A program made the translations under genes and the position numbers. Shown one piece after another: positions 1 through 64,000 of a stretch of DNA of 64,000 nucleotides. This stretch comes from Halogranum rubrum. Its GTDB lineage: Archaea; Halobacteriota; Halobacteria; Halobacteriales; Haloferacaceae. Location of the stretch: positions 124,001-188,000 of the forward strand of contig NZ_FOTC01000001.1 in the NCBI RefSeq assembly GCF_900114455.1, given 5' to 3'. The stretch's first letter is position 1. Every line of letters starts with the position of its first letter. The notes below the pieces were generated by a model that was not told the DNA's origin, did no database searches, and worked only from the letters and a program-made list of their open reading frames with translations.

Positions 1-1542
1 GACTGCCTTCGGCGTGTACTGGCCGTCGAAGACGACCTCGACCTGGAGTTCGTCGTCGTGCTAGACGAGATTCCCGACGGCAGCGGGATGTCCGGCGCGA
101 TACGCGACAGAGACGACATCTACTCGCTGGCCGACGTCCACGAGATGGGCGTCGACGCCTACGACGCCGACACCTACGAGACGTGGGTCGACGAACCGGC
201 GATGGACGACTTGGCGAGTCTCATCTACACGTCGGGGACGACTGGCCAACCGAAGGGCGTGCAACTCACACACCGAAACTTCCGCGCCAACGTGAACCAG
301 TGTTTCCGTCGGTTCGGACCGCGTCCGGACGACCCCGACCGACTCGCCATCACCCCGGACTCGACGACGCTCTCGTTTCTTCCGCTCGCGCACGTCTTCG
401 AGCGTCTCGCCGGCCACTATCTGATGTTCGCAGCAGGGGCCACCGTCGCCTACGCGGAGAGTCCCGACACGCTCCGCGAGGACTTCCAACTCGTCCGCCC
501 GACGACGGGGACGAGCGTCCCCCGCGTGTACGAGAAACTGTACGACGCGATTCGTACGCAGGCCAGCGAGTCGCCCGTCAAAGAACGCATCTTCGAGTGG
601 GCGGTCGGCGTCGGACAGGCGTACCACGAGGTAGACAACCCGGGCACGGCACTCACGCTCAAACACCGCATCGCCGACCGTCTCGTCTTCTCGCAGGTGC
701 GCGAGGCAATCGGCGGCCGCCTAGAGTTCTTTATCAGTGGCGGCGGAAGCCTCTCGGCGGACCTCTGTGCGCTCTACCACGGGATGGGTCTCCCGATTCT
801 GGAGGGCTACGGGTTGACGGAGACGTCACCCGTTATCTCGGTGAACCCGCCGAACGGCCCGAAAATCGGGACCATCGGTACCCCCGTCGTCGACGTGGAG
901 ATAGAGATAGACGAGAGCGTCGTCGGCGAGGTACAGCGCCGTGAGACCGAGGGGCAGATCGGCGAACTCCTCGTGAGAGGGCCGAACGTCACCTCGGGGT
1001 ACTGGAACCGTCCCGAGGAGACCGAACAGTCGTTCACCGACGGCTGGTTCCGTACCGGCGACATCGTCCACCTCCGCCCCGACGGCTACATCGAGTTCCG
1101 CGAACGTGCCAAACAACTGCTCGTCCTCTCGACGGGGAAGAACGTCGCGCCCGGTCCCATCGAAGACGCGTTCGCCTCGAACCAACTCGTCGAGCAGTGT
1201 CTGGTGCTCGGCGACGGCAAGAAGTTCGTCAGCGCGTTGCTCGTCCCCAACGTCGAGGCAGTCCACGAGTGGGCCGACCGCGAGGGTATCGACCTGCCCG
1301 AAGACCGCCGGAAACTGGCCCGAGACGAGCGTCTCCGCGCTCGACTGCAACGAGAGGTCGACCAGGTCAACGAACGCCTCGAATCGTACGAACAGATCAA
1401 GCAGTTCCGAATCGTCACCGAGGAGTTCACCGAGGAGAACGGGATGTTGACGCCGACGATGAAGAAGAAGCGGCGACACATCCTCGACCGGTACGCCGAC
1501 GACGTCGAGATGCTCTATCGAGACTCGACGAGCCGGCCGTAG
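1..1542 (+). CDS. Long-chain acyl-CoA synthetase (AMP-forming), 5' truncated
   Basis: The open frame runs in from the left edge with no stop, so the gene is cut at its 5' end; 513 residues are visible. The ANL-family phosphate-binding loop YTSGTTGQPKG lies near visible residue 75, followed by the GYGLTETSP adenylate motif, the hinge region GWFRTGDI, and a C-terminal lysine in LTPTMKKKRR that fits the catalytic lysine. The family activates fatty acids to acyl-CoA through an acyl-AMP intermediate, for beta-oxidation or other lipid metabolism. A GTG at 58 is an internal codon rather than a start, because coding sequence continues upstream. Substrate chain length cannot be judged. Confidence 0.93.
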   Translation, partial: DCLRRVLAVEDDLDLEFVVVLDEIPDGSGMSGAIRDRDDIYSLADVHEMGVDAYDADTYETWVDEPAMDDLASLIYTSGTTGQPKGVQLTHRNFRANVNQCFRRFGPRPDDPDRLAITPDSTTLSFLPLAHVFERLAGHYLMFAAGATVAYAESPDTLREDFQLVRPTTGTSVPRVYEKLYDAIRTQASESPVKERIFEWAVGVGQAYHEVDNPGTALTLKHRIADRLVFSQVREAIGGRLEFFISGGGSLSADLCALYHGMGLPILEGYGLTETSPVISVNPPNGPKIGTIGTPVVDVEIEIDESVVGEVQRRETEGQIGELLVRGPNVTSGYWNRPEETEQSFTDGWFRTGDIVHLRPDGYIEFRERAKQLLVLSTGKNVAPGPIEDAFASNQLVEQCLVLGDGKKFVSALLVPNVEAVHEWADREGIDLPEDRRKLARDERLRARLQREVDQVNERLESYEQIKQFRIVTEEFTEENGMLTPTMKKKRRHILDRYADDVEMLYRDSTSRP

Positions 1543-1678
1543 CCGCCACTTCCGGGCGAATTTGTCGAATTAGCTGGCGTCGTAAACGTTTATTTGCTTT
1601 CTCCTGCGGAGAACCCGACCGAGATGGGGGAACTTATCAAAGCTCACGTCAACCACCAAACCACATGGTGGATTGCTA

Positions 1679-3553
1679 ATGGCCGCCGAAGCAGCGGGGA
1701 ACTTGATTCCACTCGTCGCCGCAATCATCGCCATCGGCGTCATCTCACAGGTGCTCGCCGACCGGCTACAGGTGCCGAGTATCATCTTCCTCATCACTGC
1801 GGGTATCCTCCTCGGACCGGAGGTTCTCGGCATCGTCACTCGCGATTCGTTCGGGAACGCACTGCCCGCAATCGTCGGTCTCTCGGTGGCGATTATCGTC
1901 TTCGAGGGGGCGTTCCACGTCCGTATCGAGAAACTCAGAGAGGCGCCGGCGGCGACGCTCCGACTCGTCACCGTCGGTGCGCTCATCTCGCTCGTGGGAA
2001 CGGCCATCGCGGTGCACTTCCTCCTCGGCGTCGACTGGCTGGTGTCGTTCCTCATCGGCGCGCTCCTCGTCGCGACCGGTCCGACGGTCATCGCACCGAT
2101 CCTCGAAGTCGTCCCGGCGCGTGACCGCGTCGAGACGGCACTGGAGACGGAAGGTATCGTCAACGACGTCACCGCCGCCATCCTCGCTATCGTCATCTTC
2201 GAGGCCATCACCATCGGCATGGAGAACCCGATGGAGTTCCTCGTGCAGTTCACGCAGCGACTCGGCGTCGGCGTCGTCATCGGCGGCCTCGTGGCGGGTA
2301 TCGTCTTCTTCGCCCTGCGCTACGTCGACCTCTCGCCGGGGAACGCTCCGCAGAACGCTCGGTTGCTCGTGCTGGCGGGGGCGCTCGTCTCGTACGGTGG
2401 TGCGGAGTTCATCGCCACCGAGTCGGGTATCGCCGCCGTCGCCACGGCGGGTATCCTGCTCGGAAACGTCCACGTCCCCTACGAGGAGGATATCTCGGCG
2501 TTCAAAGGTGACATCACCCTGTTGGTGCTCTCGTTCGTCTTCATCGCCCTCGCGGCGCTCTTGGACTTCGGGAACCTCCAACAACTCGGCCTCGGCGGCA
2601 TCGGCGTCGTCCTCGTCGTCGCTCTCGTCCTCCGGCCACTCCTCGTCTTCGTCTCGACGATAGGCGACCGGTTCACTCGCGGCGAGAAACTGTTCATGAG
2701 CTTCGTCGGCCCGCGCGGTATCATCCCCGCGTCGGTCGCGACGCTGTTCGCCATCGAACTGCAGGCACAGGGGCTTCAGGCGGCGGCCGACGTTCTCGTC
2801 GGCACCGTCTTCCTCGTCATCCTGATGACCGTCGTGTTCGAGGCCGGACTCGCCCGTCGGATTGCAGAATTCTTAGATGTGATACCAATGCGTGTACTCG
2901 TTATCGGAGGCGGTAAGGTGGGCCGTGCGCTCGCCGAACGCCTCGAAGACCGTGGAGAGAACGTCGTCATCATCGAAGACGACATAGACATCGTCGAGAC
3001 TGCCCGGGGCAGGGGATTCACTGTCCATCACGGTGACGGCACCGACACGGACGTGCTGCGGTCTGCTGGCGGTGAGAACGCCAAAATCGTGGTCGCCGCC
3101 ACCGGCGACGACGACGTGAACCTGCTGGTCTCGCAACTCGCGGCGTCGAAGTTCGACCCCGAGACCATCATCGCTCGCGCCAACAACCCCGACAACGTCG
3201 AAGCGTTCGAAGAACTCGGTGTCCGCACCATCTCGACGACGTTGGCGACGGCACAGGCAATCGACAACATCATCGAACGGCCGGCGCTCGCCAACTGGAT
3301 GGGCGAAATCGGCCGCTCCGGCGACGTCCAGGAGATAGAGGTGACCTCCGAGGAACTCGTCGGCCGAACGATTCGAGAGATCGGTCCCGAACTCCCCGGT
3401 GGCTGTCTCGTCGCCCTCGTCGCTCGGAACGGGACGATAGAAGTCCCGGACGCCGACTACACGCTGCAGATGGGTGACCGACTCACACTGCTCGGACGTC
3501 GCGACGCCGTCCGCGACGCGATGCAGTTCTGCCACCCCGAGAAACAGGGATAG
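1679..3553 (+). CDS. Cation:proton antiporter (CPA family) with C-terminal TrkA-N and TrkA-C domains
   Basis: 624 residues. The first ~395 residues form about 12 hydrophobic helices of a sodium/proton-exchanger domain. From about residue 400 a Rossmann fold begins (VLVIGGGKVGRALAERL, a GxGxxG-type nucleotide site), and a TrkA-C ligand-binding domain fills the last ~85 residues. The fusion suggests export of Na+ or K+ in exchange for H+, gated by NAD(H) or another nucleotide, at the cytoplasmic membrane; this is central to salt-in halophiles. ATG 1679 is preferred over a TTG two codons earlier. A TATA-like gtttattt at 1588-1595 lies about 85 bp upstream. Ion specificity is not deducible. Confidence 0.93.
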   Translation: MAAEAAGNLIPLVAAIIAIGVISQVLADRLQVPSIIFLITAGILLGPEVLGIVTRDSFGNALPAIVGLSVAIIVFEGAFHVRIEKLREAPAATLRLVTVGALISLVGTAIAVHFLLGVDWLVSFLIGALLVATGPTVIAPILEVVPARDRVETALETEGIVNDVTAAILAIVIFEAITIGMENPMEFLVQFTQRLGVGVVIGGLVAGIVFFALRYVDLSPGNAPQNARLLVLAGALVSYGGAEFIATESGIAAVATAGILLGNVHVPYEEDISAFKGDITLLVLSFVFIALAALLDFGNLQQLGLGGIGVVLVVALVLRPLLVFVSTIGDRFTRGEKLFMSFVGPRGIIPASVATLFAIELQAQGLQAAADVLVGTVFLVILMTVVFEAGLARRIAEFLDVIPMRVLVIGGGKVGRALAERLEDRGENVVIIEDDIDIVETARGRGFTVHHGDGTDTDVLRSAGGENAKIVVAATGDDDVNLLVSQLAASKFDPETIIARANNPDNVEAFEELGVRTISTTLATAQAIDNIIERPALANWMGEIGRSGDVQEIEVTSEELVGRTIREIGPELPGGCLVALVARNGTIEVPDADYTLQMGDRLTLLGRRDAVRDAMQFCHPEKQG

Positions 3554-3640
3554 CTGGACCGTCTCGGTCGTCGAAGGGTTTGGCGTTGCCGAGTACTGTC
3601 GAAACCAGTATTCTTTGCGCGTCTCGACGAACTCGGCACT

Positions 3641-4255
3641 ATGTACGACCTCACCCACCCCCTCACGAACGAGACACCGGTCTACCCCGGCGACCCGCCC
3701 GTCTCTCTCGACCCGGCGGCGACGCACGAAGCCGACGGGTACCGCGTCACCGACCTCCAGTTGAACAGCCACGCCGGAACGCATATCGACGCTCCAGCCC
3801 ACCTTCTCGCCGACGGCCGGACGCTCGACGACTACCCAGTCGACCGGTTCGTCTTCGACGCGCACGTCGTCGACTGCACCGGATTCGACGCCGATGCGGC
3901 GATTCGGGCGAGTGACCTCCCCGACCCGGACTGCGAACTGCTCCTCGTCCACACCGGGTGGGACGCCCACTGGGGGACTAGTCGGTACGACGACCATCCA
4001 CATCTCGCACCCGACGCCGCCCAGTGGTGTGCTGACCGTGGTTACGACCTCGGATTCGACACCGCTGGGCCGGACCCGACTGGAGCCGAGACGTTTCCCG
4101 CACACCGTCGCCTCTTCCGCGCCGACTGCCTCCTCGTGGAGAACCTGACCGGCCTCGGCGCACTCCCCGAACGCGTCCGTCTCTTCGCGTTCCCACTCGC
4201 TCTCACTGACGCTGACGGCGCGCCGGTCCGGGCCGTCGCAGAACCGCGGGAGTGA
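3641..4255 (+). CDS. Cyclase family protein (kynurenine formamidase-like metal hydrolase)
   Basis: 204 residues. It begins MYDLTHPL and carries HAGTHIDAPAH around residue 44-54, the metal-binding HxGTHxDxPxH signature of the cyclase/KynB superfamily. The family includes kynurenine formamidase, isatin hydrolase and polyketide cyclases, so the chemistry is probably zinc- or manganese-dependent hydrolysis of an amide or cyclic bond. No kynurenine pathway genes are nearby, so the substrate is unknown. The length is typical of the family. It stands alone, 87 bp after the antiporter gene and convergent with the next one. Confidence 0.9.
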   Translation: MYDLTHPLTNETPVYPGDPPVSLDPAATHEADGYRVTDLQLNSHAGTHIDAPAHLLADGRTLDDYPVDRFVFDAHVVDCTGFDADAAIRASDLPDPDCELLLVHTGWDAHWGTSRYDDHPHLAPDAAQWCADRGYDLGFDTAGPDPTGAETFPAHRRLFRADCLLVENLTGLGALPERVRLFAFPLALTDADGAPVRAVAEPRE

Positions 4256-4406
4256 GACGGGTCTCGACGGTTCTCGGTGTCATTCGCCCAGCGACTCGTC
4301 TGCGACACGTGACGAGCACATTACTCTCTCGGCGTCAGTTCGCAGGTGGAAACGAGAACGGGTTCCAGCGGGTACGGACATCGCGTCTACAGACGACCCA
4401 TTCCCG

Positions 4407-5102
4407 CTAGTCGTCCTCTCTTCCCCGTTTCAGTGCCGCCAGTCCCGCTGCACCGACACCGAGGACACCCGTGAGCGCCGAAAACCCTGGACTCGATGCG
4501 TCGGTGGTCGACTCGGGTTCGTCCGTCACCGGGCCGCTCTCGGTCGTCTCCGTCGTGCCCGTCGTCTGGGTCGACTCGTTGGCCGCTTCCGTCTCGATGG
4601 AACTCTCTCCGACCTGTTCGAGTTGCACCGAGGTGTAGCCGCCGGAACATTCGGTTTGGCTGTTGACGGCGAACTGTTTCCCCGTCTCGACGGTCGAATC
4701 CTGTGCCGGGATGTAGATAACTGTCTGTTCGGCTTCCGAATCCGAACCTACGTCGACTTTCTCGGAGATAGTCGCGTTGTACGCGGCGATTCGGTCGTCG
4801 GACTCGATGACGTTACACGAACTCACGCCCGTCGTGTCGGGGTCGTTGTGCGGGTCCTCGATGAGGAGGTACAACCCCGTGAAGTCGCTCTTGCCGAACT
4901 TCGGCGTCGAGTTCGAGAGGACGCCAGTCGTGGTGATACCGTCCTGTTCTTCGTTCTCTCCTTCGGCCTGCGCGCTCGCGAGTCCGGATACTGCCGGGAT
5001 ACCGGCGACCGCTGCTACGGCGCCACCGCTCGTCCGGAGCAGTCGTCGTCGCGAGACGTTCGTGGCCGTCGCTCGCCGAGAATCACCAGTGTTGTCGGAC
5101 AT
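4407..5102 (-). CDS. Tat-exported surface protein with PGF-CTERM-like anchor
   Basis: 231 residues when started at ATG 5102 (MSDNTGD). A twin-arginine signal (SRRRLLRTSG) and an Ala-rich hydrophobic stretch ending SGLASAQA lie in the first ~45 residues. The middle has no family I recognise. A Thr/Ser/Glu-rich linker follows, then SPGFSALTGVLGVGAAGL and a basic tail (KRGRED), the layout of the PGF-CTERM signal that archaeosortase A removes to attach a lipid. I infer an S-layer-associated, lipid-anchored protein of unknown role. An upstream in-frame methionine would extend it by 22 residues, but that would move the Tat motif away from the N-terminus. Confidence 0.82.
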   Translation of the reverse strand: MSDNTGDSRRATATNVSRRRLLRTSGGAVAAVAGIPAVSGLASAQAEGENEEQDGITTTGVLSNSTPKFGKSDFTGLYLLIEDPHNDPDTTGVSSCNVIESDDRIAAYNATISEKVDVGSDSEAEQTVIYIPAQDSTVETGKQFAVNSQTECSGGYTSVQLEQVGESSIETEAANESTQTTGTTETTESGPVTDEPESTTDASSPGFSALTGVLGVGAAGLAALKRGREDD

Positions 5103-5176
5103 CTGTCTAGGCGTATGGCCGACTGACACTAATACGTCGCGGCCAACTCGCGGAAAAACTTTCCACAACCGGTGTT

Positions 5177-6310
5177 CTACCGGTAGAACTCGATGGCCGC
5201 CCCTTGACCGAAGCCGACACAGAGCGTCGCGAGGCCACGGTCGACGTCCTGCTTGAGCATCTCGTGGATGAGCGTCACGGGGAGACGCGCACCCGAGGCA
5301 CCGAGGGGGTGGCCGATGGCGATTGCACCGCCGTTGACGTTGAGTTTCTCCTCGTCGATACCGAGTTCACGGCGCGAGTAGACGCACTGACTGGCGAACG
5401 CCTCGTTGATTTCGACGAGGTCGTAGTCGTCGATAGAGCGTCCCGCTCGTTCCAGCAGACCGCGCGTGGCAGGCACCGGTCCGATACCCATGACCGTCGG
5501 GTCGACGCCGGCGACGTTGTTCGTGCCGACTTTCGCCAGAATCTCTAATCCGTTTTCCTCGGCGAACTCCTGGCTCGTGACGAGGACGGCGGACGCGCCG
5601 TCGGAGATCTGCGAGGAGTTGCCTGCGGTGACCGACCCGTCGCCGGTGAACGCGGACGAGAGACCGGAGAGCGCTTCGAGCGTCGTCTCTCGGCGGATAC
5701 CCTCGTCCTCGGTGACCGTCCCGTCTTCCGTGTCGATGGGGACGATTTCGTCTTCGAACCGTCCGGAGTCTGTCGCCTCGGCGGCGCGTTGCTGGCTACG
5801 GAGCGCGTACTCGTCTTGGTCCTCGCGGCTGACCTCGTACTCTTCGGCGACCTTCTCGGCGGTCATCCCCATCTGGAGTTGGAAGATGTTGTACTCCTCG
5901 GAGAGTTGGGGGTGCAGCGACTGGTAGGATTCGCCGTCCATCGGGACGCGCGACATGTTCTCGACGCCGCCCGCGATGATGCAGTCGCGGTTGCCCGCGG
6001 CGATGGCGTCCGAGGCGGAGATGATGGCCTGCATCGAAGAGGCACACCAGCGGTTGATGGTCGTCGCCGGGACGCCCTCGCCGAGGTCCGAGAGGAGTGC
6101 GATGACGCGGGCGACGTTGTTGTCCTGCTCGCCGCGCTGTTGGGCGACGCCCCACATGAGGTCGTCGACGTCGTCGCTGCCGAGGCCCGTCTCGGCGAGA
6201 ATTTCGTTGATGAGGGCGCTCGAGAGGTCTTCACTGCGGACGTCTTCGAAGACGCCGCCGCCCTTCCCTTGCGGGGTCCGGTACGCTTTCGCGATGACTG
6301 GCGTTGGCAT
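5177..6310 (-). CDS. Thiolase (acetyl-CoA C-acyltransferase)
   Basis: 377 residues from ATG 6310 ([16 protein letters not shown]). The nucleophilic cysteine lies in [11 protein letters not shown] at about residue 85, the [10 protein letters not shown] histidine motif near residue 330 and the second active cysteine in CVGFGQGAA near the end, so the catalytic triad is complete. It performs thiolytic cleavage of 3-ketoacyl-CoA or the reverse condensation. The sequence is of the bacterial type with full active-site loops, and no DUF35 OB-fold partner is adjacent, unlike many archaeal mevalonate-pathway thiolases. A beta-oxidation or PHA-type role is therefore as likely as isoprenoid synthesis. 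A gtttatcg TATA-like box (reverse strand) sits just upstream. Confidence 0.94.
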
Positions 6311-6422
6311 GTCTCTCCCTCGGAGGTCTAGCATGATAAACCCACAGAGAACCGGAAACCCAACGAAAACAGTTTATCGTTTCTTCACAGTTCGAGCCGT
6401 CGATGGAGACGACCAAGCCTAC

Positions 6423-6560
6423 TTACGGCTCGAACAGTTCCGGGGCGACGTCGGCCGAGGTGTGTTGCGTCGACGACGACGGGCCGGCCGACGTCGACGT
6501 AGCCCCGTCGTGTGTCATCTCGCTCGCTTCAGTCGTCGGAGCGTCTTCGGTTCCGTGCAT
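6423..6560 (-). CDS. Small hypothetical protein directly downstream of nasD
   Basis: A 45-codon frame starts with ATG at 6560, 7 bp after the nasD stop, and ends at TAA 6423. The product is Thr/Ser-rich and acidic (MHGTEDAPTTEASEMTHDG...) and finishes DVAPELFEP. There are no cysteines, so it is not a ferredoxin or NirD. Its position argues for co-transcription with nasD. It is short enough that chance cannot be excluded; third-position GC and the sensible spacing are the only coding evidence. Confidence 0.45.
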   Translation of the reverse strand: MHGTEDAPTTEASEMTHDGATSTSAGPSSSTQHTSADVAPELFEP

Positions 6561-6567
6561 GGTCAGG

Positions 6568-8325
6568 TCAGTCGTCTGCAGTCGTCTCGACCGGGTTGGT
6601 CGACTCGTCCTCCTCCACGAAGGGGTACCACGACTGCTTCGCGTCGGTCATGTAGGGGTCTTCGTACGTCGTCTCGACTGGCTCGCAGAGTTCGACGAGC
6701 GGTTCGGTCCCCGTCTCGGCGACCCACTCGCGGAACGTCTGTCCCTCCTCCCGATGGGCGGCGAACGCCTCGACGAGGTTCTGAATCGCTCCCGGCACCT
6801 CGTCGGCGGGGACGCGCTGGCGAATCCACTCGACGAAACTCGGCTCTTCGCCGATACCGCCCCCGACGCCGATGTCCATGGCCTCGACCATCTCACCGTC
6901 CTTGCGGGCGCGCATCCCGAGTAGGCCGATGTCGGCGGTGTTGGCCTGTCCACAGTCGGCAGTACATCCCGAGTAGTGGAGGTGGAGGTTTTCCACGTCC
7001 TCGGGTAACTCGACGTTGTCACGAAGCCACCGGAGCATTCTGGCCGTCCGGGCCTTCGTCTCCGTCAGCGCGAGCGAGCAGAACTCCGTGCCCGTGCAGG
7101 CGATTGCGCCGCGCTGGAACGGGTTCGGTTCCGGCGTGTGCTTCGAGAGGAGTGGTTCGGCCAACAGGTCGTCCAAGCCGGATTCAGGAACGTCCATCAC
7201 GAGCGGGTTCTGCCGGCGGGTCAGTCTGACCTCGCCGGACCCGTACTCGTCGGCCAAATCGGCGAGTTCGATGGCGTCGTCGGCCGTCAACCGACCGACG
7301 GCGACGGAGAGACCGACGTAGTAACTGCCGTCTTTCTGCTTGTGGACACCGACGTGGTCGGCTTTGCCCTCGGCGGGAGGCTTGCCCGCGTTGTAGGTGT
7401 ACTCCTCGCGGATATCGGTTCCGGCGGTCTGCAGCTCGAAGTCGACGTACTCCTCCTGCAGTAAGGTACGAATCTTCTCGGTCCCCCAGTCGTCGACGAA
7501 GAACCGACTGCGGTTCTTCGCACGGACGTCTCTGTCCCCGTGGTCGTGGTAGAGTTCGACGAAGCCACGGACGACGTCGTAGGCCTGCTCGGGCGTGACG
7601 AAGACGTCGAGCGAACGCGCTTTTCTGGGTTTCTTCCCGCCGAGGCCGCCGCCGACGCGGACGTTGAATCCCAACACGTCCTCGCCGTCGACCTCCTTGA
7701 ACGCCGGTTCGACGCCGATGTCGTTGATGGAGTCCTGCGCGCAGCCTTCGCGACATCCGGTCACGCTGATGTTGAACTTCCGGGGCATGTTCGCGAGTTC
7801 GTCGTCGCCGCGGAGGTCCTCGCGAAACCGTTCGAGCAGCGGTCGCGTGTCGACGAGTTCGTGCTCGTCGCGCCCAGCGACCGGACAGCCGGAGATGTTG
7901 CGCATCGTGTCGCCGCCCGCCGAACGCGTCGTCACGCCGACGCCCTCCAGTTCGCCCCAGATAGCCGGGATATCTTCGAGTTTGACCCAGTGGAGTTGCA
8001 CCGACTGTCGCGTCGTCAGGTCGACGAAGCCGTTGCCGAACTCGGGGTTGTCGGCGGGGCCGGTGCAGTAGTCGCGGGCGACTTCGCCGATGGCGCGGAG
8101 TTGGTCGGGTTTCAGTCGACCGTTGGCGTTCGTCAACCGCATCATGAAGTAGCTCTCTTGACCGCTTCGCTGGTGGAACACGCCCCAGAACTTGAAGCGC
8201 ATGAACCACTCGTCGTACTCGTCTTCGGGAATCGAGTCGAACCCCTCCTCGGCGAACTCCAGAATCTTCTCGCGGACGGCGTCGCCGTACAACTCGTCTT
8301 TGTACGTTTCTTTCTTATGCGCCAT
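6568..8325 (-). CDS. nasD: Ferredoxin-dependent assimilatory nitrite reductase
   Basis: 585 residues. Two nitrite/sulfite reductase ferredoxin-like half domains alternate with siroheme/4Fe-4S domains. The cluster ligands are C410-x5-C416 (CTGTEFC) and C454-x3-C458 (CTADC), the arrangement expected for siroheme nitrite or sulfite reductases. The enzyme reduces nitrite to ammonium with six electrons, probably from ferredoxin, in the cytoplasm. Sulfite reductase is the alternative, but the nitrate reductase and transporter genes 1 kb away favour nitrite. It has its own promoter region (8326-8665), which shares a 12-mer with the nasA promoter. Confidence 0.94.
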   Translation of the reverse strand: MAHKKETYKDELYGDAVREKILEFAEEGFDSIPEDEYDEWFMRFKFWGVFHQRSGQESYFMMRLTNANGRLKPDQLRAIGEVARDYCTGPADNPEFGNGFVDLTTRQSVQLHWVKLEDIPAIWGELEGVGVTTRSAGGDTMRNISGCPVAGRDEHELVDTRPLLERFREDLRGDDELANMPRKFNISVTGCREGCAQDSINDIGVEPAFKEVDGEDVLGFNVRVGGGLGGKKPRKARSLDVFVTPEQAYDVVRGFVELYHDHGDRDVRAKNRSRFFVDDWGTEKIRTLLQEEYVDFELQTAGTDIREEYTYNAGKPPAEGKADHVGVHKQKDGSYYVGLSVAVGRLTADDAIELADLADEYGSGEVRLTRRQNPLVMDVPESGLDDLLAEPLLSKHTPEPNPFQRGAIACTGTEFCSLALTETKARTARMLRWLRDNVELPEDVENLHLHYSGCTADCGQANTADIGLLGMRARKDGEMVEAMDIGVGGGIGEEPSFVEWIRQRVPADEVPGAIQNLVEAFAAHREEGQTFREWVAETGTEPLVELCEPVETTYEDPYMTDAKQSWYPFVEEDESTNPVETTADD

Positions 8326-8665
8326 CGATTCCGAACACCTCTCTCCATTCGTCGACTACAACCGAAATATCTCGAACGTGCATAGGGTAATTCACAGTCG
8401 GACTATGTACGAAGGAGACACATAATGCTAACCGTTGACATACTCACAAAATCGGACACACAACCCACAGAACGACCAGTTTATTAGCAAATAAGAGGGA
8501 TATAAGGCCGTATTCTGTTCACTATTTGGACGTCTTATTCGACGTGTGTTTTCGACAGGTACGGAAATACGGAATCGAGTTGTTCCTCCGCGGCTGTTGG
8601 ACCGACGCACCACGCGTGGCTGCTGGGCGGGCAAGGTGACGGGCGAGAAGGTGAGGAGAGCGCGT
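8326..8665. promoter_or_regulatory. nasD promoter region (340-bp gene-free stretch)
   Basis: This AT-richer spacer lies between the nasD start and the mobA stop. On the minus strand it contains TCAACGGTTAGC (8427-8438) followed at once by ATTATG, which could be a TATA element about 100 bp before the nasD start. GATATTTC lies about 50 bp before the start, and TTATATCCC is farther upstream near 8500. I see no convincing gene in it; a 68-codon frame on the minus strand has no recognisable features. Confidence 0.6.
8427..8438 (-). promoter_or_regulatory. Candidate nitrogen-control element upstream of nasD
   Basis: The sequence GCTAACCGTTGA (plus strand) is identical to 12831-12842 upstream of nasA. 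Its core TAAC-C-GTTG is a short imperfect inverted repeat. It lies 102-113 bp upstream of the nasD ATG, immediately before a TATA-like ATTATG, where an archaeal activator would bind. No binding protein is known to me for this exact motif. Confidence 0.5.
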
Positions 8666-9280
8666 TCAGGTCCTCACGCGGGCTTCGTAGAGGTCGGCGC
8701 GGGTGTTGATGTTTCGGAGCGCGGCCGAATCCGCGTAGGCCCTGACGGTCCGTTCGGGAACGACCACCGGGTCGAGTACGTCGACGACCTCACAGAGACG
8801 TCCCCGCTGGTGGACGAACGCGTCGGCGCAGGCCGTCAAGCCGGCGCGGACGTGGACGACGGCGGGAAACGGCTGTCTCTGACCACCGATTTCCGGGACG
8901 GCCCCGGTGTGTGTTCGAGCGGCGGCGAACAGGTGGTCGACGAGCGCCGTCGGCACGAACGGCATGTCGCAGGCGACGACGGCGGCGTACTCGGCGGTAG
9001 TCGCCTGCAACCCGGTTCGGAGTCCGGCGACCGGACCCCTATCGAGGATGGGGTCTTCGGCGAACCGGACCTCCAGTCCCGAGAGTGCCGCCTCGAAGGC
9101 GGGTCGCTGTCCCCGCCGACAGTTGACGACTATCTCGTCGACGGCGGGGGCGAGTCCGTCGACGACACGCCGAATCATCGGCACGCCGTCGACTCGGACG
9201 GTCGCCTTGTCGGTATCGCCGAACCGTGTCGAACGGCCGCCGGCGACGACGACGCCGGCGCGACCCGTGTCCGGTCTCAT
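8666..9280 (-). CDS. mobA: Molybdenum cofactor guanylyltransferase (MobA)
   Basis: 204 residues. The N-terminus has the nucleotidyltransferase signature VVVAGGRSTRFGDTDKA, and DMPFVP near residue 100 supplies the Mg-binding aspartate. MobA transfers GMP from GTP to Mo-molybdopterin, giving the bis-MGD cofactor that DMSO-reductase family enzymes such as NasA need. It is the third gene of the nasA-nasB-mobA run, 21 bp after nasB, the position occupied by nasC in Haloferax mediterranei. The length is normal for the family. Confidence 0.9.
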   Translation of the reverse strand: MRPDTGRAGVVVAGGRSTRFGDTDKATVRVDGVPMIRRVVDGLAPAVDEIVVNCRRGQRPAFEAALSGLEVRFAEDPILDRGPVAGLRTGLQATTAEYAAVVACDMPFVPTALVDHLFAAARTHTGAVPEIGGQRQPFPAVVHVRAGLTACADAFVHQRGRLCEVVDVLDPVVVPERTVRAYADSAALRNINTRADLYEARVRT

Positions 9281-9301
9281 CGTGTCCGTCTCGCGGCCAC
9301 C

Positions 9302-10606
9302 TCAGTCATCGCTGGTTCCGTAGCCCGCGTCGGAGCCTCCGAAGAACCCGTCGATGTGGGCACGTTCGGCTATCTTCGGGCGAGCGACGTAGGCGTTCAA
9401 GAGGACGATGGGGACCATGATGGCGGCGACGACGACGTAGCCGCTGTGAATCATCCCCGTCTCCGCGGCGTACGAGTAGACGAGCGGGAAGCCGATACCG
9501 CCGAACGTCCCGATACCGCCGACGACGCCCGCCGCCGCGCCGGAGCGCTCGGGGAACATCGCCGGCACCTGCGCGAAGATGGCTCCTTCGGTGAACGCAC
9601 AGGCCGTCCCGACGAGGAAGCCGACGACGACGGTCAGGAGGACGCTCCCGGTCTGTCCGGCGAGCGTGAGTCCCGCCATCGCGGTGACGATGAAGCACAT
9701 ACAGAGGACGGTCCACTGCTCGCGGTAGCGCCCAGTGAACACGGGCAAGATGTTCGTCTCCGTCCTGACGACCCAGTCGCTCATGTAGCCGCCGATGGGA
9801 CGCAAGAGACCCGCCGCGAGCGAGAACGTCGCGGCGAACGTCGAGGCGATGACGAGGGTCGAACCGAACCCTTCGCGGAAGTAGGTCGGCAGCCATCCGT
9901 TCATCGAGATTTCGAGGCCGAAGCTCATCACGTAACCGAGCGCGAGTGCGACGACGCCGTACCGCGTCGCGACGTGGACCCACGACGAGAGCGTCGCCGA
10001 GTCGCTGGTCGCCTCGGCTTTCGTCTCCGTCACGGCGTCCTGTCCGATGGAGTAGTAGACGACGGCCATCACCAGCGAGACGATACCCGTGTAGAAGAAC
10101 GCCGCACGCCATCCGGTGTCGAACAGCGGACCGCTCCACTCGCCGAAGACGCGTGGGAGGACGAGTGCGCCGCCCGCCGCACCGGCGTTTCCGATACCCG
10201 CGTAGATGCCCTCCGCGGTCCCTAACTGCTCTTCGGGGAACCACTGGGCGACGTGCTGGATGCCGACGACGAAGGTGATACCCGCCGAGGCGACGACGAG
10301 ACGCTCGACGAAGAACACCTCGTAACTCGTCGCGAACGCGCTCGCCATGCTGAACACGCCGACGTAGGCGAGGACGATGGCGAACACCGACGACGCACCG
10401 TAGCGGTCGGAGAGCCACCCCGTCAAGATACGGCCCGGCGGCGCACTCCAGATGGCCGCGCTCGCGAGGATGCCGAGGTCGGTGAGCGAGAGGCCGAACT
10501 CGTCGGCGATAGGGCCGGTGAAGGGAGCGAAGGAGAACCAGATGAGAAACGAGAGGTTGAACGCCATCGTCGCGAGGACGAGGGTCCGCCACTTGGTCAT
10601 CTTCAT
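9302..10606 (-). CDS. nasB: Nitrate/nitrite transporter (NarK-type, major facilitator superfamily)
   Basis: 434 residues from ATG 10606 ([17 protein letters not shown]), with about 12 transmembrane helices. It shows the NNP-family pattern: WFSFAPF in helix 1, a Gly-rich signature segment [11 protein letters not shown] in helix 5 and a related [11 protein letters not shown] in helix 11. The start overlaps the nasA stop as ATGA, so translation is probably coupled. It should import nitrate (or exchange it for nitrite) for the assimilatory pathway. Thirty codons of open frame upstream of ATG 10606 lie inside nasA and are not taken as coding. Confidence 0.93.
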
Positions 10607-12711
10607 TGGCGGACCTCCGCCGGGGTCGGTTCGTCGTTCGGAACGGACGCGTCCGCCTCTCCGTCCGTCTCGGGTGCGACGAGCGCGACGGCGCACTGTT
10701 TGTAGTTCGGTTCGTCTGATTCGGGGTCGACTGCGGCGATAGTGAGTTCGTTCGTCATGGGATGATGAATCGGCAGCCAGACCATCCCCGCAGGGACGGC
10801 GTCGTCGGCCTCGACGGTGGCCGAGACGCTCCCTCGCACTGAACTGAGGACGGTCCGGTCGTCGGTTATCTGGTCACTGTACGTGTCGACGGTCTCGGGG
10901 TCGAGTCGCGCCGGGACCGGTCCGGGGTCGTCGACGTCGCGGGAGCGGACACCGGTGTTGTAGCCGTCGGCCGCTCTGGCCGTCGTCAGGGTGAGCGGGT
11001 AGTCGTCGCTCGTCGGGTCGGGCAGGGGAAGCGTCTCCGCGTTCGTGTACTGGGAGAACTGCGCCCGACCCGAGGGTGTGGGGAAGCTCCATCTCTCCGT
11101 CTCGGGGTCGTAGTACCGGTAGTCGGTGCTCGACTCGGCGTCGGGGGCGGGCCAGCGGACGGCCAACTCGTCGTCGAGTCGGTCGTAGCTGATGCCCGAA
11201 CAGTCGGCCGTCGTCCCCGCGGTGAGTCGAGCGAACTCGTCGAAGACGGACTCGGGGTCGAGCGTCGTCTCCGGAAAGAGGTCGGGAGCGACCCGCGCGC
11301 CGACGGCGGCGACGACGTCGAGGTCCGTGCGGACACCCGACGGGAGTCCCGTCGCCGGACGAACGCGCGAGACGGTCCGCTCCATGTTGATTGCAGTTCC
11401 CTCCGACTCGCCCCACGTCGCCGCCGGGAGGACGACGTCCGCGAGTTCGACCGTCTCGGTTCGGAAGGCGTCTTGGACGACGAGAAACGCGTCCTCGAAC
11501 GTCTCGCGGGCGACCGCGGTGTCCGGCAACCCGGCGAGTGGGTTCGTGGCGACGGTCCAGACCACCGAGGGGTCGTTCTCGACGATACCGACCGGACCGG
11601 GACCGGGGTCGTCCGGCAGTCGGGAGACGGGGATGTCCCACGTCTGGGCGATTCGGCGTCGGTGGTCCGGGTCGGTGAACTCCCGCTGGCCGGGCCACGA
11701 CCCTTTCGAGGAGCAGACGCGCGTCCCCATCGAGTTCGCCTGTCCGGTGAGCGAGAACGGCCCCGAACCCGGACCCATGTTGCCGGAGGCGAGACAGCAG
11801 TCGACGAGCGCACGACACGTCGCCGTGCCGCGGACGCTCTGGTTGACACCCATCCCCCAGTAGACGAGCGTCGAGTCGCCGAAGAGGGCGGTGAGCAGGT
11901 CGACCGTCTCGGTGTCGACACCGGCCTCCGCGGCGGCCGCTTCGACCGAGGGAAGCGACCGACGAAGCGCGCCGAACCCGTCGGTGTTGGCGTCGACGAA
12001 CGCCTCGTCGACGTCTCCCTCCTCGACGAGGTTCGCGAGGACGGCCCGCGCGAGTGCGAAGTCGCCGCCGGGGGCGAGTTGGACGTGGTGGTCCGCCATC
12101 TCCGCCGTCTCGCTGTGAACCGGGTCGACAACGACGAGTCGACTGTCGTCGTCGCGGGCCGAATCCGCGATCCAGCGGAACATGACTGGATGGGCGACGG
12201 CCGGGTTCGCTCCCCAGACGACGTGGGTCTGCGCCTCGGGGATGTCGTCGTAGGTCGGCGGCGGTGCGTCGCTGCCGAAGGCGTCCGAGTAGGCCTTCAC
12301 CGCGCTCGCCATGCACAGCGTCGTGTTGGCGTCGTAGTTGCGGGTGCCGATGCCGCCGCGGGCGAGTTTTCCCAGTGCGTACGCGGCTTCGTTCGTCTGC
12401 TGGCCGCTCCCGAGGACGGCCACCTCGTCGGGGTCGTTCACCCCTTCGATGGCGTCGGCGACGCGGTCGAGTGCGTCGTCCCACGTCGCGCGGACGAGTT
12501 CGCCGTCTTTGCGGACGAGCGGTCTTGTGAGCCACTCGCCGCCGGGGTCTGCGGTCTCGCGGATACCGCGCCCGCAGGCGAGTCCGTTGTTGACCGGGTG
12601 GGCGGCGTCGCCACGGACGGTGTCGAGTCCGTTGCCGATGTCTGCTCCTTTGTGGATGTGGCCACAACCGACCGCACACCGCATGCAGGTCGTCTGGACC
12701 GGGTCAGCCAT
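10603..12711 (-). CDS. nasA: Assimilatory nitrate reductase, molybdopterin catalytic subunit
   Basis: 702 residues. N-terminal cysteines C9, C12, C16 and C46 ([17 protein letters not shown]) bind a 4Fe-4S cluster, followed by molybdopterin oxidoreductase domains and a C-terminal molydopterin-dinucleotide-binding domain. There is no Tat signal, consistent with a cytoplasmic assimilatory enzyme. It reduces nitrate to nitrite for NasD. It heads the operon nasA-nasB-mobA. GGTGAGGTGGTG lies just upstream of the ATG as a possible ribosome binding site. Formate dehydrogenase is the main alternative in this family, but the neighbours argue for nitrate. Confidence 0.93.
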
Positions 12712-12741
12712 CGGTCACCACCTCACCGACTGTCTGACTCC

Positions 12742-12784
12742 TTTTGCAACACACATCCGGAGAATTCTCCAGAACAGTTGCAAA
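12742..12784. promoter_or_regulatory. Dyad-symmetric element in the nasA leader
   Basis: A perfect 12-bp palindrome ggagaattctcc (12759-12770) is flanked by inverted arms ttttgcaac (12742-12750) and gttgcaaa (12777-12784). It ends 31 bp upstream of the nasA ATG. It could be a repressor operator or, if transcribed, a nested hairpin in the 5' leader. Confidence 0.5.
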
Positions 12785-12830
12785 CGTATTGGTTCTCACG
12801 GTAATACTCGACCGAATCGAGGGCTAAAAC

Positions 12831-12842
12831 GCTAACCGTTGA
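12831..12842 (-). promoter_or_regulatory. Candidate nitrogen-control element upstream of nasA
   Basis: GCTAACCGTTGA is identical to the copy before nasD at 8427-8438. On the minus strand it reads TCAACGGTTAGC and is followed directly by GTTTTAGC, a TATA-like box. It lies 120-131 bp upstream of the nasA start. Confidence 0.5.
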
Positions 12843-13117
12843 AAAAGAGAAAAAAGAACCTGCTTGCGCCGTTGTTCGTTCGATTTACAAGGATATTTAA
12901 GGAGTATACCCTCGTAACACAGACAGTTTTCTACATAATTTGTGTGCATTTGGGCACCTCAAGTCGTGTCATTCGGAGGTGAGTACACGGTGTATTGGAG
13001 GAGGGGTGCGCGCGCGGCGACGCGAGGCGGAGGTCGAGGTCTCTCCTCCTGTAACTGCTGCGACGGTACTGGCGCGACGTCGCTTCGGGCCACGTCGGCG
13101 CTCCGGCGCTTCGACGG

Positions 13118-13124
13118 TCTTAAG
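13118..13124 (+). promoter_or_regulatory. TATA-like box of the AAA+ ATPase gene
   Basis: TCTTAAG is centred about 29 bp before ATG 13150. That spacing places the transcription start at or next to the start codon, as in haloarchaeal leaderless mRNAs, and supports this start over upstream in-frame GTG codons. Confidence 0.45.
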
Positions 13125-13149
13125 ATTCTGTGGTCGGAACCTTGCACGG

Positions 13150-14502
13150 ATGACTGACCCGGCATTCGAGGTAGTCGAGTTTCTTCTGACCGCTCATCTC
13201 TACACGGAAAACCGGGACCTAGACGAGAACGACTTGCCACCGCGGTACCGGCAGGTCTTCTGGAAGGACGGGGCCATCGAGCGGCCGCTGTCTGCGACCG
13301 AGGAGACGGCGCGGACGGCGACGAGTGTCGAGCACCCCTGGGAGGCGGTCTCTGACCTGCTGTTCACGCAGCGGACCGAGTTCTCCGGGAAACTCTCGCT
13401 CACGCAACCGGAGATGGCGCTCGACTGGTTCCTGGACCGTGTGGACGACGAGCGACTCGCTACGAATCCGACTATCGTCGCGACGGTCGAACACCGTGAC
13501 GACGTCGACGTGACTCACGAAGAAGCGCGCGAACAGAACCGCCCGATTCAGGCCGACCGGGTCTGGATCGACTCGCTGCTCGAAGAGTACTTCGACACCG
13601 ACGAGGAAGGCGACGCGGAGATGCTCGACTTGGTCCACGTCCGTGCACCCGAGGAGATCGAGATGACGCTCGAAGACCTCGTGTTGACCGAGGACCAAGA
13701 GGGCGAGATCCGCAAGATCGTCACCGCCATCGAACACCGCGACTACCTCGCACAGATCGGTCTGCGCGAGATCGGCAAACTGCTCTTCGTCGGCCCGCCG
13801 GGGACGGGGAAGACGACCATCTCGCGGGCGCTGGCACACGAACTCGGCATGCCGTTCGTCGAGGTCAAACTCTCGATGATCACGAGTCAGTATCTCGGTG
13901 AGACGGCCAAGAACGTCGAGAAGACGTTCGAAGTGGCCAAGCGACTCTCGCCGTGTATCCTCTTCATCGACGAGTTCGACTCCGTCGCCAAGACCCGCCG
14001 GAGCGACGAACACGCGGCGCTCAAACGCGCGGTCAACACCTTGCTCAAGAGCATCGACGACATCTCGCTCATCCGCGACGACGTGTTGCTCATCGGGGCG
14101 ACGAACCACCCCGACCAACTCGACGCGGCGGCGTGGCGACGCTTCGACGAGATCGTCAACTTCCCGAAACCGGACTGGCAGATGCGCGCGGATATCCTCC
14201 GCGTCATCACTCGACAGATGAAGATTGCGGATTTCGACCCCGAAGGAGTCGCCGACCGGACACAGGGACTCACCGGGAGCGACCTCCGCATGGTGCTCCG
14301 GGAGGCCGTCCTCGAAGCACTCACCGAAGGTCGGATGGAGTTGACGCAGGAAGACATCCTCGACGCCGTCGAAGACTTCGAAGAGCGTGACAACCTCAAG
14401 AACATGGACATGATCGACGGCGAGGGGGCGAAAGTCGCCGGCGACGGTGGCGATGGAGACTCACACGACCACGATTCGGACGACCACTCGCACGACCACT
14501 GA
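13150..14502 (+). CDS. AAA+ ATPase with His/Asp-rich C-terminal tail
   Basis: 450 residues from ATG 13150. The first ~175 residues form an acidic domain I do not recognise. The AAA+ module follows with Walker A GPPGTGKT (about 215-222), Walker B ILFIDEFD (about 272-279), sensor-1 GATN and an arginine finger region AWRRFD. It ends in a His/Asp-rich segment (SHDHDSDDHSHDH), a likely metal-binding tail. It resembles single-ring Cdc48/PAN-type unfoldases or remodelers. The next gene, an MBL-fold enzyme, starts 3 bp after the stop, so the two are surely co-transcribed. Substrate is unknown. Confidence 0.88.
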   Translation: MTDPAFEVVEFLLTAHLYTENRDLDENDLPPRYRQVFWKDGAIERPLSATEETARTATSVEHPWEAVSDLLFTQRTEFSGKLSLTQPEMALDWFLDRVDDERLATNPTIVATVEHRDDVDVTHEEAREQNRPIQADRVWIDSLLEEYFDTDEEGDAEMLDLVHVRAPEEIEMTLEDLVLTEDQEGEIRKIVTAIEHRDYLAQIGLREIGKLLFVGPPGTGKTTISRALAHELGMPFVEVKLSMITSQYLGETAKNVEKTFEVAKRLSPCILFIDEFDSVAKTRRSDEHAALKRAVNTLLKSIDDISLIRDDVLLIGATNHPDQLDAAAWRRFDEIVNFPKPDWQMRADILRVITRQMKIADFDPEGVADRTQGLTGSDLRMVLREAVLEALTEGRMELTQEDILDAVEDFEERDNLKNMDMIDGEGAKVAGDGGDGDSHDHDSDDHSHDH

Positions 14503-14505
14503 TCG

Positions 14506-15330
14506 ATGCAGGTCACGCTCCTCGGAACCGGCGACACGACGGGGACGCCGACCGTCGGGTGTGACTGCGACACCTGTACGGAGGCCCGCCGCCGCGGTGT
14601 CGAACGCTCGCGGTTCTCGGTTCACGTCCGAAACGAGCGAACGGACGAGTCGCTTCTCATCGACGCGAGTCCCGACTTCCGCCACCAGTTTCTGACCCAC
14701 GACGTGCCGCTGCCGGACGCGATGGTCATCTCGCACATCCACTTCGACCACCTCGACGGCCTCGGCAACGCCTACCGAGTGTTCGACGACCTGCCCGTCT
14801 ACGCCGCCGACGAGACGGACCCCACGACGGGCGAGAGCGTCGCCGACACGGTTCGCTCGAAGTACGACTACCTCGACCGCATCACCGTCCACGACGTCTC
14901 GCCGTTCGAGACGCGCCGAATCTGTGGACTCGACGTGACGCTCGTCCCCGTCGACCACCCGCCGCTTCTCTGCTACGGACTCGTCGTCGAGGACCCCGAG
15001 ACGGGCGCGAAACTCTCACTGTCGGGTGATACGAGCTACGACATTCCGAACGAGTCACGTGGCGCGCTGCGCGACCCGGACCTGTTTCTCGTCGACGGCA
15101 TCGTCCCGGCGTCACTCTGTGAGTACCACCCTATCGGCGGCCGCCACGAGAACGACCAGGGAGTTCCGCGAACCTTTGGCTCGAAACATATGACCCGAGA
15201 GGGCGCACTGGAGTTGGCCGAGGAGTTGGACGCGAAGACGACGCGGTTGGTGCATACGGCGCACTTCTACCCCGTCGACGAGGCGTTCGAGGAACCGCTG
15301 GCCGTAGACGGCGAGCAGTACGAGTTGTAG
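14506..15330 (+). CDS. Metallo-beta-lactamase-fold phosphodiesterase (PhnP/RNase Z-like)
   Basis: 274 residues. The metal site HIHFDHLDG (HxHxDH) lies near residue 79, and a Cys-rich loop GCDCDTC near residue 22 matches the extra zinc site of PhnP-type cyclic phosphodiesterases. Later histidines (GSKHMTREG, LVHTAHFYP) complete the site. No C-P lyase genes are present, so phosphonate breakdown is unlikely and the substrate is probably another cyclic phosphodiester or RNA. It shares an operon with the preceding AAA+ ATPase (3-bp spacing). Confidence 0.86.
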   Translation: MQVTLLGTGDTTGTPTVGCDCDTCTEARRRGVERSRFSVHVRNERTDESLLIDASPDFRHQFLTHDVPLPDAMVISHIHFDHLDGLGNAYRVFDDLPVYAADETDPTTGESVADTVRSKYDYLDRITVHDVSPFETRRICGLDVTLVPVDHPPLLCYGLVVEDPETGAKLSLSGDTSYDIPNESRGALRDPDLFLVDGIVPASLCEYHPIGGRHENDQGVPRTFGSKHMTREGALELAEELDAKTTRLVHTAHFYPVDEAFEEPLAVDGEQYEL

Positions 15331-15343
15331 TCGGTTCGCCTTT

Positions 15344-15751
15344 TCAGCCGACGGTTGGCCCACTGGCGTCTCTGACTCGTCGGAGTCCCAACTCCACGCC
15401 ACCGACGAGAAGCGCGACGACGGTGACGACGGGCCACCCGAGGAGGAACCACCCGAACGGCGTCGGGTCGACGGGTGTGAGACCCGAACCGACGAGCGAC
15501 CACGTGCCGTACGCCGAGAGGAGATAGAGGGTCGAGACGACGACTACCGGCGAGACGAGTCGCTTCGTCGTGAAGAGAGCAGTCGGAAGTACGCCGAGGC
15601 AGAGCGCACCGACGCCGACGTAGGCGAAGACGAGTTCGTTGCCAGCGCGGGTGGAGAAGTCGAACCACGTCCAGAGGAGGGCAGTGAGAGCGAGCGTAGC
15701 GACTCCGGCGAGGAGGCTCGTGGAACGGGTGTTGGTCGAGTGGAGGGGCAC
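15344..15751 (-). CDS. Four-helix membrane protein of unknown function
   Basis: 135 residues with four hydrophobic segments (about 12-30, 40-58, 68-84 and 100-120). No conserved motif or family was recognised. It is convergent with the MBL-fold gene, whose stop lies only 13 bp away. A chance frame is unlikely given the clear alternation of hydrophobic and polar segments. Confidence 0.7.
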   Translation of the reverse strand: MPLHSTNTRSTSLLAGVATLALTALLWTWFDFSTRAGNELVFAYVGVGALCLGVLPTALFTTKRLVSPVVVVSTLYLLSAYGTWSLVGSGLTPVDPTPFGWFLLGWPVVTVVALLVGGVELGLRRVRDASGPTVG

Positions 15752-16094
15752 GATTGAGGGATTGTGGGCGTTCGTGGTGAGCGTTTTGGGGAATATCGTT
15801 GAATTCGACCTGTGTCTAGAAGTGCTGATTCACCCCGACTATTTAGGTTTGAGCGACGAGTGACTGCTTGACAGACGAGATGCCTCACCCTCCCCAGCCG
15901 ATTCGTTCGCTCCGCTCACTCATCCCTTGGAAGACCTGCGGTCTTCCTGCCCTTCACTCGCTCTGCTCGTGAAGACCTCGCACGCCGACTGGCGATCAAC
16001 GCAAGAGCCACAGGCTCTTGCTGGCTCTCGCTCGTCACCTCGCGAGAATCACGAGCGGAATCGCCAGCGCGCGCCATCCGCACAGATACCGGCG
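15752..16094. other. Gene-free spacer rich in nested inverted repeats
   Basis: The 343-bp stretch has no convincing gene. Perfect hairpins follow one another: GGAAGACC-tgc-GGTCTTCC (15929-15947), CTTCAC/GTGAAG (15952-15974) and CAAGAGCC-aca-GGCTCTTG (16002-16020). The longer-range arms CTGGCGAT (15989-15996) and ATCGCCAG (16060-16067) enclose the last one. It lies downstream of the beta-propeller gene and upstream of the four-helix protein, so it may act as a terminator for the first. Confidence 0.6.
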
Positions 16095-18215
16095 CTACTC
16101 TGCTCGCGGCTCCGGTTCTTCCACGACGTCGTACCGGTACTCCGGCAACTCCAACATCGTCACGCGCTCCCAGTTCGTCTCGTCGACGACGACGACTTCC
16201 GACTCACCGAACACGTACAGGTAGTCGTTCAGGTAGATGGCACGTTGTGCTCCCTGCACGTCGACCACCTTCTGCAACTCCAACCCGTCGTCGTAGCCGA
16301 AGACGTAGCCACCTTGCTGGCCCGGGAGGAAGAACACGCCGTGCTTCCGGTCGATGAGGAACGCGTGGTGGCTCTCACGAATCGCGGACCACCGCTCGTC
16401 GAGCACGTAGTCGTCTTCGACCGTCGGGTTCTCGGGGTCCGAGACGTCGAAGACGACGGCCTTTACTTGACCATTCTCCTCGCCGACGCCGAGCACGCGG
16501 TCCTCCGAGAGCGGGTGGAGGTACGAGGAGAAGCCCGGGAGCTTCAGTTCGCCTTTCACCTCGGGGTTCTCGGGGTCCGAGAGGTCGACGACGTGGAACG
16601 GGTCGATGCGCTTGAACGTCACCACGTAGGCCGTGTCGCCGACGTAGCGCACCGAGTAAATCTGCTCGTCGACGCCCATCCCCTGCACCTCACCGACAGT
16701 TTCTAACTGCTCATCGAGCACGTACAGGTCGTTCTCGCTCTCGGTGCCGGGCGCTTGAATCGTTGTGGCGATACGGAGATGGCCGTCGTACTCGCTCAGC
16801 GAGAACTGATTCAACGGAACCCCGGGGACGCTCCCGACGTCGGCGACGGCGAGCGACGGCGCGCTGTCTCCGTCACTCTCGCCCTCCGCGCTGTCGACGC
16901 TGACCTTCACGATGCCCGTGCTCGTCAACTCGCGTTTGTGCTCGTCGAGGTGATTCCGCCAGTCGTTGGCGAGTTCGGTCTGTACCTCGCGGCGTTCGTC
17001 GGCGTCGAGACTGCGGTACCACGCCGAGAGCGCACGGTTCGTCTCGATAGAGCGCGCCTGTGAACTCAGGTCGTACTCGCGGAGCGTTTCGAGTCGGTCC
17101 ACGACCGAGTCGGGCAACCGGTCACGCTCCTCGGTCAGGAGGAAGTCGAGGTAGAGTCGACCGTACTCCGGTGGCTGAACGTAGGTGACGTACAGCGAGT
17201 CACCGGACATGTACACCGTCGACCTGTGGCCGCCGAGGAACGAGACCGAATCGGCAACATCGCCGCTCTCGGGGTCGAGTGCGGTGGTCGTGTAAGTCTG
17301 GTCGACCGGGACGGGTTCGGTCGGGTGGTAGACGTCGGTGCAGGCGACTTCCGCGCCGCCGTCGCCGAACGGTCGAATCGGACACGGCGCGTCGTACCGG
17401 AGGCCGTCGACGGTCACGAGATAGACGTGACCGTCCGAGAGGCGAGCGGTCTGGAGTCGTCCCGATACCTCCTTCGTCCATCGCTCCTCGGGGTTCTCGC
17501 GGTCCGAGACGTCGTAGGCGACGACGGCGTCGTGCGAGAGCACGAGGAGCGTGTCGTTCGCGAGGAGCAACTGTCCGGAGGCGTCGATTTCTCCCGCGAG
17601 TTCGGGCGAGACGGGGTCGGCGGTGTTCAAGAGGGTCACACCGGCGCGTTTGTTCGGGTAGAACCCGGAGCGACTCCCACGAGCGTAGTAGACCGACTCG
17701 CCGTCGCTCTTGACGACGTCCGGTTCGTCGACGTCAGTGACTTGGACGTTCGTTCCGGAGACTCGGTCGACGCTGTCGGACCCGCCTGACCCGTCTACGC
17801 CACCCGCGTTCCCGCCCGCACTGGTGTCAGACGCGACCGTCTGGGCCGCTTCGGCGGTCGCCTGCGGCGTCGACTCGGCGACGGCGGTTTCGGTCACCAC
17901 GTCGTCGGCCGTTCCTCCCTCGGCACTCGACGCGACTCGCGGGCCATCGAGGAACGTCGCGCCGTAGTAGCCACCACTGCGTCGGTCGGCCGAGGCGTCG
18001 AGATACGAGCGGAACGCTGCGGCCGACGAGAAGGCGGCGACGTCGGCGCTGGAACTGTTAGTCGCCGTCGACTGGCCGTCTCGAAGTTGCTGCGAGTTCG
18101 AGCCATCGTCGGACCCGACGGCCGCGTAGACGCCAGCACCGACGGCGGTGCCGACGAGCAACGCGACCACCGCGATGGCCGCGACTGCCGTGGTCGAGAG
18201 TGGGTTGCGGGGCAT
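16095..18215 (-). CDS. Secreted/membrane-anchored beta-propeller domain protein
   Basis: 706 residues. An N-terminal hydrophobic helix (about 8-30) anchors or exports it. A Ser/Thr/Ala-rich stretch follows to about residue 160, then repeated blades with motifs such as TDVDEPDVVKSDGE, DVSDRENPEE and DLSDPENPEV. This matches the Beta_propel (PF09826) family of extracytoplasmic propellers. The function of that family is not established; some bacterial relatives are fused to export or lytic domains. The gene is monocistronic by spacing. Confidence 0.86.
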   Translation of the reverse strand: MPRNPLSTTAVAAIAVVALLVGTAVGAGVYAAVGSDDGSNSQQLRDGQSTATNSSSADVAAFSSAAAFRSYLDASADRRSGGYYGATFLDGPRVASSAEGGTADDVVTETAVAESTPQATAEAAQTVASDTSAGGNAGGVDGSGGSDSVDRVSGTNVQVTDVDEPDVVKSDGESVYYARGSRSGFYPNKRAGVTLLNTADPVSPELAGEIDASGQLLLANDTLLVLSHDAVVAYDVSDRENPEERWTKEVSGRLQTARLSDGHVYLVTVDGLRYDAPCPIRPFGDGGAEVACTDVYHPTEPVPVDQTYTTTALDPESGDVADSVSFLGGHRSTVYMSGDSLYVTYVQPPEYGRLYLDFLLTEERDRLPDSVVDRLETLREYDLSSQARSIETNRALSAWYRSLDADERREVQTELANDWRNHLDEHKRELTSTGIVKVSVDSAEGESDGDSAPSLAVADVGSVPGVPLNQFSLSEYDGHLRIATTIQAPGTESENDLYVLDEQLETVGEVQGMGVDEQIYSVRYVGDTAYVVTFKRIDPFHVVDLSDPENPEVKGELKLPGFSSYLHPLSEDRVLGVGEENGQVKAVVFDVSDPENPTVEDDYVLDERWSAIRESHHAFLIDRKHGVFFLPGQQGGYVFGYDDGLELQKVVDVQGAQRAIYLNDYLYVFGESEVVVVDETNWERVTMLELPEYRYDVVEEPEPRAE

Positions 18216-18290
18216 ACCGTCCTCGACGGTATCGACCGAATAAGCCGTTCTGTAATGTCAAAAGAGTGTTTGACCTTTCTCGAACCTGGT

Positions 18291-19655
18291 TCAGTCTCGG
18301 CTTCGACGCGCGAGGAGACCGAGGCCGAGGAGGAGTGCCGCGGCGGCGACGACGAAGCTGTCGAGGTCGCTGGCGACACCCGTCGGACCGTCGTCGGTGA
18401 CGATGTCCGTCGAGACGTCGTCGGGGCTCTCGCCACCGTCTGCGGTGCCCGTCGACGTGCTCTGGTTCTCACGGTTCTCCTGCCAGTAGGTGTTCTCGAC
18501 GTTCGAGAGTGCCTCGTCACAGTCCGCGAGTTCGGCGCTGGTGCGCGGCGTGCCGTTCTTCAGCGTGACTCGTTCGCTGGCGTTCAGGTCGGCCATCGTC
18601 GGCCCGCCCGATTCGGGAACCTGCACGCGGGTCGCGTCGTAGACCAGCCACGGCGAGTAGAACTCCCAGACGACTTCGCCGTCGGGCGTCACTTCGACGA
18701 CGCGGTGGTTCGCGGAGTCGGTGATGAGGGTGTTCCCGTCTTCGAGGCGGTCGGCGTCGCGCGGCCAGTCGAACACCGAGGAGTTTCCGACGCGCCACGT
18801 GCGAGTCCAGTCGTCGCCCGTCCGCTCGTACTCGACGATACGGTCGTTCTCGCTGTCGGCGACGAGGAACGTCGGCGTGCCGTTCTCGGATTCGAGGTAG
18901 TCGGGGTTGTGCTGCTTGTGGAGGATGTCGTGGTTACCGTACTCGCCGAGCGTCATGTCGACTTCGCCCGTCGTTCGGTTCACCAGGAGCGCCTGGTCGA
19001 AGTTTCGCGGCGAGATGAGGAACTGGTCGTCGCCGACGGGGTCGATGTCGTTGACGTGCGTCCAGTCTTCGGTGTAGTTGCCGCCGACGGAGTCGTCGTA
19101 GTGGTCGGCGAACTGCCACTCCCAGACGATTTCGTCGGTCGTCCGGTTGTAGACGAAGATGCGGTCTTCGTTCTCCTCGGACGTTTCGTTGTAGTTCCGC
19201 ATGTCGGCGACGGCGAGATTGCCGTTATCGAGGAGGTCGACGTCGTGGGTGTCGTGGGTGTCGAGTTGCTCGGACCACAGCGTCTCGCCCGTCTCGGGGT
19301 CGAGTTCGTAGACGACCGTCCCCTTGTTCATCGTTCCGGTGACGAACAGGTTGCCGTTGTCGAGGGGGTCGACGTCGTAGCCCCACGTGATGCCTTGGTT
19401 CTTCCCCGTCTTCTGGACCCACTTCACCTCACCGTCGGGGGCGACGCCGACGAGTCGTGCGGGCTTCTTCCCGGAGTCGTTTCCGTCGAACTTTGCACCT
19501 TGGACGCTCAGCACGGTCATCGTCTCGGGCGTCTCCGTTATCACGCCCCGACAGATGCCGGGACCGTCAGATTGAGATTGCGCCGTCGCCGCGGGCAGTG
19601 CGGCGGTACCGACGAGGAGGACCACGAGACAGAGGACCGAGAGGCGGGTTCGCAT
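18291..19655 (-). CDS. Arylsulfotransferase-like secreted beta-propeller, C-terminally anchored
   Basis: 454 residues from ATG 19655. It has a Sec signal (MRTRLSVLCLVVLLVGTAALP) and then propeller repeats with HDTHDVDLLDNGNL, WTHVNDIDPVGDDQFLIS and DITDSANHRVVEV-type motifs, typical of the arylsulfotransferase (ASST) family. The histidines fit the ASST active-site region. A Thr/Gly-rich linker leads to a final hydrophobic helix and RRSRD tail, giving a membrane anchor. Haloarchaeal members may transfer sulfate to glycans or simply be structural propellers; the donor and acceptor are not deducible. Upstream in-frame extension lacks a signal and is excluded. Confidence 0.85.
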   Translation of the reverse strand: MRTRLSVLCLVVLLVGTAALPAATAQSQSDGPGICRGVITETPETMTVLSVQGAKFDGNDSGKKPARLVGVAPDGEVKWVQKTGKNQGITWGYDVDPLDNGNLFVTGTMNKGTVVYELDPETGETLWSEQLDTHDTHDVDLLDNGNLAVADMRNYNETSEENEDRIFVYNRTTDEIVWEWQFADHYDDSVGGNYTEDWTHVNDIDPVGDDQFLISPRNFDQALLVNRTTGEVDMTLGEYGNHDILHKQHNPDYLESENGTPTFLVADSENDRIVEYERTGDDWTRTWRVGNSSVFDWPRDADRLEDGNTLITDSANHRVVEVTPDGEVVWEFYSPWLVYDATRVQVPESGGPTMADLNASERVTLKNGTPRTSAELADCDEALSNVENTYWQENRENQSTSTGTADGGESPDDVSTDIVTDDGPTGVASDLDSFVVAAAALLLGLGLLARRSRD

Positions 19656-19699
19656 ATCTCTCCGGTTCGGGGGCCACAGTATGAGTTTTGTGACTTCTG

Positions 19700-20674
19700 C
19701 TATCGAAAGCGGTCCAACCCGACCTGTCGGCGGGCGACGCCTGCGGGGTTCGCGACCCACGGTGAGCGCTCGTCGCGGAGTGCCGCGAGGTCGACCGCTG
19801 GCGGGTCGCTCGGTTCGGCGGCCGTACACGACGCGCCGCAGTCTGCCCCCGGGTCGACGACACAGCCGAAGTGTTCGCAGTAGGGACGCCCATCGGCCGT
19901 CGCCGTCGCGTGTGCACAGGCCGGCAGGTCGTAGCTCCGCCACCCCTTGCCGTAAGCCTTCTCGGCCACACGACGGCGCACACGAGCTTTCTCGGCCGCG
20001 TCGACGAACGCCACGTCGGTGCGGAGTGGCTGTCGGTCGAGCAGTTCGACGCCGGTCGACTCGGGAGTGAGCGTGGTCGGTTCTCGCACCACCTCACGCT
20101 CACCCGTCTCGGGGTCGAACCGCCAGACGCCGACCTGCTCGGGAATTCGGTTGAGGTGGGCGCGGGTGACGTAGCTCTCGGTCGCCAGAATCACCTCGTC
20201 GAACAGCGCGAGGCTCACGTCGGTTCGGAGTTGGCGTTCGAGGTCACCCGGCGTGCCGAGGTCGGGTTTGTTCTCGATGGCGGTCAGAGACGAAAACCAG
20301 TCGGGGTAGCGCGTGGTTCGGCGGACGTACTCGCGGCCGCCGTGTCGCCCTCGGCCCCCGCGCTCGCGTTCGAAGAAGCCGACCGAGAGTGCCCAGTCGG
20401 TGACCTCCCGCGCTCGCTCCGGGTGACAGTCGAAGGCGTCCTTCCAGTAGACGGCGCTGCCGACGCCGACGTCGCTCTCGACGGCGAGTGTCGGAATTCG
20501 CTGGTCGGTGATGCGGGTTCGAGCGTCGAACTCGGGGCCCTGCTCGACGAGGACGACGTCGACGATGCGATTGCCCGGGGCGACGACGGTGCCGCCGAGT
20601 TGGCGGGCGACGACCGAGTCGGTGGTCGCTTCGAGATGCGAGCAGAGCGCCAGTTCGAACCCGAACTCGTGCAC
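19700..20674 (-). CDS. Conserved haloarchaeal protein (DUF5787-like)
   Basis: 324 residues starting MHEFGFELALCSHLE. It contains AIENKPDLGTPGDLERQL and the segment ESDVGVGSAVYWKDAF, with acidic and lysine residues (E...NKPD) that recall a nuclease-like core, and a C-terminal Cys/His cluster (CAHATATADG, CEHFGCVVDPGADCGASC) that could bind zinc. I place it in the haloarchaeal DUF5787 group from memory of that pattern; no function is established. It is transcribed alone. Confidence 0.7.
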   Translation of the reverse strand: MHEFGFELALCSHLEATTDSVVARQLGGTVVAPGNRIVDVVLVEQGPEFDARTRITDQRIPTLAVESDVGVGSAVYWKDAFDCHPERAREVTDWALSVGFFERERGGRGRHGGREYVRRTTRYPDWFSSLTAIENKPDLGTPGDLERQLRTDVSLALFDEVILATESYVTRAHLNRIPEQVGVWRFDPETGEREVVREPTTLTPESTGVELLDRQPLRTDVAFVDAAEKARVRRRVAEKAYGKGWRSYDLPACAHATATADGRPYCEHFGCVVDPGADCGASCTAAEPSDPPAVDLAALRDERSPWVANPAGVARRQVGLDRFR

Positions 20675-20744
20675 AAGAGTCGGTTAGTGAAGCCGAAAGA
20701 AAAGCGTCGCGCCCGTCAACCATCTACCTCAGCACTCATCGAGT

Positions 20745-21059
20745 TCAGCGTTCGCCGACTGCGACGAGGAGGCCGGCGAACTGGACGGCCGCGTAGGTGA
20801 GCACGAACGGGAGTCCTGCGAGTGCCACGAACGCGGCGACGACCCAGAGCGGCGTCGTCACGAACAGCCACCCCACGACGACGACGGCCGTGAGCACGAG
20901 GAGGCTCGTCAGGAGTGTCGCGAGTGCCGAGAGGACGCGTCGCCAGTCGAACCGAGGCCGGTCGGGTGCAGGTAACTTCCCTATTCGCTGATGATTCTTC
21001 TGACTGCGGTTCGTCGTCACTGGAACTCGGGTCGTGGGTGCTGAAGCGCGTGGTTTCAT
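20745..21059 (-). CDS. Small two-helix membrane protein
   Basis: 104 residues. A basic N-terminal third (about 1-40) precedes two hydrophobic helices (about 45-68 and 72-100) ending LLVAVGER. No family was recognised. A TATA-like TATAT lies about 40 bp upstream on the minus strand. Confidence 0.6.
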   Translation of the reverse strand: MKPRASAPTTRVPVTTNRSQKNHQRIGKLPAPDRPRFDWRRVLSALATLLTSLLVLTAVVVVGWLFVTTPLWVVAAFVALAGLPFVLTYAAVQFAGLLVAVGER

Positions 21060-21158
21060 CGTGTCTCCCTCGATTACTGAGACGGGTTCTCGTGGGATAT
21101 ATGTTCGCTGAAAAACATTTCTGTCGAGCCACCTACCGGAATTTAGTTCAGTCTGTAC

Positions 21159-22103
21159 TCAGACAGGTTCCTGGCCGAGACGGTCGGTCGAGACGATGTC
21201 GAAATCGCGGTCGAGTGTGACTCGTAGGACTTCGTCGTCGAGTGGAATCGTCACGCAGACGCGCCACGGGTCTGTGGTGCCGCCATCGTCGTTCAGCACG
21301 GTCGTGTGTCGGTCGCTGACGGCCCACGGGAGTTCCCAGTACGGGATGGTAGCGAGGTCGAGACCGTGGTCACGGTAGAACTCGGCGACGGCGCTGGCCG
21401 AGAGCAGGCGCATCCCGACGGTCGCCCCGACACGGCGGATACACCGGTCACACGTCGCGAGGACGACGGTATCGTACTCTGGGAACCGACAGGCCGACGC
21501 TGTGCCGTCTTCGGAGAACCGGTCGGTGTCGGTGACGAGTTCCGTGCGGAGTTCGCTCCCGCACACGGGACAGATGCCAGCGGCGACGAGCGCGTATTGG
21601 CCGCGGACCCACCGTTCGTAGGCGTCGAGGAGCGCGTCGTCGTCGCGGCCGAAGAGACCCCCCGGTGGGAAGGGGTGGCGACTGTGAACTCGCTCACAGG
21701 CGGTGCAGTCGACGGTCAGCGACTCGTCGGCGTAGTGCGCGTGGAGCGGTTCACCGCAGTGGACGCAGTCGCTTCCGACCGGAAACGGGTCGCGGCGCGG
21801 GTCCTCGGTAAACGTCCCGACGACGAGTGCGCGGACGACACCTTTTCCCGCCGCCCGGAGACTGTAGCCTTCGTCGGTCTTGCGGACGAAGTGGTCGGTG
21901 AGTTGTCGGAGGTGGTAGTTGAACTGCGCGCTGTCGCGCATCCCGACGCTGGCGCGGAGTTCCGAGAAACTGACCGGACGTTCGGGGGCCTCCCAGAGCG
22001 CCCGGAGGATGGCGAGTCGGGTCTCGTTGGCGATGGCACCGAAGGCGTCCGCCGGAGCGACGCGGCGGTCCACCTCGGTTCGTGTGGAGTCGGAGTCGGC
22101 CAT
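21159..22103 (-). CDS. ArsR-type winged-helix transcriptional regulator with zinc-ribbon-like C-terminal domain
   Basis: 314 residues. The winged helix spans about 20-95 (AIANETRLAILRALWE, then SFSELRASVGMRDSAQFNYHL, the recognition region). Paired cysteines follow: CVHCGEPLHAH, CTACERVH, CPVCGSEL and CDRCIRR, suggesting zinc sites. Haloarchaea hold many such one-component regulators; the signal is unknown. It is divergent from the eIF2-gamma operon with 185 bp between. Confidence 0.85.
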   Translation of the reverse strand: MADSDSTRTEVDRRVAPADAFGAIANETRLAILRALWEAPERPVSFSELRASVGMRDSAQFNYHLRQLTDHFVRKTDEGYSLRAAGKGVVRALVVGTFTEDPRRDPFPVGSDCVHCGEPLHAHYADESLTVDCTACERVHSRHPFPPGGLFGRDDDALLDAYERWVRGQYALVAAGICPVCGSELRTELVTDTDRFSEDGTASACRFPEYDTVVLATCDRCIRRVGATVGMRLLSASAVAEFYRDHGLDLATIPYWELPWAVSDRHTTVLNDDGGTTDPWRVCVTIPLDDEVLRVTLDRDFDIVSTDRLGQEPV

Positions 22104-22288
22104 ACCGTTCTCTGTTCACCGGGAAGCTAAAGGGTTGTCAGTGTGTAACACACTATCGTTCTCGTACCCGACGAGAACGCGGACTGTCACCGCGTACCGC
22201 GCCAGGACAGACTCGTAGCCGATACGAGAACAGCAACTTTATCAGTCGTTCGGGGCGAAACTTCCCCAAGATTACTCTCAGGAGGTAA

Positions 22289-23524
22289 ATGGTGACGGAA
22301 AATCCGCAGCAACCGGAGGTGAACATCGGACTCGTCGGTCACGTCGACCACGGGAAGACGACCTTGGTCCAGGCGCTTAGTGGGTCGTGGACCGACCAGC
22401 ACTCGGAGGAGATGAAACGAGGTATCTCCATCCGACTGGGGTACGCGGACGCGACGTTCCGCAGGTGTCCCGAGGAAGACGAGCCCGAATGCTTCACAGT
22501 AGAGGAAACGTGCGACGAACACGGTGTCGAGACGGACGTACTTCGAACAGTATCGTTCGTCGACGCACCCGGCCACGAGACGCTGATGGCGACGATGCTC
22601 TCGGGTGCGGCCCTGATGGACGGGGCCGTACTCGTCGTGTCTGCGACGGAGGACGTTCCGCAGGCACAGACCGAAGAGCATCTGATGGCGCTCGACATCA
22701 TCGGTATCGAGAACATCGTCATCGCGCAGAACAAAGTCGACCTGGTCGACCGTGACCGCGCGGTCGACAACTACGAACAGATCAAGGAGTTCGTGAAGGG
22801 GACCGTCGCAGAAGACGCCCCCATCGTGCCCATCAGCGCGCAGCAGGACGTGAACATGGACCTCCTCATCGAGGCCGTCGAAGAGGAGATTCCGACGCCC
22901 GACCGCGACGAGGCGGAGGATCCACGGATGTACGTCGCGCGCAGTTTCGACATCAACCGCCCCGGAACGACCTGGGACGGTCTCACGGGCGGCGTCGTCG
23001 GTGGCTCGCTCATCGAAGGAAAACTCACGAAGGGCGACGAAATCGAACTTCGCCCCGGCCGAGAGGTCGAAGAGGGCGGCCAGTCCGAGTGGCGACCCAT
23101 CACGACCAGCGTCCGTTCGCTACAGGCGGGCGGCAAGCAGGTCAACGAGGTCAGCCCCGGTGGACTGCTCGGCGTCGGGACGGGACTCGACCCCAGCCTG
23201 ACGAAGGGTGACGCCCTCGCGGGACAGGTCGCCGGCAAGCCCGGCACCCTCCCGCCGACGTGGCACACCTTCGAGATGGACGTCGACCTACTCGAACGCG
23301 TCGTCGGCGGCGACGAGGAGATCGAGGAGATCTCCACGGGCGAACCGCTCATGCTCACCGTCGGGACGGCAACGACCGTCGGTGCAGTCACGAGCGCCCG
23401 CGAAGGGGAGTGCGAGGTCAAACTCAAGCGCCCCGTCTGTGCACCTATCGGTGCGAAGATCGCGATCAACCGCCGCGTCGGCGCTCGCTGGCGTCTCATC
23501 GGTATCGGGACGCTCAAAGAGTAG
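22289..23524 (+). CDS. eif2g: Translation initiation factor 2 subunit gamma
   Basis: 411 residues. GTPase motifs are clear: G1 [11 protein letters not shown]3 DAPGHE, G4 AQNKVDLVD, and a Cys cluster between G1 and G3 (residues CPEEDEPEC and CDEHG) typical of the zinc knuckle. Two beta-barrel domains follow. The protein brings initiator Met-tRNA to the small ribosomal subunit together with the alpha and beta subunits. It heads the run eif2g-PIN-rpo7-spt4-dephospho-CoA kinase. A ctttat TATA-like box lies about 50 bp upstream. Confidence 0.98.
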
Positions 23525-23911
23525 ATGGTGGTCGTCGCCGTGGATACGAACGCGCTGATGATGCCGGTCGAACTCGACGTCCGTGTGTTCGACGAACTCG
23601 ACCGGTTGTTCGGGACGGCCGACCTCGTCACCCCTCGTGCGGTTCTCGACGAACTCGAGAAACTCGCTGCGGGGTCCAACGGTGAGGAAGGCGTCGCCGC
23701 CAGCGTCGGTTCGGACTTGGCGACTCGCCACTGTCGCGTGGTCGACACCGAAGCATCGTACGCCGACGACGCCATCGTCGAACTCGCCACGCAGGGTGAG
23801 TGCGACTGCGTCGTCACGAACGACCGACCGCTACAGGACCGACTGCTCGAACGCGGTGTTCGCGTCGTCGGTGTCCGGGGTCGGAACACACTCGCGGTAA
23901 CAGAGCCATAA
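23525..23911 (+). CDS. PIN-domain nuclease (Fcf1/Utp23-like)
   Basis: 128 residues. It opens VVAVDTNALMMP with the first catalytic aspartate. A central glutamate lies in VLDELEKL, and D...D residues occur in YADDAIVEL and VVTNDRPLQ, completing the PIN active site. In archaea this gene regularly sits between eIF2-gamma and rpo7, and the relatives of eukaryotic Fcf1 suggest rRNA processing rather than a toxin. The ATG directly follows the eIF2-gamma stop with no gap. Confidence 0.9.
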   Translation: MVVVAVDTNALMMPVELDVRVFDELDRLFGTADLVTPRAVLDELEKLAAGSNGEEGVAASVGSDLATRHCRVVDTEASYADDAIVELATQGECDCVVTNDRPLQDRLLERGVRVVGVRGRNTLAVTEP

Positions 23912-23920
23912 CACGAGGAT

Positions 23921-24490
23921 ATGTATAAGAAGGTACGACTCAAGGACACGGTCGAAGTGCCGCCGAAGCATCTGGCGGACGTGACTCCCCAGCGAGTCAA
24001 GCGACTGCTCCAAGACAAGCTCGAAGGACGAATGGACGAAGACGTGGGCAGCGTCGTCAGCGTCGTCAACGTACACGACATCGGCGAGGGTTCGGTCCTG
24101 CCGAACCGTCCCGGCGTGTACTACCAAGCGGAGTTCGACGCCATCACCTACGACCCACAGATGCAGGAGGTCGTCGACGGGACGGTCGTCGAAGTCGTGG
24201 AGTTCGGTGCGTTCGTCGGCATCGGCCCGGTGGACGGACTGCTCCACGTCTCGCAGATCTCCGACGAATATCTCGCCTACGACGGCGAGAACCAGCAGCT
24301 CGCGTCGACGGACTCGAACGACACGCTCGGTGTCGACGACGCCGTCCGCGTGCGCGTCGTGACGAAGAGCATCGACGAGCGCAACCCGCGCGACTCGAAG
24401 ATCGGACTCACGGCCAAACAGCCCGGCCTCGGCAAACACGGCTGGCTGGAGCAGAAGCGCGAAGAGCGACAGGCCAGCACGGAGGGGTAA
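23921..24490 (+). CDS. rpo7: DNA-directed RNA polymerase subunit Rpo7 (RpoE')
   Basis: 189 residues. The N-terminal RNP-like domain spans about 1-80 and an S1 OB domain about 82-165 (GTVVEVVEFGAFVGIGPVDG, LLHVSQISDEY). Rpo7 pairs with Rpo4 to form the polymerase stalk that binds nascent RNA. It is followed 3 bp later by spt4. Confidence 0.97.
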   Translation: MYKKVRLKDTVEVPPKHLADVTPQRVKRLLQDKLEGRMDEDVGSVVSVVNVHDIGEGSVLPNRPGVYYQAEFDAITYDPQMQEVVDGTVVEVVEFGAFVGIGPVDGLLHVSQISDEYLAYDGENQQLASTDSNDTLGVDDAVRVRVVTKSIDERNPRDSKIGLTAKQPGLGKHGWLEQKREERQASTEG

Positions 24491-24493
24491 CCG

Positions 24494-24691
24494 ATGGCAA
24501 AGAAGCGAAAGGCCTGCCGTGAGTGCCATTACATCAACGAACCGGACAACCAGACCTGCAACAACTGCGGGTCGTCGAGTCTGACGGAGGACTGGGCCGG
24601 TTACGTGGTCATCACGCACCCCGAACAGAGCGAAGTCGCCACCGAGATGAACGTCAGCGAGGCCGGCGGCTACGCGCTCAAGGTCCGGTGA
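24494..24691 (+). CDS. spt4: Transcription elongation factor Spt4 (RpoE'')
   Basis: 65 residues with a zinc ribbon of two Cys pairs (CRECHYI and CNNCGSS). Spt4 forms a heterodimer with Spt5/NusG on RNA polymerase. The stop overlaps the next gene by one base (TGATG), so translation is coupled. Confidence 0.97.
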   Translation: MAKKRKACRECHYINEPDNQTCNNCGSSSLTEDWAGYVVITHPEQSEVATEMNVSEAGGYALKVR

Positions 24692-25224
24692 TGCTTCGGC
24701 TCCCCGCGGACCTGCGTGGCGCGTTCAAAGACCCGCTGGGTCGCGTCTACACCGACCCCGTGGACCTCCTCCGCGACGCCGACCAGACAGAAGGCCCGAT
24801 AATCGCCGTCGGCGACGTCGTCACGTTCCACCTCAGACAGGCCGAACGGGACCCGGACGTCGCTGTCATCGACGGCAAGACGAAACGGGAGGCCGTCGAC
24901 GAGGCTGTGAAGGAAGTGCTCGACGGCGACGCCGACCGCATCGAAGTCGAGAACCCGCCGGCGACGATTTCGGAAGCGCTGCTCGACGCACTCGTGAGTG
25001 CCCTCGCTGCCGACGACCCGACCGTCATCTTCGTCGACGGCGAAGAGGATTTGGCGACGCTCCCGGCTATCGTCGCCGCACCGGTCGGTGCGAGCATCGT
25101 CTACGGTCAACCCAACGAGGGAATGGTCCACGTGCCCGTCGACGAGGAGACGAAAGCCGAGGCCCGCGAGTTGCTCTCGAAGTTCGAGGGCGACGTCGAC
25201 GCGGCGCTCGCTCGGTTGGACTAA
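24691..25224 (+). CDS. GTP-dependent dephospho-CoA kinase (DUF359)
   Basis: 177 residues. It contains VGDVVTFHL, IDGKTKREAVD and EDLATLPAIVAAPVGASIVYGQP, which define the DUF359 family, now known as the archaeal enzyme that phosphorylates dephospho-CoA to CoA using GTP. The family is usually located next to spt4, as here. The ATG at 24691 overlaps the spt4 stop. Confidence 0.94.
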   Translation: MLRLPADLRGAFKDPLGRVYTDPVDLLRDADQTEGPIIAVGDVVTFHLRQAERDPDVAVIDGKTKREAVDEAVKEVLDGDADRIEVENPPATISEALLDALVSALAADDPTVIFVDGEEDLATLPAIVAAPVGASIVYGQPNEGMVHVPVDEETKAEARELLSKFEGDVDAALARLD

Positions 25225-25274
25225 CCGGTCAATTTTCACACAAGAGCTATTACGAACCCGTCGGCAGCACGGGT

Positions 25275-26567
25275 ATGTCTCCCCGCACTCGCAGGCGCTT
25301 CCTCCGCAGCAGTGGCCTCGCTCTCGGTGCGTTCGTCACCGGGTGTACCAGCTCTCCACCAGTGTCGACGTCGCCCACGTCGTCACCGGCTGAGACGCCG
25401 ACAGCGACGGCAACGGCGACAGACACCACACAGTTCCCACCGCCGGAACCGACGTCGGCCGCGCCGCAAGACCCGACGCCGATGCCGACGGAGACGGACT
25501 GGCCGCGATTCCAGTTCGACGGCGGAAACACCGGGCATCGACCCGGACTGACCGCCGTCCCCGACGACCCCGACACCTACTGGCAGTTTTTCGTCCAGTC
25601 GTCGCCACCCGTCGTCGCCGATGGGTCGCTCTACACGGCCGAACGCGACCGCAACCACCGTACGCTCGTCGCCCGTGACGCGGCGACCGGTCGGGTCCAG
25701 TGGCTCCGGACGGCCGACCGCGGTGGGGCAGTCACTCACCCTACCGTCGTCGGGGACACGCTTCTCGCACAGAGCTACACGATTCTCTTCGCCTTCGACA
25801 GGACGACCGGCGACCAGCGATGGGAACTCGACATCGGACAGGGTTCGCCGGGGTCGCCAGTGGTCGTCGACGGCACGGCATATCTCGCCAACGGGTCGTA
25901 CGCTTCGGGACCGAGCGAAGCCTTCGCAGTCGACGTGACGACCGGTGAGGAGCAGTGGCGCGTCGAACTCGGGAGTGGTATGCCACATCTCCGTGGTTCC
26001 GTCGCCGTCGCCGACGGGTCGGTGTTCGTCGTGGACGGTGACCTCGTCGCACTCGACGTGACCGACGGGAGCGAACGCTGGCGAGTCACGTTCGACGCAC
26101 CGGCGGAGACGACGCCGACAACAGCGGACGGGATGGTATACGTCACCGACACTACGGGGACTCTTCACGCCGTCAGCGCGGCCGACGGCACGGAGCAGTG
26201 GGCGGCCGACGTGGGTGAACCGGTCAGAGGGACTGCAGCGGCCGTCGCCGACGACGAGGTGTACGTCGGGACAGAGTCAGGCCTCGTCGCGCTGACCACC
26301 GGTGGGTCCGACCGGTGGCAGTTCTCACTGTCGAGAGCGACGTCGCCTACTGTCGGTACGGACGCCGTGTACGTGGGCGGGCAGGGGTTCGAATCACCGT
26401 CGGCCTTCGCGCTCGACAGAGAGACCGGTAAACGGCGCTGGCGGTACGCCACGGCGGAGAAAGCCATCTCGGACTACGTACAGGCCGGCGTCCGTGGACC
26501 GCCGACGCTCGTCGAGGGTGGGGTGTATGTCGTCGCCGCCGACGGGATGCACGCGCTCGGCCGGTAG
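25275..26567 (+). CDS. Tat lipoprotein with PQQ-type beta-propeller repeats
   Basis: 430 residues. A twin-arginine signal (RTRRRFLRSSG) and a lipobox VTGC at about residues 20-23 predict a lipid-anchored exported protein, followed by a Thr/Pro-rich spacer. Repeats of the PQQ/WD-like type, each with a [AV]xDxxTGxxxW core (DRTTGDQRWELD, DVTTGEEQWRVE, DRETGKRRWRY), build a propeller. No catalytic residues are evident, so a binding or scaffold role is likely. It sits between two members of a normally compact information-processing block, 50 bp after the dephospho-CoA kinase gene. Confidence 0.9.
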   Translation: MSPRTRRRFLRSSGLALGAFVTGCTSSPPVSTSPTSSPAETPTATATATDTTQFPPPEPTSAAPQDPTPMPTETDWPRFQFDGGNTGHRPGLTAVPDDPDTYWQFFVQSSPPVVADGSLYTAERDRNHRTLVARDAATGRVQWLRTADRGGAVTHPTVVGDTLLAQSYTILFAFDRTTGDQRWELDIGQGSPGSPVVVDGTAYLANGSYASGPSEAFAVDVTTGEEQWRVELGSGMPHLRGSVAVADGSVFVVDGDLVALDVTDGSERWRVTFDAPAETTPTTADGMVYVTDTTGTLHAVSAADGTEQWAADVGEPVRGTAAAVADDEVYVGTESGLVALTTGGSDRWQFSLSRATSPTVGTDAVYVGGQGFESPSAFALDRETGKRRWRYATAEKAISDYVQAGVRGPPTLVEGGVYVVAADGMHALGR

Positions 26568-26683
26568 TGCGTCAATCCGCTACTCGGCGTTACCGGCCAC
26601 GTATCAGTCACGCTTCCGAAAGACGGCGTCACGAGGTCGAAATCCTTTTACTTGTTTCGAGAAGAGGTTGTAGCAACTGAACC

Positions 26684-27001
26684 ATGGACATCGACATCAT
26701 CTCCGAAGACGAGAACCCCATGTTGCACCGTACCGACGTCCGATTCGAAATCGTCCACGACGACGCATCCCCCTCCCGTCTGCAGGTCCGCGACAGTCTC
26801 GCGGCCAAACTCGACAAGGGTTCGGACGAAGTCGTCGTCCACAAACTCGACACGAAGTTCGGCATGCGAAAGACCATCGGCTACGCGAAGGTCTACGAGA
26901 CGGCCGACTTCGCTCGCGACGTCGAACAAGAGCACATGCTCGAACGCAACAAGATCACCGCCGGCGACGAGGAAGGCGACGCCGAAGCCGAAGAAGCGTA
27001 A
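26684..27001 (+). CDS. rps24e: Small-subunit ribosomal protein S24e
   Basis: 105 residues, the usual archaeal length. The signature FGMRKTIGYAKVYET lies near residue 60-75, and the tail is very acidic as in halophiles. A TATA-like ttttac at 26646-26651 lies about 35 bp upstream of ATG. The next gene, kae1-bud32, begins 10 bp after the stop; the S27e-a gene that often follows in archaea is absent here. Confidence 0.97.
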   Translation: MDIDIISEDENPMLHRTDVRFEIVHDDASPSRLQVRDSLAAKLDKGSDEVVVHKLDTKFGMRKTIGYAKVYETADFARDVEQEHMLERNKITAGDEEGDAEAEEA

Positions 27002-27011
27002 TCTGACCTGA

Positions 27012-28613
27012 ATGCGCGTTCTCGGCATCGAAGGGACGGCGTGGGCCGCAAGCGCCGCACTGTTCGACACTGAAGCCGAGGACGACTCCATCTTCATCGA
27101 TTCCGACCCCTACCAACCGGAGAGCGGCGGCATTCACCCGCGTGAGGCGGCCGAACACATGGCCGACGCGGTTCCTGCCGTCGTCGACTCCGTACTCTCT
27201 CACGCCGTCGAGACGAGCGACGCTGGCTCCCCCGAAATCGACGCCGTCGCCTTCTCTCGCGGTCCCGGACTTGGGCCGTGTCTCCGTATCGTCGGCACCG
27301 CGGCCCGCTCTCTCGCACAGACGCTCGACGTCCCACTCGTCGGCGTCAACCATATGGTCGCACACCTCGAGATAGGTCGCTACCAGTCGGGGTTCGACTC
27401 GCCGGTCTGTCTGAACGCGTCGGGTGCGAACGCCCACCTCCTCGGCTACCACAACGGTCGGTATCGGGTACTCGGCGAGACGATGGACACCGGCGTCGGC
27501 AACTCCATCGACAAGTTCACGCGCCACGTCGGGTGGTCTCACCCGGGCGGCCCGAAAGTCGAGCAAGCCGCCAAAGACGGCGAGTACGTCGACCTGCCGT
27601 ACGTCGTCAAGGGGATGGACTTCTCTTTCTCGGGTATCATGAGCGCCGCGAAGCAGGCGTACGACGACGGCGAGGACGTGGCGGACATCTGCTGTGGACT
27701 GCAAGAGACAATCTTCGGGATGCTCACCGAAGTCGCCGAGCGAGCGCTGTCGCTGACGGGGACGGACGAACTCGTCCTCGGTGGCGGCGTCGGGCAGAAC
27801 GAACGACTGCGAGAGATGCTCGCGGCGATGTGCGAAGAGCGCGGTGCGGAGTTCTACGCGCCCGACCCGCGGTTCCTGCGGGACAACGCCGGCATGATTG
27901 CCGTCCTCGGCGCGAAGATGTACGAGGCGGGCGACACCCTGCCCATCAGCGAGTCGAGCATCGACCCGAACTATCGACCCGACCAAGTGCCCGTCACGTG
28001 GCGCGGCGACGACGAGTCCGTCGCTCGCGCGGTGACGGACAGCGGCGACATCCGCGGCGCGGAGGCGACCGTCTCCTTCGAGGGCGACACCGTCGTCAAG
28101 CGCCGTCTCCCGAAGACGTACCGCCACCCCGAACTCGACGCACGGCTCCGAAAGGAGCGAACCGTCGCAGAGGCCCGCCTCACCAGCGAGGCGCGTCGAG
28201 CGGGTGTGTCGACGCCGCTGGTCCGCGACGTCGACGTACAGGAGTCGACCATCTCGTTCCAGCACGTCGGCGCGTGTGACCTCGCAGAGGACCTCACAGC
28301 CGACGCTGTTCGCGACGTAGGCACGCATCTCGGACGGTTGCACCGAGCAGGTATCGTCCACGGCGACCCGACGACGCGGAACGTCCGCGTGGGAGGGGAG
28401 TTTGTTCAGTTAATAGACTTCGGCCTCGGCTTCCACACCGGCCACGTCGAAGACCACGCGATGGACCTCCACGTCTTCGAGCAGAGCATCGAGGGGACTG
28501 CAGACGACCCCGAACCGCTGCGCGAGGCGTTCGAATCGGGGTACGAAGCGGTCGGCGACGACGACGTGCTCGCTCGTCTCCGGACCGTCGAAGGCCGGGG
28601 CCGATACCAGTAG
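27012..28613 (+). CDS. kae1-bud32: Bifunctional Kae1-Bud32 (KEOPS tRNA t6A enzyme and kinase)
   Basis: 533 residues. The Kae1 domain (1-~325) has the metal motif HMVAHLEIGR, the ASKH-fold GGGVGQNERL and FSFSGIMSA. The Bud32 domain (~340-533) is a small protein-kinase-like module with the catalytic HGDPTTRNVRV and the metal-binding DFGLGF. Together they synthesise N6-threonylcarbamoyladenosine on ANN-decoding tRNAs, using TsaC/Sua5 product, Cgi121 and Pcc1. The fused form is normal for haloarchaea and several other archaea. Confidence 0.97.
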   Translation: MRVLGIEGTAWAASAALFDTEAEDDSIFIDSDPYQPESGGIHPREAAEHMADAVPAVVDSVLSHAVETSDAGSPEIDAVAFSRGPGLGPCLRIVGTAARSLAQTLDVPLVGVNHMVAHLEIGRYQSGFDSPVCLNASGANAHLLGYHNGRYRVLGETMDTGVGNSIDKFTRHVGWSHPGGPKVEQAAKDGEYVDLPYVVKGMDFSFSGIMSAAKQAYDDGEDVADICCGLQETIFGMLTEVAERALSLTGTDELVLGGGVGQNERLREMLAAMCEERGAEFYAPDPRFLRDNAGMIAVLGAKMYEAGDTLPISESSIDPNYRPDQVPVTWRGDDESVARAVTDSGDIRGAEATVSFEGDTVVKRRLPKTYRHPELDARLRKERTVAEARLTSEARRAGVSTPLVRDVDVQESTISFQHVGACDLAEDLTADAVRDVGTHLGRLHRAGIVHGDPTTRNVRVGGEFVQLIDFGLGFHTGHVEDHAMDLHVFEQSIEGTADDPEPLREAFESGYEAVGDDDVLARLRTVEGRGRYQ

Positions 28614-28648
28614 TCGCCGTCTTCCTCACCGCGACGACAGCCAAAACG

Positions 28649-28654
28649 CTTTAT
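28649..28654 (+). promoter_or_regulatory. TATA-like box for the DUF5808 gene
   Basis: CTTTAT is centred about 27 bp before ATG 28679, a spacing expected for leaderless transcription, and supports this ATG over an upstream in-frame GTG. Confidence 0.45.
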
Positions 28655-28678
28655 CCCGGTCGTGTGTACGGGTTACGT

Positions 28679-28957
28679 ATGGCAGACAAACCACAGTCTG
28701 GTGAGATTCTCGGCATTCCGTACAACTTCGAGCGACCGAGCATCGGCCGTCTCCTCTCGTCGTACTGGCAACCGGGCAAAGGCATGCTCGTGAAGAAGCC
28801 GTTCGGCGTCGGCTACACGCTCAACCTCGCTAACTGGCACTCGTGGGTCGTGCTCCTGGCGGCCGGCGCGATGCTCTTCCTCGAACGTCGCGGTCAGACC
28901 GGTGCCGTCGCCGAAGACGACGACGGCCCCGTCGAAGTCATCGTCGACGACGACTGA
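28679..28957 (+). CDS. DUF5808 small membrane-associated protein
   Basis: 92 residues starting MADKPQSGEILGIPYNFE. The pattern GIPYNFERPSIGRL...WYQPG-like segment (SSYWQPGKGMLVKKPFGVGYTLNL) and one hydrophobic helix (SWVVLLAAGAMLFLE) match the DUF5808 group; the tail is acidic. The function is unknown. It is monocistronic. Confidence 0.85.
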   Translation: MADKPQSGEILGIPYNFERPSIGRLLSSYWQPGKGMLVKKPFGVGYTLNLANWHSWVVLLAAGAMLFLERRGQTGAVAEDDDGPVEVIVDDD

Positions 28958-29037
28958 GCACCTCGCCACTCTCCTTTCACGACTCTCTTTCGACACCGCT
29001 GCTTCCAGAGTGACAGCTACGTTCGTCGTGAGGGCGG

Positions 29038-29097
29038 CCACGGCGGTTCCAGTGCCGTGGTAGCTGGCAGACGACCACGGCTGTCTCAATGCCGTGG
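29038..29097. repeat. Two tandem 37-bp units each forming a CCACGGC/GCCGTGG hairpin
   Basis: Hairpin 1 is CCACGGC (29038-29044), a 9-nt loop and GCCGTGG (29054-29060). Hairpin 2 is CCACGGC (29075-29081), a 9-nt loop and GCCGTGG (29091-29097). Stems are identical, loops have equal length but different sequence, and both are followed by TAG and a CCAGACG/GGCAGACG-like tail. They lie between the DUF5808 and ITPase genes. Confidence 0.7.
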
Positions 29098-29152
29098 TAG
29101 ACGCCAGACGGACACCGGTGGCTCTTTGCGACCACACACCCCACCGTCGCAC

Positions 29153-29779
29153 ATGCTCAACTACGTCACGACGAACCCCGGAAAGGTTCGGGAGGCAGTC
29201 GACTACCTCGCTGACGACGTCCAGCAGTTCGACTTCGACTACACCGAGATTCAAGCGCCCGAACTCGGTCCCATCGCGGCCCACGGTGCCCGCGAGGCCT
29301 ACCGACACGTCGGCGAACCCGTCCTCGTCGACGACGCGGGGCTGTTCGTCGACGCACTCGGCGGCTTTCCCGGTCCGTACTCCTCCTACGTCGAAGACAC
29401 CGTCGGCGTCGAGCGTGTCTGGAATTTGGGAAAGGACGAGGAGAACCGCCGCGCCGAGTTCCGGTGCGTCCTCGCCTACTGCGACGGCGAAGAGTTCCGC
29501 GCCAGTCCGGACCCGATCGACCGCGACGACCGAGTCGCCGCCGCGGCCGCCGGTGCCGACGAGAACGAAGAAGAAGGGGAGACCCTGCCGGTCAAACTGT
29601 TCGAGGGCGTCGTTCGCGGCCGTCTCGTCGCGCCGCGCGGCGAGGGTGGGTTCGGCTACGACCCCATCTTCGAACACGACGGGAAGACGATGGCCGAGAT
29701 GAGCACGGACGAGAAGAACGCCATCTCGCACCGCGGACGGGCGTTGGCGAAGTTTGGGGAGTGGTTTGCCGAACGGTAG
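29153..29779 (+). CDS. Non-canonical purine NTP pyrophosphatase (RdgB/HAM1)
   Basis: 208 residues from ATG 29153. It opens YVTTNPGKVREAVDYL (substrate loop), and has VDDAGLFVDALGGFPGPYSSYV (active aspartate) and GEGGFGYDPIF, all RdgB hallmarks. It hydrolyses ITP, dITP and XTP to monophosphates and so cleans the nucleotide pool. A short insertion (DENEEEGETLP) around residue 140 is acidic and probably surface-exposed. An upstream extension has no family similarity. Confidence 0.95.
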   Translation: MLNYVTTNPGKVREAVDYLADDVQQFDFDYTEIQAPELGPIAAHGAREAYRHVGEPVLVDDAGLFVDALGGFPGPYSSYVEDTVGVERVWNLGKDEENRRAEFRCVLAYCDGEEFRASPDPIDRDDRVAAAAAGADENEEEGETLPVKLFEGVVRGRLVAPRGEGGFGYDPIFEHDGKTMAEMSTDEKNAISHRGRALAKFGEWFAER

Positions 29780-29787
29780 TGAGGCAA

Positions 29788-29850
29788 ACTACGAGAGGCG
29801 AGCGAAGCGAGTCTCTCGGTAGTTCAGCGAACGGAGTGAGCTGAAATTTT
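29788..29850 (+). terminator. Hairpins downstream of the ITPase gene
   Basis: Arms actacgagag (29788-29797) and ctctcggtagt (29813-29823) pair with one bulge. They are followed by TTCAGC/GCTGAA (29823-29845) and then ATTTT. This may terminate the ITPase transcript. The intervening agcgaagcgag type of sequence recurs in spacers of this genome. Confidence 0.45.
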
Positions 29851-29860
29851 CCATCCACAC

Positions 29861-30031
29861 TCACACAGTCTGTCGATAGGCTCGGTACGCGACGCCGACG
29901 AAGAGTGCCGAGAGGAGGGCTCCGGCAACGAGGAGCGGCGACCCGGCGTAGTTTCCGAGTGCGATGGCAACTGCGATGACGACGGCGATGAGCGCCGTCC
30001 ACGGCCCTGCGTTCACACCGATTCCAGACAT
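29861..30031 (-). CDS. Small two-helix membrane protein
   Basis: 56 residues from ATG 30031 (MSGIGVNAGPWTALIAV). Two hydrophobic helices occupy most of the chain, with a basic C-terminus (YRAYRQTV). An upstream in-frame methionine would add 16 residues but lies inside the presumed promoter. The TATA-like CAATATTTG would be centred about 27 bp before this ATG. Function unknown. Confidence 0.6.
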   Translation of the reverse strand: MSGIGVNAGPWTALIAVVIAVAIALGNYAGSPLLVAGALLSALFVGVAYRAYRQTV

Positions 30032-30042
30032 AGTACGGCTGA

Positions 30043-30062
30043 CAAATATTGTGCAAATATTG
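30043..30062. promoter_or_regulatory. Direct repeat CAAATATTG x2 in a divergent promoter
   Basis: CAAATATTG (30043-30051) and CAAATATTG (30054-30062) are separated by TG. They overlap the expected TATA position of the small membrane protein gene and lie about 90 bp upstream of the SDR gene. Confidence 0.4.
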
Positions 30063-30151
30063 GTTTTGGCTGTCGTCAACGAGAAATCTAAGGGGGGCAG
30101 ACACAGGACGACACACGCTTATCTCTCCATCTCACGTCTTCTCGAAGTAAC

Positions 30152-30946
30152 ATGTCACGAACCGGAGACAGCGACGTCGGCGTCGCACTCGTCACAGGTG
30201 CATCGAGCGGTATCGGTCTCGAACTGAGCAGACTCCTCGCCGCCGACGGCTACGACCTCGTGCTCGTCGCTCGGAGCGAGGACACGTTGCGTAAACTCGG
30301 TGAGGAACTCCAAGGCGACCACGGCGTCAACGTCACTGTCGTCGTCAAAGACCTCGCTCGTCCGGAGTCGCCAGCCGAGATTCAGTCGGCGCTGGAGGAA
30401 CGTGACATCCCGGTCGACGTGCTCGTCAACAACGCCGGATTCGGGACGAGCGGGCCGTTCGCCGAGGCCGACCTCGACCGCGAACTCGACGAGATACAGG
30501 TCAACGTGACGGCGCTGACCGAGTTGACGAGGCGGTTTCTGCCACAGATGGTCGAACGCGGCGAGGGTCGAATCCTCAACGTCGCCTCGACGGCGGCGTT
30601 CCAACCCGGTCCGTACATGGCCGTCTACTACGCGACGAAGGCGTACGTGCTCTCCTTCTCAGAGGCGATTTCCGAGGAACTCAGGGGAACGGGCGTCACC
30701 GTTACCGCGCTCTGTCCCGGGGCGACAGAGACGAACTTCGACGAACGGGCGGGCGTCTCGGATACGCCGCTCTTCCGGGGCAACGTCGCCAGCGCCGCCG
30801 ACGTCGCCGAGATGGGGTACCGGGCAACGATGGATGGCAAAGCGGTCGCCGTCTACGGGAAGAAAGCCAAACTGCTCACGCTCCTCGTCCGGGTCACGCC
30901 GCGCAGCATCGTTCGCAAGGTGACCAGACGGATGAACACCGCTTGA
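30152..30946 (+). CDS. Short-chain dehydrogenase/reductase
   Basis: 264 residues. The NAD(P)-binding TGASSGIGLELSRL lies at about 15-28, NNAGFG near residue 90, the catalytic serine region NVASTAAF and YxxxK as YYATKAY near residue 160. An LVARSEDTL segment after beta-2 with an arginine favours NADPH. The closest types are 3-oxoacyl- or ketosteroid-type reductases; the substrate is unknown. A cttat TATA-like element at 30118-30122, about 32 bp upstream, suggests a leaderless mRNA. Confidence 0.92.
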   Translation: MSRTGDSDVGVALVTGASSGIGLELSRLLAADGYDLVLVARSEDTLRKLGEELQGDHGVNVTVVVKDLARPESPAEIQSALEERDIPVDVLVNNAGFGTSGPFAEADLDRELDEIQVNVTALTELTRRFLPQMVERGEGRILNVASTAAFQPGPYMAVYYATKAYVLSFSEAISEELRGTGVTVTALCPGATETNFDERAGVSDTPLFRGNVASAADVAEMGYRATMDGKAVAVYGKKAKLLTLLVRVTPRSIVRKVTRRMNTA

Positions 30947-30958
30947 TTCGACTCGTTC

Positions 30959-31840
30959 TCACTGCGTCGGAGGTCCACCACGCCAGCGGTCCCAGTCGCT
31001 CGCGATGGTGTCTGCGACCGCTCGCCCGACCCGATACGCGTTCCGGTGTGCGGGGCCACCCATCCACCAGTCGTCGTCGCGTTCTCCACCTTCGGGTGGG
31101 CGGTCGAAGTTCGAGGCGGCCCGGACGCTGAGATAGCGGTCGAGTTTCCCGAATCGGTCGCAGGCGACGGCCGTGCCGAACCCTTCGCACTCTGTCGTGG
31201 CGTACGTTCCAGCGTCGTACGTCTCGACCAGTGACTCGACCTGCGTTGCCAACGTTTCGCCGTGCCAGAAGTCGGCCCCGGCCGCAGTCGTCCCGACTTC
31301 CAGTTTCGGCGAGTCCGTCGCTGGCGGCGAGTCATACCGCCGGCGGTGGTCTCGTGCGGCCGCCGAGTCCTCCAACTCGACGGCAGCGGCGACTTCGACT
31401 GCGGCAGCGACGAGGTCCGCGTTCAGTTCGTACGCCTGCTGCGGGCCGAACCCCCACGGTTCGACACCGCCGTGGTCGCTGTAGCGCTTCTTCGCGTCCC
31501 AGTTCACGACGTGGTCCGCGACGACGACGGACCCGACCGTCCCCACGTGCGGCGAGATGCCCGCCACGCCCGCCGTCATCACGTACGCGTCGGTCGTGTC
31601 GACGACGTCCGACGAGAGGAGGGCAGTCGTCGTCGCACTCGCCCGTGTCGGTCCAATCTCGGTCGCCGTGGCGCCGACGCCGTGGTCGGTGATGCGGAGT
31701 GGCATCGGCACTCCGGGAACCCGAACCTCGTGGGCGAACTCGCCGTAGCCGTCCAACCAGCGGCCCAGTTCTCCCTTCCCGGAGGCGGTCTCGGAACCGT
31801 ACGCCGTCAGAACGAGGACGCGAAGCGGTGGCGGAGACAT
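30959..31840 (-). CDS. Purine nucleoside permease (NUP) family, phosphorylase-like fold
   Basis: 293 residues. It starts PLRVLVLTAYGSETASGKGE and has YVMTAGVAGISPHVGTVGS, DHVVNWDAKKRY and PWGFGPQQAYELN, patterns of the NUP family that is related to purine nucleoside phosphorylases. The ECEGFGTAVACDRFG segment fits the base-binding region. No membrane helices are present, so despite the family name it is probably a cytosolic nucleoside-binding or phosphorolytic enzyme. It is convergent with the SDR gene (12-bp gap). Confidence 0.8.
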   Translation of the reverse strand: MSPPPLRVLVLTAYGSETASGKGELGRWLDGYGEFAHEVRVPGVPMPLRITDHGVGATATEIGPTRASATTTALLSSDVVDTTDAYVMTAGVAGISPHVGTVGSVVVADHVVNWDAKKRYSDHGGVEPWGFGPQQAYELNADLVAAAVEVAAAVELEDSAAARDHRRRYDSPPATDSPKLEVGTTAAGADFWHGETLATQVESLVETYDAGTYATTECEGFGTAVACDRFGKLDRYLSVRAASNFDRPPEGGERDDDWWMGGPAHRNAYRVGRAVADTIASDWDRWRGGPPTQ

Positions 31841-31891
31841 GCCGAACGTAGACCAGTCAAATCGTCAATATCTCTTCGGTCGGGACCCTCC

Positions 31892-32368
31892 CTACGCCCG
31901 CGGGTCGCGGTCCGGGCCGGGGTAGTCGCCGCCGACGACTTCCTTGTAGAGGCTCTCCGCGTCGAACAGTGTCGCGAATGCCTTCGGATGACGGACGCTC
32001 AGCGGCACTCTCCCCTGGAGGTTCGCGCCGGCCTGCACGCTCCCGAGGCGTTCGTCGAACGAGAGGAGATGCATCGCGCCGCCGCGATACGCCGAGGCGA
32101 GGCCGGGATGGTCGCCGTCGGGGTGGTCGACCGGTTCGCGCAGGGCTTCGATTCGGTCGCGCCACGCCGCGGCGAGGTCGGCGTCGCCGACCGTCGAAAC
32201 CACGGCCTCGGCGTCGTCGAGCAGGCGGTCGCTGGCGACGAGCGTCAGCCACGAGTGCTCGCGGACGATGTCGAGTGCGCGCCGGGCGTCGCCGTCGACG
32301 AAGAGGTCTGCGGCGAGCACGTCGGCGTCGGCGACGATGCGTGCCGGACTCGGGTCCGTCTCAGGCAT
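31892..32368 (-). CDS. PIN-like domain protein (DUF7384-like)
   Basis: 158 residues. ARIVADADVLAADLFVDG holds the first PIN acidic residues. Further acidic positions occur in SDRLLDDAEAV, DADLAAAWRDR and HLLSFDERLG. A nuclease or inactive RNA-binding role is possible. Its start overlaps by 8 bp the end of a 30-codon frame (32361-32453), a coupling seen in toxin-antitoxin and other small operons. DUF7384 membership is from memory of haloarchaeal PIN-like proteins. Confidence 0.8.
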   Translation of the reverse strand: MPETDPSPARIVADADVLAADLFVDGDARRALDIVREHSWLTLVASDRLLDDAEAVVSTVGDADLAAAWRDRIEALREPVDHPDGDHPGLASAYRGGAMHLLSFDERLGSVQAGANLQGRVPLSVRHPKAFATLFDAESLYKEVVGGDYPGPDRDPRA

Positions 32369-32453
32369 CGCGGTGCTCCCGCAGTGCGTCGGCGACTGTC
32401 TCCTCGTCTACGTCGTAGTCGGCGGCGCGTGCGAACAGGTCGGCCCAGGTCAT
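32361..32453 (-). CDS. 30-residue peptide overlapping the PIN-like gene
   Basis: The ATG at 32453 opens a frame reading MTWADLFARAADYDVDEETV and ending REHRDA at TGA 32361. It overlaps the PIN-like start by 8 bp. The composition (amphipathic helix, acidic, Trp at position 3) looks like a real haloarchaeal peptide. It could be an antitoxin fragment, a helper peptide or a translational leader. It is too short for firm identification. Confidence 0.55.
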   Translation of the reverse strand: MTWADLFARAADYDVDEETVADALREHRDA

Positions 32454-32518
32454 ACTCAATGGTGGTCCGGCCATCACAAGACAGTTGCCGGTCTGGTGTG
32501 CTCATCGACCGTCCTCTG

Positions 32519-33601
32519 TCATCGACGCGCGAGCAACTGGTGGGCGACGACGCCGAGGACGAACGCCACACCGACGTTCACGAGTAACCCGGTCACCCCT
32601 ACTGCAACCGTCAGCGGGAGCGACGTCGTCGCTTTCGCACTCTTTCCTAACTGCACCGCGACGACGACGAGGAGGACACCGAGCACCGCCAGCGGGAACG
32701 CGGCAACGAGACCGGTGACGAGTGCGGCGAGCACGTAGAGGCCGCCGAGAATCAGGTTCGCGCCGCCCGTCCGGGCACCGAAGGCGTACTTCCCGGCGAG
32801 ACCACCGCTACCGTGACACATCGGGAGACCGCCCAGCGGGACGGAGAGGAGACTCATCGCACCCATACTGCTCGCCAGTTCGTCGGCCTCCACGTCGGCG
32901 TCGAACAGGTCCGCACAGAGCAACGAGGTGGCGACGGCGGCGTTGCCGACGGTCATCGCCAGTTGGCCGAGCGACGCCTCGACTGCGCCTACGGACAACT
33001 GCGGCGCGCCGGCGGGGAACAGCGTGAGCGAGGGGAGAGAAGGTGAGGGGACGCCGACGGCGGCGACGGAGAGCGCGACGCCGACGGCGAGGATGACGAG
33101 CGCCGCCGTCCGGCGGTAGCCGAGCGCGACGACGGCGAGCGTGAGGAGGAGGGCGACGCCAGCGAGGACCGGGTCGGCGACGCCGAGTTCCAGCCCGGAT
33201 TTGGCGAGGAGGAGCGCCACGGCCAACTGCACCCCGCGGACGACGGGCGTCCCGACGTAGCGTTCGAGGCGGCCGAGGACGCCTGTCGACCCTGCGGCGA
33301 GAAGGACGCCACCGGCCAGCAAGCCAGCGGCGGCGAGTTCCGGGTAGGTCAGCGTTCCGGCGATAGTCAGGCCGACGAGTGCCTTCATCGGTTCGACGGA
33401 GAGCGGGAGGCCGTAGACGACCCCCCACACGATTTGGAAGACGCCAAAGAGAAGCAGGACGTGGGGGAGCGACACCGGCGTCAACGCACCGAGTGCGACG
33501 ACGAGCGGGAGCACCGTAACCGAATCTCCGAGTGCGCCGGTCAGTTCACCGACGGAGAACTGCAGGTCTCGTTGTCCTTCTCGTCGGACCGAAATCCCCA
33601 T
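32519..33601 (-). CDS. MOT1-like molybdate/sulfate transporter
   Basis: 360 residues with about 10 hydrophobic helices. SVGELTGALGDSVTVLPLVVAL at the N-terminus, LPLSVEPMKALVG near residue 65 and GGLPMCHGSGGLAGKYAFGA near residue 255 are the signatures of the MOT1 family (PF16983), high-affinity molybdate permeases that resemble SulP carriers. The adjacent molybdate/tungstate ABC genes support molybdate as substrate, though sulfate cannot be excluded. It is transcribed in the same direction as the ABC operon, after an 86-bp gap. Confidence 0.88.
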   Translation of the reverse strand: MGISVRREGQRDLQFSVGELTGALGDSVTVLPLVVALGALTPVSLPHVLLLFGVFQIVWGVVYGLPLSVEPMKALVGLTIAGTLTYPELAAAGLLAGGVLLAAGSTGVLGRLERYVGTPVVRGVQLAVALLLAKSGLELGVADPVLAGVALLLTLAVVALGYRRTAALVILAVGVALSVAAVGVPSPSLPSLTLFPAGAPQLSVGAVEASLGQLAMTVGNAAVATSLLCADLFDADVEADELASSMGAMSLLSVPLGGLPMCHGSGGLAGKYAFGARTGGANLILGGLYVLAALVTGLVAAFPLAVLGVLLVVVAVQLGKSAKATTSLPLTVAVGVTGLLVNVGVAFVLGVVAHQLLARR

Positions 33602-33687
33602 ACGAAACCCAGTTCGGCCGGGATGGCTATCAGTCTTGTCAGCAATCGAAACCGTGTTCGTCGGTAGTTCGAGGAAACCAGATTCAG

Positions 33688-34665
33688 TTACGTCGTGGTG
33701 AAGCGCGTCACGCGTCGTGACGGGAGGCGAACGCCGACAGTATCGCCGACGGCGGGCGGGTCGTCGCTGAACGCGTCGAGCGTCGTCTCACCGACACCGT
33801 TACCGACCGAGAGCGACACGCGGAACGTCGCGTCCTCCCGGACGACGCGTTCGACGGCCGCTTCGAAGTCGGCCGTCGCCGGGTCGAGGACGACGTGTTC
33901 CGGTCGGATGGCGACCATCTCCGCTTCGCCGTCACCGACCGCAGAGAGCGCACTCTCAGAGAGCACGTTCGCGCCGGTGAACCGGGCGACGAACGGCGAG
34001 ACTGGGGACTCGAAAACCTCCTCGGGCGTGCCGACTTGGACCAACTGGCCGTCGTGCATCACGGCGATACGGTCGGCGAGTGCTCGCGCGGTGGTCCGGT
34101 TGTGCGTGACGTAGAGCGACGTCACGCCGTCGAGCAGGTCGACGAGGTCGGCACGGAGCGTCTGCCGCGTCGGTACGTCGAGCGCCGAGAGCGGTTCGTC
34201 GAGCAGGAGTGCCTCGGGGTGGATTGCCAGCGAGCGAGCGAGAGCGACGCGCTGCTGTTCGCCGCCCGAGAGCGTCTTCGGCGTCCGGTCGGCGAGGTCC
34301 GAGACGCCGAGTTCCGCGAGCAACTCGTCGGGGTCGGTCGTGTCGTCGTGGTAGCGACTGCCGAAGGCGACGTTCTCGCGGACGGTCAGATGCGGAAAGA
34401 GCGCGTAGTCCTGAAAGACGAAGCCGAACCCGCGTTTCTCGGGCGGTGTGCCGGTCAGGTCGCGGCCGCGGTGACTGATGTGTCCCTCGTGGGCGTGGAA
34501 CCCGGCGACCGTCTCCAAGAGGAGCGTCTTGCCGCTCCCACTGGGACCGAGGACGACGAGTGTCTCGCCCTCTCGGACCGACAGTTCGGCGTCGACAGTG
34601 AACGGTTCGGTCCCCTCGGCGGTGAATCGTGCGCGGACGTCGACGTCGAGGCTGTCGGAGGTCAC
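33688..34665 (-). CDS. Molybdate/tungstate ABC transporter ATP-binding protein
   Basis: 325 residues from GTG 34665, which overlaps the permease stop as GTGA. Walker A GPSGSGKT lies near residue 40, signature LSGGEQQRVALARS near 135 and Walker B ALLLDEPLSALD just after. A C-terminal TOBE domain (about 235-325) is typical of ModC/WtpC. It powers oxyanion uptake. No ATG start gives a family-like N-terminus; the longer frame upstream is inside the permease gene. Confidence 0.93.
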   Translation of the reverse strand: MTSDSLDVDVRARFTAEGTEPFTVDAELSVREGETLVVLGPSGSGKTLLLETVAGFHAHEGHISHRGRDLTGTPPEKRGFGFVFQDYALFPHLTVRENVAFGSRYHDDTTDPDELLAELGVSDLADRTPKTLSGGEQQRVALARSLAIHPEALLLDEPLSALDVPTRQTLRADLVDLLDGVTSLYVTHNRTTARALADRIAVMHDGQLVQVGTPEEVFESPVSPFVARFTGANVLSESALSAVGDGEAEMVAIRPEHVVLDPATADFEAAVERVVREDATFRVSLSVGNGVGETTLDAFSDDPPAVGDTVGVRLPSRRVTRFTTT

Positions 34666-35780
34666 AAGATACCCCCGTCGTCGTAGGCCGCCCACCGCAC
34701 GAGGAGGAAGATGCCCGCCGAGAGGAGCAAGAGCAGTGTCGCTACCGCCCCGCTCTCGGGGAGACCCTGACTCGTGTAGGTGTTGAAGATGTAGACCGGC
34801 GCGTGTTGGGCGCTCGTCTCTTCGAGCGTGAGCGGTGAGACGTAGTTCTGGACCGTGTAGGCGACGACGGCGACGGCCCCGAACTCCGAGACGGCGCGTG
34901 CCCACGCCATCACGCCGCCGGTCAGGATGCCGCGTGCGGCGAGAGGGAGCGTGACCCGCACGAACGACGAGAACCGACTCGCGCCGTGGGCGCGGGCGGC
35001 GAACTCCAGTCGGGAGTCGACCGTCTCGAACGCCTCGCGGGCGGCGTTGACGGCGAACGGCGCGCTCACGAACGTGAGTGCGATGACCATCCCGACGAGC
35101 GTGCCAAGTACACGGATGTCGGAGAACGCCGCACCGCGTCCGAACCCGAACAGGACGATGAGTCCCGCTACGGAGTGCGGAACGACGAGCGGCAGGTCGA
35201 CGAGGCTCTCGACGAGCGCTTGACCGGGAAAGCCCTCACGGAGGAGGTAGGCGAGGGGGACCCCGCAGACGAGCGCCGCCAGCGCGGCCAACAGCGGGGC
35301 GTAGACGGAGAGCACGAGCATCTGGTGGACCTCGGGGTTCGTCGCCTTCTCGGCGACGAGTGCGGGGTCCTGTCGGACGAAGAAGAGCGCCAGCGGGACA
35401 CCGAGTGCGACGAGGAGGACCGTGCTGAGTGTCGCCGCGGCGACACCGGTCCACTCGCTGCCTTCGCTACCGAGACCGACGGCGAGTGTGAGGAGTACGG
35501 GTGCGAGCACCAACATCCAGAGACTGCCGACCGTAGACAGGACGCCCCAGAGGACGAGCGTCCCGACGGTGGCAGCGGCGACACCCCGCCATCCACCGCC
35601 GGACGCGGCGACCAACGCGGCGGCGCTACCGAGCGCGAACACCGCATAGAGCGTCGGTTGGTCGACGGCGACGGCGGTGGCGAAAGCGACGGCTTGGACG
35701 GTTACGACGGCGAGGACGACGGCACCGCGGCCGAACGTCTCGCCGACGAAGCGTGAGGTGCCGTCGGTTATCGTACTCAT
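34662..35780 (-). CDS. Molybdate/tungstate ABC transporter permease
   Basis: 372 residues from ATG 35780 (MSTITDGTSRFVGE). The first ~120 residues are extra hydrophobic helices. The standard permease core follows from about residue 150, with the EAA loop EAFETVDSRLEFAARAHGASR. It is longer at the N-terminus than bacterial ModB. It pairs with the downstream ATPase by a 4-base overlap and with the binding protein 40 bp upstream. Confidence 0.9.
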   Translation of the reverse strand: MSTITDGTSRFVGETFGRGAVVLAVVTVQAVAFATAVAVDQPTLYAVFALGSAAALVAASGGGWRGVAAATVGTLVLWGVLSTVGSLWMLVLAPVLLTLAVGLGSEGSEWTGVAAATLSTVLLVALGVPLALFFVRQDPALVAEKATNPEVHQMLVLSVYAPLLAALAALVCGVPLAYLLREGFPGQALVESLVDLPLVVPHSVAGLIVLFGFGRGAAFSDIRVLGTLVGMVIALTFVSAPFAVNAAREAFETVDSRLEFAARAHGASRFSSFVRVTLPLAARGILTGGVMAWARAVSEFGAVAVVAYTVQNYVSPLTLEETSAQHAPVYIFNTYTSQGLPESGAVATLLLLLSAGIFLLVRWAAYDDGGIL

Positions 35781-35820
35781 TCGAGTGGGTGGGTAGTGAC
35801 CACGAGTCAAACCGGTTTCG

Positions 35821-36936
35821 TTACAGTTCCAGTGGACCGAGCGACGACTTCGCCTCGGCGACGTCCATCACGCGGTCCGGCACGGCGTCTTCGCCACTCT
35901 TCGGGACGACGATGGGCGAAACTGGCTGGAGACCTTTGTCTTTCAGAGTCTGTTGGCCGGCGTCGGAAGCCATGTACTCGACCCACTTCGCGCCGAGTTC
36001 GGGCGTCTCGGTGACGCTCGGGACGGTCATCCCGTAGGCGATCGGTGCGCCCGTGAACGACCCGCTGTCCGTCTCGACTTTCGCCTTCGCGTAGTGCTTC
36101 GCGTACTTTGCCGTCGCCTTCGAGAGGTCGACTTCGGGTTGGAGTTTCACCCACGGCAGTTCCGAGGTGCTGCTGATAGACTGGTAGTAGAAGACGTAGT
36201 CGAGTTTGCCCGACTTCAGTTGGCCTTCGAGGTTCGTCTCTGTCCCTGTCGGCACCGTCGAGTTGTCGCGGAGTTTCTGGTAGGTCGCGTCGTCGTACAG
36301 TTTCTCGCCGTCGAACGCCGTCTTGCCGAGTTGCATCGTCATCACCGAGCGGTAGCCGCCAGGGTCGACGGCCGGGTCGCTGTGGCCGATGACGACGTCG
36401 TCACGCGAGAGCACCTCCCACCAGTTGTCGGTGCTGATCTCGTCGGCACCGGGCGAGTCCTCGCGGTACTGGATGGACATCGCGTTCGTCGTGAAGATGG
36501 TGTACCAGTCGCCGTAGTCGGGGAGGACGCGGTCACGGATGAGACGGAAGTCCGAGACGCCGAGGACGCCTGCGGTACGCCCCTGTTCGGTAATCTTCTG
36601 CGTCGAGGCGACTGAACCCTTCGCCTCTCGGTTGACCGTCGTGTCGTACTTCTTCTCGAACTTCGGTTCGGCCGCCGAGAACGGGGGCGCGAGACTCCCG
36701 GCGTGGAAGATGGTCAGAGACCCCTCGTCGTTCGTGGTTCCCGTCTCGGTGTTCTCGCTCGTCGCCGACGAGTCACCCTCCGTCACCGAAGCGGTGTCGT
36801 CCGGTGACGACCCGCCGTCGCCCGAACCACCGTCGGTCGAACCACCCGTACAGCCTGCGAGTCCGGTCACTGCCGCAGCACCGCCGAGGTGAAGGAGTCG
36901 ACGACGTGACAGCGCTCCGGTTCGTTGTTCCGACAT
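35821..36936 (-). CDS. Tat-exported molybdate/tungstate-binding lipoprotein (WtpA/ModA-like)
   Basis: 371 residues. A Tat signal (LSRRRLLHLGG) and lipobox LAGC (about 25-28) are followed by a Gly/Ser/Asp/Thr-rich linker to about residue 75. The binding domain starts LTIFHAGSLAPPFSAAEPKF and includes SIQYREDSPGADEI and GHSDPAVDPGGYRS, which correspond to oxyanion-coordinating segments of WtpA proteins. The classic DPCGYR is DPGGYR here. It delivers molybdate or tungstate to the permease. Its promoter is shared divergently with the TOBE regulator. Confidence 0.9.
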   Translation of the reverse strand: MSEQRTGALSRRRLLHLGGAAAVTGLAGCTGGSTDGGSGDGGSSPDDTASVTEGDSSATSENTETGTTNDEGSLTIFHAGSLAPPFSAAEPKFEKKYDTTVNREAKGSVASTQKITEQGRTAGVLGVSDFRLIRDRVLPDYGDWYTIFTTNAMSIQYREDSPGADEISTDNWWEVLSRDDVVIGHSDPAVDPGGYRSVMTMQLGKTAFDGEKLYDDATYQKLRDNSTVPTGTETNLEGQLKSGKLDYVFYYQSISSTSELPWVKLQPEVDLSKATAKYAKHYAKAKVETDSGSFTGAPIAYGMTVPSVTETPELGAKWVEYMASDAGQQTLKDKGLQPVSPIVVPKSGEDAVPDRVMDVAEAKSSLGPLEL

Positions 36937-36999
36937 AGATACAACGACTTGTTAGGCCGATGTGATAACCGTTTTGATGGTCTCGCTCTCCTCTCTCCT

Positions 37000-37689
37000 A
37001 TGGACGCTGGCGTGGAGGCTCGACTGCGTGCTGGAGACGTGACGTTCGGCGTCGACGACGCCGCCCTCCTGCGGGCTATCGCCGAGAGTGGGTCGGTCAG
37101 CGCCGCGGCGAGCGAACTCGGTCGGTCACGCTCACGTGCGCTGACGCGCCTCGAAACACTGGAGTCGGCGTTCGGGTCCCTCGTCGAGCGCCGACGCGGT
37201 GGCTCGGACGGTGGTGGGAGTCGGTTGACCGACACGGCTCACGACCTGCTCGCACGGTTCGACCGACTGTGTGCGGCCGTCTCGGGCACCGCACAGGCCT
37301 CAGAGACAGTCGTCGAAGGGACGGTGACGGAGCGGACGGGCGAACTCGCACTCGTCGAGACGGCGGCCGGGACGGTCCGTGCACTCGTCGACGAGAACGC
37401 CGCCGTCGACTCGGCGGTGCAGGTGAGCATCCGCGCCGACGCGGTGACGCTGCACGCCCCCGACGACGCGCCCGCTGGCGGGGCGACGAGCGCTCGCAAC
37501 CGGTTTCGGGGGACCGTCACCGGACTCGACGTGGGGACGGCCGTCGCGAGCGTCACACTCGACGTGGGCACGGCGTCACCACTCGTCGCGTTGGTCACCG
37601 TCGAGAGCGTCGAACGCCTCGCACTCGCCGTCGGCGACGAGGTAGTCGCCTCGTTCAAGGCGACGGCGACGCGGGCGACGACGGTCTGA
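37000..37689 (+). CDS. ModE-like regulator: LysR-type HTH plus TOBE domains
   Basis: 229 residues from ATG 37000. A winged helix lies at about 12-85 (LLRAIAESGSVSAAASELG as the HTH), then two TOBE/MOP-like segments (about 105-150 and 165-228, the second beginning RNRFRGTVTGL). In ModE the TOBE pair binds molybdate and turns the protein into a repressor of molybdate uptake genes. The divergent location, 63 bp from the binding-protein gene, fits this. ATG 37000 is preferred over an upstream GTG that would extend into the shared promoter. Confidence 0.9.
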   Translation: MDAGVEARLRAGDVTFGVDDAALLRAIAESGSVSAAASELGRSRSRALTRLETLESAFGSLVERRRGGSDGGGSRLTDTAHDLLARFDRLCAAVSGTAQASETVVEGTVTERTGELALVETAAGTVRALVDENAAVDSAVQVSIRADAVTLHAPDDAPAGGATSARNRFRGTVTGLDVGTAVASVTLDVGTASPLVALVTVESVERLALAVGDEVVASFKATATRATTV

Positions 37690-37699
37690 AACTACACCA

Positions 37700-38569
37700 C
37701 TACCGCTCTTCTAGTTCGGCGACGAGCGACTCGAGTTCGTCGCGTGCTTCCTCGCTCACTGGCTGATGCGGACGCCGAGCGTAGCCTGCCGGTGCACCGC
37801 GAGCGCGCATCGCCGCCTTCAACCCCGGGATGCCGAACCGACTCGTGACGGCGCGGTTCAGTTCGAGGAGGGCCGCGTTCTGGTCCCGTGCACCCTGCTC
37901 GTCGCCGTCGCGGTGTCGCCGATACATCTCTTTCGACGCCTCGGGAGCGACGTTCGCGAGCGCCAGAACCCCGCCGGACCCTCCCGCGTCGAGCGTGGGT
38001 GCGAGGACGCCGGCGGTACCCACGAGTAAGTCGAACGCTTCGTCACTGGCGAGAGTTCGGGTGCGGACGAACGCCTCGACGTTTCCACTCGAATCTTTCA
38101 TGCCGTGGACGTTCTCGTGCGCCGACAGTCGTCCGGCGACGGCCGGGTCCAGTGTGACGTGGGTGAACGGCGGGACACTGTAGAGATAGACGGGAATCGG
38201 CGACTCGTCGGCCACCGTCTCGTAGTACGCTTCGAGCGTGGCGTCGTCGTGCGGGAAGTAGAACGGCGTGACGACGAGTGCGGCGTCGGCACCGGACTCG
38301 GCGGCCCGTTCGGTCTGCTGGAGCGTCTCTCGGAGACCGGGATGGCCCGTCCCTGCGAGTACCGGGACAGAGGCCTCCTCGACGACGACGTCGACGACGT
38401 GGGCGCGTTCGTCGACGGTCATCAGTTCGGCCTCGCTTGTCGACCCGCAGGGGACGAGAAAGTCCACACCGCGGTCTTCGACCCAGTGGACGAGTTCGCG
38501 TAGGGCGTCGTCGTCGACGTCGCCGGTCTCCGTGAACGGGGTAACGAGTGGCACACCGATTCCGTGCAT
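37700..38569 (-). CDS. Dihydrodipicolinate synthase/N-acetylneuraminate lyase family aldolase
   Basis: 289 residues from ATG 38569 (MHGIGVPLVTPF); GTG 38584 would add 5 residues. The Schiff-base lysine lies in VHGMKDSSGN near residue 160 and the catalytic tyrosine in PVYLYSVPP near 135; the GTTGE-like loop is PCGSTSEAEL. The family splits pyruvate adducts. Lysine synthesis (DapA) or 2-keto-3-deoxygluconate cleavage in the semi-phosphorylative Entner-Doudoroff path are both possible; CGSTSE in place of the DapA GTTGE favours the latter group or another sugar acid. Confidence 0.88.
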   Translation of the reverse strand: MHGIGVPLVTPFTETGDVDDDALRELVHWVEDRGVDFLVPCGSTSEAELMTVDERAHVVDVVVEEASVPVLAGTGHPGLRETLQQTERAAESGADAALVVTPFYFPHDDATLEAYYETVADESPIPVYLYSVPPFTHVTLDPAVAGRLSAHENVHGMKDSSGNVEAFVRTRTLASDEAFDLLVGTAGVLAPTLDAGGSGGVLALANVAPEASKEMYRRHRDGDEQGARDQNAALLELNRAVTSRFGIPGLKAAMRARGAPAGYARRPHQPVSEEARDELESLVAELEER

Positions 38570-38800
38570 GGGCGTACCACTCACGCCGATGAAAAGTAGC
38601 TTCCGTCTGTCGGTCGGGTGTCTGACGCGGATTTAAGGTGAATCCAGAAGACGGCTCAGGTGGGCGCGCATTGACGACCGCAAGTTCCCATCCTCTCACC
38701 CGCGCGCCCGGCACACCCCCACACCGTTCGACACTGACCGACGCAGCGCCGACCGTTCCCCCGGAGGTTGGAGACTGCGTCGGCTCCTCTCTCAGACTGA

Positions 38801-39457
38801 CTACTCGCCGAGAAGCGTCGCTCGGACGTCCTCGATGGAGTCACGCTCGACGATAATCGCGACTTGGTCGCCCGCTTCGACTTTCGTCCCAGGGAGTGGA
38901 ATCGTCATCGGCTCTCGGCCTCGGCCGTGTGCGTAGATACGAGCGGTCTGCGGGAGGTCGATGTCGTTGACGCGTTGGCCGACGACGGGCGAGTCGTCGG
39001 GAATCGTCACCGTCGACAGTTGGAGGCGCTCAGTGAGTTCACCGATGGCGTTGAAGTTGCCGCCGAGGAGTGCCGTCTTCGCACCCGCCGCGCCGAGTCG
39101 TTCGGGGTAGATAATCTCGTCGACGTCTTCGGCGTACTGCTCGTAAATCTCCTTCCGGTAGTCCTCGTCGATACGGAGCACCGACCGACAGCCGTGCTCT
39201 TTGCCGATCATGCAGGCCGCGAAGTTGATGTTCGGGTCGCCGGTGAGTCCACCGACGGCGTCGGCGCTGTCGAGGTCTGCCTTCTGGAGCACCGACTCGT
39301 TACTGCCGTCGCCTTCGACGACGTCGAAGCCGGCCTTCCTCGCCCGTTCGACCTTGTCGCGGTTGTTCTCGACGAGAACGACCTCGTGGCCCTCTTCGGA
39401 GAGAATACGAGCAGTGCGTGCACCCACGCGTCCGTAGCCAACGATAACGAATCGCAT
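38801..39457 (-). CDS. TrkA-type potassium uptake regulator
   Basis: 218 residues. It opens RFVIVGYGRVGARTARIL with a GxGxxG NAD-binding fold (about 1-130) and ends in a TrkA-C domain (about 140-218). Such proteins sense NAD(H) or ATP and gate Trk/Ktr potassium channels. No channel gene is adjacent, so it is an orphan subunit here. Potassium handling is central in halophiles. Confidence 0.92.
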   Translation of the reverse strand: MRFVIVGYGRVGARTARILSEEGHEVVLVENNRDKVERARKAGFDVVEGDGSNESVLQKADLDSADAVGGLTGDPNINFAACMIGKEHGCRSVLRIDEDYRKEIYEQYAEDVDEIIYPERLGAAGAKTALLGGNFNAIGELTERLQLSTVTIPDDSPVVGQRVNDIDLPQTARIYAHGRGREPMTIPLPGTKVEAGDQVAIIVERDSIEDVRATLLGE

Positions 39458-39575
39458 GGCCCTTCATACGTCACCCGACACAAAAAGATAGGTCCCGCTT
39501 CGTCTCCGGACCGTCACCCGAAGTCGACGGTCGGAAGACTCGCCGAACTGTACCCACTCCGTCGCTTTCGTGGCC

Positions 39576-40217
39576 TCACCGAACCTCGTCGGACGTCTGT
39601 CCGGCGAGACGCGTCGTGAGCGTCTCGACGGCCGACCGGAGCGTCGTCGTCCCGAACAGAGCGACGAGCACTGCACCGACCGTATCGAAGATGAGGTCGA
39701 CGACGGTGTCTTCGAGGCTGTACTGGATGAGGACGGCGTCGACGCCGAGCGAGTCACTCAGGCCGTGGACGCCGAACTCCAGCACCTCCCAGAAGACACC
39801 GAACGCGAGCGTAAAGAGGAGGACGTAGACGAACATGAACCGGGGCGGAAAGTAGACCGCGTCGCTGTGTTCGTCGAACGCTCGGGCCGTCGCGTAACCG
39901 ACGCCGGCGACGATGGTCGCCGAGAGCGTGTGAGTGAGATGGTCCCACCACGGAATCGACCCGTACAGGCCGAGCATCCCGGCGGTGTGCAAGAGAACGG
40001 CCGTCGTGAGCCAGAGCGTGAGTCCCGTGTCGAGTCGGAGGCCCCAGTCGCGTTCGAGGACGGCAGGGAGGAACGTCACCGCCAGCGACAACACGGCGTT
40101 GATCACGACGGCGACGTTCCGGGTCCACACACCGACGAGCAGGAAGCCGACGATGGCGACCTGCATCCCCCGGGTCGCTCGTTGCTGTGTCCGCGCAGAG
40201 AGGCGAAGGAGGGCCAT
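39576..40217 (-). CDS. Multi-helix membrane protein (DUF2238/YjdF-like)
   Basis: 213 residues from ATG 40217 (MALLRLSARTQQ). About six hydrophobic helices are present, with WWDHLTHTLSATIVAGVGYA and FWEVLEFGVHGLSDSLG. The conserved HTLSA and WEV.E segments recall the DUF2238/YjdF group of membrane proteins. No function is known. The frame extends upstream to 40286 but the added part is non-hydrophobic. Confidence 0.75.
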   Translation of the reverse strand: MALLRLSARTQQRATRGMQVAIVGFLLVGVWTRNVAVVINAVLSLAVTFLPAVLERDWGLRLDTGLTLWLTTAVLLHTAGMLGLYGSIPWWDHLTHTLSATIVAGVGYATARAFDEHSDAVYFPPRFMFVYVLLFTLAFGVFWEVLEFGVHGLSDSLGVDAVLIQYSLEDTVVDLIFDTVGAVLVALFGTTTLRSAVETLTTRLAGQTSDEVR

Positions 40218-40367
40218 ACCGGCCAATGGTACCGAGACGGCTAAACAGTGTCCGTCAGCGGCCCACGGCTGCCACGCTGTCGACAACTGTCGGTGATGTG
40301 TGCCTCTCTGTGTGTGTCAATTCCTCACACGACAGTGCTATGTGGCCCGCTGGCCTAGCCGGCGTCG

Positions 40368-40979
40368 ATGATGGCCACTACGCACGCCCTCGCAGGGGTC
40401 GTGCTCGGCACACTCGTGTTTCTCGTCGCACCCGACGTGGGAACGGTCCCCGTCCTCGCGGCGGCACTCGGGGGCTTGTTCCCGGACTTCGACCTCTATG
40501 CAGGCCACCGAAAGACGCTTCACTTTCCCGTGTACTTCTCGCTGGCGGCGGTTCCGGCGGCGCTCGTCGCACTCGCCGCACCGGGCGTCGCGACGCTGTC
40601 GGTGGCGCTGTTCCTCCTCGCGGCGGCGACACACTCCGTGATGGACGCTTTCGGCGGCGGCCTCGAACTGAAACCGTGGGAGGCCACCTCCGAGCGTGCC
40701 GTCTACGACCACTTCCGCGGGCAGTGGATACCACCACGGCGGTGGATTCGCTACGACGGCGCACCCGAAGACCTGCTGCTCGCCGTCGCGTTCGCGGTTC
40801 CGCCGCTCCTCGTGTTCGAGGGAACGGTCGAACTCGCCGTCGGCGTCGCCCTCGCAATCTCGGCGGCGTACGCGCTCCTCCGAAAGCCGATGGTCGCCGC
40901 CGCCGAGCAACTCGTCGCCGCACTCCCGACGACGGTGCTCAGCTACGTTCCCGAACGGTTCGTCGAGGACTTCCAGTAA
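40368..40979 (+). CDS. Membrane-bound metal-dependent hydrolase family (YdjM/DUF457-like)
   Basis: 203 residues, starting at ATG 40368 or the adjacent 40371. TTHALAGVVLG, GLFPDFDLYAGHRKTLHFP and THSVMDAFGGG carry the histidine and aspartate pattern of the YdjM/DUF457 family, within about five hydrophobic helices. The histidines may bind metal at the membrane face. Activity is unproven for the family. Confidence 0.82.
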   Translation: MMATTHALAGVVLGTLVFLVAPDVGTVPVLAAALGGLFPDFDLYAGHRKTLHFPVYFSLAAVPAALVALAAPGVATLSVALFLLAAATHSVMDAFGGGLELKPWEATSERAVYDHFRGQWIPPRRWIRYDGAPEDLLLAVAFAVPPLLVFEGTVELAVGVALAISAAYALLRKPMVAAAEQLVAALPTTVLSYVPERFVEDFQ

Positions 40980-41004
40980 CGTCCGGTTCTACTGACTCGG
41001 CTTC

Positions 41005-42465
41005 TCAGTCGTCGTCCGTCGACGACCTGCTCCCGAACGCTTCCTGTCCACTTCCACCGAGTGCGCTCTCCCGGAGGGCGGATTCGATATCCTCCAGCGA
41101 GCGACCTTTCGTCTCGGGGACGAGCGAGTAGGTAAACGCCAGCGCCGCGATGCTCAATCCAGCGTAGAGCCAGAACGTCCCCGGTTTTCCCGCGACGTCG
41201 ACGAGTTGGAGGAACGTCAGCGCGACGAGCAGATTCGCCGCCCAGTTGACGACGGTGACGACGCCCATCGCCGTCCCTCGAACCTTCAGCGGGTAGATTT
41301 CGGAGATGAGCAGCCAGAACACCGGCCCGAGACCGATAGCGAAGAACGCTACGTAGAGCATCAGGCAGACCAGCGCGACCCATCCGACCACGCCCGAGAG
41401 TCCCGGCAGTAGGAACGCCGCACCGAGACCCACGAGCGTGAGCGTCATCCCGGTCAGCCCCGTCAGGAGGAGCGGTCGGCGACCCGCGCGGTCCATCAAG
41501 AGCACCGCGACGACAGTCATGACGACGTTGACGACGCCGATACCGACCGTCGCGAGGATGGACGCCGAGTTGCCGAACCCGGTCGACTCCAAGATAGTCG
41601 GTGCGTAGTAGATGACGGTGTTGATACCGGTGACCTGCTGGAAGGCGGCGAGTCCGATACCGACGACGAGCGCCGGTCGGAGCCACGACTGCGTGAGGTC
41701 CGAGAGGTCCGTGTCGGCCTGTTTGCGTGCCGTCTCTTCGATATCCGATATCTCCTCGCTGATCTGGTCTTCGCTCCGCGTCCGGGCGAGAACGTCCCGC
41801 GCCTTCGACTCGCGGCCCTTCTCGACGAGCCACCGCGGGCTCTCGGGCATCCACAGCATCGCGACGCCGAGTATCAGCGCGGGTACCATCCCGGCACCGA
41901 GCATCCAGCGCCATCCGGCCGCGCCGACGACGTCCTGTGCGAGCGCCAGAATGGGACCGTCGGCGAACGCGAAGTTGACGAAGTACGAGACGAGAATCCC
42001 GACGGTCACGGCGAGTTGATTGAGCGAGACGAGCGACCCGCGAATCTCCGGCGGCGATATCTCGGAGATGTACAGCGGGCCGACCATCGACGCGAAGCCG
42101 ATGGCGATGCCGTCGACGATTCGCCCGACGATGAGTATCTCGACGGTCGGTGCGACTGCCATGGTGAACGACCCGACGAAGAAGACGGCCGCACCGACGA
42201 GGATGAGTCGCCGTCGCCCGATACGGTCGGCCAGGCGGCCACCGACTGCCGCACCGACGACTGCTCCCACCAGTGCTCCGCTGACGACCACGCTCTCGAC
42301 GAACGAGGACATCACGAACGCGTCTTGGATGTACAGAAACGCCCCGGAGATGACCCCTGTGTCGAATCCGAACAGGAGTCCGTTCAGCGCCGCGAGCGCG
42401 GCGGCCACGTAGATGAACGTGTTACTCGCTCCGGTCGCTGACTGTCGGCTGTGTTCGCTTGACAT
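41005..42465 (-). CDS. Sugar porter of the major facilitator superfamily
   Basis: 486 residues from ATG 42465 (MSSEHSRQS). Twelve helices are present with sugar-porter signatures: NGLLFGFDTGVISGA in helix 1, DRIGRRRLIL after helix 2, PESPRWLVEKGRE at the end of the first half, DRAGRRPLLL between helices 8 and 9, and PETKGRSLEDIE after helix 12. It probably takes up a hexose or pentose by proton or sodium symport. No sugar catabolic genes are adjacent except the aldolase 3 kb away. Confidence 0.92.
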   Translation of the reverse strand: MSSEHSRQSATGASNTFIYVAAALAALNGLLFGFDTGVISGAFLYIQDAFVMSSFVESVVVSGALVGAVVGAAVGGRLADRIGRRRLILVGAAVFFVGSFTMAVAPTVEILIVGRIVDGIAIGFASMVGPLYISEISPPEIRGSLVSLNQLAVTVGILVSYFVNFAFADGPILALAQDVVGAAGWRWMLGAGMVPALILGVAMLWMPESPRWLVEKGRESKARDVLARTRSEDQISEEISDIEETARKQADTDLSDLTQSWLRPALVVGIGLAAFQQVTGINTVIYYAPTILESTGFGNSASILATVGIGVVNVVMTVVAVLLMDRAGRRPLLLTGLTGMTLTLVGLGAAFLLPGLSGVVGWVALVCLMLYVAFFAIGLGPVFWLLISEIYPLKVRGTAMGVVTVVNWAANLLVALTFLQLVDVAGKPGTFWLYAGLSIAALAFTYSLVPETKGRSLEDIESALRESALGGSGQEAFGSRSSTDDD

Positions 42466-42582
42466 GAAATATCGTACGTACGTCTGTTTTAGACGAATGT
42501 GTACAAATCCGTCGGCCAAAGTGGAATAAATATCCATTATCATCTCTTGACATCTTCACGCACAACGCGTACACCTCCCGCG

Positions 42583-43935
42583 CTACGCTCCGTCGTCTCG
42601 TGGTACTGGCGCGTCGACGACTGTCTCGTCCAGATTTCCGTACGTCCACTCGAACCGGACGCGGTAGGGCTGACCGCTCGTCACGACCGTGTAGTCGACG
42701 GCGAGATCCGTGACGAACCCCGTCTCGTCGACGAGTGCGACGACGGTGTACTCCATCATCTGTGCCGAGAACGTGCCGTTCGGCGGTCCTCGTCCCACGA
42801 CACGATAGTGCGTCTCTCCGTCGATATCTAGACGGCCGACGACTGCCGTCTCCGGCGTCGAGAGGAACTGCTCGACACCAGTCTCTGCGAGGACGAACGG
42901 GTTCGGCCCGAAGACGCTCGCCTCCGACTCGGTGACCTGCCGCCACGAGGCGTTCGCCTCGTCGTCACCCTCGACGAACCAGTCGGCTCCTTCGTGGTAG
43001 ACCGACCCGACGCGAGTACGGTTGTCGCCGACTTCGGTCTCCGTGACGAGGAGATATCGTCCGCCGTCGACGGCGACGTCGATGTCGCGTTGGAGTCGCG
43101 GCCCATCCGGGTCTCCCTCTTGCGGTTCGTACACGTCGAGCCACAGCGTGTACGACCGGTTCTCGACCGCTTGCTCGTGTGCCCTCGCCAGTGCAGAGAG
43201 GTCGTCGATACCGTCGGCCGAGAGGCCCGGAACATCCGAGACACCGGAGACGTTCGCAGTCGTGGCGTTCGGTGCGGTTCGACTGTCGACTATCGTCCCT
43301 GCGACGGAATCCGATGGGTCCGCTGTGTCGGTCGCTATCGGTGTTTCGTCTCCTCCACTTGCTGCTCCGAACCCCCTCTCGTCGCCGACACCGATTCCCT
43401 CGACGTCGTTCTCCGTGAGCCATCCTGACGGAATTCCCAGTCCCGCCGCCACGAGGAGGCCGAGTGCGACGAGGCTGACGACGAACGTTCTCGATTCCGG
43501 GGGGTCGACGGCGGCCAGACAGCGACGGGCGCGAACCGAGACAGGAGGATGGAGTGCTTCGGGGGTCGCACCCAGATACCGCTCACAGAGGGCGACAGCA
43601 ATCGGCCTGTCGATACCGTACCAGAGCAACTCCCGGAGTGCCGTCGCATCGAGGAGGCGTGCATCCTGTCTCTGTGCGACTGCTCGTGTCGTCTCACCTG
43701 CGGCAGGAGAGACGACAACGTCGACGGCGCGGTCCGGCGGCGTCGCTCGCCGAAAGCAACGCTTGCCGACGACCCAACAGACGGTGGTCGAGCCATCGCG
43801 GGAGGCGACGACGAAGTGGCCTTCCACGTCGGTCTCGAACCCTCTGGCGGCCCACACGTCGGCGACGAACGAGACGAGCGACTCCGTGTCGAGTCGAGCG
43901 AGGTGGTGTTCGAACGTCGTGGTGTCGAGGGTCAT
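42583..43935 (-). CDS. Membrane protein: nuclease-like N-terminal domain, TM helix, DUF7537-like extracellular domain
   Basis: 450 residues. Residues about 10-105 read like the Mrr/restriction-endonuclease-like fold (LVSFVADVWAARGFETDV, then VVASRDGSTTVCWVVGKRC), but the expected E/Q-x-K position is V-G-K, so catalysis is doubtful. One hydrophobic helix lies at about 150-168 (FVVSLVALGLLVAAGLG). The C-terminal ~230 residues resemble haloarchaeal DUF7537 lipoprotein domains (LARAHEQAVENRSYTLWLDV, EYTVVALVDETGFVTDLAV). A cytosolic sensor linked to an external domain is possible. Both domain calls are weak. Confidence 0.6.
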   Translation of the reverse strand: MTLDTTTFEHHLARLDTESLVSFVADVWAARGFETDVEGHFVVASRDGSTTVCWVVGKRCFRRATPPDRAVDVVVSPAAGETTRAVAQRQDARLLDATALRELLWYGIDRPIAVALCERYLGATPEALHPPVSVRARRCLAAVDPPESRTFVVSLVALGLLVAAGLGIPSGWLTENDVEGIGVGDERGFGAASGGDETPIATDTADPSDSVAGTIVDSRTAPNATTANVSGVSDVPGLSADGIDDLSALARAHEQAVENRSYTLWLDVYEPQEGDPDGPRLQRDIDVAVDGGRYLLVTETEVGDNRTRVGSVYHEGADWFVEGDDEANASWRQVTESEASVFGPNPFVLAETGVEQFLSTPETAVVGRLDIDGETHYRVVGRGPPNGTFSAQMMEYTVVALVDETGFVTDLAVDYTVVTSGQPYRVRFEWTYGNLDETVVDAPVPRDDGA

Positions 43936-44118
43936 GGGTCGTCAGCACCCGAGTTCGGGTGTGGTGTGTTACCACTACGCGAGGAATCAGTATAGTTCAG
44001 TCGGGGGGTGAGAGTGTCGACGTTCGGCTCACAGGTGTAGTCTTACGACCGGTTTGGTGTCGGTCGAAGCCGACGCTGACGAGTCTCGGTCGTCGGCGAA
44101 TTCGAAGAGAACGGAAGA

Positions 44119-44190
44119 AGCCTAGGCCGGGATTTGAACCCGGGCTCTCGTCCTTACCAAGGACGCGCTTTACCGCTAAGCTACCCAGGC
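44119..44190 (-). tRNA. tRNA-Thr (GGT anticodon)
   Basis: The reverse strand reads GCCTGGGTAGCTTAGCGG... with a 7-bp acceptor stem closed by CCTAGGC (one G-U pair), anticodon loop TTGGTAA within CGTCC/GGACG, and T arm GGGTTCAAATCCC. The discriminator is U. No CCA is encoded, as is usual in haloarchaea. Confidence 0.96.
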
Positions 44191-44246
44191 ACGTCGGGCG
44201 TTATTCCCGCGTACCGCCTTCTGCATCCAACGATACTGCAGTACGG

Positions 44247-44255
44247 TATATATAT
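44247..44255 (-). promoter_or_regulatory. TATA box of tRNA-Thr
   Basis: TATATATAT lies about 57-65 bp upstream of the mature tRNA 5' end on the minus strand, giving a short leader if transcription starts about 25 bp downstream of the box. Confidence 0.6.
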
Positions 44256-44348
44256 GTGGTGAAATGCGCCGCGGATGGCGTGAGGTGGCGTACCACAACC
44301 CGGCCGCTGGAGGCGACTTTCGTGCACTGTCGACTACCGCGAGAAGTG

Positions 44349-45008
44349 TTACTGGTCTGTCGCCGACGACGGCACTCGGTCGTCACCGGAGAGCGTGGCA
44401 ATCTGTTCGGCCGTCGTCTCGGGGAGCGCAACTGCTGCTGGCGGGAGGTCACCCTCGTACTCGCGGGCGAGACTCGCGACGTACTCCAGCAGGGCAGTCG
44501 GTGCGTCGGTGCCGACGGCAGTCGTCCCGGCGACGACGGCGAGTTCGAACACGTCGGCTTCGAGATTCCGGTCGAGCGTCTCGCTGTCTCCACCGCCCGT
44601 CTCCCGCCGCGTCTGGTCGCGACCGAACGCCCGAACCGTCTCGACGGCGCGGGCCGCCGCTTCGGTTCGAGCGAGGAGGTAGAAGCCGCGAGAGACGAGT
44701 ACGTCGGCGGCGAGGATGTCGAGGTCGGCGTCGATATCGTTGCCAGCGTCGTCGACCCACGGTTCGTCGTGTGCCAGCGTTCGCGTCAATCGCAAGCCTT
44801 CGTAGATGAGCTGCACTCCGGCGGCCCGCTCGGCGATTCCGTCGAGGTCGACCCCCGACTCCAGTGCTCGCGCGCTCGTGAACGTGAGGACACCGGGAGA
44901 CATGGAGGCGTCGACGAGTCGGTCGTCGAGTGTCTCGTGTAACTGTGGGGGTTCGATGTCGGCGAGTGCCTCACGCGCGGCATCGCGGGCCCGCACGGCG
45001 TCTTCCAT
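44349..45008 (-). CDS. All-helical haloarchaeal protein (DUF7114-like), possibly isoprenoid-synthase fold
   Basis: 219 residues, acidic and almost entirely predicted helical. The segment QLIYEGLRLTRTLAHD...DLDILAADVLVSRGFYLLART resembles the helix carrying ILAGDYLLA in trans-prenyltransferases and in the small subunits of heptaprenyl diphosphate synthases. The DDxxD catalytic motifs are absent, so if the fold is right it would be a non-catalytic partner or regulator. It is divergent from the enoyl-CoA hydratase gene (60-bp gap). Confidence 0.65.
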   Translation of the reverse strand: MEDAVRARDAAREALADIEPPQLHETLDDRLVDASMSPGVLTFTSARALESGVDLDGIAERAAGVQLIYEGLRLTRTLAHDEPWVDDAGNDIDADLDILAADVLVSRGFYLLARTEAAARAVETVRAFGRDQTRRETGGGDSETLDRNLEADVFELAVVAGTTAVGTDAPTALLEYVASLAREYEGDLPPAAVALPETTAEQIATLSGDDRVPSSATDQ

Positions 45009-45068
45009 TAATCCGCTCTAGCGACGGCAAGGGCAAAGACCTTTGGAAAGTGGGCGACAGGTCGCTCC

Positions 45069-45761
45069 ATGATTCGCACCACGGACGCGGGGTTACTCCG
45101 GGTCGTCACCATCGACCGCCCGGCCCGCCGCAACGCGCTCCGACCCGCCGACCTCGACGCGCTCGAAGCCGCCGTCACCGACGCCGACGCATCCGTCGTC
45201 TATCTTCACGGCGCGGGCGACGCCTTCTGTGCGGGTGCTGACCTCGACGTCGTCGCCAGACTCGACGACCCTGCGGCGTTCGCTCGGCACGGCCAACGCG
45301 TCGCCGAAGCCATCGAGGCGTCTTCGAGCGTCGTCGTCGCCGGAGTCGACGGGGCGGCCCGCGGCGGTGGCGTGGAACTCGCGCTCGCCTGTGACCTCCG
45401 TGTGGCGACGCCCGACGCGACGTTCGCGGAACCGGGCGTCAAGTTCGGGCTGTTCGGCGCGTGGGGCGGGACCGTCCGCCTCTCGCGAGTCCTCCGCGAC
45501 GGCGACGCGATGGACTTCGCACTCTCGGGTCGCGTCGTCGACGCCGAGGAAGCGAAACGAATCGGCCTCGTCTCTCGCGTCGTCACCGACCCGAAGACGG
45601 TCGCCGAGGACGTCGCCGCCAACAAACCGGACGCCCTCGCCGTCGTCAAAGCACGGATGCGCGACGACCGTCCCCGAGAAGAGCAAGAGGCCGCAGAGGC
45701 GGCGGCGTTCGACCGACTGGTGAGCGCCTACGCTTCCGACATCGCCGCCGACAGAGAGTAA
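45069..45761 (+). CDS. Enoyl-CoA hydratase/isomerase family protein
   Basis: 230 residues. The crotonase oxyanion hole is built from AFCAGADLDVV (near 52-62) and GAARGGGVELALACDLRVA (near 95-113), followed by FAEPGVKFGLFGAWGGTVRL. The glutamate that hydratases use is present near EPGVKFG, so hydratase activity is plausible, though isomerase or other crotonase chemistry is possible. At 230 residues it is slightly shorter than most family members. A short spacer (24 bp) separates it from the convergent nadE. Confidence 0.9.
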   Translation: MIRTTDAGLLRVVTIDRPARRNALRPADLDALEAAVTDADASVVYLHGAGDAFCAGADLDVVARLDDPAAFARHGQRVAEAIEASSSVVVAGVDGAARGGGVELALACDLRVATPDATFAEPGVKFGLFGAWGGTVRLSRVLRDGDAMDFALSGRVVDAEEAKRIGLVSRVVTDPKTVAEDVAANKPDALAVVKARMRDDRPREEQEAAEAAAFDRLVSAYASDIAADRE

Positions 45762-45785
45762 GGAGCGCGCTCCGACCGGCCTGTT

Positions 45786-46619
45786 CTACAGTCGCAGTGA
45801 GTCGGGTGCAGGCGGCATGTGTCGTTTGTGTTCGCTCGCTTCGACGAGTCCGACGACACGGGCGACCTGTTCTTCGGTCACGTCGAGGGTTCGCATCGTC
45901 GCCGACGTCGACAGCGGGCCGTCGACGTGCAGTGCGAGGATGGCGTCGAGCGTGTCGTACGTCAGGCCCATCTCCTCCTCGTCGGTCTGGCCCATCCACA
46001 TCTCGGCGGAGGGCGTCTTCATCACGAGGTCCTCGGGGACGCCGACGTGGCTGGCGAGTTGGCGCACCTGCTGTTTGTAGAGGTTGCCAATGGGGTTGCA
46101 GTCGACCGCTTGGTCGCCGTACTTCGTGAAGTAGCCCGTCATCGCTTCACTGCGGTTGCCGGTGCCGAGGACGATGCGGTTCTCGTGGTTGGCGACGAAG
46201 TAGTTCAGGATGCCACGCGCTCGAACGCGGACGTTGCCGGCGGCCATCTGGTCGTCTGCGCCCTCGGGGTAGGCCTCGAAGAACGAGTCGACGATGGGGT
46301 TGATTTCGACGACGTCGTACTCAATTCCGAGGTCCTGTGCGACGCGCTCGGCGTCGCTCATGTTGCCCTCGGTGTTGACCTCGCTGGGCATCACGAGTCC
46401 GTGGAGGCCGTCCTCGCCCAGCGCTTCGACGGCTAAGTAGGCGGTGAGCGTGCTGTCGATGCCGCCGGAGAGACCGAGGACAGCGCCGTCGGCACCGGCG
46501 TCCTCGACGGTGTCACGGATGAACGCCGTCAGATGGTCACGCGTCGCGTCGAGTTCGGCTTCGGAGAGTCGCAGGTCCAGGGGAGCCACGTCGGAAAGAA
46601 CGGAGGTGTCGTTGCTCAT
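45786..46619 (-). CDS. nadE: NAD+ synthase, ammonia/glutamine-dependent synthetase domain
   Basis: 277 residues from ATG 46619. PP-loop LGLSGGIDSTLT lies near residue 50, with GLVMPSEVNTEGNMSDAE and GTGNRSEAMTGYFTKYGD downstream. It makes NAD from deamido-NAD using ammonia and ATP. No glutaminase domain is attached, so free ammonia is the likely donor; a separate glutaminase partner cannot be excluded. An in-frame upstream methionine would add 12 residues but no conserved sequence. Confidence 0.95.
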   Translation of the reverse strand: MSNDTSVLSDVAPLDLRLSEAELDATRDHLTAFIRDTVEDAGADGAVLGLSGGIDSTLTAYLAVEALGEDGLHGLVMPSEVNTEGNMSDAERVAQDLGIEYDVVEINPIVDSFFEAYPEGADDQMAAGNVRVRARGILNYFVANHENRIVLGTGNRSEAMTGYFTKYGDQAVDCNPIGNLYKQQVRQLASHVGVPEDLVMKTPSAEMWMGQTDEEEMGLTYDTLDAILALHVDGPLSTSATMRTLDVTEEQVARVVGLVEASEHKRHMPPAPDSLRL

Positions 46620-46737
46620 CGCCCAGTCGTAGGGAGGGAGGGAACTAATAGCCACCCTTTGTGTCGGGTTCGGTGGACGTACGTGCAGTAGTGGGAAACG
46701 CCACGTTGAAGTGGGGTCGGATAGTAGACAGGTGTGC

Positions 46738-46808
46738 GCGCCGTTGGTCCAGTGGTAGGACAGAGCCTTCCCAAGGCTCTAGCCCGGGTTCAATTCCCGG
46801 ACGGCGCA
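46738..46808 (+). tRNA. tRNA-Gly (CCC anticodon)
   Basis: Acceptor GCGCCGT pairs with ACGGCGC, the anticodon loop is TTCCCAA inside GAGCC/GGCTC, and the T arm is CCGGGTTCAATTCCCGG. The discriminator is A and no CCA is encoded. The final 22 bp are repeated three more times downstream. Confidence 0.96.
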
Positions 46809-47116
46809 TGACTGTCTCGAACGCCAGTGAGAGACGTCATCGGAACTGCGGGAATTGAAGCAGAGAGCGAACATCGTGAGCGACCGTGGTTCAATTCCCG
46901 GACGGCGCATTTTTCGAGCGAAGCGAGGAAAATCACCGGAGGAAAGTTGAATCCTGTGAGTCGCAGCCCGCAAGCGTAGCGAGCAGGAACGTCTCACTCC
47001 GGTTCGATTCCCGGACGGCGCACTCCTCGGTCGTGCGCCGCCGACGTTCACCTCGCTACTCTCGGTGAACTCCCGGACGGCGCATGACTGTCTCGAACGC
47101 CAGTGAGAAGCGTCAT
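46787..47116 (+). repeat. Tandem copies of the tRNA-Gly 3' end (putative att scars)
   Basis: The 22-bp 3' end of tRNA-Gly (46787-46808, within the gene) recurs at 46888-46909 (identical), 47001-47022 (one change in the loop) and 47064-47084 (changed 5' half, identical last 14 bp). In addition the 32 bp after the gene (tgactgtctcgaacgccagtgag...) reappear right after the last copy, at 47085-47116, so 46796-46840 and 47072-47116 are nearly identical 45-bp direct repeats. The pattern suits repeated integration and loss of elements at the tRNA. No integrase gene remains. Confidence 0.8.
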
Positions 47117-47217
47117 TCGAGGATGACAGGACGCTCGTTCTCTGTTCGAAGAGTACTCAATGCGGCGAGGGGTGAGCGAACTTATATCGCCCTATACTCC
47201 GATATACACTCAGGACA
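46809..47217. other. Gene-free region with att-like repeats
   Basis: These 409 bp contain the att-like copies described separately, a short hairpin ttttcgagcgaagcgaggaaaa (46910-46933 region), and from 47117 a promoter region for the zinc-finger gene. No protein frame with recognisable features was found. Confidence 0.6.
47181..47187 (+). promoter_or_regulatory. TATA-like box of the small zinc-finger gene
   Basis: CTTATAT is centred about 34 bp before ATG 47218, so transcription would start within a few bases of the start codon. Confidence 0.5.
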
Positions 47218-47400
47218 ATGCTCAGTGGTGAACTCCTGAGGGAGAGTGAGGGTGAACCGACCGACGAACTATCGACCTGCCCGCTGTGTGGTCTGTCGCA
47301 CGGGGCGCGTACGGACCTCCGTGTCCACCTCATGACGACCCACAGCAAGAGCGAGCTCACTATCGAACTGCTCCAGGCGTACGAAGAGTCCCGCGCCTAA
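47218..47400 (+). CDS. Small C2H2-type zinc-finger protein
   Basis: 60 residues. CPLCG at about 21-25 and H...H (RVHLMTTH) at about 36-41 form a C2H2 finger. Haloarchaea encode many such one-finger proteins with regulatory roles. It lies directly downstream of the tRNA-Gly att-like region, so it could be either native or a leftover of an integrated element; codon use looks native. Confidence 0.85.
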   Translation: MLSGELLRESEGEPTDELSTCPLCGLSHGARTDLRVHLMTTHSKSELTIELLQAYEESRA

Positions 47401-47456
47401 TCTCCGCTTTCTCTATCCGGGACTACCTTTTTGCGAATTCGTCTGCTTTCGGTCGT

Positions 47457-47837
47457 ATGAACGTCACCGTCGAGACGGACGACCGCCTCTGTGTCGTCGA
47501 CGTCACCGACCGCGTCGCCGACGTTGTTCCGGCCGATGCGGACGGCCTCTGTACCGTCTTCGTTCGACACACCACCGCCGGTATCTGTCTTCAAGAGAAC
47601 GAGCGCCGACTCGTCGGCGACATCGAACGGTTCCTCTCGGAAACGGTTGCCGACGAGGGGTGGGACCACGACGAACTCGACGGCAACGCCGACGCACACC
47701 TCCGAGCGATGCTCGTCGGCAACAGCGTCACCGTCCCCGTCTCCGACGGCGAACTCGACTGCGGAACGTGGCAGTCGCTGCTCTTCGTCGAGTGCGACGG
47801 CCCGCGAACACGACAGGTGTCGGTCCGTGTGGTCTGA
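47457..47837 (+). CDS. Secondary thiamine-phosphate synthase family (YjbQ/UPF0047)
   Basis: 126 residues from ATG 47457. VFVRHTTAGICLQENER, GWDHDELDGNADAHLRAMLVGNS and WQSLLFVECDGPR match the YjbQ family, small trimeric proteins with a conserved His/Asp/Glu metal site; some members show thiamine-phosphate synthase activity in vitro. The true cellular role is not settled. The frame is open upstream but the family starts here. Confidence 0.9.
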   Translation: MNVTVETDDRLCVVDVTDRVADVVPADADGLCTVFVRHTTAGICLQENERRLVGDIERFLSETVADEGWDHDELDGNADAHLRAMLVGNSVTVPVSDGELDCGTWQSLLFVECDGPRTRQVSVRVV

Positions 47838-47918
47838 CCCGACAGACGGTCGTCTGTCGTCGTTTCGACCTCACGAACCCACGAACTCACAGACTCCCGA
47901 ATACGCGAACTCGCGACC

Positions 47919-48527
47919 TCACTGCACCGTGTATCCGTCTTCGTCGAGCGCCTGACGGACGGTCTCGTCGAGTTGTCGCTGGAGTTCGGAGTCGAGACGC
48001 TCGATACTCGCGTCCTGGTCCAGTAGTTCGATACGGGTGGTTTCGCCGGGTTCGACGAATCGGTAGCGTCGGCCGTACTTCTCGCCGTTGTTCCCGAAGA
48101 CGACGACGTTGACCGACGGCTCTCGGGTGGGTTTGTCTGCGTCGGTCGCCGCCTCGTAGCTCTCCCAACTGCCCACCGGATGAACGGTGAGCGTCGCGAA
48201 CTCCGAGAGGTTAGTCGCGTACTGACGAGTGACGAGTCTCTGTTCGAGGTCGCGGCGGTCCCACTCGGTCCGTTCGCCGTTCTTCTGGTTCACACCGACG
48301 ACTGTCTCGGGTGTAATCTCGACGACTTCCCACTCCGTGATGTGGGCAGATTCGACGTCGCGGTCGGCGTCTTTGATGTGGTCGCCGACTCGGACGCCGA
48401 AGTAGACCGGTCGCCCTGGTCGCCACTCGACGTATATCTCGTCGGGGATAGTGCGTACTCGCGTCTCTCGACCCTGAATCGTTCGATACTCGACGTTAGT
48501 GCGCCGGTCTTCGGGCGTTGCGGACAT
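47919..48527 (-). CDS. Uncharacterised haloarchaeal protein
   Basis: 202 residues from ATG 48527 (MSATPEDRRTNVEYRTI). Mixed alpha/beta character with an acidic, Gln-rich C-terminal helix (QRQLDETVRQALDEDGY). A segment WRPGRPVYFGVRVGDHIKDA suggests a small beta-barrel. No family was recognised. It is close to (38 bp) and in the same direction as the Nmad3-like gene, so the two may be one operon. Confidence 0.6.
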   Translation of the reverse strand: MSATPEDRRTNVEYRTIQGRETRVRTIPDEIYVEWRPGRPVYFGVRVGDHIKDADRDVESAHITEWEVVEITPETVVGVNQKNGERTEWDRRDLEQRLVTRQYATNLSEFATLTVHPVGSWESYEAATDADKPTREPSVNVVVFGNNGEKYGRRYRFVEPGETTRIELLDQDASIERLDSELQRQLDETVRQALDEDGYTVQ

Positions 48528-48565
48528 CGGTCGATAATGGTTCTCTGAGAGAATAACCCCCTCTG

Positions 48566-49294
48566 TCAGCAAACCGAAGAGGTCGGCCACCCGTCGACGA
48601 TGTCGCGGAGTTCTCGTGTCGCGTCGGCGTCGTACCACAGTCGGCGTCGCCACCACGGCCCCTTCCCCGAGTCGTTCGACAACTCCGTGACGAGTCGATT
48701 CGCCGTCGCGCCCGCTTCCGAACTCGACAGCGGGACGGCGTACTCGAAGAGTCGCGAGGTGTCCTCGCCTTCGACCAACACCTTCGCGTCGACGGGGTCG
48801 CGTTTGACGTGGGCGTTGTTCGAGAAGGCCGCTCGGTCGTCGGCCGAGAGTGCCGCATAGTCGTCACCGGTCACGGCACGTGCGACGCGGAACTCTCCGA
48901 CGAGATACGCTCCCCAGTCGGGCGCAATCCAGTCGGCGGCGGTGTCGGCGTTGCCGTGAAACGTCAGTGTCGCGTAGAACAGCAGCGAGTCACCCGGTTC
49001 GAGTTTCGACAACGGTCCGGCTTTGACGCCGTGGTCGTCGCCGTAACTGTAGTGCTCGCAGGTCGGATACTCGGTAAACTCCGGGTCGAGGTGGACTGGC
49101 GTGTCGCGTACGTCGTCGGGCACGTCGAATCCGAGTTCGAGGTCCCCGTAAGTGGGTACGGCTTCTCGAGTCGACTTCTCCTCCGGGATGGGGACGTACT
49201 CGAACCGGCCGTCCGGATACACCGGCCCACGAAATCCGGGCATGTTCGTGTTCGCACCGACGTTGATAGCGATGCTTCGAGGCTGGCGAGACAT
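48566..49294 (-). CDS. Nmad3-like putative nucleotide-modification domain protein
   Basis: 242 residues from ATG 49294. NTNMPGFRGPVYPDGRFEY-(VPIPE) near the N-terminus, HYSYGD and LEPGDSLLFYATL match what I know of the Nucleotide modification associated domain 3 family, predicted from genome context in phages and defence loci. No restriction, phage or base-modification genes are nearby. The assignment is from pattern memory and should be checked by profile search. Confidence 0.7.
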   Translation of the reverse strand: MSRQPRSIAINVGANTNMPGFRGPVYPDGRFEYVPIPEEKSTREAVPTYGDLELGFDVPDDVRDTPVHLDPEFTEYPTCEHYSYGDDHGVKAGPLSKLEPGDSLLFYATLTFHGNADTAADWIAPDWGAYLVGEFRVARAVTGDDYAALSADDRAAFSNNAHVKRDPVDAKVLVEGEDTSRLFEYAVPLSSSEAGATANRLVTELSNDSGKGPWWRRRLWYDADATRELRDIVDGWPTSSVC

Positions 49295-49362
49295 ACGAGC
49301 GGCTACGCCGAGTGGACTGAAAACGTCGTGCTTCTGCGTTTCTCGTTCTGTGGACTGTCGCG

Positions 49363-49674
49363 TCAGGCTAGTCGCCCGGTACAGTTCCAGCAGAACGTGA
49401 ACGCTCGGTCGGGTTCGTTCTCCTCGCCACAGTGGGGACACTGGCGGTCGCTCGTCGACATGGGTCCGGTGTTGACCCAGAGGCCGGCAGCGGCGTCCGT
49501 CCGAAGACGTTCGTGTCGTCGGCCGTCGTCGATAGCCTCACCGTCGCTGTTCGGTCGGGCGTGCGGTGCCGTCCGCTCGAACGGTTCCTCACGGGTCCAC
49601 AGGTACCGGTAGACGAGCACCTGGAAGACCACGAGAGCCACCGCATAGAGGAATATCCAGGCCAGCCAATCCAT
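49363..49674 (-). CDS. Membrane-anchored zinc-ribbon protein (DUF7577-like)
   Basis: 103 residues. One N-terminal helix (WLAWIFLYAVALVVFQVLV), a polar linker and a C-terminal ribbon CPHCGEENEPDRAFTFCWNC. Many haloarchaeal proteins of this layout exist with unknown function. It is 68 bp upstream of the Nmad3-like gene and in the same direction. Confidence 0.75.
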   Translation of the reverse strand: MDWLAWIFLYAVALVVFQVLVYRYLWTREEPFERTAPHARPNSDGEAIDDGRRHERLRTDAAAGLWVNTGPMSTSDRQCPHCGEENEPDRAFTFCWNCTGRLA

Positions 49675-49821
49675 ACCATGTTCTATGTTGTCAAGGAACT
49701 TCGTTGCTTCGATTGTTTCACTTATACGTGTCGGCCGATTTCGTCGTCACGAGAGACAACAGTTCGTTGCAGAACACCGTCGCTCACGTTCGTCTCTGCG
49801 AGGTAGTTGAGTCGCTGCGAG

Positions 49822-50742
49822 TTACGGCCGCTTGTGGGGATGGATGGGACCGTCGATGTCACGCTGGAACTCGTCGAAGACGTCGAGGTCCTCGGGGAGG
49901 TCGTACGGTATCTCTCGTTCGTCTTGGTGGCTCTCCAGTCGGCCGTCGCCGATGTCTTCGGCTTCGTCTTCGTAGCCGGGTTTGATCTTCACACTCTTGG
50001 CTGGCGCACCGACGACGATGTGATGGGCGGGAACGTCGCCTTGGACGTTCGAGCGCGCGCCGACGATGGCGTTCTCACCGACGTGCGTCCCGGCGCGAAT
50101 CATCGCGTCGTAGGTGATGCGGACGTCGTCCTCGATGACGGTGTGGAAGTTTCTGACCTCCGTCTGGTCGACGACGTCGTGGTCGTGGCTGTAGATGTGG
50201 GCGTCGTCGGAGATAGAGACACGACTTCCAATCGTCAGTTTCCCCCGGTCGTCGAGGTGGACGTCGTCGTGGATGATGGTGTTGTCGCCGACGGTGATGT
50301 TGTGCCCGTAGGAGAAGGAGACGCCCTTGAAGATGCGGAGGTTCTCGCCCGCCTCCTCGAAGAGGTGGTTGGCGAGCATCTGTCGGAACCGGAGCGCGAA
50401 CTCGACGTTGTCTGCCATCGGCGTCGCGTCGAACTGCCGCCAGAGCCACTGGAGATGTTTCGAGCGTCGATAGCGCTCTTCGTCTTTCTCGGCGTAGTAC
50501 TCCGACTCCAGCGTCGAGTTGCAGGGGTCGTACCCCTGCAGACGGACGCGTTCTGCCGGTGTGACCTCTTCGCCTTCCTGCCAGCGTTCGTAGGCGTCAC
50601 GGTCGCCGAACAGGTCGACGAGCGTGTCCTGTACTACCTCACAGGTGCTCTCGTCGGACGACAGTCGCTCGTCGACTTCTTCGAGAAACGCCTGGAGGCC
50701 GGACTCAGCCTCCACCGGCAGGGAGACGTGTCGCTTGGTCAT
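49822..50742 (-). CDS. Hexapeptide-repeat acyltransferase (left-handed beta-helix)
   Basis: 306 residues from ATG 50742 (MTKRHVSLPVEAES). The first ~120 residues are a helical extension. The rest has isoleucine-rich hexapeptide repeats (ITVGDNTIIHDDVHLD, LTIGSRVSISDDAHI) and HSHDHDVVDQ-like catalytic histidines of the maltose/galactoside O-acetyltransferase group. It probably acetylates a sugar or similar hydroxyl compound. The ATG is chosen because upstream frame lacks coding character. Confidence 0.87.
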   Translation of the reverse strand: MTKRHVSLPVEAESGLQAFLEEVDERLSSDESTCEVVQDTLVDLFGDRDAYERWQEGEEVTPAERVRLQGYDPCNSTLESEYYAEKDEERYRRSKHLQWLWRQFDATPMADNVEFALRFRQMLANHLFEEAGENLRIFKGVSFSYGHNITVGDNTIIHDDVHLDDRGKLTIGSRVSISDDAHIYSHDHDVVDQTEVRNFHTVIEDDVRITYDAMIRAGTHVGENAIVGARSNVQGDVPAHHIVVGAPAKSVKIKPGYEDEAEDIGDGRLESHQDEREIPYDLPEDLDVFDEFQRDIDGPIHPHKRP

Positions 50743-50863
50743 GCAACCTCGTTCGGCGGGAGCATTCAAATGGATTCGGGTGTGTGAAAACGACGTCAAT
50801 CCCCGTGCTGGCATGTGATTCTCCCACACAATTTCTGGCACGAATCGCTCCGTCACCCGACGA

Positions 50864-51031
50864 CTATCTCCCTCGCTGGACGATTCGATACAGGACGAAC
50901 ACGACCGTACCGAGCGCGAAGAGCGTCGCGAACGTCTCGACGACGCCGCCGACGAAGAGTCCGAGGCCGACGACTGCGACTAGTACCGTGAGGACGTCGA
51001 GTTGCGACTGGAGGGGGTCGTCGCGGGTCAT
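50864..51031 (-). CDS. Small two-helix membrane protein
   Basis: 55 residues, MTRDDPLQSQLDVLTVLVAVV..., with a hydrophobic hairpin of two helices and basic end YRIVQRGR. ATG 51031 to TAG 50864. It is separated from the acyltransferase by 121 bp and divergent from the aldo/keto reductase gene. Confidence 0.6.
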   Translation of the reverse strand: MTRDDPLQSQLDVLTVLVAVVGLGLFVGGVVETFATLFALGTVVFVLYRIVQRGR

Positions 51032-51113
51032 CGACAGAGAACACCCCGCCAGCGGGCAAGGGCTTTCCGGTCGAACCGGTTCCGATAAGTGCGCCGACTC
51101 CTATCACGCACGT

Positions 51114-52172
51114 ATGAACTATCGCACGCTCGGCGACTCCGGCGTCGAAGTGAGTGAAGTCGGCTTCGGTGCGTGGGTCGTCGGCACCGACTGGTGGGGC
51201 GACAGAAGCGACGAGGAGACCATCGAGATGGTCCAACTCGCGCTCGACCAGGGCATCACCTACTTCGATACGGGTGACGTCTACGGCCACGGCGAGTCGG
51301 AGAAACTGCTCGCGCGCGCACTTGACGAGTACCGCGACGAGATTACGCTCGGGACGAAAGTCGGCTACGACTTCTACAACCACCCGCAAGCCGGGCACGG
51401 CGAACTGCCGAAGAACTTGGAACCCGACTGGATTCGGACCTGCGTCGAGCGCAGTCTCGACCGCCTCGACACCGACCACGTCGAGTATCTCCAACTCCAC
51501 AACGCGAACGTCGACGAAGTCACGCCCGACGTGATGGAGACGCTCGAAGAACTGAAAGAAGAGGGTCTCGTCGACGCTCTCGGCTGGGCAATGGGCCCCT
51601 CCATCGGCTGGCTGGCCGAACACGAACGCGCCGTCGACCTCGACTTCGACGGCATCCAGACCGTCTTCAACGTCTTCGAGCAGACACCGGGCCGACACGC
51701 ACTGGACCACATCGAGGCGACCGGCGCAGACACCTCCGTCGTCGCCCGCGTCCCGCACTCTTCGGGCCTCCTGAACGAGCACGTCCGTCCGGACACCGAA
51801 CTCGAAGCGGGCGACCACCGCGGGTTCCGCCCCGACGCGTGGTACGAGACTGGCTGGGAGAAACTGGAGACGCTACGCTTCCTCGAACGCGACGGAGAAC
51901 GAACGATGGGGCAGGCCGCCATCCAGTGGCTCCTGAGCCACGACGCCGTCGCGTCCGTCACGCCGACGTTCTACACCGCCGAGGACATCCGTGAGTGGGC
52001 CGCCGCCTCCGAGACGCCGCCGCTGTCGGACGAGGAAGTCGAACGCGTCGAGGAACTCTACCAGACGAACTTCGGCATCGACCGCGACGACGGGATGGAC
52101 AGTCTCCGTTCCTCGATGGACGGCGACGACATCCGCGCCGCCAACATCGACAAACAGGTCGCTGACGACTGA
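51114..52172 (+). CDS. Aldo/keto reductase
   Basis: 352 residues from ATG 51114 (MNYRTLGDSGVEVSEVGFG). The catalytic tetrad is visible: D in FDTGDVYGHGESE, Y following it, K in LGTKVGYD and H in YLQLHNANVD. The family reduces aldehydes and ketones with NADPH in a TIM barrel. No substrate clue in the neighbours. A typical haloarchaeal paralogue. Confidence 0.93.
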   Translation: MNYRTLGDSGVEVSEVGFGAWVVGTDWWGDRSDEETIEMVQLALDQGITYFDTGDVYGHGESEKLLARALDEYRDEITLGTKVGYDFYNHPQAGHGELPKNLEPDWIRTCVERSLDRLDTDHVEYLQLHNANVDEVTPDVMETLEELKEEGLVDALGWAMGPSIGWLAEHERAVDLDFDGIQTVFNVFEQTPGRHALDHIEATGADTSVVARVPHSSGLLNEHVRPDTELEAGDHRGFRPDAWYETGWEKLETLRFLERDGERTMGQAAIQWLLSHDAVASVTPTFYTAEDIREWAAASETPPLSDEEVERVEELYQTNFGIDRDDGMDSLRSSMDGDDIRAANIDKQVADD

Positions 52173-52180
52173 GTCGAGCC

Positions 52181-52369
52181 ATGAAGCGCTCATTCCGACG
52201 ACTCGGCGGACTGTTCGCCGTCGTCACGCTCGTCGTCCACTCCGTGCTCGCCGCCGCCCTCGTCGCTCACGCCCGTCTCACCGGTCGTGACGACGGTCGG
52301 AAGTGGGCCGTCGCGACGCTCTTCGGGGGACTGCTCGGCGTCGTCGGCTACGTTCGCGCCGGCGACTGA
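52181..52369 (+). CDS. Small two-helix membrane protein
   Basis: 62 residues (MKRSFRRLGGLFAVVTLVVH...), with two hydrophobic helices separated by a polar loop GRDDGRKWAV. It starts 8 bp after the aldo/keto reductase stop and may be co-transcribed. Function unknown. Confidence 0.6.
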   Translation: MKRSFRRLGGLFAVVTLVVHSVLAAALVAHARLTGRDDGRKWAVATLFGGLLGVVGYVRAGD

Positions 52370-52378
52370 GCTAACCTG

Positions 52379-52525
52379 CTACTTCTCGTCTTTGTCCGGA
52401 ACACCGCGTTTCCCGCGCTCGTATCGGTCACGAGCAAGCGCAGGAAGGGTCTTGAGTACGTAGAGGAGGAATCCGAGTAACCCCAGTATGGCGAGGGCTT
52501 GATAGACCGTTTCGAGGGCGACCAT
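52379..52525 (-). CDS. Small single-helix membrane protein
   Basis: 48 residues (MVALETVYQALAILGLLGF...), one strong hydrophobic helix and a basic/acidic tail RDRYERGKRGVPDKDEK. ATG 52525 to TAG 52379. Convergent with the previous small gene (9-bp gap). Function unknown. Confidence 0.55.
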   Translation of the reverse strand: MVALETVYQALAILGLLGFLLYVLKTLPALARDRYERGKRGVPDKDEK

Positions 52526-52586
52526 GGCGCTGGCTACGCGCGAGGTGTGCTTAACAGTTCAGCAAAAAAGCAACTCCGTGCCGGCT

Positions 52587-54116
52587 TCAGGCCAAGAAGA
52601 CGTGTCGCGGTCGGTCGGCGAGCACGTCGCGTCCCCACGAGACCGTATCACGGAAGGCCTCAGAGCGGAAGAAGCCCATCGCGTCGTCCTTCGAGCGCCA
52701 CTGGCTGGCGATGAACATGTCGTTTTCGTCCTCCTGATTCACCATCAGGTCGGTGTCGTGGTGGCCCTCCATGTCGTCCAGCAGACCCCCGACGACGCCG
52801 AACTTCTCGACGAAGTCCTCGCGGTGTTCGGGTTTGACGGTGTAGAACATCCCCATCGTGCCGAACCCGGACTCCTCGCCCGCGCGTTCGACGATTCCCG
52901 GTAACTCCGAGAGGAATCCTGCCGCTGTGTCGGCGGCGCTCGCCGTCTCCCAGATGCTGACGACGGCCGAGCGGTCGCGTTCGTTCGCGCCGTATACGGC
53001 CGTCTTGACGTGCGTGCCGTAGTGGTCGAAGTTCTTGCGCAGACCGTCGACTTCCTCGAACAACTCGTCGGCGTCGGCCTCCGAGTAGAGCACCGTCGCG
53101 TACACGTCCTCGCCGTGCGGCTTGCCCGCGTAGATGTTCAGGTCCGACAACTCGCCGCGGATGTCCTCTTCGTCGTCTTCGTCGCCGTCCTCTCCGCCGT
53201 GGGGGTGGCCCGCCTCGTCGCCGTGGTCGTGGTGACCCCCGCTCTCGCCGTGGTGGCCTCCTTCGTCGCTACCGTGACCGTGATGGCCGCCCTCTCCGTG
53301 GCCGTGTGCGTGTGCATGCGCACCCTCGTGTTCGCTCGTCGGCACCGACTCGCCGTCGAGGTACGCGCCGAGGTCCGACGGCGGGAAGCGTCGCCCGACG
53401 TAGAAGTCGCCGAACTCACCGTAGCGCGAAGAGGCCTCGTCGAAGCGCATCTCGTAGACGATGTCCTTGATGTGTGCGGGGTCGTCCGAGAACAGCGTCA
53501 CGCCCCACTCGTGGTCGTCGAAGCCGACGGAGGAGGCGATGACCTGTTTGATCTTTCCGGCGTACTCTTTTCCGACCTCGCCGTGACCGGACATCAACTC
53601 GGCGCGCTCCTCGAAGGAGAGGTCGTACCAGTTGTCCTGTTCGCCACGACGTTTGCTCATCGGGTAGAACGAGACGTACTCGTCGTCCGGAATGTCGGGT
53701 TTGAGTTTCCCCTCAATGTAGCGGCGGAGGCCGGTGTCGATGTCGTCTTTGTTCCCTTCGAACCAGTCGTCGGAGACGTAGCCCGAGACTTCGGTGACGG
53801 AGACGTAGGAGGTCGGTTGCTCCGTGACCGCGGCGAGCGCCGTCTGTTCGAAGCGGCGCTCTGCGGTCGACAGTGCGTCCAGCGTCGGGCGGAAGTGCAC
53901 GACGAGCAGGTCGGCTTTGTGTCCGAGCACCGAGAAGACCGCGGAGGCACCCTCGTCGGCATCGGCGACGGCCTCGTGGTCTTCGAGGTAGGTCACACCT
54001 TCGTCGACGGCCAACTGTCGTTCACGCTCGGGCGCGTCGCGCCAGGCGTCCCAGTCGATGCTGCGGAAGTCGTGCAGCACGTACCACCCTTCGTCCGTCT
54101 GGGGTGCATTCGGCAT
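52587..54116 (-). CDS. pitA: PitA-like heme-binding protein: chlorite dismutase domain, His-rich linker, second ferredoxin-like domain
   Basis: 509 residues. Residues 1-250 form a chlorite dismutase/HemQ-like domain with the histidine segment LMSGHGEVGKEYAGKIKQ (H178), the probable axial heme ligand. A linker at about 259-318 is rich in His, Gly and Glu (about 15 histidines). A C-terminal domain (about 320-509) of monooxygenase-like ferredoxin fold follows. This matches haloarchaeal PitA fusions. A coproheme decarboxylase or heme/metal-handling role is likely; chlorite detoxification is not shown. It is divergent from the FNT channel gene. Confidence 0.88.
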   Translation of the reverse strand: MPNAPQTDEGWYVLHDFRSIDWDAWRDAPERERQLAVDEGVTYLEDHEAVADADEGASAVFSVLGHKADLLVVHFRPTLDALSTAERRFEQTALAAVTEQPTSYVSVTEVSGYVSDDWFEGNKDDIDTGLRRYIEGKLKPDIPDDEYVSFYPMSKRRGEQDNWYDLSFEERAELMSGHGEVGKEYAGKIKQVIASSVGFDDHEWGVTLFSDDPAHIKDIVYEMRFDEASSRYGEFGDFYVGRRFPPSDLGAYLDGESVPTSEHEGAHAHAHGHGEGGHHGHGSDEGGHHGESGGHHDHGDEAGHPHGGEDGDEDDEEDIRGELSDLNIYAGKPHGEDVYATVLYSEADADELFEEVDGLRKNFDHYGTHVKTAVYGANERDRSAVVSIWETASAADTAAGFLSELPGIVERAGEESGFGTMGMFYTVKPEHREDFVEKFGVVGGLLDDMEGHHDTDLMVNQEDENDMFIASQWRSKDDAMGFFRSEAFRDTVSWGRDVLADRPRHVFLA

Positions 54117-54208
54117 GTGCGGCCCTTAGGACCCTCCGGTAAAGGGGTTTGCGTGTTCTCTCTTTCGGCCCCAGCGGTTTTTTCACAGGATGGTGAACCT
54201 TCCGTCTG

Positions 54209-55060
54209 ATGACCAGCGACGACCCACAGGGCGCGAGTCTCTCGTACGAAAAGATACTCGAGCGCGAACTCGAGAACGCCCTCCGAGAGATAAACCGACC
54301 CTCCAAGGGGGTCTTCCTCTCGGGGGTCGCCGCTGGCCTCAACGTGAGTTTCGGCGCGCTGTTCATGGCGATGGCGCTCACCTTCTCGCCGAGTTTTCCC
54401 TCGCCACTCGTGAAACAGGTCACGCTCGCCCTCCTGTCGTCGGTCGGGTTTCTGTTCGTCGTCCTCGGCCAGACCGAACTGTTCACCGCCCACACGACGA
54501 TGGCCGTTCTGCCGGTGCTCGACGGGCGAACTAGTGTCCGCAAAGTCGGTCGACTGTGGGGGAACGTCTACGTCTCGAACCTCCTTGGTTGTGCCGCCTT
54601 CGCCGCATTCATCGCCGTCCTCGGTCCCGCGTTCGGCATCGTCACCCCGGCCGCCGCCGAGTCGCTCGCGACTGCCCTCGTCGACCACCCGTGGTGGGTC
54701 GTCCTCTTGAGCGGCGTCGTCGCCGGGTGGCTCATGGGGCTGATGACGTGGCTCGTCGCCGCGACGCGGGATACGGTCTCTCGAGTGCTCATCATCGTCA
54801 TCGTCGCCGCGGCTATCGGGTTCGCCCCGTTCCACCACGCACTCCTCGGTACGACGGAGGTGCTCACCGGACTCTTACTCGGACAGACCGTCTCCGTCGC
54901 CGACTACGGCCACTTCCTCCTGTGGACGACGCTCGGCAACGTACTCGGCGGGAGCGTTCTCGTCGCCCTCGTCAACTACGGCCACGTCGCACTCGCCGGC
55001 GACGTCGTCGACGTCGACTTCGAGGCGTCTACGGAGACAGAGAGAGACGAGAAGGCCTGA
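54209..55060 (+). CDS. Formate/nitrite transporter (FNT) family channel
   Basis: 283 residues with six transmembrane helices. GVFLSGVAAGLNVSFGALFMA opens the first, and GQTELFTAHTTMAVLPVL carries the Ω-loop-like element. FNT proteins conduct formate, nitrite, hydrosulfide or other small monocarboxylates as pentamers. The haloarchaeal members form a divergent group, so substrate is unclear. PadR follows 51 bp downstream. Confidence 0.9.
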   Translation: MTSDDPQGASLSYEKILERELENALREINRPSKGVFLSGVAAGLNVSFGALFMAMALTFSPSFPSPLVKQVTLALLSSVGFLFVVLGQTELFTAHTTMAVLPVLDGRTSVRKVGRLWGNVYVSNLLGCAAFAAFIAVLGPAFGIVTPAAAESLATALVDHPWWVVLLSGVVAGWLMGLMTWLVAATRDTVSRVLIIVIVAAAIGFAPFHHALLGTTEVLTGLLLGQTVSVADYGHFLLWTTLGNVLGGSVLVALVNYGHVALAGDVVDVDFEASTETERDEKA

Positions 55061-55110
55061 GACGGCCACAACCGAAACCCTTTCACGACCACCACAGGAA
55101 CGGACGGGCA

Positions 55111-55641
55111 ATGCGGAAAAGTGGACCGCCGAAAGGACTCATCTCGTACCTCGTGTTCGAACTCTTGGAGGAACGACCACGGTACGGCTACGAGATTCTC
55201 AAAGAGATTCACGACCTGAGCGGTGGTCACTGGGAACCGTCCTACGGCTCCGTCTACCCCATCCTCTACAAGTTCGAGGAGAAAGGCTGGGCCGAACGCG
55301 TCGAACGAGAGGACGAACCCGACCGGAAGTACTTCGCTCTCACCGACGCCGGTCGTGACGAACTGGAGGCCAAACGCGGCGAGTGTGGGACCAAAGCCCA
55401 CGAGTTCGCCGACGTCATCCTCGGGTTCTACCACGTCTACGTCACGTTCTCGACCGACGAGCGGTTCGACGTCGACTGTCCGGACGGCGACTGGTCGTTC
55501 GACGAACAGTTCAGCTCGTGGATAATCGAGCAGATGATTCGCCACCACGAACGCGACTTCGGTCGGTTCGAACGAATCGACGACACACCCGAGGAGTTCT
55601 ACGAACGCTGCGGCCTCGACCCGGCCGACCTGGAGGAGTGA
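55111..55641 (+). CDS. PadR family transcriptional regulator
   Basis: 176 residues from ATG 55111. Winged helix about 10-85: GLISYLVFELLEERPRYGYE, then WEPSYGSVYPILYKFEEKGW, the PadR signature. The C-terminal part has helices for dimerisation (HEFADVILGFYHVYV). It probably senses a small molecule. It follows the FNT gene and may regulate it or the divergent pitA. Confidence 0.92.
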   Translation: MRKSGPPKGLISYLVFELLEERPRYGYEILKEIHDLSGGHWEPSYGSVYPILYKFEEKGWAERVEREDEPDRKYFALTDAGRDELEAKRGECGTKAHEFADVILGFYHVYVTFSTDERFDVDCPDGDWSFDEQFSSWIIEQMIRHHERDFGRFERIDDTPEEFYERCGLDPADLEE

Positions 55642-55681
55642 CACTGTCACACCGATACCTGTCTCATTAGGTAGTCGACCT

Positions 55682-56131
55682 ATGCCGATAGGTTACTTCT
55701 ACTCTTTCAACATGTCCCCCACTGCTCCAGAGTCCATCTCCGTCGGACCGTCGATTCAGGACCATCCCACCGAAAGCGTCGTCGCTATCGGGACGAACCA
55801 GACCAACGCCGACCTACTTGAGGCGACCGCTCACTCGGCCGGGTGTCTGTTCGACTCGGTGACGTCCAGCGAGGGAATCGACGAGGTGCTCGCCGACCCG
55901 CACGCCGTCTCGCTCGCCGTCGTCGACGTTCGGTCCGTCACGAGTCGCGTCCAGCGACTCTGCCGCCGCCTCCACGAACAGGATATCTCGGTACTGTTGT
56001 TGACGACGCATCTCTCCCCGACGTTCGAGTCGGAACTTCGACACACGCCGGGTCTCACCGTCCACAAGAAACCGACAGAACGGGCGGAACTCGAGCAAGT
56101 CGTTCGTTCGCTCACGCTCGCACACCGGTAA
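55682..56131 (+). CDS. Receiver-like protein lacking the acidic pair
   Basis: 149 residues; ATG 55712 (MSPTAPES) is an alternative start and is followed by a more typical N-terminus. The core (VVAIGTNQTNADLLEA, SLAVVDVRSV, SVLLLTTHL, TVHKKPTERAELEQVV) has the beta-alpha order of a response-regulator receiver, with the phospho-acceptor D in VVDVRS and the lysine in KKP. The usual two acidic residues after beta-1 are missing, so phosphorylation is doubtful. No output domain. Confidence 0.65.
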   Translation: MPIGYFYSFNMSPTAPESISVGPSIQDHPTESVVAIGTNQTNADLLEATAHSAGCLFDSVTSSEGIDEVLADPHAVSLAVVDVRSVTSRVQRLCRRLHEQDISVLLLTTHLSPTFESELRHTPGLTVHKKPTERAELEQVVRSLTLAHR

Positions 56132-56284
56132 CGCGAACACCCGCGAACCCCGTCAAACACACAGTGGGGCCCCCGGCAGTATCCGCGTTCTCAGCCGTCT
56201 GACGTCTAGTCAGTCGGATAACTATTCCTTCCAAATTATTTATCTGTCGTCTGTTCTAACACCTGCCTCTAGAGCCGGAATGCC

Positions 56285-57949
56285 ATGAACGCTCCACACG
56301 ACAACCACTCATCCGCTCCCGAGCGCAGTCGGGTCGACGGGGTCTCCGGGTCAACCCCCGAACGGTCGCTCACGGAAGCGGGCTTCGACGCACTGCCGAC
56401 ACAGGTCGCGATACTGAACACCGACGCCGAAATCGTCTACACCAATCAGGCGTGGCGACGCTTCGGCGACGAGAACGGGATTCAAGGCCCAGCCCACACA
56501 CTCGGTGTGAACTACCTCCAAGTGTGCAAGTCGTCCGACGACGACGACGCACAGACCGCCGTAGCGGGAATCGAACGTGTCCTCCGTGAGGACCAAGACG
56601 AGTTCTCTTTCGAGTACCCCTGTCACGGGCCGGACGAACAGCGCTGGTTCACGATGCGTGCCATCCGCTTTCCGTTTCGGGATACGGAGTTCGTCCTCGT
56701 CGCCCACCTGAACATCACCGACCGCAAGGAGTCGGAACTCCGCGTCGCCACACAGAACGACGAAATCGAGACGTACAACCAGGTGAACACGCTCGTCCAC
56801 GACGTCGTCGACTCGCTCTTGGACGGCGTCACCCGCGACGAGGTCGAGTCGACGGTCTGTGACCAACTCGCATCCTCGCATCTCTACGGGTCTGCGCTCG
56901 TCGTCGCGCCGACACTCGACGGCGACGGTCTCTCGGTGCGAGAGGCATCGAACGCCGACGGCGACGCGTGGGTTGACGCCCTCAGTGGCGACCGGACGAC
57001 CCTCCCCGAACTCGACACGGCGCTTACCGACGCGACTGTCGAGGCAGTCCAGTATCTTCACGACGTACCGTCCGTCCCGGACGGTCTGAAGGACGTCGCT
57101 CTCGACGGTGGCTACCGCTCTTTCGCGCTCATCCCCATCTCGTATCTCGGCCACACCTACGGCGTCCTCGTCGTCAACGCACTCCGTCCGGAGGCGTTCG
57201 GCGAGAGCGAGCGACACGCCTTCGAAGTACTCGGCGAGACTATCGGCTACGCCATCAACGCCGTCGAGAACCGACGTCTCCTCTTTGCGGACACGCTGAC
57301 CGAACTAGAACTGACCGTCGGTGCTGGCTCGACGCTCGCCGGTCTCGCCTCGGCAGCAGAGTGCACGCTCGACGTCGACGGCGTCATCCCCAGTCCCGCA
57401 GGACTCCACTGCTACCTCCGGGTCCGCGAGGCCGCACCGAGCAACGTCGTCGATCACGCGGAGACGACCGAGGGTATCGAACGAACGCGAATCCTCGAGG
57501 ACGGTGCTACGGGCGGAACCGTCGAGTGTACCCTCACGGAGTCGCCGCTTCGCGTCCTCCTCGATTCGGGGGCGACTGTCTCGCCCGTCCGGGTGACGCC
57601 CGGGTCGATGCACATCCACGCCGTCGTCCCACCGGAGACGGACATCCGGTTGCTCGTCGAGGGGTTCACGATGGCGCACCCCTCGGCCGAACTCGTCGCA
57701 AAGCGGGAACGAGACCGGACCGTCCGGTCGGTCGAAGGGTTCCGTGAACATCTCCGAACGACGCTCACCGACCGTCAGCGGCAGGTAGTGGAGGCCGCCT
57801 ACCGCGGCGGCTACTTCGCCCAACCTCGGCAGAGTTCCGGCGGGGAACTCGCCGAGACGTTCGACATCGCCGGGCCGACGTTCCACCAACATCTCCAAGC
57901 GGGGCTCAACAAACTGACCGGTCTCGCGTTCGACGAGAGTCGCCACTGA
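56285..57949 (+). CDS. PAS-GAF-HTH_10 transcriptional regulator (bacterio-opsin activator type)
   Basis: 554 residues. A PAS domain spans about 35-150 (ILNTDAEIVYTNQAWRRF), a GAF-like domain about 180-330, a bacterio-opsin activator-type connector region about 340-490 and an HTH_10 at the C-terminus (LTDRQRQVVEAAYRGGYF..., TFHQHLQAGLNKL). Such proteins are one-component sensors of redox or ligands in haloarchaea. The target genes are unknown. A TATA-like attatttat lies about 40-50 bp upstream. Confidence 0.9.
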   Translation: MNAPHDNHSSAPERSRVDGVSGSTPERSLTEAGFDALPTQVAILNTDAEIVYTNQAWRRFGDENGIQGPAHTLGVNYLQVCKSSDDDDAQTAVAGIERVLREDQDEFSFEYPCHGPDEQRWFTMRAIRFPFRDTEFVLVAHLNITDRKESELRVATQNDEIETYNQVNTLVHDVVDSLLDGVTRDEVESTVCDQLASSHLYGSALVVAPTLDGDGLSVREASNADGDAWVDALSGDRTTLPELDTALTDATVEAVQYLHDVPSVPDGLKDVALDGGYRSFALIPISYLGHTYGVLVVNALRPEAFGESERHAFEVLGETIGYAINAVENRRLLFADTLTELELTVGAGSTLAGLASAAECTLDVDGVIPSPAGLHCYLRVREAAPSNVVDHAETTEGIERTRILEDGATGGTVECTLTESPLRVLLDSGATVSPVRVTPGSMHIHAVVPPETDIRLLVEGFTMAHPSAELVAKRERDRTVRSVEGFREHLRTTLTDRQRQVVEAAYRGGYFAQPRQSSGGELAETFDIAGPTFHQHLQAGLNKLTGLAFDESRH

Positions 57950-58069
57950 ACACGGTTGGAGTCGAAACGGCACTGGCAATCGTCGCGTACCGAAAAAAGC
58001 AGCGGGCGGTTCCGTTCGAAGCCGTTCGAATCTGTCCGAGGCCGTTCCAGTCCGTTTGCGTCCGGCGAC

Positions 58070-59296
58070 TCAGTACTGGTAGCTTCGAGCGGCCGCGTCG
58101 GAGTCGTCGTCGCTCGCCTCTATCTTCTCGCGGGCCTGCTCGAAGTCCTCGTGGGTGACCGTCGTCCGCTCGTCGCGGATGGCGTACATCCCCGCCTCCG
58201 TCGTCAGCGACGCGATATCTGCGCCGCTGTAGTCGTCTAACTCCTCGGCGAGTGCCTCGAAGTCGACGTCGTCGGCGATGTTCATGTTCCGCGTGTGGAT
58301 ACGCAGAATCTGCTCTCGACCTTCGACGGCGGGTTTCGGCACTTCGATGAGACGGTCGAACCGACCCGGTCGGAGGATGGCCTCGTCGAGCATGTCGAAG
58401 CGGTTCGTCGCCGCGATGATGCGAATCTCACCACGGTCCTCGAAGCCGTCCATCTCCGAGAGCAGTTGCATCATCGTCCGCTGGACTTCCGCGTCGCCGG
58501 AGGTCTTCGAGTCCGTCCGTTTGGCGGCGACGGCGTCTATCTCGTCGATGAAGATGACGGCGGGTTCGCGCTCGGAGGCGAGTTCGAACAGGTCGCGGAC
58601 GAGCCGTGACCCTTCGCCGATGAACTTCTGGACGAGTTCCGACCCGGCCATCTTGATGAAGGTGGCGTCGGTCTCGTTGGCGACGGCCTTCGCCAGCATC
58701 GTCTTCCCGGTGCCCGGCGGCCCGTGGAGGAGCACACCGGACGGCGGGTCGACGCCGACTTTCGCGAACTGTTCGGGGTTGACGAGCGGGTCCTCGACGG
58801 CTTCGCGCACCTCACGCACCTGCTCGTCGATACCGCCGATGTCGCTGTAGGTGACCGTCGGCGACTCGTCGACTTCCATCGCCTGCGCTCGGGCGTCGGT
58901 CTCGTTGTCGAGCAGCCGCTGCACGGCGAAGGAGTCGTTGATAGCGACACGGTCGCCCGGTTCGAGGTCGTCCTGTAGCTGCGGCGAGACGTCAGTGAGT
59001 ACCTCTTGGTTGTTGCCGTGTTGCTTGATGACGACGCCGTCGTCGGTGACCTCCTCGACGCTGGCGATGTAGAGAGAGGACGTCTTGAGCACTTCGTTCC
59101 GTCGCTTGAGGTGGTCGACTTCCTCTTGCAGGTCGTCACGGCGGTCGTCCGCTTCCTCCAATCGCTCGTCCAGTTCTTCGTTTACTTGCACGATGCGTGC
59201 GTAATGCTTTCGCATCGCGTCCAGCCGCTCGGCGTCCGACATATCGGGGTCGAGGTCCAACCGAGGTCGGTCTGGAAGAGACGGGCTGTGTGACAT
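58070..59296 (-). CDS. pan: Proteasome-activating nucleotidase (PAN)
   Basis: 408 residues. An N-terminal coiled coil (about 28-75), an OB domain (about 80-140) and a AAA+ domain with GPPGTGKT (near 195) and FIDEIDAVA (near 252), Arg finger RPGRFDR. It unfolds proteins for the 20S proteasome. The C-terminus is SYQY; the penultimate residue is Q and not the tyrosine of the canonical hydrophobic-Tyr-X motif. Haloarchaea often have two PAN paralogues, and only one lies here. Confidence 0.95.
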   Translation of the reverse strand: MSHSPSLPDRPRLDLDPDMSDAERLDAMRKHYARIVQVNEELDERLEEADDRRDDLQEEVDHLKRRNEVLKTSSLYIASVEEVTDDGVVIKQHGNNQEVLTDVSPQLQDDLEPGDRVAINDSFAVQRLLDNETDARAQAMEVDESPTVTYSDIGGIDEQVREVREAVEDPLVNPEQFAKVGVDPPSGVLLHGPPGTGKTMLAKAVANETDATFIKMAGSELVQKFIGEGSRLVRDLFELASEREPAVIFIDEIDAVAAKRTDSKTSGDAEVQRTMMQLLSEMDGFEDRGEIRIIAATNRFDMLDEAILRPGRFDRLIEVPKPAVEGREQILRIHTRNMNIADDVDFEALAEELDDYSGADIASLTTEAGMYAIRDERTTVTHEDFEQAREKIEASDDDSDAAARSYQY

Positions 59297-59398
59297 TCGT
59301 TACGTCCACGTTTGGTATCCGCGTAAATGTGCCTTTGGGTCGCGGGACGCGTTCGGTGGCCGACAGCCTCAAGACGCTCGAAATGGCGGATTCGAAAC

Positions 59399-61201
59399 CT
59401 ATTCGAGGTCCAATAGCTCGGCCATCCGGTCGAGGTAGTCGCCGTAGACCGAGAGGGCGTCTTCGATGGGTTCCGGCGAGGCCATGTCGACGCCGGCCGT
59501 CTCCAGAATCTCCATCGGGTAGGCACGGCCGCCCATCTCCAAGGCGTCGAGGTAGTCGGCGGCGGCGTCGTCGCCCTCCTCGCGGATGCGCTCGACGATG
59601 GAGACGGCGGCGCTGATACCCGTCGAGTACTGGTAGACGTAGTAGGAGTAGTAGAAGTGTGGAATCCGCATCCACTCGCGACGAATCGCGTCGTCGACGA
59701 CGGCGGGTTCGTAGAACTCCGCCTTCAGGTCGCCGTACAGTTCGTCGAACGTGTCGGGCGTGAGTGCGCCGTCACCCTCGGCGACTTCGTGAATCTGCTG
59801 TTCGAAGTCGGCGAACATCGTCTGACGGTAGAGCGTCGACCGGACGCGTTCGAGGTACTCGTCGAGGACGTGGGTCCGCAGTTCGTCGTCGTCGACGTTT
59901 TCGAGTAGATAGTGCGTCAGAAGCGTCTCGTTGACCGTTGAGGCGACTTCCGCGACGAAGATTTCGTAGCCCGAGTACTGCCACGGCTGTTCCTCCTTGG
60001 CCAACTCCGAATGTAGCGAGTGACCCAACTCGTGGGCCAAGGTGAACATCGAGGTGATGTCGTCTTGGTAGTTCATCATGATGAACGGCTGGGTGTCGTA
60101 CGTCCCCGAGGAGAACGCACCCGAGCGCTTCCCGCGGTTCTCGTAGACGTCGACCCAGCGGTTCTCCAGCCCGTCGGCGACGCGCTGTTGGTAGTCCTCG
60201 CCGAGCGGCGCGACGGCCTCGACGATGTACTCTTTGGCCTGCTCGTAGGGGATTTCGGGGCCTTCGTCGCCCGTCAGCGACATGTAGAGGTCCCACATCT
60301 GGAGTTCGTCGACGTCCAGCGCCTGTCGCTTCAAGTCGGCGTGGCGGTGAAGGTAGTCCAGGTTGTCGCGGACGGTGTCCAGCAGGTTGTCGTACACTTC
60401 GACGGGGACGTTCGGGCCGTTCAGCGACGCCTCGCGGGCCGTCTCGTAGTTCCGGGCACGAGCCAGCTTCACGTCCGTCTTGACGCTGTTCTTCAGCGCC
60501 GTCCCGACCGAGTTGCGCACGTCGGCCCACTCGTCGTAGAACTCCTCGTGGACGGTCTGGCGGAACTCGCGGTTCGGATGCTTCAGGAGCTTCGTGAAGT
60601 TGCCTTGCGAGATTTCGACGTCCTCGCCTTCGGGGTTCTCGACGGTGGGGAACGTCATGTCCGCGTTCGACAGCATGCTGTAGATGTCGCTCGATGCGCC
60701 CGTCACTTCCGAGAGTTCTGCGAGCAGTTCTTCGACTTCCGCCGAGCGGGTGTGCGGTTTCATCCGCAGCACGTCGTCGAAGTACTGTTCGTACTCCCCG
60801 AGGTCGGGTTCGTCGTCGACGAACGAGGCCAGTTCCTCCTCGTCGAGGTGCTGCTGGAGTTCCGGTTCGATGAAACTCGCCGCACTCTGGGCCTTCGAGG
60901 CGAGGGACTGCGCTCGTGCCGACAGCGCTTGATACTCCTGGTTGCGGGTGTCCTCGCTACTGCGAAGCTGCGCGTAGGAGGCGACTTTCGAGACGTCGCG
61001 CATGACGGCTTCCTCCAGTTCGAGCGCGTCGAGCAGTGTCTCGGCGTCCTCGGTGAGGCGCCCCTCGTACGCGCGGATGTCGTCGACACGGCTCTCGACG
61101 TCCTCGTAGGCCGTCTCCCACTCGTCCTCGTCGGCGTAGATGCTCTCGAGGTCCCACTTGTACTCCTCGTCGATGTCGCTCCGTTCGGGAACCGAACTCA
61201 T
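59399..61201 (-). CDS. pepF: Oligoendopeptidase F (M3 family)
   Basis: 600 residues from ATG 61201 (MSSVPERSDIDEEYKWD). The zinc motif HELGHSLH lies at about residue 385 in FTLAHELGHSLHSEL, with the third ligand E in EVASTVNE. It cleaves short peptides of 6-20 residues in the cytosol, finishing degradation of proteasome products. An upstream in-frame extension (32 residues) lacks conservation. Confidence 0.95.
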   Translation of the reverse strand: MSSVPERSDIDEEYKWDLESIYADEDEWETAYEDVESRVDDIRAYEGRLTEDAETLLDALELEEAVMRDVSKVASYAQLRSSEDTRNQEYQALSARAQSLASKAQSAASFIEPELQQHLDEEELASFVDDEPDLGEYEQYFDDVLRMKPHTRSAEVEELLAELSEVTGASSDIYSMLSNADMTFPTVENPEGEDVEISQGNFTKLLKHPNREFRQTVHEEFYDEWADVRNSVGTALKNSVKTDVKLARARNYETAREASLNGPNVPVEVYDNLLDTVRDNLDYLHRHADLKRQALDVDELQMWDLYMSLTGDEGPEIPYEQAKEYIVEAVAPLGEDYQQRVADGLENRWVDVYENRGKRSGAFSSGTYDTQPFIMMNYQDDITSMFTLAHELGHSLHSELAKEEQPWQYSGYEIFVAEVASTVNETLLTHYLLENVDDDELRTHVLDEYLERVRSTLYRQTMFADFEQQIHEVAEGDGALTPDTFDELYGDLKAEFYEPAVVDDAIRREWMRIPHFYYSYYVYQYSTGISAAVSIVERIREEGDDAAADYLDALEMGGRAYPMEILETAGVDMASPEPIEDALSVYGDYLDRMAELLDLE

Positions 61202-61329
61202 TGGGAGAGGGTCGGTCGTCGTAGTGGTAAGTCTTGTCGAACCGGTTGCGTACACGACACAGGAACAGCACAGTAGCTCGCTTCTGACGCGACCCACGCG
61301 CCTTTGTCACCCCCACGTGAACACGCCCC

Positions 61330-62664
61330 ATGGACGACCACATCGCTGCTGCACTCGGCCGAGCGTGGCTGGCCGACCCAGACGACGTCGCGTGGAACCT
61401 TCTCTCCGACCTCACCGCCATCGAGAACCGGATGGGCGGGAGCGACGGCGAACGCCGTGCGGCCGAACGCGTCGCGACGGCCTTCCGCGACGCCGGGGCC
61501 GACGACGTTCACCGCCAGTCGTTCGAGACGGAGCGCTGGACACGCGGGTCGGCGACACTCGACCTACTCGAACCGGACGAACGCTCCTTCGAGACCATCG
61601 CGCTCCCCTACTGTCCGCCGGGCGAGGTCGAAGCACCGCTCGTCGACGTCGGCTACGGAACGCCGGCGGAAGTCGACGACTGTGACGTCGACGGGAAGAT
61701 TGCCGTCGCCAGTACGACCACCCCCGACGGTGGGCGGTTCGTCCACCGGATGGAGAAGTTCGGCCACGCCCTCGAAGCGGGAGCCGTCGGCTTCGTCTTC
61801 GTCAACCACATCCCCGGACAACTGCCGCCGACGGGCGCGCTCCGGTTCGACGAAGAGGCCGACGCCATCGCCGTCGGCGTCTCGAAGGAGACGGGTGCGT
61901 GGCTGACGGAGTACGCCGACCGCGGCGGTCGAATTCGACTCTCGGTCGACGCCCGAACCGACCCGGCGGAGAGCCAGAACGTCCTCGGACGGGTCGGCTC
62001 CGACGGAGACACCGTGGGCGACGTCCTCCTCCTCGCCCACTACGACGCCCACGACGTGGGTGAAGGCGCACTCGACAACGGCTGTGGCGTCGCAGTCGTC
62101 GCCGCGGCGACCCGCCTCCTCGCGGCGATGGAACCGGCTCTCGACTGCGGTGTTCGAGTCGCAGCAGTCGGCTGTGAGGAGACGGGACTCGTCGGTTCAG
62201 ACCATCTCGCCGGCGTCGTCGACCACGACGAGGTTTCGGCCGTCGTCAACGTCGACGGCGCAGGTCGGTTCCGTGACCTCGTCGCGATGACGCACACCTC
62301 CGAGGCGACGGGAGACGTAGCGCGAGCGGTCGCCGACGACACGGGCCAGCCGATACGCGTCGTCTCGGAGCCACACCCCTTCAGCGACCAGTGGCCGTTC
62401 GTCCGCGAGGGCGTCCCCGCACTACAGTTACACAGCGACAGCGGCGAACGCGGTCGCGGGTGGGGACACACGTCGGCCGACACGCGCGACAAAGTCGACC
62501 GACGGAACCTCCGCGAACACGCGATGCTGACGGCGTTGCTCGTGCAGGAACTCGCCACCCGCGAGATTCCGCGACTCGACCGAAGTCACGTCGCCGAGGC
62601 GTTCAGAGAGGCCGACTTCGAGCGCGGGATGCGTGCGGCAGGGCTGTGGCCGACCGACTGGTGA
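61330..62664 (+). CDS. M28 family zinc aminopeptidase
   Basis: 444 residues. Metal ligands are H and D of LLAHYDAHDVGE, D of ALDNGCGVAV, E-E of CEETGLVGSDH, D in VNVDGAGRF and the final H in RGWGHTSADT. A PA-type insertion lies between residues ~120 and 230. No signal peptide, so cytosolic. It probably trims N-terminal residues from peptides. Divergent from pepF (128-bp gap), a functional link in peptide turnover. Confidence 0.92.
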   Translation: MDDHIAAALGRAWLADPDDVAWNLLSDLTAIENRMGGSDGERRAAERVATAFRDAGADDVHRQSFETERWTRGSATLDLLEPDERSFETIALPYCPPGEVEAPLVDVGYGTPAEVDDCDVDGKIAVASTTTPDGGRFVHRMEKFGHALEAGAVGFVFVNHIPGQLPPTGALRFDEEADAIAVGVSKETGAWLTEYADRGGRIRLSVDARTDPAESQNVLGRVGSDGDTVGDVLLLAHYDAHDVGEGALDNGCGVAVVAAATRLLAAMEPALDCGVRVAAVGCEETGLVGSDHLAGVVDHDEVSAVVNVDGAGRFRDLVAMTHTSEATGDVARAVADDTGQPIRVVSEPHPFSDQWPFVREGVPALQLHSDSGERGRGWGHTSADTRDKVDRRNLREHAMLTALLVQELATREIPRLDRSHVAEAFREADFERGMRAAGLWPTDW

Positions 62665-62765
62665 GGAAAAACAAGTACCGTCGCTCGTCGGTCGAGAACT
62701 CGAATAAAGAAATCGCGGTGTAGTCGGAAGTCGGTTCGGTCAGCGGGAAGTGAGGTCGCTATCGG

Positions 62766-64000
62766 TTAGCGTTCCTGTTCCTGCTCGACCGTGGTCGAGA
62801 GGTTGCCGTCGTCGCTGGTGACGGTGACGTCCTGGTCCATCTCGTCGTCGCCCGCACCGGAGTCGGTCTCGGAGTCGGCGGCGAAGCTCGCGTCGTCGCT
62901 CGAACCCGACATCGAAGCCTGGCTCTCGGCGCATTGGCTGTCCGTGCACATCGCCGATGCGGCGGTGTGTGCACCGTCAGACGAGGAACCGGTCTCGGCG
63001 TCGTGGGTCACGGAGGCGCCCTGCATCCCCATGCCACCGATGCCGTCAAAGCTGACCTGAACCTGCGTCGAGCTCGCGCTCTGTGACTGGCTCTGGTCGT
63101 TGTTCTCGCCGTCTTGGTCGCTCTCGGCGGACTGTTCGATGTTCTGCGTCTGGCTCTGGTCGACGTCGTCACCCTGGGCGTACTGGTGTGCCTCGGCCTC
63201 GGCATCCTGCGTCTGGCTCTGGTCGTTGCCGTAGCCCGATTGGGTCTGTTCGGCGTCTTGGTCGATGTCCTGTTCTTGGTCCTGAGTGATGTCGTCGCCG
63301 TGTGCGGCCTGGCTGGCGTCAGCGTCGGCGTCCTGGCTCTGGCTCTGGTCGTTGTGCACGCCCTCCTGGCTCTGCTCGGCGTCCTGGGTCACACCCTGGG
63401 ACTGCTCCTGGGAGTTGTCGTCGCCGGTGGCGATCTGTTCGGCGGATTCGGTGCTGTCCTGGGACTGGCTCTGGTCGTTGCCGTGGCCGTCCTGGTCCTG
63501 TTCTGCGTTCTGTTTGTTGCTCTGGGTCTGTTCTTGGCTGCTGTCCGTTCCGTCCTGGCTCTGGTAGGCGTCCTGGCTGGAGTCAGCGTCCTGGTCCTGG
63601 TCGTTGTGGACACCGGACTGGGTCTGGTCCTGCTCTTGGACTGCCTGTTCGCGCTGCTTCTGGTCGTTGTCGTCGCCGAACTGCTGCTGGTACTCGGACT
63701 GCTCGGCTTCGGCGCTCTGGTCCTGGCTGCTACCGGCTGCGTGCTGGGACTGGTCCTGCTTCTGTTCGACGGATTCGGTCTGGACCTGGGTGTTGTCCTC
63801 GCCTTCGAGGTACGCCGTCTGGTCCTGGTCGGAGGTTGCGCCCTGAGTCTGCTCGACGTACGCACCGGTCTGCGACTGCGTCTGGTCGGCCTCGGCGCTT
63901 TCCTTCTGGCGCTGTGCGTTGTCTTCGCCCGTCTGGCTGGCGAACTGGTTCTGTTCGGAGGATTCGCCCTGGAACTGCTCACCGGCGAGCGTCGACTGGC
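62766..64000 (-). CDS. Glutamine-rich acidic protein with 21-residue tandem repeats (5' end beyond window)
   Basis: The frame ends at TAA 62766 and stays open to the right edge, so at least 411 residues are present and the N-terminus is missing. The first ~310 visible residues are at least 14 tandem 21-residue units, each opening with G-(D/x)-(D/x)-N-D-Q-S-Q and continuing with Q, A, E and D in alternating positions (examples GYGNDQSQTQ, GDDNSQEQSQ, GVHNDQSQSQ). The units alternate between GDD-type and G-N-D-Q-type openings. The spacing Q-x-G-x-x-N-x(4-5)-Q recalls curlin repeats. The C-terminal ~100 residues are acidic and contain CTDSQC. Function is unknown; an extracellular amyloid-like or solenoid fibre is one option. 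Confidence 0.85.
   Translation of the reverse strand, partial: QSTLAGEQFQGESSEQNQFASQTGEDNAQRQKESAEADQTQSQTGAYVEQTQGATSDQDQTAYLEGEDNTQVQTESVEQKQDQSQHAAGSSQDQSAEAEQSEYQQQFGDDNDQKQREQAVQEQDQTQSGVHNDQDQDADSSQDAYQSQDGTDSSQEQTQSNKQNAEQDQDGHGNDQSQSQDSTESAEQIATGDDNSQEQSQGVTQDAEQSQEGVHNDQSQSQDADADASQAAHGDDITQDQEQDIDQDAEQTQSGYGNDQSQTQDAEAEAHQYAQGDDVDQSQTQNIEQSAESDQDGENNDQSQSQSASSTQVQVSFDGIGGMGMQGASVTHDAETGSSSDGAHTAASAMCTDSQCAESQASMSGSSDDASFAADSETDSGAGDDEMDQDVTVTSDDGNLSTTVEQEQER

Follow-up and report, generated by a model that had tools for sequence, protein, structure and literature searches.

The window, a 64,000-nucleotide stretch of the Halogranum rubrum genome, ends within a minus-strand gene that we call gene A. 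Positions 62766-64000 hold the 411 final codons (residues 269-678 and the stop) of a 678-residue ORF that is open at the window edge. Extension along the contig places its start 802 bases beyond the edge, at G000:C6:188802 (L001:5803). The whole gene (L001:3767-5803, contig G000:C6) encodes, after a putative export signal, repeats of 21 residues that have a super-period of 42, and then a 95-residue tail. Within the window, degenerate repeats (residues 269-289; 63936..63998, minus strand) precede a strict array of 14 contiguous units (residues 290-583; 63054..63935, minus strand) with the consensus Q-x-G-x-x-N-D-Q-x-Q-x-Q-x-A-x-Q-x-A-x-Q-x and a 42-residue alternation. More degenerate repeats extend upstream of the window as far as about residue 77. 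The earlier note had assigned repeats to the whole of 62766-64000. Their identity stands and the interval was slightly too long, as the tail (residues 584-678; 62769..63053, minus strand), which begins STQVQVSF, is non-repeat. A long plus-strand ORF opposite gene A, rich in Leu and Val, mirrors the Gln-rich frame and was set aside.

The N-terminus, RRGMRVISRLFVVAITMLVVSGSIVGAAGATSA, reads by eye as a basic start followed by a run of hydrophobic residues and, near residue 57, an AxA-type cleavage region, three features that make a signal peptide likely. Similar N-termini are seen by eye in the paralogues of gene A. Neither a stop nor a frameshift interrupts the frame beyond the window edge, and the export-signal-like N-terminus recovered there supports the secretion that the idea of an adhesin or a cell-wall fibre had implied. 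The C-terminal tail is common to a 334-aa paralogue in the same genome and to relatives in Halogranum amylolyticum. It is missing from a 587-aa paralogue, 87% identical to gene A (L069:9145-10908; G000:C8:609144-610892), which ends exactly at TQVQVSF, where the tail begins, which suggests that the tail is a separable module. It contains a conserved cysteine pair, MCTD(S/N/T)(Q/K)C (MCTDSQC in gene A; window 62899-62952, about residues 617-634), unusual in an otherwise Cys-free exported protein of a halophile. Two further short forms in this genome, of about 190-220 aa, end in SSSQTQVVYQG.

The periodicity of the array is strict. The earlier note had counted at least 14 unbroken units of exactly 21 residues, and 14 are indeed found at residues 290-583 (window 63935-63054). 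The irregular pair that it described, 23 + 19 residues totalling 42, is confirmed by the Gly-to-Gly spacing at residues 334-376. Autocorrelation in gene A reaches 0.40 at lag 42, 0.30 at lag 21 and 0.27 at lag 63, with a maximum of 0.176 in 300 shuffles. The alternation of unit types with a period of 42 residues is significant both in gene A (p=0.012, 10 units) and in a relative from another family, in genome G251 (p=0.0002, 22 units), so that the proposed higher-order period is borne out. The 21-residue register is retained across divergent genera despite sequence drift.

Ten columns of the 21-mer are fixed: 1 Q, 3 G, 6 N, 8 Q, 10 Q, 12 Q, 14 A, 16 Q, 18 A/Q and 20 Q. Variable acidic columns are interleaved with them; this alternation is unbroken for 18 residues, and its parity changes at a single point in each unit, G-x-x-N. 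The fixed columns, which we call inward, contain 72 Gln among 140 residues (51%), 25 Ala, 13 Gly and 10 Asn, with 5 of 140 charged. Outward columns are Asp or Glu at 65 of 154 positions (42%) and include 3 Gln. With the column assignment read from gene A itself and the substitutions counted between genes, dN/dS is 0.09 for inward and 0.44 for outward columns against the 87% identical paralogue, and 0.09 and 0.75, respectively, against the H. amylolyticum protein. Inward columns are under strong purifying selection (dN/dS about 0.09), and outward columns are relaxed (0.44-0.75). Column composition and dN/dS together support the earlier suggestion of buried-type polar columns alternating with acidic exposed ones. 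The Fourier power of Gln is 45 at period 2.1, 2.6 at 3.5 and 0.07 at 3.6; that only the first of these is a peak rules out a helix. The simplest reading of the array is a beta structure with Gln/Asn ladders inside and an acidic, salt-compatible outside.

The spacing of the repeats was said to resemble that of curlin, and several results agree. The minimal curli repeat is X6QXGX2NX10 (Dueholm 2012, PMC3521004), and Q.G..N occurs 12 times in gene A (2000 shuffles: mean 0.47, maximum 3). A profile made from E. coli K-12 CsgA and CsgB only prefers one identical register in four blocks, those of gene A, gene B (described below), one short form and a member of another family. Column permutation of these four blocks, on columns that had been picked by fitting the register, gives p values of 0.0016, 0.0056, 0.0016 and 0.015 (0.0016 for gene A). 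The raw curlin HMM score of the gene A repeats in the window (25.2) lies narrowly above 300 shuffles (22.4) and 300 column permutations (21.3), and that of a short paralogue (54.5) widely above both (11.7 and 11.8, 300 each). Once composition bias is corrected for, the window repeats score below zero (-32 bits) against the E. coli curlin HMM. Since the correction makes the scores vanish, database searches miss the relation to curlin.

Standard searches accordingly found no PF07012 match in gene A, gene B, P0001/P0002 or the genome as a whole. Pfam, NCBIfam and PHROGs gave nothing relevant for gene A or B, a PDB sequence search with gene A gave no match, and a profile-profile comparison of short two-unit alignments aligned one column, without a match. 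CsgG (PF03783) and CsgF (PF10614) were not found in this genome, nor was PF03783 in seven relatives, including both genomes with canonical curlins described below. This is as expected for an archaeal cell with a single membrane. Lacking a PF07012 match and detectable curli export genes, gene A does not encode a curli subunit by definition, and the likeness to curli in the earlier note does not extend to membership.

In the numbering of Sleutel, the gene A unit reads N-$-Q-$-Q-$-Q and Q-$-A-$-Q-$-Q. The inward Psi1/Psi2 positions of curli are occupied by A, I, V, L, F, S or T (Sleutel 2023, PMC10192328). In gene A, Gln fills both of the corresponding positions of motif b in every unit (14/14 and 14/14), and motif a has A/Q and Q there, a departure from the hydrophobic/S/T rule. 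As read from the sequence, the repeats of gene A are the curlin pattern with hydrophobic Psi residues swapped for Gln, and a mostly-Gln core is without close precedent among curli. Like CsgA and CsgB, gene A combines a putative export signal with tandem repeats, Q-x-G-x-x-N spacing, conserved inward Asn/Gln columns and inward/exposed alternation. Unlike them, it has mostly Gln at the Psi positions, is strongly acidic, falls below PF07012 detection, and has no CsgG or CsgF found in its genome. The repeat units also differ: 21 residues with one parity-breaking arc and a 42-residue super-period in gene A, about 22-23 residues with two arcs in curli.

Canonical curlins of other haloarchaea provide a bridge. 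PF07012 matches above cut-off were obtained in two genomes, at G196:C1:1329075-1329671 (L064:7052-7789) and at about G207:C2:945391 (L065:6885-7508), one of them with 125 bits (E=1e-36). Both proteins have an export-signal-like N-terminus and 19-residue repeats, NDADVDQRNKAFVDQDGKN, and both are matched by the profile of the Halogranum family (E about 1e-17). Scored with a profile built only on the repeats of the Halogranum short forms, one of them beats 300/300 shuffles and 300/300 column permutations, the other 300/300 and 299/300. The motifs N-D-A-D-x-x-Q and Q-x-G-x-x-N are shared between these repeats and those of the Halogranum short paralogues, NDADQEQKNDQYQESEQKGYK. The canonical curlins differ from gene A by their 19-residue unit, hydrophobic inward residues (V/A/F), and the lack of a visible B-type partner. 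Judged by sequence, the short forms, and gene A by way of them, are likely to be homologous to curlin, but no single uncorrected score proves it. Next after each of the two curlin genes, in the same orientation, comes a conserved gene for a 258-aa membrane protein with a hydrophobic N-terminus; CsgG was not found in either genome. Weak PF07012 matches in other haloarchaea (E 0.003-1) were discarded, as the best (L077) is unrelated by inspection and three more lack tandem curlin repeats. Canonical archaeal curlins are rare, as none turned up when 295 genomes sampled from the phylum were searched with PF07012. Among archaea, the 2012 curli survey noted just one protein whose curli-like repeats are regularly spaced (PMC3521004); one of these two may be that protein.

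Gene B (637 aa, L001:6263-8176), outside the window, is the neighbor of gene A on the same strand. Such same-strand A-B adjacency was found in six genomes (G000, G001, G099, G274, G115, and G251), with gaps of 13-556 bases and in either order, B-A or A-B. The B-type proteins consist of an N-terminal membrane helix, an acidic Ser/Asp spacer, and the same repeats; in those of G000, G001, and G251 a conserved beta block at the C-terminus, GGENQQQALAVQQVLVQSDGDVTVVL..., which is not of low complexity, occurs twice. Gene B itself has a long Thr/Pro-rich end devoid of a PGF-CTERM-like segment, two cysteines (ADCVGDCG) just beyond the membrane helix, and KKSKKSKK in the acidic spacer. By analogy with CsgB, it is possibly an anchor or nucleator, the A-B pair resembling CsgA/CsgB also in that a subunit and a related second subunit are encoded together.

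A family profile of short and medium forms, the one by which the A-B pairs were also located, matched 13/292 Halobacteria genomes from 8/77 genera, a patchy distribution, and gave no match in one congener. A scan of genome contigs found relatives only in H. amylolyticum (NZ_FODV01000049.1, within G001), scans of viral contigs with six queries found no relatives, and text searches of a literature collection found no description of the family. One short-form relative (L015, G001:C29:464399-467857), partly masked in its record, carries between signal and repeats a His/Asp/Lys-rich stretch, DKHHDYDDKKHHD, that is possibly metal-binding. In G251 (C1:641614-642888, L059), more family-like repeats with in-frame stops lie near two intact copies and are possibly decayed copies. 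A second haloarchaeal group, which may be a more distant branch, comprises large (about 880-1100 aa) secreted proteins whose related Glu/Gln repeats turn at GDDNEQ and have a period of either 24 or 47 residues (L060:5995-8634, L061:5513-8515, L063:5570-8386, L066:5415-8585, L067:5933-8944, and L068:7024-10317).

Two AlphaFold2 models of the repeats (304 residues with a 2-row alignment and 126 residues with 4 rows) are all-beta, with one long strand of 16-18 residues per unit and a turn at each G-x-x-N, at low confidence (pLDDT 48 and 52, pTM 0.33). Their alignment rows came from the window and one further locus, which limited the models. The beta content that the earlier note had proposed is reproduced, at a confidence too low to show a solenoid. 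Foldseek found no match for either model at E<=0.001, and its barrel and pore matches were discarded as artefacts of poor models. We lean towards a coil of 42 rather than 21 residues, as favored by the 18-residue continuous alternation, the 42-residue alternation of units (p=0.012; 0.0002 in G251), and the low-confidence models.

We infer that the product of gene A is exported and acidic and that it self-assembles, as a beta protein, on the haloarchaeal cell surface, using the curlin grammar with inward Gln and forming a fibre tethered by B; we give this reading a probability of about 0.5. Each 21-residue unit would be a beta segment whose alternate residues (Q, Q, Q, A, Q, A, Q, Q, G, N) point inward as stacked Gln/Asn ladders. 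The D/E/S/T residues in between would face outward and keep the surface hydrated at high salt, the chain turning at each G-x-x-N. A fibre or matrix strand would arise by end-to-end stacking of subunits, with B as its tether and perhaps its nucleator, a part that CsgB plays for CsgA. Since archaea have one membrane, a pore through an outer one would not be needed. The fold, the fibre assembly, the role of B, amyloid formation, and a function in biofilm or adhesion are all predictions of this reading. Counting against it are the missing PF07012 match, the negative bias-corrected curlin score, the fruitless profile-profile and Foldseek comparisons, the low model confidence, a Gln core without close precedent, permutation columns picked by fitting the register, and the patchiness of the family.

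Gene A might instead be exported without polymerizing, folded into either a beta sheet of long strands or a solenoid that is not amyloid, and serving as a monomeric stalk, adhesin, or cell-wall spacer, each 21-mer being a strand of 17-18 residues and a turn, two per coil or hairpin. The 18-residue unbroken in/out alternation with its sole parity break per unit at GxxN fits such a fold, as does the single long strand per unit in the AlphaFold models, and the 42-residue alternation would follow readily from odd units facing even ones. These models are of low confidence, however, canonical curlins are beta-solenoids too and yet polymerize, and the paired membrane-tethered relative B is left unexplained. 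We regard this alternative as a serious but clearly less probable one. A purely hydrating role, with the acidic, Gln-rich repeats as a disordered extracellular brush or linker whose periodicity is left over from tandem duplication, is unlikely. Low complexity, an excess of acidic residues (122 D+E vs 13 K+R in about 621 mature residues), the lack of a hydrophobic core, and low pLDDT would suit it. Disorder does not, however, account for purifying selection five- to eight-fold stronger on alternate columns, for a better curlin match with the real than with the permuted column order, or for a 21-residue register kept across divergent genera though the sequence drifted.

The acidic turns GDD/GED-N-D, which recur in most family members, raise the question of cation binding: turns such as GDDND and GEDND could bind Ca2+ or Mg2+ in a cation-dependent adhesive solenoid of RTX-like logic. 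This we consider improbable, as the unit is 21 and not 9 residues long, the GGxGxDxUx pattern and any Pfam match are absent, and many units carry GVHND or GYGND instead. A coiled coil, suggested by 21 being three heptads (3 x 7), was rejected as having next to no chance: the Fourier signal is strong at 2.1 and absent at 3.5, 3.6, or 7, autocorrelation at 7 and 14 is near background, hydrophobic a/d residues are almost lacking, and Gly and Asn occur in every unit.

The preferred reading, a self-assembling surface fibre, could be widened into a more speculative proposal, which we hold tentatively and at distinctly lower odds: haloarchaea may have their own class of curli-like functional amyloid. 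It would be a wide fibre with two 21-residue arms (42) per coil, Gln ladders for a hydrophobic core, and a membrane-anchored B, would dispense with Csg export, and would be derived from or ancestral to the canonical curlin repeats that survive in a few haloarchaea. The sheath of Methanospirillum hungatei is built of an amyloid-like archaeal surface protein (PMC10593813, PMC6242892), to which gene A would then be comparable. That sheath forms hoops around chains of methanogen cells, and its sequence comparison with gene A consists of the PDB search that gave no match. The biofilm matrix of Haloferax volcanii is Congo-red- and ThT-positive; the study that reported this did not identify the protein and suggested HVO_1403 (PMC4180959). 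Haloarchaeal biofilms may therefore contain amyloid, and the gene A family is known here from other haloarchaeal genomes. For the proteins behind such amyloid-like matrices, A-B is a concrete candidate gene pair. If the fold holds, a curli architecture maintained by Gln ladders and acidic faces that replace the hydrophobic core would offer a testable rule for amyloid at high salt, and curli-type proteins would exist in archaea, where an outer-membrane pore is unnecessary.
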